This document shows positions 1 to 35,508 of a stretch of DNA of 35,508 nucleotides, piece after piece. The stretch spans positions 1 to 35,508 of the forward strand of contig JAKPNM010000027.1 in assembly GCA_029548395.1 (NCBI GenBank), written 5' to 3'. The translations under genes and the position numbers were made by a program. The notes below the pieces were generated by a model. That model made no database searches, was not told the DNA's origin, and was given only the letters and a program-made list of their open reading frames with translations. Numbering within the stretch: the stretch's first letter is position 1; each line of letters opens with the position of its first letter. This DNA comes from Bacillota bacterium. Lineage in GTDB: Bacteria; Bacillota; Clostridia; Christensenellales; Aristaeellaceae.

Positions 1-100
1 GGCGGCGGTTCTGGTTAAGGCACGCACATTCAAGGCAAACTCCCGACATTTGCGGGAAACAGGGCTGTTTAAAGTCGGGCAAGCAAGAAAAAAGGGTATG

Positions 101-141
101 AAAAAGGGGCTGTAGCAAACTTTGCATTCTGCTACAGCCCC
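101..141 (-). terminator. Rho-independent terminator downstream of rpoC
   Basis: Perfect 12-bp stem GGGGCTGTAGCA (106-117) / TGCTACAGCCCC (130-141); on the minus strand followed by TTTTT (101-105). Confidence 0.9.
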
Positions 142-155
142 GCCCTTGTGTTTTC

Positions 156-3755
<3,600 letters not shown>

Positions 3756-3784
3756 TGATTATCTTCTCCTCGCCCTGGGGCAGG

Positions 3785-6700
3785 TCACTCAATATCGATG
3801 TCGTCATCGTCAAAGTCGAGTTCAAGGTCGTCATCCAGGTCATCGTCCAGATCATCGTCCCCGGCGTCGTCATTGTCCTCGTCATCCAGCAGCGCTTTGC
3901 GCGCGGGGGCTGCGGGCTTTTCTTCCGCATGGATCTCATCAGCCAGGGACAGGTCGTCCAACGACAGGCTGAGGCTGTCAATTTCCATGTCATCCAGGTC
4001 AGCGGGCAGTTCGCCTTTTATCACGTCCTTCAAATCAGGCACCTTGGGCATCTGCAGGTCCTCATCCTCAAACTCCTTGATGATGATCTGCTCCTTGTTG
4101 TCGCCCCAGACCTTGATATCCAGGCTGAGCGCCTGCAGCTCCTTGATGAGCACCTTGAAGCTTTCGGGGATGCCGGGCGTGGGGATGGAATTGCCCTTGA
4201 CGATGGATTCATAAGCCTTGACACGGCCGACCACATCATCGGACTTGACCGTCAGGATCTCCTGCAGGGTGTTGGCGGCGCCATAGGCTTCCAGCGCCCA
4301 GACTTCCATCTCGCCAAAGCGCTGCCCGCCAAACTGGGCCTTGCCGCCCAGGGGCTGCTGAGTGACCAGGGAGTAGGGGCCGGTCGAGCGGGCGTGCATC
4401 TTGTCATCTACCAGGTGATGCAGCTTCAGGTAGTACATGTAGCCGACGGTCACCTTGTTTTCGAAGGGTTCGCCCGTGCGACCGTCATACAGGATGGTCT
4501 TGCCGTCGCGGCTCAGGCCGGCCAATTCCAGCGTATCCTCGATGTCCTTTTCATTGGCGCCGTCAAACACAGGGGTGGCCACATGCCAGCCCAGCTTCTT
4601 GGCGGCCATGCCCAGGTGCACTTCCAGCACCTGACCCAGGTTCATGCGGGAGGGGACGCCCAGCGGGTTGAGCACGATGTCCAGCGGCGTGCCGTCCGGC
4701 AGGAAGGGCATGTCGGCCTCAGGCATGATGCGGGACACCACGCCTTTGTTGCCGTGGCGGCCGGCCATCTTGTCGCCGACAGAAATCTTGCGCTTCTGCG
4801 CAATGTACACGCGGACCATCTGGTTCACGCCCGGGGTCAGCTCATCCTTGTTTTCCCGCGTGAACAGCTTGACGTCCACCACGATGCCGGACTCGCCGTG
4901 GGGCACCTTCAGGGAGGTATCGCGCACCTCGCGGGCTTTTTCACCAAAAATGGCGCGCAGCAGGCGTTCTTCCGCCGTGAGCTCGGTCTCGCCCTTGGGG
5001 GTGACCTTTCCCACCAGGATATCGCCCGAACGAACCTCGGCGCCAATGCGGACAATGCCGAATTCGTCCAGATCCTTGAGGGCGTCCTCGCCGACATTGG
5101 GGATGTCACGGGTGATCTCCTCCGGACCCAGCTTGGTCTCGCGGGCCTCAGACTCGTATTCCTCGATGTGGATGGAGGTATAAATATCATCCCGCACCAG
5201 CTTTTCACTGATGAGGACGGCGTCCTCATAGTTGTAGCCCTCCCAGGTCATGAAGCCGATGAGCACATTGCGGCCCAGGGCAATCTCACCCAGTTCGGTC
5301 GCCGGACCATCCGCCAGCAGGTCGCCGGGTTCCACGACATCGCCCACATCCACGCGCGGACGCTGGTTGATGCAGGTGGACTGGTTGGAGCGGGCGAACT
5401 TGGTCAGCTTGTAATTGTGCTTTTCGCCCAGCTCGTCGCGGATGACGATCTCGTCAGCGCTGACGCTGTCCACGGCGCCGGCATGCTTGCTCAGAAGCAC
5501 CACGCCCGAGTCATAGGCGGCCTTGTATTCCATGCCGGTGCCGATGATCGGGGCCTGGGGGATGAGCAGGGGAACAGCCTGCCGCTGCATGTTGGAGCCC
5601 ATCAGCGCGCGGTTGGCGTCGTCATTTTCAAGGAAGGGAATCATGCTTGTGGCCACAGAGACCAGCTGCTTTGAGGACACGTCAATGTAATCCACGCGGT
5701 TCCTGGGCACCATCAGCACATCCTCGCGCCAGCGGACCGTGACCATCTCGTTTTTAAAGCTGCCGTCCTCATTGAGCGGTTCCAGCGCCTGGGCGACATA
5801 GTATTTGTCTTCCTCATCGGCGGTCATGAAGACGATCTCATCGGTTACCCTGTGCGTTTCCGGGTCCACCTTGCGGTAGGTGGCTTCAATGAAGCCGTAT
5901 TCGTTGATGCGCGCGTAGGTGGCCAGGGAGCCGATCAGGCCGATGTTGGGGCCTTCAGGCGTCTCGATCGGGCAGATGCGCGCATAATGGCTGTAATGAA
6001 CGTCGCGCACCTCCATGCCGGCGCGGTCACGGTTGAGTCCGCCCGGCCCCAGGGCTGACAGGCGGCGCTTGTGCGTCAGCTCGGTCAGCGGATTGGGCTG
6101 GTCCATAAACTGGGACAGCTGGGAGGAGCCGAAAAACTCTTTGATAGCTGCCGATACCGGGCGGATGTTGATCAAATCGCCGGGCCTGACATCGTTGGCG
6201 TCCTGGATGGCCATGCGCTCGCGCACCACACGCTCCAGGCGCGACATGCCGATGCGCACCTGGTTTTGCAGCAGCTCTCCCACAGAGCGGAGCCGGCGGT
6301 TGCCCAGGTGGTCGATATCATCCACGCTGCCGATGCCGTGGGGCAGCCCCAGCAGGTAGCTGATGGAGGCTACGATGTCATCGATGATGATGTGCTTGGG
6401 CACCAGGTTGCCGGCCTGCTCGGTCACCACCCGCTTCCAGTCTTCCTCAGGAACCTGGGACAGGTAGTACTTGAGGGTAGGGAGGTGCACCATCTCCAGG
6501 ATGCCGCACTCCTTGGGGTCAAAGGGCAGGTGATAGCTGGCATCGGCAAAATTGTTGCCCACCACCTTATGGATACGGTCACCCACCTTGACGTTGACCG
6601 AGTTTACGCCGGCATTCTGGATGGCCAGCGCCTGCTCTTCGGTGATGACGGCGTCTTTTTTTGCAAGCACTTCACCGGTTTCCGGGTCAGTGATGGCCTG

Positions 6701-7579
6701 GGCGGCGCGCAAGCCGGCAATGCGGTCGGCCACGCCCAGCTTCTTGTTATATTTGTAGCGGCCCACGCGCATCAGGTCATAGCGCTTGGGGTCAAAAAAC
6801 AGATTGCGCAGCAATACCCGGGCGCCGTCCTCTGTGGGGGGTTCGCCGGGTTTTTGCCTGCGGTAAATCTCCAGCAGCGCGTCCGTTTCGGACTTGATGT
6901 TGGCATCGCCATGGGCGATGGTGGCTGCCAGGCGCTCGTCGTCGCCCAGCAGGTCAAACAGCTGCTGGTCGGTGCCATAGCCCAGAGCGCGCAAAATAAC
7001 GGTCACAGGCAGCTTGCGCGCGCGGTCGATGCGCACCCACAACCCGTCGTTGCTGTCGGTCTCATATTCGATCCAGGCTCCCCGGTTGGGAATGACCTGG
7101 CCGGAGAACAGCTGTTTGCCGGCCTTGTCGATCTGCTTTGTAAAGTAGACGCCGGGGGAACGCACCAGCTGGCTGACAATCACGCGTTCCGCGCCGTTGA
7201 TGATAAAGGTGCCATGCTCGGTCATCAGGGGAAAGTCACCCATGAAGACCTCGCTTTCCTTGATTTCTCCGGTCTCCTTGTTCTTGAGCCGGACAAAGAC
7301 CTTCAGCGGCGCCGCATAGGTTAAATCGCGTTCCTTGCAGCGTTCGACGCTGTGTTTGGGTGTTTTATCCAAAGCATAGTCTACAAACTCAAGCACCAGG
7401 TTTTCGCTGTAGTCTGTGATGGGGGAGACGTCGTTGAGCACTTCACGGAAGTCTTCTTCCAGAAAACGCCTGTAGGAATTTTTTTGAACTTCAATCAGGT
7501 TGGGCATGTCAAGTACTTCGTCGATGCGGGAGAAACTCATCCGTTTGCGCAGTTTTCCCATCTGGACCTCGTGAGCCAT
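3785..7579 (-). CDS. rpoB: DNA-directed RNA polymerase subunit beta
   Basis: 1264 aa; [55 protein letters not shown] motifs; acidic C-terminal extension. Confidence 0.98.
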
Positions 7580-7705
7580 ATTTCCTAATCACCCCTTCAT
7601 TGCTGCCCAGCTGTCCGTGCGCCCGGCCGAAGAAACACAAAAAATTAATTTAATAAGGAAACAACTCCGGCCTGGCGCATCATGACGATACTGATGCAAT
7701 CATAA

Positions 7706-7734
7706 ACAATACCATCCTCTCGTTGACTTGTCAA
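7706..7734 (-). promoter_or_regulatory. Putative sigma-A promoter for rpoBC
   Basis: Minus strand TTGACA (7729-7734) - 17 nt - TATTGT (7706-7711). Confidence 0.8.
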
Positions 7735-7775
7735 GCATTTTTCGTGATTTCGATCAGGGAAACGGAATCAAATGC

Positions 7776-7804
7776 TTGACAGTTTTCCGGGCTCATATTA
7801 TAGT
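7776..7804 (+). promoter_or_regulatory. Putative sigma-A promoter for rpmH
   Basis: TTGACA (7776-7781) - 17 nt - TATAGT (7799-7804). Confidence 0.8.
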
Positions 7805-7881
7805 ATAAAAGCTAATGGCGTTATCCAGCGCTTTGGACAGGCGTCTGATATGCCAGGCAAGATTAAGGAGAGATTGAACCG

Positions 7882-8016
7882 ATGAAGCGTACCTACCAGC
7901 CCAAGAAACGCCAGCGCAGTAAAGTGCATGGATTCCGTCAGCGCATGGCCACCAAGAACGGCCGGCGTGTGCTTGCCGCGCGCAGGCGCAGAGGCCGCAA
8001 GGTCCTTTCTGCCTGA
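7882..8016 (+). CDS. rpmH: 50S ribosomal protein L34
   Basis: 44 aa [44 protein letters not shown], read by hand (below the size of most entries in the ORF track); RBS AAGGAGAG upstream. Confidence 0.97.
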
Positions 8017-8049
8017 CGAAGCAGCCATGACCGGGCTGTTGGATTCAAT

Positions 8050-8095
8050 ATCCGCCCCTTGCACGGGAACGCAGCATCACGGGCGGATTTTGTTT
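8050..8095 (+). terminator. Putative intrinsic attenuator between rpmH and rnpA
   Basis: ATCCGCCC (8050-8057) / GGGCGGAT (8081-8088) perfect 8-bp stem followed by TTTGTTT. Confidence 0.55.
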
Positions 8096-8111
8096 GCAGA
8101 GGGGACCTTCG

Positions 8112-8450
8112 ATGCAGCAGCGCTACAGAATTCGAACCAATGGCCATTTCCGCTATGTTTACCGCAAGGGAAGGCATGCTTCGGGCAAGCTGTTCCGGGT
8201 GCACTACGCGAAGGCCAGGAGATTGCAGGTGGGCTTTTCTGTCGGCCGGCAGGTTGGAAACGCGGTGACGCGCAACCTGGTCAAGCGCAGGCTGCGTGAG
8301 GCTTTCCGCTCGCTGATGCCGCTGATGACGAACGGCAGCTATGTGATCACCGCCAACCCCGCCGCAGCGACGGCAAGCTACAGGGAACTGCGTTCAGATA
8401 TGGCGGTGCAGCTCACGCGCCTGGGCGTCCTGCGCGAGATGCGGATATAA
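8112..8450 (+). CDS. rnpA: Ribonuclease P protein component
   Basis: VGFSVGRQVGNAVTRNLVKRRLREAFR signature; start set at MQQRYRIRTNGHFRYVY; between rpmH and yidD. Confidence 0.95.
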   Translation: MQQRYRIRTNGHFRYVYRKGRHASGKLFRVHYAKARRLQVGFSVGRQVGNAVTRNLVKRRLREAFRSLMPLMTNGSYVITANPAAATASYRELRSDMAVQLTRLGVLREMRI

Positions 8451-8453
8451 TAA

Positions 8454-8693
8454 ATGAAGCGTCTCCTGCTGTGGCTGATCCGCTTTTACCAACGCGCGCT
8501 CAGCCCCCATCTGCCGGCTGCCTGCCGGTATCAGCCTACCTGTTCCCAGTATGCCCTCACCGCTGTTGAACGCTATGGCGCCTTTCGCGGCGGATGGATG
8601 GCTTTCCTGCGCATCCTGCGCTGCAATCCTTTTTTCAAAGGCGGCTACGACCCGGTGCCCGAACCACCCGACTCAGTGATAAGGAGGGACTAA
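8454..8693 (+). CDS. yidD: Membrane protein insertion efficiency factor
   Basis: [53 protein letters not shown] signature. Confidence 0.95.
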
Positions 8694-8698
8694 CCTCA

Positions 8699-9745
8699 GT
8701 GTCGTCCATTACCAATCTGCTGACTGGCTTTATCCAGTCGATCTACAGCCTGATCAACAATTATGGATGGTCCATTGTGATCTTCACCCTGCTGGTGCGC
8801 GTTGTGCTGATGCCGCTGGACATCTCCAGCCGCAAGGGAATGCGCAAAATGGCCAAGATCCAGCCGCAGCTCAACGCCCTTCAGAAGAAGTACGCCAACG
8901 ACAAGGTCAAGCTGCAGCAAAAGCAGTCCGAGCTCATGCGCAAGGAGCGCTACAACCCCTTGTCCGGCTGCCTGCCCCTGCTGATCCAGATGCCCATCCT
9001 GATTGCGATGTTCAACGCCATGCGCGCGATTGCCAATGAGCAGATTGTTCACGATGTCTTCGCCTTTCTGGCCGGGGATACGCCCACCTATGAGGGCTGG
9101 CTCTGGGTGAAAAACATCTGGTCGGCGGATTCCTTCTTTGCTTCCGTCGCGCCCAATATTGATACCATCAAGGCCATTCCGCTGGACGTATGGAAGGCTG
9201 CGTTTGAAAATCCTGATCTGAGCGCATACATTGAACAGATCCAGGCAGTTATTCCCGGTTTTGGTTTAGAGCTGTTCCAGGCTAATTCTTCAAATCTGCC
9301 CGCATTTATTGAGAGCACCATCAAACCGGCGCTTCTGAGCGTGCAGGTTTATGCAGATCAGATGCAAATGCTGCCCGGGATGGAGCAGGGCATCAACCTG
9401 ATCATCACCACCCTGCATGTGTTCAAACAGTTCAACGGCTATTTGATTTTGCCGGCGCTGGCGGGCGCTTCCCAGCTGCTGATGACCAAAGTCAACCCCC
9501 AGGCCACTGGCCAGCAGCCCGCGGCGCAAAATCAGGGCCAGCCGAACATGGGCAACTTCATGAAGTACTTTTTCCCGATCTTTTCCGTTTGGATTACCCT
9601 GACCAGCAATGCAGGTTTTGCTTTGTACTGGGTAGTCAGCAACCTGATCGCCACCGCGATGAGTTACTCTATCAACCTGTATTTTGACCGGAAGGATAAA
9701 CTTGCCGCGGGGCATGAACTCCAGGAAGGAACAATCATCAAATGA
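8699..9745 (+). CDS. yidC: Membrane protein insertase YidC/Oxa1
   Basis: In-frame GTG start at 8699 after AAGGAGG RBS; YGWSIVIFTLLVRVVLMPLDISSRKGMRKM, several TM segments. Confidence 0.93.
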   Translation: MSSITNLLTGFIQSIYSLINNYGWSIVIFTLLVRVVLMPLDISSRKGMRKMAKIQPQLNALQKKYANDKVKLQQKQSELMRKERYNPLSGCLPLLIQMPILIAMFNAMRAIANEQIVHDVFAFLAGDTPTYEGWLWVKNIWSADSFFASVAPNIDTIKAIPLDVWKAAFENPDLSAYIEQIQAVIPGFGLELFQANSSNLPAFIESTIKPALLSVQVYADQMQMLPGMEQGINLIITTLHVFKQFNGYLILPALAGASQLLMTKVNPQATGQQPAAQNQGQPNMGNFMKYFFPIFSVWITLTSNAGFALYWVVSNLIATAMSYSINLYFDRKDKLAAGHELQEGTIIK

Positions 9746-10704
9746 AATCATTCGAAGCCAGCGGCCGGACGGTTGAGGAAGCCATTTCAGCCGGTCTGCA
9801 GGAAAACGGTCTGTCCATTGGCGATGTCAATGTGGAGATTCTTGAGGAAGGCTCCAAGGGCCTGTTTGGCCTGTTCGGCAGCCGGGATGCCAGGGTGCGC
9901 CTGACCCTGATCGAGGATGAAAGCCATGCCGACGCCATGGATGTCTTCAAGGATTCCCTGGCCACCGTCAAACCCCGGCGCCAGCCTGAAAAGGCGGCCC
10001 GCCCGCCCCAGGAGGAGCGCAAGCCCAAGCCTGCAAAACCTGCAGCTGAGCGGACGGAAAAGCCCGCGCCGCGGTCAGGGGAGAAGACGCCTGCCCCGCA
10101 AAAGCAGCAGCCCCGCGCGCGCAAACAACGCGAGCGCAAGCAATCCCCCCGCGAGGAGCAGGCTGCGCCAAGCAATGCGGCGCGTGATACGCTTGCGCTT
10201 ACCCCGCTTGAGCATCCCGAGCCTGACAGCCCTGCCGGCATCGCGCAGCAGTTCCTGTGCGAGCTGACCGCCCTGATGGGCCTGGAGATCAAGGTGTCCA
10301 TGACGCTGGATGCCGATGGCCATGTGTTTGCCACGCTGGAGGGTGATCCCCAGGGGATCCTGATTGGCCGCCGCGGTGAGACGCTGGATGCGCTGCAATA
10401 CCTGACCAGCCTGAAAATCAACAAGGGCCGTGAGGACTATGTGCGCATCACGATCGATTCGGAGGGCTACCGCCAAAAGCGCGAGGAGGTCCTGATCCGC
10501 CTGGCCAACCGTATGGCCAACCGCGCCCGCAAAACCGGACGCCGCGTCAGCATGGACCCCATGAACCCCTATGAACGCCGCATTTTCCACAGCGCGCTGC
10601 AGTCCGCTCCGGGCATCGCGACGCATTCTGAGGGCGAGGAGCCCAACCGGCACATTGTGATCACGCCGGTCAAGGACAACAGCGCGCCAAGCGCGCCCAA
10701 GTGA
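9742..10704 (+). CDS. khpB: RNA-binding protein KhpB (Jag/SpoIIIJ-associated)
   Basis: Jag N-terminal domain (EASGRTVEEAI...GSKGLFGLFG), KH-type GRRGETLDALQYL, R3H-type RRIFHSAL; ATGA overlap with yidC. Confidence 0.93.
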   Translation: MKSFEASGRTVEEAISAGLQENGLSIGDVNVEILEEGSKGLFGLFGSRDARVRLTLIEDESHADAMDVFKDSLATVKPRRQPEKAARPPQEERKPKPAKPAAERTEKPAPRSGEKTPAPQKQQPRARKQRERKQSPREEQAAPSNAARDTLALTPLEHPEPDSPAGIAQQFLCELTALMGLEIKVSMTLDADGHVFATLEGDPQGILIGRRGETLDALQYLTSLKINKGREDYVRITIDSEGYRQKREEVLIRLANRMANRARKTGRRVSMDPMNPYERRIFHSALQSAPGIATHSEGEEPNRHIVITPVKDNSAPSAPK

Positions 10705-10724
10705 GCGCGCCGGGAAATTATTGT

Positions 10725-10753
10725 TTGACAAAACCTTGGACGGCCGATATAAT
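10725..10753 (+). promoter_or_regulatory. Consensus sigma-A promoter upstream of DUF177 gene
   Basis: TTGACA (10725-10730) - 17 nt - TATAAT (10748-10753). Confidence 0.85.
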
Positions 10754-10785
10754 ATCGTCTGTTCACCACGAGGGAAGACCTGGCT

Positions 10786-11298
10786 ATGATGCTGGACATT
10801 TCTGAAGCGCTGCGCGCCCCCGGAGCGGCGATTCCCTTCAAGCACCTGGAGCCTCTGGAACCCATGGATGTGCTGGGGCAGACGGTCACTTACCCGGAAC
10901 CCGCCGTAGTGGAAGGCTTCTTCACCTTGCAGGATGAAACGCTGGTCATCACCGCGCAGCTGCGGGTCACAGCGCTGGCAAACTGCGCCCGCTGCCTGGA
11001 CAGCGTTGCCTACAGCGTGGATGTCCCGGTGCATGAGAGCTTTCTGCGGGAGGATCCCCGCGATCAGGCGGAGGAGGATCCCTGGGAGGAGCGCCTGGTG
11101 TTCAGCGGGCACCGAGTAGACCTGTCCCATCTGGTCTTGTCACTGGCAGTGCTGGATTTGCCCATTCGCTTTCTGTGTGAAGGCGCATGCAAAGGCCCGG
11201 CGCTCCTTATCCCGCAGGGCCCCAACGACGAAAAGACACTGGATGAGCATCCGTTTAGCGCGCTCAGGCAGTTGTTCACCAAGAACCAGGAGGAGTAA
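10786..11298 (+). CDS. YceD/DUF177 family protein
   Basis: 170 aa upstream of rpmF, a conserved arrangement; ANCARCLD and C-terminal CEGACKGP-like Cys motifs. Confidence 0.88.
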   Translation: MMLDISEALRAPGAAIPFKHLEPLEPMDVLGQTVTYPEPAVVEGFFTLQDETLVITAQLRVTALANCARCLDSVAYSVDVPVHESFLREDPRDQAEEDPWEERLVFSGHRVDLSHLVLSLAVLDLPIRFLCEGACKGPALLIPQGPNDEKTLDEHPFSALRQLFTKNQEE

Positions 11299-11300
11299 CC

Positions 11301-11495
11301 ATGGCTGTCCCAAAATCAAAAGTTTTCCGCGCACGCAGCCGCAAGCGCAGGACTCACTACAAGATCAACCTGCCGGCAATCGTCCCCTGCCCCAAGTGCA
11401 AGGAGATGCGTTTGGCCCACCATGTCTGCAAAGAATGCGGAACCTACAACGGTGTCCAGGTGCTGGCCATGGATAAGGAAAAGAAGAAAGCGTAA
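11301..11495 (+). CDS. rpmF: 50S ribosomal protein L32
   Basis: MAVPKSKVFRARSRKRRTHYKINLPAIVPCPKCKEMRLAHHVCKECGTYNG; CxxC...CxxC zinc ribbon. Confidence 0.96.
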   Translation: MAVPKSKVFRARSRKRRTHYKINLPAIVPCPKCKEMRLAHHVCKECGTYNGVQVLAMDKEKKKA

Positions 11496-11515
11496 GTCTT
11501 CTTTTGGAAATCCCC

Positions 11516-11730
11516 GACGCGGAAGAGGAGTACGCGCATCATTCTTCCTTCAGAGAGGGGCCCCGCAGGCTGAGAGGGCGCCGGAAGAACGCGCGGAAGG
11601 TCGCTTCCAAGGGGCGCGGCATGATCCGCCGGGCGCGCCCGATACAGCGCAAAGAGGCGGCATTTTTGCCGCGAAGCAAGGTGGTACCACGGGTCGCCCG
11701 TCCTTCAGGATGCGGCGGCTTTGCTTTTTT
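11516..11730 (+). promoter_or_regulatory. T-box leader upstream of valS (Val, specifier GUC)
   Basis: T-box core AAGGTGGTACCACGGG (11678-11693) with UGGU bulge; Stem I helices GGAAG/CTTCC (11521-11525/11604-11608) and GCGC/GCGC (11534-11537/11591-11594) flank a specifier loop with GTC at 11600-11602; terminator CGCCCGTCCT..AGGATGCGGCG then T6 (11725-11730). Confidence 0.92.
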
Positions 11731-11757
11731 ACATGGAGACAACAATGAGGAGGACCG

Positions 11758-14406
11758 ATGAGCCAGAAGTTTGAAATGGGAAAAACCTTCCAGCCCCAGC
11801 AGATCGAGCAGGAGCTCTATGAGCGCTGGGAACGCGAAGGCGCTTTTTTGCCACGACAGAATGAGAACAGGAAGCCCTTCACCATTGTGATGCCGCCGCC
11901 CAACATCACCGGACAACTGCACATGGGCCACGCAGTGAACATCACCATGCAGGACATCCTGATCCGTTTCCACAGGATGCTGGGCGATCCCACCCTCTGG
12001 GTTCCGGGCACCGACCATGCATCCATCGCAACGGAAAACAAGATCGTGGAGCAGATGCGTCTGGAGGGCCTGAGCAAGGAGGATCTTGGCCGGGAAGCGT
12101 TTCTGGAGCGTGCCTGGGCCTGGAAGGAGCGCTATGGCGGTCAGATCACCCGGCAGCTGCGACGGCTGGGCGCTTCCTGCGACTGGAGCCGCGAGCGCTT
12201 CACCATGGATGAGGGCTGTTCGCATGCGGTCACGGAAGTGTTTGTGCGCCTGTATGAGCAGGGGATTATCTACCGCGGTGAGCGCATCATCAACTGGTGC
12301 CCTGCGTGCGAGACTGCCCTGTCGGACATTGAGGTGGACTATCAGGAGCAGCAGTCCCACCTTTGGTACATCCGCTATCCGGCAGCCGATGGCGGCCCTG
12401 GGGTGGTGGTGGCGACCACGCGTCCGGAGACGATGCTGGGCGATACAGGCGTTGCGGTCAATCCGGAGGATGCGCGCTACACCGGCCTGGTTGGCCGGGA
12501 ACTGACGCTGCCGCTGACCGGGCGCGTGATCCGTGTGGTTGCCGACGCCTATGTGGATCCGGCTTTTGGCACAGGCGCGGTCAAGATGACCCCGGCGCAT
12601 GATCCGAACGATTTTGACATCGCGAAGCGCCATGGCCTGGAGATCCTGCGCGTCATGAACGATGACGGCACCATGAATGCGGCGGCCGGGGCGGATTTTG
12701 AAGGGCTTACAGCCGCGGAATGCCGAAAGCTGGTGCTAAAACGCCTGGCAGCCGAGGGCCTGCTGGTCAAGACCGAGGATTATACGCACAACGTGGGCAG
12801 CTGCTGCCGTTGCCATGCCACGGTGGAGCCGCTGGTGTCCAAGCAATGGTTTTTAGAAATGGAACCGCTGGCCAAACCTGCCATCGAGGCTGTGCGCGAC
12901 GGCCGGATCAGCTTTTATCCTGAGCGGTTTTCCAAGATCTATTTCAACTGGATGGAAAACATCCGTGACTGGTGCATCAGCCGTCAACTGTGGTGGGGAC
13001 ACCGGATTCCAGCCTGGCATTGTGAAAGCTGCGGCCGCATCATCGTAGCCAGGACCGCGCCGGATACCTGCCCGGATTGCGGCAGCGGACGGCTGCGCCA
13101 GGACGAGGACGTGCTGGATACCTGGTTTTCCTCGGCGCTGTGGCCTTTTTCCACCCTGGGCTGGCCGGATAAGACAAGGGATCTGGACGCCTACTACCCG
13201 ACCAACACCCTGGTCACCGGCTATGACATTATCTTTTTCTGGGTTTCCCGCATGATTTTTTCCGGGCTGCACCATACCGGGCAGGCGCCCTTTGATACCG
13301 TGCTCATCAATGGCATCGTGCGCGATGAGCAGGGGCGCAAAATGTCCAAGTCCCTGGGCAATGGCGTAGACCCGCTGGAGTTGATTGACACCTATGGCGC
13401 GGACGCGCTGCGCTTCTCCCTGATCCAGGGCGTGGCGCCCGGGGCCGACATGCGCCTGAGCACCGAGCGCAGCGAGGCGGCGCGCAATTTTGCCAACAAG
13501 ATTTGGAATGCATCCCGCTATGTGCTGATGAACCTGACGGGCGAGGCCGGGCGCATCACGCCGGCTTTGCTCAACATGCCGGAGAAATGGATCCTGTCCA
13601 GGCTGAACCGGGCCATCCGCGCCGTCACCGATCACCTGCACGGCAATGACCTGGGCCTAGCCGCGCAGGTTGTCTATGATTTTGCCTGGAATGAGTTTTG
13701 TGACTGGTATATCGAGCTGTCCAAGGGCGACCTCTTCGATGGCGACGCGCAGCGTAAGGATCAGTCGCGCGCGGTGCTGTATGCGGTATTGTCCGCCTTG
13801 CTGCGCCTGCTGCATCCCTTCATGCCCTTCCTGACCGAAACCATCTACAGCTCCCTGCCCGGCCATGAGGGGCTCTCGTGCATGCTGGCCGACTGGCCGC
13901 AGGCAGACCCTGCCTGGGACTTCCCGCAGGAGGAGCAGGCCATGGAGGGCGTCATGGACATGATCCGCGCCATCCGTGTGGTGCGCCAGGAACTCAAGGT
14001 GCAGCCCGGGCACAAAGCCCGCGTGCTGCTCAAGCCCAACCCGGGCTGGGCGGAACGCCTGGCGACAGCCGAACCCTATTTTCAGCGCCTGGCTGGCGCG
14101 GCCTCCCTGAGTCTGCTGCAGCCTGAAGAGGCGCCGGATGAAAAGACCGTGTCCGCCGTTGGCGTCATCGGGGAAGCCCTGATGCCCCTGGGCGACCTGG
14201 TTGACCTGGACAAGGAGATCGCCCGGCTGGAGAAGGAAGCCCAGACTCTGCGCGATGAGATCGCGCGCAGCCAGGGCAAACTGGCCAACAAGGGCTTTGT
14301 CAGCAAGGCGCCGCCTGCCCTGGTGACGTCGGAGAAGGAGAAAATCACGCAAAATACAGCCATGCTGGAAACCTTGATCAAACGTCTGGAGGAGCTGCGC
14401 CGGTGA
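11758..14406 (+). CDS. valS: Valyl-tRNA synthetase
   Basis: 882 aa; PPPNITGQLHMGHAVNIT (HIGH), KMSKSLGNGVDPL (KMSKS), C-terminal coiled coil. Confidence 0.97.
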   Translation: MSQKFEMGKTFQPQQIEQELYERWEREGAFLPRQNENRKPFTIVMPPPNITGQLHMGHAVNITMQDILIRFHRMLGDPTLWVPGTDHASIATENKIVEQMRLEGLSKEDLGREAFLERAWAWKERYGGQITRQLRRLGASCDWSRERFTMDEGCSHAVTEVFVRLYEQGIIYRGERIINWCPACETALSDIEVDYQEQQSHLWYIRYPAADGGPGVVVATTRPETMLGDTGVAVNPEDARYTGLVGRELTLPLTGRVIRVVADAYVDPAFGTGAVKMTPAHDPNDFDIAKRHGLEILRVMNDDGTMNAAAGADFEGLTAAECRKLVLKRLAAEGLLVKTEDYTHNVGSCCRCHATVEPLVSKQWFLEMEPLAKPAIEAVRDGRISFYPERFSKIYFNWMENIRDWCISRQLWWGHRIPAWHCESCGRIIVARTAPDTCPDCGSGRLRQDEDVLDTWFSSALWPFSTLGWPDKTRDLDAYYPTNTLVTGYDIIFFWVSRMIFSGLHHTGQAPFDTVLINGIVRDEQGRKMSKSLGNGVDPLELIDTYGADALRFSLIQGVAPGADMRLSTERSEAARNFANKIWNASRYVLMNLTGEAGRITPALLNMPEKWILSRLNRAIRAVTDHLHGNDLGLAAQVVYDFAWNEFCDWYIELSKGDLFDGDAQRKDQSRAVLYAVLSALLRLLHPFMPFLTETIYSSLPGHEGLSCMLADWPQADPAWDFPQEEQAMEGVMDMIRAIRVVRQELKVQPGHKARVLLKPNPGWAERLATAEPYFQRLAGAASLSLLQPEEAPDEKTVSAVGVIGEALMPLGDLVDLDKEIARLEKEAQTLRDEIARSQGKLANKGFVSKAPPALVTSEKEKITQNTAMLETLIKRLEELRR

Positions 14407-15341
14407 ACGGCGAACAGGTCTTCCGCCACGTTCCGGTGCTGTTGGAAGAAACCTTGACCGCGCTGAACCTGCAGCCCCGGGGCACATACTTGGACGGCAC
14501 GGTGGGCGGCGGAGGCCACAGCGAGGGCATTTGCCGGGCGCTTGATGGCAACTGCACGCTGTTTGCCCTGGACCGGGACAGGGACGCCCTCAAGGCGGCT
14601 GCGCGGCGCCTTGCGCCCTGGCAGGGCCTGACCCTGGTGCATGGAAATTTTCACGAGGCGCACCGGCTGCTGCCGGGGATTGCGTTTGATGGCATCCTGC
14701 TGGACTTGGGGGTGTCCTCCTGGCAATTGGATACTCCCGGGCGCGGCTTTTCCTATCACGAGGACGCGCCGCTGGACATGCGCATGGATCAAAGCGCGGG
14801 CCGGACAGCGGCCGACTGGCTCAACACCACCCCTGAGCGCGAGATCGCGAGGGCGCTGTATGACTACGCGGACGAGCGCTGGGCTGCCCGCATTGCCCGA
14901 GTCATCGTAGAAATGCGTTCAGAGCGGCTGTTTGAAAGCACGCAGGACCTGGTGCGCGCGGTGGACCGCGCCATTCCCAAGGCGGTGCGCCGCAGGGATG
15001 AGGGCCATCCGGCCCGGCGCACCTTTCAGGCGGTGCGCATCGCGGTCAATGATGAGATTGCTCCGCTGGCCTGTGCGCTGGAAAGCCTGCTGTCCATGCT
15101 CAAGCCCGGCGGACGACTATGCGTCATCAGCTTTCATTCCATTGAGGACCGCGTGGTCAAGCGGGCTTTTGCCGGCTTTAAAAATCCCTGCATCTGCCCG
15201 GCGGACGCGCCGGTGTGCGTGTGCGGCAGGAAGCCGCTGGCTGTCCTGCCAAAGGGCTATCCGACAGCGCCCGGCCGGGAAGAAATGGAGGCCAATCCCC
15301 GCGCCCGCAGCGCGAGGCTGCGCGTGGCGCAAAGGATCTGA
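14403..15341 (+). CDS. rsmH: 16S rRNA (cytosine(1402)-N(4))-methyltransferase
   Basis: GTG start overlapping valS stop; HVPVLLEETL...GTYLDGTVGGGGHSEGI, LDLGVSSWQLD, FHSIEDRVVKRAF. Confidence 0.96.
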   Translation: MNGEQVFRHVPVLLEETLTALNLQPRGTYLDGTVGGGGHSEGICRALDGNCTLFALDRDRDALKAAARRLAPWQGLTLVHGNFHEAHRLLPGIAFDGILLDLGVSSWQLDTPGRGFSYHEDAPLDMRMDQSAGRTAADWLNTTPEREIARALYDYADERWAARIARVIVEMRSERLFESTQDLVRAVDRAIPKAVRRRDEGHPARRTFQAVRIAVNDEIAPLACALESLLSMLKPGGRLCVISFHSIEDRVVKRAFAGFKNPCICPADAPVCVCGRKPLAVLPKGYPTAPGREEMEANPRARSARLRVAQRI

Positions 15342-15342
15342 A

Positions 15343-16236
15343 ATGAGTGTTTTATACCTGATCGCCACCCCGATCGGCAACCTGGAGGACCTCAGCCCCC
15401 GGGCACAGCGCCTGCTGGGCGAGTGCGACCTGATCCTGGCTGAGGATACCCGCGTCACGCGCAAGCTGCTGTCCGCTTTCGGCATCAGCACCCCGCTGGA
15501 GAGCAGCCATCAGCACAACGAGGCCGGCAAGGCGCAGCAGATCATCGCGCGCATGCGCGAACACACGCTGAGGATTGCCCTGGTGACGGATGCCGGCACG
15601 CCGGCAGTGTCAGACCCTGGCGCGCTGCTGGTGGCGGCTGCCCACCAGGCCGGCATCCGGGTCATCGCCGTGCCCGGACCCAGCGCCTTCGCGGCGGCCC
15701 TGTCCGCTGCCGGCTTTGAGCACACGGCGTTCACCTTTTATGGCTTTCTGCCCCGCAAACAGAAGGAGCTGAAGGAGGCGCTTGAGTCCATGCGCGGCGG
15801 CGCGCCGCTGGCAGTGATGTATGAGTCGCCGCACCGGGTTCTTCCCCTGCTCAAAGCCATACAAGCTGTGTATCCGGGCTGCATGCTGTCTGTCAGCCGC
15901 GAGCTGAGCAAGCTGCATGAACAGACCGTCCGGGGCAGGGTGGAGAATGTGCTCGCGCGGTTTGCTGCTGACGAGGGCTTGCTGCGCGGCGAGTTTGTTT
16001 TGGTGATGGAGGTGCCCGGGGCCGAGGGCGTTTCAAGCTCCCTGCAGGAGGCGCTCAGCCTTGAAGGGCAGCTGGCGGACGCGCTAGCCGGAGGCAGCAG
16101 CCTGCGGGAGGCCATGGCGAAGCTTCAGCGCGATGGACACCGGAAAAACGCCGTGTACGCTGCCTCGCTCAAGCTGAAAACCATCGCAAAGAGCTTGCTA
16201 AACGCAGCGCTGGATGAGGGCGAGCTGACTGATTGA
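15343..16236 (+). CDS. rsmI: 16S rRNA (cytidine(1402)-2'-O)-methyltransferase
   Basis: ATG at 15343; MSVLYLIATPIGNLEDLSPRAQRLL, AEDTRVTRKLL, VTDAGTPAVSDPGALLV, PGPSAFAAALSAAG. Confidence 0.96.
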   Translation: MSVLYLIATPIGNLEDLSPRAQRLLGECDLILAEDTRVTRKLLSAFGISTPLESSHQHNEAGKAQQIIARMREHTLRIALVTDAGTPAVSDPGALLVAAAHQAGIRVIAVPGPSAFAAALSAAGFEHTAFTFYGFLPRKQKELKEALESMRGGAPLAVMYESPHRVLPLLKAIQAVYPGCMLSVSRELSKLHEQTVRGRVENVLARFAADEGLLRGEFVLVMEVPGAEGVSSSLQEALSLEGQLADALAGGSSLREAMAKLQRDGHRKNAVYAASLKLKTIAKSLLNAALDEGELTD

Positions 16237-16262
16237 CAGGGCGTTGGGCCCTTTGCTATATT
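16233..16262 (+). promoter_or_regulatory. Putative sigma-A promoter for ECF S component / coaX
   Basis: TTGACA (16233-16238, overlapping the rsmI stop) - 18 nt - TATATT (16257-16262). Confidence 0.65.
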
Positions 16263-16348
16263 GGCCTTGCCGGCATCATTCCTGAGCCGGACTGCGAACT
16301 CACGCCACGGACGTCAGGCATCCCTTGTGAGCCTGAACGGAGAAACAC

Positions 16349-16936
16349 ATGAAAAAAGATAAAACCAGGAATCTTACAGTGACAGCAATTCTTGTTGCCC
16401 TGATATTTGTGTTGGGGTTAACGCCGCTGGGACTGATTCCTTTAGGCTTTATCAATGTAACAATCCTTGCTTTGCCCGTTATCGTTGGCACTTTGTCGCT
16501 TGGATTGAGTTCCGGATTAACTCTTGGTTTCTTCTTTGGATTAGCAAGTTTATTGAGTGTTTTGGGCTTATCAATGACGCCCCCCAGCTCTCTGGCCGGC
16601 ACATTGTTGGCAGCCAGCCCTGTTTTAACGGTTGTTATGTGTTTTTTACCGCGACTGCTTGTACCACTGTTCACTCACCTCGTATACAAGGCTTTCATAG
16701 ATAAAACCAACAGAAAAATCGCCATACCTGTCGCGGCGGCCACCGGCTCGCTGACCAACACTGTGTTTTACCTGGGGCTGATGTATCTGTTCTATCAATT
16801 AGCTGCGCTTGATGCTACAAAGGTGGTAAGCCTGATCCTTGGAGTCGCTTTTGTTGCAGGCATTTCGGAAGCCGCGGTCTCAGCTTTGCTGGCTTTCCCG
16901 ATAATAATCGCACTGGATAAAATACAAAAGAGGTAG
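16349..16936 (+). CDS. ECF transporter S component, candidate pantothenate transporter
   Basis: 195 aa very hydrophobic, about 6 TM, TAILVALIFVLGLTPLGLIPLGFINVT S-component N-terminus; immediately upstream of coaX. Substrate inferred from context. Confidence 0.8.
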   Translation: MKKDKTRNLTVTAILVALIFVLGLTPLGLIPLGFINVTILALPVIVGTLSLGLSSGLTLGFFFGLASLLSVLGLSMTPPSSLAGTLLAASPVLTVVMCFLPRLLVPLFTHLVYKAFIDKTNRKIAIPVAAATGSLTNTVFYLGLMYLFYQLAALDATKVVSLILGVAFVAGISEAAVSALLAFPIIIALDKIQKR

Positions 16937-16945
16937 TTCATCATT

Positions 16946-17716
16946 ATGATTCTTGTCATGGACATCGGCAACACCACAGTCAAAACGGCAGTTTTTGAAG
17001 GCAGGGAGCTGATCAAATCTTGGCGTATTTCGACCAATACCAGCTACACCTCGGATGAATATGGACTGGTGATGACCAATATGTTTCGCCAGGCCGGTCT
17101 GTCCGTTGAGGCCATCGGCGGCATCATGATCTCCTCTGTGGTGCCCAGCATCAACTTCACCATTCAGCACATGTGCCATGATTACTTCGCGCTGGATCCG
17201 CATTTCGTGGGGCCGGGCCTGAAGACCGGTATCAACATCCTGTATGAAAACCCCAAGGAGCTGGGCGCGGACAGGATCTGCAATGCCGTAGCCGCCTATG
17301 CGCAGTATGGCTCGCCCTGCATTTTCATCGACTTTGGCACTGCCACCAGCTTTGGCGCTCTCAGTGGCAACGGCAACTTTTTGGGCGGCTGCATCCTCAC
17401 CGGCGTGCGCCTGGCGCGTGAGGCAGTGGTGACCGGCACCTCCAAGCTGCCCCATTTTGAGCTCAACTTGCCCGAAAAGGTCATCAACCGCACCACCATC
17501 ACTAACCTGCAGGCTGGTTTGCTCTACGGATATGTGGGCCAGGTCAGCTACCTTGTGGAGCGCATGAAGCAGGAGATGGGGGAGAAGCATGTGACGGTGG
17601 TTGCGACCGGTGGTTTTGCATCCGCCATCGCCCGGCAGTCCGACGCGATTGAGCATGTAGATAACCTGCTCACCCTCAAGGGGGTGCGCATGATCTACGA
17701 AAAGAATTATCAGTAG
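16946..17716 (+). CDS. coaX: Type III pantothenate kinase
   Basis: MILVMDIGNTTVKTAVF, GADRICNAVAAYAQYGSPCIFIDFGTATSF, TGGFA motifs. Confidence 0.96.
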   Translation: MILVMDIGNTTVKTAVFEGRELIKSWRISTNTSYTSDEYGLVMTNMFRQAGLSVEAIGGIMISSVVPSINFTIQHMCHDYFALDPHFVGPGLKTGINILYENPKELGADRICNAVAAYAQYGSPCIFIDFGTATSFGALSGNGNFLGGCILTGVRLAREAVVTGTSKLPHFELNLPEKVINRTTITNLQAGLLYGYVGQVSYLVERMKQEMGEKHVTVVATGGFASAIARQSDAIEHVDNLLTLKGVRMIYEKNYQ

Positions 17717-17735
17717 CCTGTTTTGTGTAATCAGG

Positions 17736-17767
17736 AAAAGCTGTCTGTCGACTTGCAGGCGGCTTTT
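17736..17767 (+). terminator. Bidirectional terminator between coaX and dacA
   Basis: AAAAGCTGTCTG / CAGGCGGCTTTT 12-bp stem with two G-U pairs; A-tract and T-tract at the two flanks. Confidence 0.75.
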
Positions 17768-17789
17768 ATGATGCTTTGCATCAACAGCT

Positions 17790-19256
17790 TTAGCGGTAGT
17801 ACCGCGTCTTGTATTCCAGTTTCTGCTTGATTTTGGGTTTGCGCTTGCGCGTTATCAGCTTAAACAGCAGTCGCAGCAGCACCGCCAATGCCACAACCGG
17901 CAGCAGCGCGATGATGACAAATTCCAACGAGAAGCGGGGGAAGGGGTTGGGGTCCGCATCGGTGTAGGCCTTGATTTCCTCCACTGTAGGCGCGATCGAG
18001 GCCCGCCGCTGGATGCTACGCCCGGCGATCAGCTCATATTGCACCGGCTCTTCGCCCGGGTTCAGGGGCGTGTAGGTCATGATGCCCATGACCTCGCCGG
18101 CCTGGACAGGCGCTTCCAGCGTCCGGGTGTATTCAATCTGGGTGCGCGCGTTGTAGATGCTCATCTGGTCATCGGCACTGCCTTTGGGAGCGATCAGCGC
18201 GTCGTTTGCCAGGGGATCCACCTTGCGCAGGTTGAGCTCCAGCCGCCCCAGGTCGCTGTCCTCCAGCGCGAAGGAACTGATGTTGATCACCTTGGGTGCC
18301 TGCATATACAAGGCGGCTACCGTAGTGGAAACAAACTGTGTAAACCCGTAATCCAGCAGCCGAGCGGTATCGCGCCATTTGGCTGTTGAGCCTGAATTGA
18401 GCACGACGGAAATCAGCTGAATGCCCTGTTTGGTGGCGGAACCCACAAAGCAGTCGCCCGCCTGTGAATGCTGGCCGGTTTTGATCCCGGTCGCGTACTG
18501 GTAATAATATTTGTTGTCATCCCCTGCTTGGAGGAAGTCAATGGCACGGTTCTTAAAGCGCCTGGCGCCTGACAGGTTGGTTGGCGGCAGGGTGAAGCTG
18601 GTGAGCAGGGCGATCTGACGAAACTCGCTGTTTTGCATGGCTTCTCTGGCAATGATGGCCAGGTCGCGCGCGGTGGACAGATGATAGTCCTCGTGGTAGC
18701 CGTGGGAGTTGGTGAAATGTGTGCCGGTGCAGCCATATCGGACTGCCGCCTCATTCATCAGGGCGACAAAGGCCTGCTCCGAGCCCATCAGGTGCTCGGC
18801 AATCGCGATGGCGCCGTCATTGCCCGACTGCACCATGGTGGCGCGGATCAGGTCGCCCAGTCTCACCTGCTCGCCTTCCTTCAGGCCGATTTTGGAGGCG
18901 TCCTCCGGCACGCTGGCGGCGTACGCGGAGACTGTCACGATTTCATCCTGGTCCTCCGCCAGGGTCAGGGCCAGCAGGGCGGTGAGTATTTTGGTGGTGG
19001 AGGCCGGCGGGCGCATTTCGTCCGCGTTCTTCTCAAACAACACCCTGCCGCTGCTTTGCTCAATGACAATGGCGCTGGAAGCGCGCAGGTTGCGCGCCTC
19101 CAGGTTTTCCGGGTGGGCAGGATCATATTCGCCGGCAAAGGCGGGCAGCGGCGGCCAAAGCAGCAGCAAAGCAAGCAGCGCTGACAAGAGCCGCGATAAA
19201 TGAGCCTGCCGCAGGCGTTTGCCCATGCCCTGCCTCCTTAGCAAAAACGTGGGCAC
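17790..19256 (-). CDS. dacA: D-alanyl-D-alanine carboxypeptidase (peptidase S11)
   Basis: Signal peptide; SSAIVIEQSSGRVLFEKNADEMRPPASTTKILTALL (SxxK), SGN, KTG triad; C-terminal TM anchor. Confidence 0.93.
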   Translation of the reverse strand: MPTFLLRRQGMGKRLRQAHLSRLLSALLALLLLWPPLPAFAGEYDPAHPENLEARNLRASSAIVIEQSSGRVLFEKNADEMRPPASTTKILTALLALTLAEDQDEIVTVSAYAASVPEDASKIGLKEGEQVRLGDLIRATMVQSGNDGAIAIAEHLMGSEQAFVALMNEAAVRYGCTGTHFTNSHGYHEDYHLSTARDLAIIAREAMQNSEFRQIALLTSFTLPPTNLSGARRFKNRAIDFLQAGDDNKYYYQYATGIKTGQHSQAGDCFVGSATKQGIQLISVVLNSGSTAKWRDTARLLDYGFTQFVSTTVAALYMQAPKVINISSFALEDSDLGRLELNLRKVDPLANDALIAPKGSADDQMSIYNARTQIEYTRTLEAPVQAGEVMGIMTYTPLNPGEEPVQYELIAGRSIQRRASIAPTVEEIKAYTDADPNPFPRFSLEFVIIALLPVVALAVLLRLLFKLITRKRKPKIKQKLEYKTRYYR

Positions 19257-19262
19257 ATCCTA

Positions 19263-19820
19263 TCACATCGCATGCTGTTTGTACAGTTTGGGTCCCTCTT
19301 CATACAGGTTGCCGCCCTGCGTGTCCACGCAGACCACCGCGGGCAGGTCCACAATCTCAAAGCGGTGGATGGCTTCAGGCCCCAGATCCTCATAGGCGAC
19401 CACCCGGGCGGAGCGGATGGCCTTGGAGATCAGCACCGCCGAGCCGCCGATCGCCCCGAAGTATACAGCCCCGTAGCGGGGCATCGCCCGCATGGTCTCG
19501 GGCCCCAGCCTGCCCTTTCCAATCATGCCCTTCAACCCCCGGGCCAGCAGCGGCGGTGTGTAGATGTCCATCCGATAGCTGCTGGTGGGGCCTGCGGAGC
19601 CCACCGGCTGGCCCGGGCGCGCCGGCGCCGGTCCGACATAATAAATGACTTCGCCCTGCAAACAGACGGGCAAGTCCTCTCCTTTTTCCAACAATGCCGC
19701 CAGACGCTTGTGAGCCGCGTCCCGCCCTGTCAGCACGCTGCCTGACAACAGCACCTGGTCGCCCGCCCTTAATTCGCGCGCGACCTCATCCGTGAGCGGC
19801 AAACGAACCTTCTTCATCAA
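19263..19820 (-). CDS. Class I fumarate hydratase, beta (C-terminal) subunit
   Basis: LPLTDEVARELRAGDQVLLSG, GPTSSYRMD, KGMIGKG, GAVYFGAIGGSAVLISKAI motifs. Confidence 0.92.
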   Translation of the reverse strand: MMKKVRLPLTDEVARELRAGDQVLLSGSVLTGRDAAHKRLAALLEKGEDLPVCLQGEVIYYVGPAPARPGQPVGSAGPTSSYRMDIYTPPLLARGLKGMIGKGRLGPETMRAMPRYGAVYFGAIGGSAVLISKAIRSARVVAYEDLGPEAIHRFEIVDLPAVVCVDTQGGNLYEEGPKLYKQHAM

Positions 19821-19848
19821 AGCTTCCTCCTTTTTTGCCTGTAGGCTC

Positions 19849-20694
19849 TTACAGCGTCATTTCAGCGTGACGGGCTGCATGGCAGCAGATGTTCACAGCT
19901 ACAGGCAAACCGGCGATGTGGGTGGGCGCTGTCATGATATGCACCTTCAGCGCTGTGGTTTGTCCGCCATAGCCGGCCGGGCCGATCCCCAGGCGGTTGA
20001 TCTCCCGCTCCAAATCATCTTCCAGCGCCTTGTAGCGGGGGTCCCTGTGGCTGCGGCTCATCGGCAGGCTGGTAGCGCGCTTGGCCATCAGCGCGCACAG
20101 CTCAAAGCTGCCGCCGATCCCTACGCCCACCACCAGGGGAGGACAGGGATTGGGACCGGCTTCCTCCACAACCCGCAGCACAAAACGCTTGACGCCCTCC
20201 ACGCCGTCTGAGGGTGTCAGCATCTTCAGCTGGCTCATGTTCTCGCTGCCAAAGCCCTTGGCGATGGCGGTGATCTGCACCTTGTCTCCGGGTATCAGGC
20301 GCACGTGCAGGACACAGGGCGTGTTGTCTCCTGTGTTCTTTCGGTCAAACAGCGGTTCGGCCACAATGGATTTGCGCAGATAGCCTTCCTGGTACGCCTT
20401 GCGCACCCCGGCATTGACCGCCTCCTCCAGGCTGCCGCCAACCAGGTGCACCTCCTGGCCGATGCTCAGGTACACCACCGACAACCCTGTGTCCTGGCAG
20501 ACAGGCATGCGCTCGCGCGCGCCGATGGTGTTGTTTTCAATGATCTGTTCCAGCACCATACGTCCCAGGGGGGATGGCTCCACGGCCTGGCTTTGCGCAA
20601 GCTTGTCCATCACATCCGTGCCGATGACGTAGTTGGCCTCCAGGAACAACTCGGCAACAGCCTGCGTAATCCGGGCGACATCCAGTTCTCTCAT
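19849..20694 (-). CDS. Class I fumarate hydratase, alpha (N-terminal) subunit
   Basis: NNTIGARERMPVCQDTGLSVVYL, PCPPLVVGVGIGG, Fe-S cysteines; paired with the beta subunit. Confidence 0.93.
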   Translation of the reverse strand: MRELDVARITQAVAELFLEANYVIGTDVMDKLAQSQAVEPSPLGRMVLEQIIENNTIGARERMPVCQDTGLSVVYLSIGQEVHLVGGSLEEAVNAGVRKAYQEGYLRKSIVAEPLFDRKNTGDNTPCVLHVRLIPGDKVQITAIAKGFGSENMSQLKMLTPSDGVEGVKRFVLRVVEEAGPNPCPPLVVGVGIGGSFELCALMAKRATSLPMSRSHRDPRYKALEDDLEREINRLGIGPAGYGGQTTALKVHIMTAPTHIAGLPVAVNICCHAARHAEMTL

Positions 20695-20719
20695 CAGGCA
20701 GTTCTCCTTTATGTTGATA

Positions 20720-21871
20720 TTATAGGATCACGATTCGCTGCCGCCAGGCAGCGGCGGCGCTCTGCCCGCTGCCCAGGTGCCACAGTTCCTCAGCCCGCAT
20801 GTCCAGCGCTACGCCGGGGTCACCGCTGCGGACCGGACGGGATATCAGGGGAAATCCGGCCTGCGCGATCGCGCGCAAAAGGGGCCGGGCGCGGCCATGA
20901 AAACCCAGCAGCCGCGTGTAGCCCGGAGCAGCCGGGGACCTTTTGATGCCCAGCAAGGCCTGGCTGAGCGCGCGGTTGATGCGCGCATGCGGGTAGCGCT
21001 TGGTTTTGACCAGGCGCAGCAAGGCCGCCCGGCTGTCCGCTTCGCGCGCCATGGCCAGGATACGTTTTTCCAGGCCTTCGGAGATCTCCGGACAGGTTTG
21101 TAGCTCCTGTGTCTGAGCGCTTGTCAGGCGGCTTAACAGGACCTTATCCAGCGCGTCGGGGAGATGGGTATGCGCGTCCCGCATGATGGCCGTGCTGGCG
21201 GCCGGGCAGGATGCGAACGCTCTGCTTATGCTGCCTTGTATCCACATGGCGCGAATGGCGCCGGCGGAGGCGGAAGAATCCTGGGCTGTCCCATGATAAG
21301 CGCCCCTGCGCTGCACGGGGACGGCGCGGATGTCGCTGCCCAGCCTGTCAAGCTCTCGCATATAGCTGACTGCCAGGATGAAATTGGGCGCGGCAATCAG
21401 GGATTTGGGCATGCCGGGCAGGGCGGCTTGCAGGGCTTCCCCCTGGGCGCGCGCGAAAGACGCGCCTCCCGACAGGCTGTCCTTCATGCCGGCGATAAAA
21501 GCTTTATCCGGCTGGCCAAGCAGCCGGGCCACCGCAGTGATGAGTGAGAGGTCATCTGTCTCGCAGCCAAAGCTCAGGTGGGTAATGATGCCCAGGCGAT
21601 GGAGGATGCCCACGCCCCCGCACGCGAAGCGGTTGGCCTGGGCGCAGGAAAAGCTGACCGGCATCCCCAGCACCAGATCGATCCCGTTTTCCAGCGCCAT
21701 GCGCGCGCGGTCCCTGGTGGAAAACAGCATCGCATCCCCGCGCTGCGAAAAGGCGCTTCCCAGCACGCACACCAGGAAATCCGCGCCGCTTTGGGCCTTG
21801 GCTTGCCTGAGGTGGTACAGGTGCCCGAGGTGGAAGGGGTCGTACTCCGCGATGATGCCGCAAACCTTCAT
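20720..21871 (-). CDS. tmcAL: tRNA(Met) cytidine acetate ligase
   Basis: MKVCGIIAEYDPFHLGHLYHLRQAK, PVSFSCAQANRFACGGVGIL, SYMRELDRLGSDI motifs of the nucleotidyltransferase family. Confidence 0.9.
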   Translation of the reverse strand: MKVCGIIAEYDPFHLGHLYHLRQAKAQSGADFLVCVLGSAFSQRGDAMLFSTRDRARMALENGIDLVLGMPVSFSCAQANRFACGGVGILHRLGIITHLSFGCETDDLSLITAVARLLGQPDKAFIAGMKDSLSGGASFARAQGEALQAALPGMPKSLIAAPNFILAVSYMRELDRLGSDIRAVPVQRRGAYHGTAQDSSASAGAIRAMWIQGSISRAFASCPAASTAIMRDAHTHLPDALDKVLLSRLTSAQTQELQTCPEISEGLEKRILAMAREADSRAALLRLVKTKRYPHARINRALSQALLGIKRSPAAPGYTRLLGFHGRARPLLRAIAQAGFPLISRPVRSGDPGVALDMRAEELWHLGSGQSAAAAWRQRIVIL

Positions 21872-21922
21872 ATTGCCTCCGTCCTGTCAGAAATTATAGC
21901 ATAGCGGCTGTGTTTTAGGAAG

Positions 21923-21951
21923 TTGACAAGGGTATGCCGGACTTCTATAAT
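21923..21951 (+). promoter_or_regulatory. Perfect-consensus sigma-A promoter for the mgtE leader
   Basis: TTGACA (21923-21928) - 17 nt - TATAAT (21946-21951). Confidence 0.9.
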
Positions 21952-21986
21952 GATGCTACTTCTTAAAGAAAAGGAGGTGGCCACTC

Positions 21987-22064
21987 ATGGATGACGGCGC
22001 TAGATGCCAGGCGAACGAAGGCGTGCCGCGATCGCGACGCATCTGTGATGCGCTGCCCGCATAA
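21987..22064 (+). CDS. Candidate leader peptide (uORF) MDDGARCQANEGVPRSRRICDALPA
   Basis: ATG preceded by AAGGAGGTGG at standard spacing; 25 codons ending TAA; inside the mgtE 5' leader. Confidence 0.5.
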   Translation: MDDGARCQANEGVPRSRRICDALPA

Positions 22065-22155
22065 CCCCTTCATCTGACATTTATCGCGTCAATGGCACTT
22101 GCGAACCCGGCAAGCTGCTTTTTGTGTGCGAATGAATGATTTGGAGGTGATACCG

Positions 22156-23502
22156 ATGGACTGGGAGAGAATTGAAGAGAAGCTGGATCAGCTTCTTGCC
22201 CAAAGCCGCCACGGCCAGCTGCGCGGCGCCCTGATGATGCTGAACCCTGTAGATATCGCAGGGTACATGAAAAAGCTGGACAAGGAAAAACTGCTGCTGT
22301 TGTTCCGCATTCTGCCCAAGGATGTCTCGGCGGATGTGTTCAGCTATATGGATTCCGATCAGCGTCAGATGCTGGTGGAAAGCATCGCGGACGCTGAGAT
22401 CAGCGCCCTGATTGATGAGATGTTCGTGGATGACGCGGTGGACTTTCTGGAGGAGCTGCCGGCCAACGCTGTCAAGCGCGTGCTGCAGAACACCGATCCC
22501 CGCACCCGCGCCATCATCAACCAGTTCCTCAAGTATCCGGAGAATTCTGCGGGCAGCCTGATGACCATTGAGTACTGTGAGGTCAGCCAGGACATGAACG
22601 TGCGCGATGCCCTGCAGAGCATCAAGGAAACCGGGGTGGACAAGGAAACGGTCTATACCCTGTACATGCTTGACAGCCAGCGGCACCTGATCGGCTCCAT
22701 CCCGCTGCACAAGGCCCTGGTGGTCAGTGAGGATACCGCGCTGGCCAAGCTCATGGAACCCGGCACCATTTCTGTCAACACCCTGGATGACCAGGAGGTG
22801 GTTGCGGATACCGTGCGCAAGTACCACCTGCTGTCCATCCCGGTGGTGGACGGTGAAGGCCGCATGGTGGGCATCATCACCAGCGACGACATCATGGACG
22901 TCATTGAAGCGGAGAACACGGAGGACATTCAAAAGATGTCCGGTTTGGCTCCCTCAGAGCTGCCTTACTTCAAATCCAAGCTGCTCGTCCTGGCCGGCAA
23001 CCGCCTGCCCTGGCTGATGGTCCTGATGTTCACCTCCATCGTGTCGGGCGCGATCATCGCGCGTTTTGAAAGCGTGCTGGCCATCAACATCCTGCTGTCC
23101 GCCTCCATCCCCATGCTGATGGATACCGGCGGCAACTGCGGCCAGCAGGCCTCCACGCTGATCATTCGCGGCATCGCTTTGGGCGAGGTCAAGTTCTCTG
23201 ATTTCTTCCGCGTCCTGTGGACGGAATTCCGCGTGGGCATTCTGATTGGCATCGCGCTGTCATCGGTCACCTTTGTCCGTCTGCTGCTGATCAACCAGGC
23301 TACGCCCATTATGTCGGCTGTGATCTCCGCCAGCCTGTTTTGCACAGTGGTCATCGCCAAGTCGATCGGCTGCATCTTGCCGCTATTGGCCCAGCGTATC
23401 CGGGTGGACCCGGCTTTGGCGGCTTCGCCCCTGATCACCACCATTGTGGACGCTTGTAGCCTGTTTATTTTCTTCACCATCGCCTCCAATTTTATTTTGT
23501 AA
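22156..23502 (+). CDS. mgtE: Magnesium transporter MgtE
   Basis: MgtE N-domain (DAVDFLEELPANAVKRVL), CBS pair, MDTGGNCGQQASTLIIRGIALGE membrane signature; GGAGGTGA RBS before ATG 22156. Confidence 0.96.
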   Translation: MDWERIEEKLDQLLAQSRHGQLRGALMMLNPVDIAGYMKKLDKEKLLLLFRILPKDVSADVFSYMDSDQRQMLVESIADAEISALIDEMFVDDAVDFLEELPANAVKRVLQNTDPRTRAIINQFLKYPENSAGSLMTIEYCEVSQDMNVRDALQSIKETGVDKETVYTLYMLDSQRHLIGSIPLHKALVVSEDTALAKLMEPGTISVNTLDDQEVVADTVRKYHLLSIPVVDGEGRMVGIITSDDIMDVIEAENTEDIQKMSGLAPSELPYFKSKLLVLAGNRLPWLMVLMFTSIVSGAIIARFESVLAINILLSASIPMLMDTGGNCGQQASTLIIRGIALGEVKFSDFFRVLWTEFRVGILIGIALSSVTFVRLLLINQATPIMSAVISASLFCTVVIAKSIGCILPLLAQRIRVDPALAASPLITTIVDACSLFIFFTIASNFIL

Positions 23503-23517
23503 TGTTTTGCTCAACGC

Positions 23518-23553
23518 AAATCCCCGGACAAAGTCGCCGGGGATTTTGTTTTC
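23518..23553 (+). terminator. Intrinsic terminator after mgtE
   Basis: AAATCCCCGG / CCGGGGATTT stem followed by TGTTTT. Confidence 0.9.
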
Positions 23554-23585
23554 TGGAAGATTGAATTAGCTGTGTTGAAGCCGCC

Positions 23586-24323
23586 TTATCCCATCAGGTC
23601 TGCCATGCCGTACAGCCCCGGCTGCCTGCCTGTCAGCCATCCGGCGGCGCTGAGCGCGCCGGCAACAAAAACGCCCCTGTTTTGCGCCTGGTGGCTGAGG
23701 ATGATGACCTCATTGTCGCCGTAAAAACCGACCTCGTGTTCGCCGGCCACCGTGCCGCCGCGCACCGCATGCACGCCGATCTCCCCGGCTGCCCGCTTGG
23801 CAGACTTGCCCTCCCGGCCGAATACAGGCGATGAGTCAGGTTTGCGGACCGCGTTCAGCAGGGACAAGGCGGTGCCTGAGGGGCTGTCCACCTTTTGATT
23901 GTGATGCTTCTCAATGATCTCAACATCAAAGCCGTCCAGCATCTGGACAGCCCTGGCAGCCAGTTGAGTGAGCACATACACCCCGCGGGACATATTGGGC
24001 GACCAGAAGATGGGGATATCATCTGCGGCTTTTTGTATGCGCTTCATGTCCTCTTCCGTGTAGCCGGTGGTGCCCAGCACGCAGGGCAGGGCATGGGATT
24101 GACAATGGTCAAGCAGGTCGCCAAGCACTCCGGGAACGGAAAAATCCACCAGCACATCGCCAGCTTCCCTGACTTGAGAGAAATACCTGTACACCGGAAA
24201 GCCCTGCTGCTCGCAGGCAACAGCGTCTACGCCGGCCACTGTCAGCATGCCATGCTCATGTGACGCTTGGGCCAGCAGACGCCCCATGCGCCCGCACACG
24301 CCTGAAATCAACAAACGCTTCAT
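23586..24323 (-). CDS. dapB: 4-hydroxy-tetrahydrodipicolinate reductase
   Basis: ISGVCGRMGRLLAQ, EIIEKHHNQKVDSPSGTAL. Confidence 0.96.
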   Translation of the reverse strand: MKRLLISGVCGRMGRLLAQASHEHGMLTVAGVDAVACEQQGFPVYRYFSQVREAGDVLVDFSVPGVLGDLLDHCQSHALPCVLGTTGYTEEDMKRIQKAADDIPIFWSPNMSRGVYVLTQLAARAVQMLDGFDVEIIEKHHNQKVDSPSGTALSLLNAVRKPDSSPVFGREGKSAKRAAGEIGVHAVRGGTVAGEHEVGFYGDNEVIILSHQAQNRGVFVAGALSAAGWLTGRQPGLYGMADLMG

Positions 24324-25207
24324 GGCAGCAGCCCCAACTTGCTCATTTCAGCTTTCAAAACGGCGCGGTTGCTCTCGCCCATGCTGACCAGCGGCAGACG
24401 CAGCCTGTCATCAAGCTTGCCCATCATGGCAAGTCCCGCCTTGACCGGGATGGGGTTGACCTCCATGAACAGGGCGTGAATCAGGGGCATCAATTGCTTC
24501 TGGAGCGCGGCTGCTTTCTGTATTTCTCCCGAGAGCATGGCATTGGTCAGCTGTACGGTTTCAAGGGGGGCGATATTGGACAGCACCGAGATGACACCCA
24601 GTCCTCCCAGGGCCATCAGGGGCACGATGGTCTCATCGGAACCGGTGTAAAAGGCGATGCTGTCGCCGCACAGGCGCATCATGTCCGTCAGGCGGATGAT
24701 GTCACCGGAGGCCTCTTTCACGCCTGCCACCTGGTCCAGCTTGGCCAGCTCAGCAAGCGTCTCCGGCGCCAGGTTCAGCCCTGTGCGGGAAGGCACGTTA
24801 TAGATGATGACAGGCAGGCTGCCATCCTGGCTGATGGCTTTATAATGGGCGATCAGACCGAAATGGGTGGATTTGTTGTAATAGGGGGTCACGCACAATT
24901 GGGCGTCAGCGCCCAGTTCATGCGCCCGCCGCGCCAGGCGGATGACATGGGCGGTGTTGTTGCCGCCGGTGCCGGCAATGACCGGCACCCGGCCCCGCGC
25001 GGCTTTGATGATGGTGTCAAGCGCCAATGCCCATTCGTCATCCTCCATCGTGCTGGGTTCGCCCGTGGTGCCGCAGGCGACCAGGGCGGCGATCCCGCTG
25101 TCGATTTGCCAGTTGACCAGGTTGATGAGCGCCGCTGCATCGATGCCATCCCTGTCAAACGGGGTGACCAGGGCGGTGCAGGCGCCGGTAAAAATCGGTG
25201 TTCTCAT
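24320..25207 (-). CDS. dapA: 4-hydroxy-tetrahydrodipicolinate synthase
   Basis: GACTALVTPF, ACGTTGEPSTM, VTPYYNKST, YNVPSRTGLNL, GVKEASGD; ATGA overlap with dapB. Confidence 0.97.
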   Translation of the reverse strand: MRTPIFTGACTALVTPFDRDGIDAAALINLVNWQIDSGIAALVACGTTGEPSTMEDDEWALALDTIIKAARGRVPVIAGTGGNNTAHVIRLARRAHELGADAQLCVTPYYNKSTHFGLIAHYKAISQDGSLPVIIYNVPSRTGLNLAPETLAELAKLDQVAGVKEASGDIIRLTDMMRLCGDSIAFYTGSDETIVPLMALGGLGVISVLSNIAPLETVQLTNAMLSGEIQKAAALQKQLMPLIHALFMEVNPIPVKAGLAMMGKLDDRLRLPLVSMGESNRAVLKAEMSKLGLLP

Positions 25208-25219
25208 GCTGAAATCCTC

Positions 25220-26311
25220 CTATTCCCTGTGCAGGATATAGCCCTGCGCGCACAGCAGCTCGGCAGTCAGCACGCTGCCTCCGGCCGCGCCGCGCAGCGT
25301 GTTGTGCGACAGGCAGATAAAGCGCCAGTCCATCACCGGATCCTCGCGCAGCCGGCCGATGACCACCGCCATCCCGTTGCCCGCCTCACGGTCCAGAAGA
25401 GGCTGCGGGCGGTCCTCCTGGGAGAGGTAGCGCAGAAAGGGGACGGGTGCTGAAGGCAACTGAAGCTTTTGCGGCAGTGTTTCGTTATTCCGCCAGCGCG
25501 CCAGGATTTCTTCCCTTGTGGGTTTTTTGTCAAACTTGACCGAAACCGCGGCCAGGTGCCCATCGCTGACCGGGACGCGCACACATTGCGCGCTGATGAC
25601 CGGGTGTTTGCCGGGCAGGATGGCATCCGCATCAGGGCTGAGGCTGCCCCAGATCTTCAGGGGCTCCTGCTCGCTTTTCTCTTCTTCCCCGGCGATATAG
25701 GGGATGATATTGCCCTGCATCTGCGGCCAGTTGTCCAGCGTCTTGCCCGCGCCGCTGACCGCCTGGTAGGTGCAGGCCGTGATTGCGCGGATGCCGAAAT
25801 CACGCAGGGGCGTCAGCGCGGGGACATAGCTTTGGATGGAGCAGTTGGGTTTGACAGCGATAAAGCCGCGCTGCGTACCCAGGCGTTTGCGCTGCGCGGG
25901 GATAACCCGGGCGTGCTCCGGATTGATTTCCGGGATCAGCATTGGCACATCCCTGATCCCCCGGCAGGCCGAGTTGTTGCTGATGACGGCCACCTCCAGC
26001 CGCGCGTAAGCCTCCTCCAGGGCCCGGGTGCTGGCCTTATCCAGGGAAACCGCGCAAAACACCAGATCAGCTTCCTGTGCCACTGCCTGCAGATCCATCG
26101 CATCCATGACGTTTATATCGCCCACGGCTGGCGGGATGGGGTCCGGCATCTGCCAGCGCCCTGCCACCGCCTGTCTGTATGGCTGCCCGGCGCTTTGTGC
26201 GCTGGCGGCCAGCGCCGTGACCTCAAACCAGGGATGCCCGGCCAGCAGCGTCACCAAGCGCTGACCTACCATGCCGGTCGCGCCCAAAATACCTGCTCTG
26301 TAGCGCTTCAT
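25220..26311 (-). CDS. asd: Aspartate-semialdehyde dehydrogenase (archaeal/fungal-type)
   Basis: MKRYRAGILGATGMVGQRLVTLLAGHPWF, AVISNNSACR, VKPNCSIQSYVPALTPL; start trimmed to 26311. Confidence 0.92.
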   Translation of the reverse strand: MKRYRAGILGATGMVGQRLVTLLAGHPWFEVTALAASAQSAGQPYRQAVAGRWQMPDPIPPAVGDINVMDAMDLQAVAQEADLVFCAVSLDKASTRALEEAYARLEVAVISNNSACRGIRDVPMLIPEINPEHARVIPAQRKRLGTQRGFIAVKPNCSIQSYVPALTPLRDFGIRAITACTYQAVSGAGKTLDNWPQMQGNIIPYIAGEEEKSEQEPLKIWGSLSPDADAILPGKHPVISAQCVRVPVSDGHLAAVSVKFDKKPTREEILARWRNNETLPQKLQLPSAPVPFLRYLSQEDRPQPLLDREAGNGMAVVIGRLREDPVMDWRFICLSHNTLRGAAGGSVLTAELLCAQGYILHRE

Positions 26312-26337
26312 TGCACACCTCGTTTTTAGATATAGAA

Positions 26338-26368
26338 ATCCCTGGCGGAACATCACATTGCCAGGGAT
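26338..26368 (-). terminator. Intrinsic terminator downstream of the sugar isomerase gene
   Basis: Perfect 9-bp stem ATCCCTGGC / GCCAGGGAT; minus strand continues TTTCTATATCTAAAAA. Confidence 0.65.
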
Positions 26369-26374
26369 GGGGAA

Positions 26375-27196
26375 TTATCTGACGCCAAGACGCCTGAAGG
26401 TTTCCATGCTCAAGCGGGCATCTTCAAACGGCGACTCGTTGAAAGGCTCGTCCTGCTCCAGCACCAGCCACTTGGCGCCCGCGTCAAGCGCGGCTTGCAC
26501 CAGGCCTTCCGCGTCCTGCACGCCATGGCCAAAGGGACGGTAGGAGAAACCGCTGCGGTCAATCTCCTCATTTTCGTTCAGGCCAATCAGCGCGTAGGGG
26601 GTACGCCCGGAGTTGTCGGACACATAGTCCTTGATGTGCACCAGGGGCGCGCGCCCCTTGTAGGACGCCAGGTAGGTCAGGGGATCCACACCCGCGTACT
26701 TGACCCAACAGGTGTCAATCTCAGACTGGAGGATGTCCGCCGGCAGCGCCTGGTAGATAAAGTCCAGCCCGTAGATGCCTGACACCTTGACGAATTCAAA
26801 ATCATGGTTGTGGTACAACAACTGGATGCCCTCGTCCCTGCACTGGCTGCCAAAGCTGTACATCAGGGACAGCACCCGGGCAAAGCCGGGCGCGCCGGGG
26901 CGGTCTTCCTCGCCCAGGTAAGGGACGGCGATGTAGGGGCAGCCCAGCTCTTTGTGGTAACGGATAACTTCCTTGGGATCCGCCAGGATTTGCTGGATAG
27001 GAACATGGCTGGACAGGGCTGTCAAGCCGTTTTGGGCCAGCAACGCTTTTATTTGCGCGGCGCTGCGCCCGAAGAATCCCGCGAATTCCACGCCGTCAAA
27101 GCCCAGCTCTTTCACCCGGCGCAGGGTGCCTTCCAGATCCTGCTCCATTTGGTTGCGCACACAGTACAGTTGATAAGCGATCGGTGTTTTCTTCAT
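26375..27196 (-). CDS. Sugar phosphate isomerase/epimerase (xylose isomerase-like TIM barrel)
   Basis: MKKTPIAYQLYCVRNQMEQDLEGTLRRVKELGFDGVEFAGFFG; LLYHNHDFEF; LVHIKDY. Confidence 0.88.
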   Translation of the reverse strand: MKKTPIAYQLYCVRNQMEQDLEGTLRRVKELGFDGVEFAGFFGRSAAQIKALLAQNGLTALSSHVPIQQILADPKEVIRYHKELGCPYIAVPYLGEEDRPGAPGFARVLSLMYSFGSQCRDEGIQLLYHNHDFEFVKVSGIYGLDFIYQALPADILQSEIDTCWVKYAGVDPLTYLASYKGRAPLVHIKDYVSDNSGRTPYALIGLNENEEIDRSGFSYRPFGHGVQDAEGLVQAALDAGAKWLVLEQDEPFNESPFEDARLSMETFRRLGVR

Positions 27197-27211
27197 TTTG
27201 CTTCTCCTATC

Positions 27212-28288
27212 TTAGTCGAAGTAGTAGGGTTGGCCGCTTGCGGCGCTTTTGTAGATGGCTTCCAGGATGCGGGTGACTACAAGGGCCTGCTCAGGCAACA
27301 CGCACAAATCGCCCTTGCCGCGGATGGCGGCGTGGAAGGTATGCTGCTCCAGCATTTGCGGGTCTGAAGCCTTGCCTTCAAAAAAGGCGACCGCCCCGGA
27401 CTTGAGGTCCGGTTTTTCCACAAATTGCCGGCCATGCTTGACGCCGTTGATGCGCAGGCCGTCATGGAAGTCTGCGCCGCCCTTGGTGCCTGACAGCGTA
27501 GCGGTGGCCTCCTCCACATCCAGGGTGTTCAGCGCCCAGGAAGCGCTGAGCATGATGGTAGCGCCGTTCTCCATCACCACAAAGCCAAAGGCGCTGTCCT
27601 CGACCGTAAACTTGTCCACATCCCAGTCGCCCCAGGCATTGGCGGTATCGCGGTCCTTGTTGAGCTTGTGATAGGTAGTGCCTGCTGCGTATCTGGGCTT
27701 GTAGTTGTTCATCATCCACAAGGTCAGGTCCAGCGCGTGGGTGCCGATGTCAATCAGCGGCCCGCCGCCTTGCTCATGCTCATTGAGAAAGACACCCCAG
27801 GTCGGCACGGCGCGCCGGCGCACGGCGTTGGCGCGGGCGAAATAAATCTCACCCAGCTCGCCCGCCTGAATGGCGCGTTTGAGGTACTGGCTGTCAGCGC
27901 GGTAGCGGCTTTGATAGCCAATGGTCAGCAGCTTGCCGGTTTGCCTGGCTGCAGAAAGCATCTTGTGCGCCTCTTCAGAGTTGATGGCCATGGGCTTTTC
28001 ACACATGACATGCTTGCCGCTCCTGAGGGCGTCGACCGTAATAAAACTGTGGCTGCGGTTTGGCGTACAGACATATACCGCGTCCAAATCCAGCTTGAGC
28101 AGGTCCCTGTAGTCCTCAAACACCTTGGCGTCACTGGCGCCGAACTCTTCCGCGGCTTTTTGGGCGCGCTCGGGAATGATGTCACAAAATGCGGTTACCT
28201 GTGCCTTGCCCAGCTTCTTGATGGACGGCAGGTGCTTGTTGTTGGCAATTCCGCCGCATCCAATAATGCCCAGTTTCAGCGAATCCAT
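27212..28288 (-). CDS. Gfo/Idh/MocA family oxidoreductase
   Basis: KLGIIGCGGIANNKHLPSI Rossmann motif; CEKPMAINSEEAHKM; IDIGTHALDLTLWMM. Confidence 0.93.
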   Translation of the reverse strand: MDSLKLGIIGCGGIANNKHLPSIKKLGKAQVTAFCDIIPERAQKAAEEFGASDAKVFEDYRDLLKLDLDAVYVCTPNRSHSFITVDALRSGKHVMCEKPMAINSEEAHKMLSAARQTGKLLTIGYQSRYRADSQYLKRAIQAGELGEIYFARANAVRRRAVPTWGVFLNEHEQGGGPLIDIGTHALDLTLWMMNNYKPRYAAGTTYHKLNKDRDTANAWGDWDVDKFTVEDSAFGFVVMENGATIMLSASWALNTLDVEEATATLSGTKGGADFHDGLRINGVKHGRQFVEKPDLKSGAVAFFEGKASDPQMLEQHTFHAAIRGKGDLCVLPEQALVVTRILEAIYKSAASGQPYYFD

Positions 28289-28315
28289 ACTGTCCCTCCC
28301 GATGATGATGGGTAC

Positions 28316-28344
28316 ATTATAGTCTGTTTTATGCGCTTTGTCAT
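28316..28344 (-). promoter_or_regulatory. Putative sigma-A promoter for the Gfo/Idh/MocA-isomerase unit
   Basis: Minus strand ATGACA (28339-28344) - 17 nt - TATAAT (28316-28321). Confidence 0.7.
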
Positions 28345-28460
28345 TGGATTCATCATAATTCCCGCTGTTTTCAGAGCCAGCGAGTTATTGTATGATCATT
28401 GTCGCGGATGAATATCGCGCCCTGGTGCGTTATATAGAAAATATGGAAAGGATGCAGTCC

Positions 28461-29816
28461 ATGAAGAAAACGCTGTCGCTGGTTCTTGTTTTGCTTGCAG
28501 TGCTTGCCGCTGCCCCGACGCAGGCTGTGAATACAAACGTGATATTGGCAAAGGGCGCCAGCGGAGCTGAGGTGGCTGCCTTGCAGGAGCGCTTGCTGGC
28601 TGCGGGTTTTTTGACCGGCGCTGTGGACGGACGATATGGGGATGGCACACAAAAGGCGGTGTCTTCGGCGCAGGCGGCCTTGCGTGAGAAAGGGTACGAG
28701 CTGGCGGTCGATGGTATCGCGGGACAGCAGACCCTGACGCTCTTGCTTGACGATCAGGTCATGGAGCCGTTCCTGACGTTTGGCCTGGGCGCCAGCGGGC
28801 CGCGGGTCATCAGCCTGCAAAAGCGCCTGATCGATTTGAAGTTTCTGGAAGGCCAGGCGGATGGCTGCTTTGGACAGCAAACACAGGATGCGCTCAAAGC
28901 TTTTCAGGCACATCTGGCAGGCCGGGGCCTTCAGGTCAGCGGCGTGGCGGACGCAGCCACGCGGGCGCTGCTGCAAACGGATGCGGATTTGTCGGGTCTT
29001 GGCATTCGCGCGCCGGAGTTCTTTGATGATTCACAGCCGCTTACGCTCAGCGATGAATACCTCAACGCACAGGCTGCCATCCTGGTGGATATGCGCAGCG
29101 GACGCATTCTTTATCAAAAGCATATGGACGCGCGCCATTACCCGGCCAGCACCACCAAGATCATGACCCTGCTGCTGGCGGTCGAGCGTGGCTTTCTGGA
29201 AGAGAAGGTTGTGCTGCCTGCTGCCACCGGGGAGGTGCCGCGGGATTCTTCCCTGGTACCTGTCTATCCTGGCGAAAGGATGACCATGCGGGATTTGCTT
29301 TATGGGCTGATGATACGCTCAGGCAATGACGCGGCCAATGCCATCGCTGACATCTGCGCGGGTTCGGTTGAAGGATTTGTGGACCGGATGAACCGGCGTG
29401 CTGCCGGCCTTGGCTTAAGGGGAACACATTTTACCAATCCCCATGGTTACCATCACGCTGAGCACTATACCACCGCGCGCGATTTGGCGATCCTTACGAT
29501 AAACGCGATGGCAAACGAAGATTTCGCTGCGATCGCCTCGGCGCTGGTGTATGAGATGCCCGCGACCCGGAAACGCGGCGTGCTGCTGATCAAAAACAGC
29601 AATGAGCTGCTGATTCCTTCCTCGCCTTTCTACTATGAAGCGGCTGTTGGCATCAAAAGCGGCTATACCAGCCATGCCGGCTTTTGCTATGTGGGGGCGG
29701 CCGTCAGGGAGGAACAAAGGCTTTTGGCCGTGATCCTGGGCAGCAGGACGCGCGACCGAGGGTGGAACGATATGGCCCGCCTGTTCAACTACGGCTTTGC
29801 CGCCCTGAACAGATAG
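28461..29816 (+). CDS. Secreted D-alanyl-D-alanine carboxypeptidase with two N-terminal peptidoglycan-binding domains
   Basis: Signal peptide MKKTLSLVLVLLAVLAAAPTQA; two PG_binding_1-like repeats (GASGAEVAALQERLLAAGFLTGAVDGRYG; GASGPRVISLQKRLIDLKFLEGQADGCFG); S11 motifs ASTTKIMTLL, SGN, KSG. Confidence 0.9.
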   Translation: MKKTLSLVLVLLAVLAAAPTQAVNTNVILAKGASGAEVAALQERLLAAGFLTGAVDGRYGDGTQKAVSSAQAALREKGYELAVDGIAGQQTLTLLLDDQVMEPFLTFGLGASGPRVISLQKRLIDLKFLEGQADGCFGQQTQDALKAFQAHLAGRGLQVSGVADAATRALLQTDADLSGLGIRAPEFFDDSQPLTLSDEYLNAQAAILVDMRSGRILYQKHMDARHYPASTTKIMTLLLAVERGFLEEKVVLPAATGEVPRDSSLVPVYPGERMTMRDLLYGLMIRSGNDAANAIADICAGSVEGFVDRMNRRAAGLGLRGTHFTNPHGYHHAEHYTTARDLAILTINAMANEDFAAIASALVYEMPATRKRGVLLIKNSNELLIPSSPFYYEAAVGIKSGYTSHAGFCYVGAAVREEQRLLAVILGSRTRDRGWNDMARLFNYGFAALNR

Positions 29817-29903
29817 CATCATTTGCTCTGAGCGCAAGAAGAGGGGGAGTGTGAACCAAGTTTGCCTGACAGCCTTTGCTGCGGCCTGTCAGCGCCGGTG
29901 TCA

Positions 29904-29932
29904 TTGACAAGCAAAAGTCCCGGTGCTAACAT
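29904..29932 (+). promoter_or_regulatory. Putative sigma-A promoter for the epimerase/LCP cluster
   Basis: TTGACA (29904-29909) - 17 nt - TAACAT (29927-29932). Confidence 0.7.
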
Positions 29933-30094
29933 GTAAAGACCTTGAAACCTTTATTACATCTTATTGTAACAGAGTTTTCAAGGCCGGGATGATTGACGCA
30001 GGCGCTCCCGCGGACGCTGATAGTGCAAAGCAGAATGGGCATGTTCTCCGGCAGCTGGAGCTTGCCTGTATTGCTTAATTAAGGAGACAGTTGG

Positions 30095-32023
30095 TTGAAG
30101 CGACAGTTGTTTGCTGGCAAATCGCGGATTGTGATACTGCTTGTGATTGATATTGTTTTCCTCAGCTCGGTATGTTGGGTTTTTTTGTTGCGCTACATGC
30201 ACAAAACACCCACGATCAGTCTCCAGTCAATCTCGCAGTTTTATTTCCTGATGCTGGGCAGTGTGCTGCTCTGCCGGTTTGTGTTTCGGGTCTATCGGCA
30301 GGTATGGCGATATGCGGACTCCCGTGTTTTTCTGCTCATATCCATGGCGGATTTGGCCGGCGGCGCGCTCTACCTGACGCTGGATTCCATGCTGCTGGCA
30401 CAGCACCTGCCTCTCCTGATTGCGGTATCCGCCTTCAGCGTTGCCTTGCTGGTCACCCTGGCTTCCCGGTTTTTGTACCAATACCTTCGCAGAAGGCAGG
30501 ATGGTCTTTTACCGGGCAATGGCGTAGTCCGGCCTGAAAAAGGCAAAAAAATCAATGTCGCTATTGTGGGCGCGGGAAAGATGGGGGTCCTTCTGACACA
30601 GGAATTGCTCATGAATCCCAATTCCCGCTACCATCCGATGTACCTGATTGACAACGATCCGCGTAAAATCGGCACAAGCATTCATGGCGTGCAAGTGATC
30701 GGGCCGGACCATCAGGTGATTCAGCAAATCGGCAAGCTGCCCATCCAGGAAATTATTATTGCTTTGCCTCAGATGGAGCCGGAGACGCGTGAGAAACTGT
30801 TCAGACTATACATGGAAACCGGTTGCAAGGTTCTGGTGTATGACTACCCGGTAGAACAGCTCAGTCAGCAAAACAGCAAGCGTCTGGTGCGCGACATCAA
30901 TATTGAGGATCTTCTCTTCCGCGCGCCGATTTCGCTGAAGGATCCGCAGGCGCACAAATATTATCAAGGCAAGGTCATTCTGGTAACCGGCGCCGGCGGG
31001 TCCATCGGCAGTGAGCTGAGCCGCCAGTTGGCTCACTTCCAGCCCAAGCAGCTGGTGCTGTTGGATATCTATGAAAACGGAGTGTACGACCTGGGACAGG
31101 AGCTCAAGCGCCGGTATGGAAATGGCCTGAATATACATATTGCCATAGCCTCTGTCTGCAACGTCGACCGGATCAACCAAGTGTTTGAGCGCTTCCGTCC
31201 TGAGGTTGTTTTTCACGCAGCCGCGCACAAGCATGTGCCGCTGATGGAGGATAACTGTGCAGAAGCTATCCACAACAACGTCTTTGGCACTTACTACACC
31301 GTGATGGCGGCGGAAAAATACGGGGCTCTCCGCTTCGTGTTGATCTCAACCGACAAGGCGGTCAACCCGACCAACATGATGGGCGCTACCAAGCGTTTGT
31401 GTGAGATGATTGTGCAGAGCCGCCAGGACAGTCAGACGCAGTTTGCTGCGGTACGTTTTGGCAACGTGCTGGGATCCGCCGGCTCCGTGGTGCCGCTGTT
31501 TCGCCGGCAAATTGAGGAGGGCGGCCCGGTCACCATCACAGACAAGCGTATCATTCGCTATTTCATGACCATTCCGGAGGCGGCTCAACTGGTGCTGCGC
31601 ACCGGCACGCGGGCCGAAAAGTCCGAGGTATATGTGCTGGACATGGGCAAGCCGATTAAGATCATTGACCTGGCCGAAAAAATGATTTCGCTGTCCGGCT
31701 TAATCCCCGGTCAACAAATCGAGATCAAGGAGATCGGCCTGCGTCCGGGAGAAAAACTGTATGAGGAGTTGCTGGTGCGCGTTGAGGGGTGCACCCGTAC
31801 GGATGATGAACGCATTTTCATTGAGCAGGGCAATGCGCCGGACCGGGAGACGGTGGACAGGACGCTGCGTGCCCTGCGTCAGGCGATGGATATGCATGCG
31901 GATGATGATTTGCTCAAAGAACTGATGATGCGCATCCTGCCGTCATACCGTGACGCGCATGAAGTAAACGCAAACGCGGCGGATTCGGCTGAAATGCAAG
32001 CCACCGGCACCAGGCAACGTTGA
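30095..32023 (+). CDS. Membrane NDP-sugar epimerase/dehydratase (CapD/EpsC/PglF family)
   Basis: TTG start after AAGGAG RBS; N-terminal TM helices, CoA-binding-like domain, SDR domain VTGAGGSIGSELSRQLAHFQP, STDKAVNPTNMMGATKRLCE. Confidence 0.92.
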   Translation: MKRQLFAGKSRIVILLVIDIVFLSSVCWVFLLRYMHKTPTISLQSISQFYFLMLGSVLLCRFVFRVYRQVWRYADSRVFLLISMADLAGGALYLTLDSMLLAQHLPLLIAVSAFSVALLVTLASRFLYQYLRRRQDGLLPGNGVVRPEKGKKINVAIVGAGKMGVLLTQELLMNPNSRYHPMYLIDNDPRKIGTSIHGVQVIGPDHQVIQQIGKLPIQEIIIALPQMEPETREKLFRLYMETGCKVLVYDYPVEQLSQQNSKRLVRDINIEDLLFRAPISLKDPQAHKYYQGKVILVTGAGGSIGSELSRQLAHFQPKQLVLLDIYENGVYDLGQELKRRYGNGLNIHIAIASVCNVDRINQVFERFRPEVVFHAAAHKHVPLMEDNCAEAIHNNVFGTYYTVMAAEKYGALRFVLISTDKAVNPTNMMGATKRLCEMIVQSRQDSQTQFAAVRFGNVLGSAGSVVPLFRRQIEEGGPVTITDKRIIRYFMTIPEAAQLVLRTGTRAEKSEVYVLDMGKPIKIIDLAEKMISLSGLIPGQQIEIKEIGLRPGEKLYEELLVRVEGCTRTDDERIFIEQGNAPDRETVDRTLRALRQAMDMHADDDLLKELMMRILPSYRDAHEVNANAADSAEMQATGTRQR

Positions 32024-32071
32024 TGTGCTTGTGCTTCTTGGTATCTCAACATAAATGGAGGAAATGATCAT

Positions 32072-33034
32072 ATGAAACAACTCTTGGTGCGATTGGGAAC
32101 TATCTTTTTGTGTGTTGCGCTGGTGTGGAGCCCTCTTGTCAGCCTGGCAACGGACAACCTGGAACTCACTCAGGAACAGTATGACGAGATTGATCAGGCC
32201 CTGTTGGATGAGACCAAAGAATTGCCAATCAGTGATGAGTTTCGGATCAATGTGTCCCCTGACGACCTTTCCGTGACAGAGGGGCTTGATGAGAACTGGA
32301 TGAACATTCTGCTGTTAGGGACAGATACCGGCAGCATCAAACTGAACTACGGCCGGACAGACACCATGATGATCATGTCTGTCAACAGGGTGACGGGAAA
32401 AATCCGTCTGGCATCCCTGGTGCGGGACATGAAGGTCAACCTTCCCTTCTACAAGAATAAATATAAAATCAATACGGCCAATGCTTTTGGCGGCCCGCTC
32501 CTTGCTGTCAAGACCGTCAACGAAGTCTTTGGGCTTAACATCCGCCACTATGTTTCCATCAACTTCAATGGCTTTGTCAAGGTGATCGACAGCCTGGGCG
32601 GTGTGGAGCTTATTTTAACCGCAGGTGAGTCACGGATCGTCGGGGTGCCCCATCTTGACGAACCTCAGCTGCTCGACGGCACCCAGGCGCTGGAGTATGT
32701 TAGAATCAGGAAGCTTGATGACAATTTTGGTCGCAATGAGCGCCAGCGCAAACTCCTATCCTCCTTGTTCAACAAGATGATGAAAGATTCAAATATTGAG
32801 ACTGCAGTGAAGGCGATGACGGAAGCCCTCAGGCACATGGCGACCAACCTGAGCATCAACGATTTGTTAACCCTGGTTGTCCCGGTGCTCAGCGGCATGG
32901 AGACCATGGAAACTACAGGTTTTCCGGCTGTTGGCGATTACAGGCATGAAACAAATGCCAAAACCAATGATTCTTACATTGTGTTTGACCTGGAAGCAAC
33001 CCGCCAGAAACTGCACAACTATATTTATCAGTAA
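32072..33034 (+). CDS. LytR-CpsA-Psr (LCP) family protein
   Basis: NILLLGTDTG...GRTDTMMIMSVNRVTGKIRLASLVRDMKVNLP; EYVRIRKLDDNFGRNERQRKLL. Confidence 0.94.
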   Translation: MKQLLVRLGTIFLCVALVWSPLVSLATDNLELTQEQYDEIDQALLDETKELPISDEFRINVSPDDLSVTEGLDENWMNILLLGTDTGSIKLNYGRTDTMMIMSVNRVTGKIRLASLVRDMKVNLPFYKNKYKINTANAFGGPLLAVKTVNEVFGLNIRHYVSINFNGFVKVIDSLGGVELILTAGESRIVGVPHLDEPQLLDGTQALEYVRIRKLDDNFGRNERQRKLLSSLFNKMMKDSNIETAVKAMTEALRHMATNLSINDLLTLVVPVLSGMETMETTGFPAVGDYRHETNAKTNDSYIVFDLEATRQKLHNYIYQ

Positions 33035-33062
33035 TACTTTCTTGAGGATATAAAAAGACACG

Positions 33063-34118
33063 ATGAAAAGGTTTATTATTGTTTTGTTATCAATTGCTAT
33101 TTTGCTGCCGGTGACCGGCCTTGCCCAAGTGGTGGATCCTGCTGTCAACAGAGGAATCCGACCGGTCCGCGGGCTGGCAAACAATCCAGTGATCGAAGGA
33201 GAAAATCAGCTGACCGGTCTTCCGGCGGATGCGCCGTATATTCCTGTTTTGGTGAATATTGACAATGTTCAAGGCGCGTGGCCGCAGTGGGGCATCGCAG
33301 ATGCTGACATCATTTATGAATTGCCCATTCATGGCCTGGGTTTGACGCGGCTGATGGCGCTGTTTGCCTACCAGCATCCGAAGGCTGTTGGCCCGGTGAG
33401 GTCCGGACGCGTGCTGCATGCGGAAATACGCGAGGAGTGGGACGCCGCTTGGGTGTATTTTGGCGTCCAGACCAGGACGGGTTCCAACGTGAATGATTAT
33501 TTAAGAAAGCATGGCGTGCGCAGCAAACCGGTCAATCTGCTGTTTGATGGGACCGGCAATCGATACGATCAATTTTTTAGCTCGATGAAGGGGTATGTTA
33601 ACCCGCACAATCACAGCATCGACCTGACGAAAGTCGTTCAGGAGGTGTCCGCCTATTCCTTCCCGCAGCGCCCCTTTCTGTTCACGGATGAACTGCCGGC
33701 GGCAGGAGTTGATGCAAGACGCATCGATTTGAAGCATGGAGCAGATATGGGCTCCTATTCCAACGCCTACTTTATTTATGACGAGCAAACCAACCAGTAC
33801 ACACGCTACCGCAACAACAAACTGTATGTGGACGGCAACCAGCCGGATGCCGGGCTGACTTTTGCCAACCTTATTGTCCAGTGGACAGAGCTGAAATTCA
33901 ACGGTAAAGCGAGCGCGCCGCTTCTTAAGGAAGTCGGCGAGGGCAATGCGGACATTTTTACCGGCGGGCGATATATTGCGGGCTACTGGGTGCGTGAATC
34001 GGTCAGCTCAAGGACAATTTTTTATGATGACAAAGGTGAGGAGATCCGCCTGCAGCGAGGGAAGACCTTCATCAACCTGGTCTGTGATCGTGGCACCCAG
34101 CTCAGCTATGAGGAATAA
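33063..34118 (+). CDS. DUF3048 (YerB-like) secreted protein
   Basis: LTGLPADAPYIPVLVNIDNVQGAWPQWGIADADIIYELPIHGLGLTRLMALF, GPVRSGR, C-terminal GKTFINLVCDRG. Confidence 0.88.
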   Translation: MKRFIIVLLSIAILLPVTGLAQVVDPAVNRGIRPVRGLANNPVIEGENQLTGLPADAPYIPVLVNIDNVQGAWPQWGIADADIIYELPIHGLGLTRLMALFAYQHPKAVGPVRSGRVLHAEIREEWDAAWVYFGVQTRTGSNVNDYLRKHGVRSKPVNLLFDGTGNRYDQFFSSMKGYVNPHNHSIDLTKVVQEVSAYSFPQRPFLFTDELPAAGVDARRIDLKHGADMGSYSNAYFIYDEQTNQYTRYRNNKLYVDGNQPDAGLTFANLIVQWTELKFNGKASAPLLKEVGEGNADIFTGGRYIAGYWVRESVSSRTIFYDDKGEEIRLQRGKTFINLVCDRGTQLSYEE

Positions 34119-34149
34119 ACAGAATCTTGTGCGGATATCAGGAGGGAAT

Positions 34150-35163
34150 ATGAAACGTATCCTGGCTCATTTGTTATGTCTGATCATGGTATCGGTGCTG
34201 TTGCCCGTTACATATGCAAAAACTGCGGAAGCCTTGCCGCGTTTTCGATTTGACAGAGCTTTTCTGATAGGCTTTCAAGGGCGCGAGCTGAGACTGAAAG
34301 CGAAGGTTGACAACTATAAAAGGCTGGGCAAGCATGTGAACGCGCAGCTTCAGGACGAGGAAGGTTTTGTTGTGCTTGAAGAGACCTTCAAATCCTCTTC
34401 TTATCATACGGTCAGTTTTACTGTTCCCGATACATGGTTTGGTGAGAAATCACTTTCCTGGTGGGTGGACGGTCAGAAAGCAAGCGATGAGGACCTTCTG
34501 TTGGCAGTTGACAACATCAGCAACCGCCAGGTGAAGCGGGTCGGCACCCGGCAGCCGCGCATGGCCATTACCATTGACGCTGCTTATGGAGACACCAATA
34601 CGCTGAAGCTTTTGTCTGTACTGGATGAATTCAATGTCAAATGCACCTTTTTTGTTACCGGGAACTGGGCGCAGGCCTATCCGGAACATATCCTTGACAT
34701 TCAGTCACGCGGGCATGAGATTGCCAACCACTCCTTCTCGCACCCCCACATGACCACGCTTACACCTGAAAAGATGCGAAGGCAAATCGCTCGCTGCAGC
34801 GATGCGATCGAGGCTGCCGGCGCCAGCAGGCCTGTTCTCTTCCGCCCGCCTTACGGCGAGACAAACGAAAAGCTGCGCGCAGTGTCCCGTTCCCTGGGCT
34901 GTGAGGTAATCATGTGGACCATTGACTCACATGATTGGGACCCGGCTTATAACCATCAAAAAATTGTACGTCGCGTTACCAAGGATATTGGCCCCGGACA
35001 CATTATCCTGTTTCATAATGATGGCAAGTTCACACCCGATGTGCTCAGGAAGGTCATTCCCTATTATCAATCCCTGGGCTTGTCCCTGGTAACGGTGTCC
35101 ACCCTGCTGGATGAAGGAGAGTACTCGGTGGATAAGGAAGGGTTGGTCAATTTTCATCCCTGA
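34150..35163 (+). CDS. Polysaccharide deacetylase (NodB fold, PdaB-like)
   Basis: GGAGGG RBS then MKRILAHLLCLIMVSVLLPVTYAK; MAITIDAAYGDTNT, HEIANHSFSHPHM, RPPYGETN, DSHDWDP, ILFHND. Confidence 0.88.
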   Translation: MKRILAHLLCLIMVSVLLPVTYAKTAEALPRFRFDRAFLIGFQGRELRLKAKVDNYKRLGKHVNAQLQDEEGFVVLEETFKSSSYHTVSFTVPDTWFGEKSLSWWVDGQKASDEDLLLAVDNISNRQVKRVGTRQPRMAITIDAAYGDTNTLKLLSVLDEFNVKCTFFVTGNWAQAYPEHILDIQSRGHEIANHSFSHPHMTTLTPEKMRRQIARCSDAIEAAGASRPVLFRPPYGETNEKLRAVSRSLGCEVIMWTIDSHDWDPAYNHQKIVRRVTKDIGPGHIILFHNDGKFTPDVLRKVIPYYQSLGLSLVTVSTLLDEGEYSVDKEGLVNFHP

Positions 35164-35250
35164 GAGTTGTAGTATCAGTTTCTGAACCAAGCGCTCTCAT
35201 GCCGTCAACGCTGTGCCCGGATGTATTTTTGATCCCAAGCCGGAAAGGAA

Positions 35251-35295
35251 TACAAAAGACAGCACCCCGTCCTTGGAATAACTCCGGACGGGGTG
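35251..35295 (-). terminator. Terminator downstream of the tRNA genes (also usable from the plus strand)
   Basis: Perfect 10-bp stem CACCCCGTCC (35263-35272) / GGACGGGGTG (35286-35295); minus strand continues CTGTCTTTTG. Confidence 0.75.
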
Positions 35296-35327
35296 TCGTT
35301 TGCAAGGTTTCCTTGACGTTGCTCAAC

Positions 35328-35404
35328 TGGTAGCGGCGGTCGGATTCGAACCAACGACACTCCGGGTATGAACCGAATGCTCTAGCCAACTGAGCTACGC
35401 CGCC
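35328..35404 (-). tRNA. tRNA-Met (CAT), elongator
   Basis: GGCGGCGTAGCTCAGTTGGCTAGAGCATTCGGTTCATACCCGGAGTGTCGTTGGTTCGAATCCGACCGCCGCTACCA folds as a cloverleaf; anticodon loop TTCATAC; encoded CCA. Confidence 0.95.
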
Positions 35405-35408
35405 ATCT

Positions 35409-35485
<77 letters not shown>

Positions 35486-35508
35486 ACACACGCCTTGCGG
35501 CGCAATTG

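Follow-up and report, generated by a model that had tools for sequence, protein, structure and literature searches.

The magnesium transporter gene mgtE at positions 22156–23502 of the 35,508-nt stretch of DNA analysed here ('the window') is preceded by a leader with its own promoter, a short open reading frame (uORF) and several segments that can pair with one another. The question raised by this locus is whether the uORF is a genuine gene and, if so, whether its translation controls the transporter. MgtE transports Mg2+ in a wide range of bacteria, and the only leader control that we found described for it in the literature searched is the M-box. The leader examined here looks like an undescribed switch, in which the ribosome decides whether the transporter is made.

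Organization of the mgtE leader

All leader features lie on the plus strand. A sigma-70 promoter that agrees with the consensus at 12 of 12 positions (TTGACA-N17-TATAAT, 21923–21951), and that is likewise present in leaders of the same genus, is followed by the Shine–Dalgarno (SD) sequence AAGGAGGTGG (21971–21980), kept in nearly all leaders. The uORF itself comprises 25 codons (21987–22064) and encodes MDDGARCQANEGVPRSRRICDALPA, a peptide conserved upstream of mgtE. The transporter gene has a separate SD sequence, GGAGGTG (22143–22149), which is predicted to be paired by an upstream segment (segment B, below), and its product matches TIGR00400 (443 bits, E 1e-132), PF01769, PF03448 and PF00571. 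The promoter, the strong ribosome-binding site (RBS), the 25-codon uORF and mgtE with its own RBS are all found in the sequence at the positions given by a first-pass annotation of this DNA.

That annotation reported no M-box and asked for an Rfam search, which agrees: the M-box model (RF00380) has no match in the window at the gathering score and none in the leader at E ≤ 10. Nothing credible was obtained for the leader among 4227 Rfam families, at gathering or relaxed threshold, and we therefore reject an identity as M-box or other riboswitch. The short words said to recall the M-box core loosely are likewise unsupported. Across the whole window Rfam matches only two tRNAs; two adjacent tRNA-Met (CAT) genes are located at 35328–35485 on the minus strand. 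Two leader peptides were compared with Pfam and NCBIfam, and neither had a match at E ≤ 1. The peptide was thus not found in Rfam, Pfam or NCBIfam, and we found no description of it in the literature searched.

The uORF is conserved as a coding sequence

A DNA search of 100 relatives showed that conservation is strongest over the RBS and the uORF's first half. Using a sequence-only model (R1), we searched 300 genomes of the host's family, the genomes compared being mostly metagenome assemblies, and obtained matches in 93 of them, representing 27 of 50 genera at E ≤ 0.01. All strong R1 matches lie upstream of mgtE; weak matches away from mgtE (E above ~4e-5) were discounted because they fall inside coding genes. 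In the 84 leaders examined in full, mgtE always follows, 140–387 nt downstream of the uORF start. These leaders encode 81 distinct peptides of 21–34 residues, with one weak outlier that is longer.

The peptide core shared in the family is M-[DEGS]-[DE]-G-x-R-[CS]-xxx-[DE]-G-V-P-R-S. Between genera, pN/pS over codons 2–16 is 0.55 in the uORF frame, compared with 1.89 and 1.13 in the other two frames. Pro14 is invariant (76/76) while the wobble bases of its codon are free, Ser16 codons swap between the TCN (TCG/TCA) and AGY (AGT/AGC) sets, and the insertions and deletions seen within the core have lengths divisible by three. These features mark the uORF as a genuine coding sequence under selection: by this comparison of sequences it is not a chance ORF, and selection acts on it at the codon level. 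Neither lack of conservation among relatives nor a known riboswitch that explains the structure, outcomes that the first-pass annotation had named as speaking against its proposal, was observed. Its proposal is supported in part: the uORF is conserved, overlaps alternative RNA structure and very probably controls mgtE. Its comparison of the MDD start with acidic Mg2+ leader peptides also extends well beyond the window, with Asp or Glu at position 2, 3 or 5 in 110 of 110 leaders, a set that includes diverged leaders picked by eye.

A rare arginine codon is nearly invariant

The strongest feature of the leader, absent from the first-pass annotation, is the codon used for Arg15. This rare, slow codon, CGA (22029–22031), is found in all 72 leaders that have Arg15. 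A second rare arginine codon, AGA at codon 6 (22002–22004), is used in 62 of the 68 leaders with Arg6. With the window and the mgtE genes of the leader loci as codon-usage references, CGA accounts for 4.9% and 1.8% of arginine codons, respectively, and AGA for 3.2% and 3.6%. Beyond codon 16 of the uORF, CGC dominates the arginine codons, as is usual. Among 27 diverged leaders chosen by inspection, 23 have CGA within the first 19 codons, where it makes up 27 of 50 arginine codons. We also noted two similar, repeat-like dicodons, Arg6-Cys/Ser7 (22002–22007, AGA-TGC or CGA-AGT) and Arg15-Ser16 (22029–22034, CGA-TCG or CGA-AGT).

In predicted folds, the CGA codon has its A unpaired with a probability of 0.70, compared with a uORF mean of 0.35, so that base pairing has no obvious role in explaining why CGA is conserved, although a nucleotide-level reason is possible. 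At codon 6, by contrast, pairing in helix P1 (below) may account for the preference for AGA. No tRNA-Arg(UCG) was found among the 44 tRNAs of the one relative checked (97% complete), whose tRNA-Arg anticodons are TCT, CCT, ACG and CCG; CGA must therefore be decoded by inosine–adenosine wobble. In most bacteria tRNA-Arg(ICG) decodes CGU, CGC and CGA (PMC3711424). CGA is decoded more slowly than CGC and CGU in Salmonella (PMC4046918) and is the most inhibitory codon in a yeast uORF (PMC6755093). A tentative extension, which we consider doubtful, is that decoding of the single obligatory CGA, by inosine34–adenosine wobble and with no cognate tRNA-Arg(UCG), itself sets the timing of the switch or serves as its sensor; Mg2+-dependent decoding at this one slow codon would then be read, and not a ligand or the level of charged tRNA.

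Predicted mutually exclusive helices in the leader

Three pairings are predicted as the leader RNA lengthens. Before segment B has been made, the uORF SD and start region (21976–21993) is predicted to pair with uORF codons 18–24 (22040–22057) to form helix S1 (p 0.91–0.96), the assignment of the 3' strand being based on the predicted fold and on cross-genus complementarity. Once segment B (22067–22091) has been made, it is predicted to pair with segment A, which spans uORF codons 2–12 (21992–22021), forming helix P1 (p 0.74–0.99). In the window, an inner hairpin, CGCATC-TGT-GATGCG (22038–22052, p 0.95, present when P1 forms), and the terminator stand beside P1. In the full-length window RNA, segment B is the switch strand, predicted to pair both with the mgtE SD (22067–22072 with 22142–22147, p 0.59) and with sequence just beyond the T-run. 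On these models the three helices, S1, P1 and B with the mgtE RBS, are predicted to exclude one another and to involve the RBS of the transporter gene or the terminator.

The intrinsic-terminator-like hairpin and its T-run (22094–22123), a candidate attenuator, also precede mgtE in most relatives. The hairpin noted in the first-pass annotation is present but longer than described, with arms at 22094–22102 and 22110–22119, one bulged C and a T-run at 22119–22123. The outer helix proposed there (GTGCCGCGAT with ATCGC..GGCAC) fared less well: it needs a G at the wobble position of codon 13, where most leaders of the genus have A, T or C. It is also not the favoured fold, in which uORF codons 2–12 pair with 22067–22091 instead. 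A T-run terminator is missing in some leaders. In five leaders of genus g38 (L096, L098 and L101–L103) it is replaced by strong pairing between B (CGCCTTCAC-like) and the mgtE SD (GTGAAGGCG). Most leaders across genera also carry a GTGTGCG/GCGTGTG-like stretch after the T-run (22124–22131 in the window), which pairs with B in the full-length window RNA; its conservation is not fully accounted for by that pairing.

Complementarity was tested genus by genus against dinucleotide-shuffled partners. The A:B pairing is enriched over shuffles in 18 of 18 genera, S1 scores at or below zero in 17 of 17 and B with the mgtE RBS is enriched in 16 of 18, with Stouffer values of -7.9, -7.5 and -5.1, respectively, compared with +1.5 for a control pairing; these values ignore relatedness, which inflates them. 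Cognate A:B energies beat permutations between genera, about 2% of permutations being equally good. One S1 pair shows a compensatory change, U-A to C-G, at codon 2 in the genus set. The stability of the whole leader fold is not unusual (z -0.56), so that folding energy alone would make a weak case and the argument rests on comparison. What exceeds chance in these comparisons is the conservation of the peptide and the specific complementarities, not whole-leader stability.

Ribosome position and the proposed direction of switching

The peptide, its CGA codon, the complementarities and the association with mgtE are all observed, and our favoured explanation of them, to which we assign a probability of roughly 0.6, is that the region is a ribosome-mediated attenuator of mgtE: a translated leader with an obligatory slow codon, working in the manner of mgtL and mgtQ. 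The leader peptide of about 25 residues would be translated while the leader RNA is being made, and the position of the ribosome would select among the successive helices S1, P1 and B paired with the mgtE RBS, the last state being joined by the terminator stem in some lineages. A ribosome that reaches the slow CGA would pause there and cover segment A, leaving B free to favour the terminator or sequestration of the RBS, and mgtE expression would be low. Should translation instead break off at an early stage, at the acidic N-terminal codons in low Mg2+ as for MgtL and mgtQ, A would capture B, mgtE would be read and translated and expression would be high.

We modelled the paused ribosome by masking its footprint at CGA. 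P1 then falls in 15 of 18 genera, pairing of B with the mgtE RBS rises in 12 of 18 and the terminator probability increases modestly, from 0.45 to 0.52 as a genus average. In these folding models, masking favours a direction in which a ribosome that is present gives low expression and a ribosome that is lost gives high expression. Predicted accessibility of the mgtE RBS changes little with ribosome position and shows no consistent effect. In the window the terminator is predicted in every state computed, with P1 present or absent; in this genome P1 thus does not act as a simple antiterminator, and the choice of direction is one that we infer. We also rejected a simple antiterminator role of P1 across all lineages, because P1 and the terminator are predicted together in most leaders, including that of the window. 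They are mutually exclusive only in some leaders, for example L028 and L032.

The best-surviving alternative, which we regard as unlikely, keeps the ribosome but reverses its effect: MDDGxRCxxxEGVPR would be an arrest peptide that stalls the ribosome at Pro14–Arg15 when Mg2+ or some other signal calls for it, and mgtE would be turned on by this stalled ribosome, rather than by its loss, through a block of S1 or cover of B. Conservation that reaches PRS and stops there is typical of arrest peptides, and in the window a ribosome at CGA blocks S1 and leaves the outer part of P1 possible (p 0.65–0.86). Across genera, however, the same ribosome lowers P1 rather than raising it, and the diverged leaders retain CGA but have lost most of the peptide, which fits a strict arrest peptide poorly. 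A new Mg2+ riboswitch aptamer that overlaps the ORF by chance, with the peptide as a by-product, is improbable. The arrangement of P1, inner hairpin and terminator is reminiscent of a riboswitch, and the uORF has several conserved nucleotides, but the restriction of pN/pS below 1 to one frame, the serine codon swaps, the free Pro14 wobble and the indels in threes all speak for coding, the conserved CGA has a mostly unpaired third base and none of the 4227 Rfam families matches. Least probable is a peptide that acts in trans, for instance on the MgtE protein, from a leader that is not an attenuator: its sequence is conserved, but its conserved part coincides with the alternative RNA pairings, S1 shapes the C-terminal half, which varies, the whole peptide is hydrophilic and of small size, and the rare codon is conserved independently of the surrounding residues.

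Magnesium, the M-box and the reach of the leader

Mg2+ is the likely signal for the proposed attenuator, because the gene encodes a Mg2+ transporter and M-boxes precede mgtE elsewhere in the family. No M-box was found in the genome that carries this leader; 31 of the 300 family genomes have one, ahead of mgtE in genera g12 and g17 and ahead of mgtA-type P-type ATPases in others. In g17 an M-box, a diverged copy of the uORF and mgtE follow one another in series. Such serial loci are L125 (1501–1900), L118, L121, L126–L131 and L133–L142, with uORFs that begin MDAGSRCDTG... or MDAGGSSYGTYADHIRR....

The mgtE carriers described are uncultured gut and digester Clostridia, and the leader spans many genera. 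By inspection of 100 family genomes, it is found on mgtE genes that are first in their operon, have about 53% identity or more and have an intact start; the leader of G028 was recognised by eye. Family mgtE genes at 45–52% identity have diverged uORFs of similar design (e.g. VDDHGHDAGVPRS, VDDYGHDTGIPRSS, MDAGSSSGVPVGRRR and MDAGSTGSIPGRSW), and at least eight further families within the order (f10, f11, f12, f15, f23, f26, f27 and f33) likewise have diverged uORFs ahead of mgtE. A class-wide sample gave no match outside the order. Named records that match the leader pattern belong to uncultured Clostridia, Christensenellaceae, Ca. Pullichristensenella and Ca. Faecivicinus; mgtE is visible in 31 of 32, and the remaining record ends too early to show it. 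Among about 131 non-mgtE genes, none has an SD-preceded uORF with an acidic residue 2 and CGA, four raw matches being mgtE leaders.

Several loci depart from the usual arrangement. On one contig of G007 (C8; L008, L020 and L078), tandem mgtE paralogues each have a separate uORF leader, the second encoding a diverged peptide (MVSGEKCRAVEDEPRGSS), and in genus g38 (L094 and L101–L103) a single leader stands ahead of two tandem mgtE genes. In L308 (family f16, genome G074), an SD-preceded ORF, MKVHLCDGDDIGRSSVARCLA, with CGA at codon 13 lies 386 nt upstream of mgtE; this ORF may be remotely related to the leader or may have arisen by chance.

If the attenuator reading is correct, an order-wide leader-peptide attenuator replaces or accompanies the M-box, and control of Mg2+ import through translation, known for mgtA and mgtB of enterobacteria, has arisen in Clostridia for mgtE as well. 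Because CGA is so nearly constant, it offers a single-nucleotide test of codon decoding speed as a sensor.

Comparison with known leaders

The M-box (RF00380) is related to this leader by the genes served, since M-boxes of the family also precede mgtE and mgtA-type genes. It differs in being absent from this leader and genome, and the leader here is predicted, from codon-level selection, to be translated. The M-box and uORF can also occur in series elsewhere: in Mycobacterium tuberculosis a conserved uORF2 (Rv1805A) with a conserved proline lies between an M-box leader and the controlled genes (PMC12810186). Genus g17 has M-box, uORF and mgtE in the same order, a likeness of layout for which we claim no sequence relation, and the mycobacterial peptide is genus-specific (PMC12810186).

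Closer parallels are found in translated leaders. As far as its sequence indicates, the leader has a conserved short ORF between promoter and transporter gene, the arrangement of the mgtL/mgtQ kind. MgtL, the leader peptide of mgtA, has acidic residues near its N-terminus, and translation of the leader lowers transporter expression (PMC11282234). The likeness consists of a leader peptide, acidic near its N-terminus, in the 5' leader of a Mg2+ transporter gene; the differences are that MgtL involves Rho-dependent termination and an EPDP motif (PMC11282234), whereas the mgtE leader combines the rare CGA with one conserved proline, Pro14, and with an intrinsic-terminator-like hairpin.

The mgtQ ORF, a translation-aborting ORF upstream of mgtB in Salmonella, has acidic codons 2 and 5, and its leader forms stems 1:2 and 3:4 or 2:3, with the transporter RBS in 3:4 (PMC8092293). 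The reported logic is low expression with the ribosome present and high expression with the ribosome lost (PMC8092293). Both systems place a short ORF with acidic codons at positions 2/5 before a Mg2+ transporter gene, and S1, P1 and B with the mgtE RBS share the stem logic of mgtQ. The present leader differs in serving MgtE rather than a P-type ATPase, in occurring in other bacteria with its own promoter and terminator, in the length of its ORF (21–34 residues, compared with 8 for mgtQ) and in its nearly invariant CGA. The likeness to mgtL and mgtQ is thus one of architecture and acidic codons, between very short peptides and transporter genes of different families.
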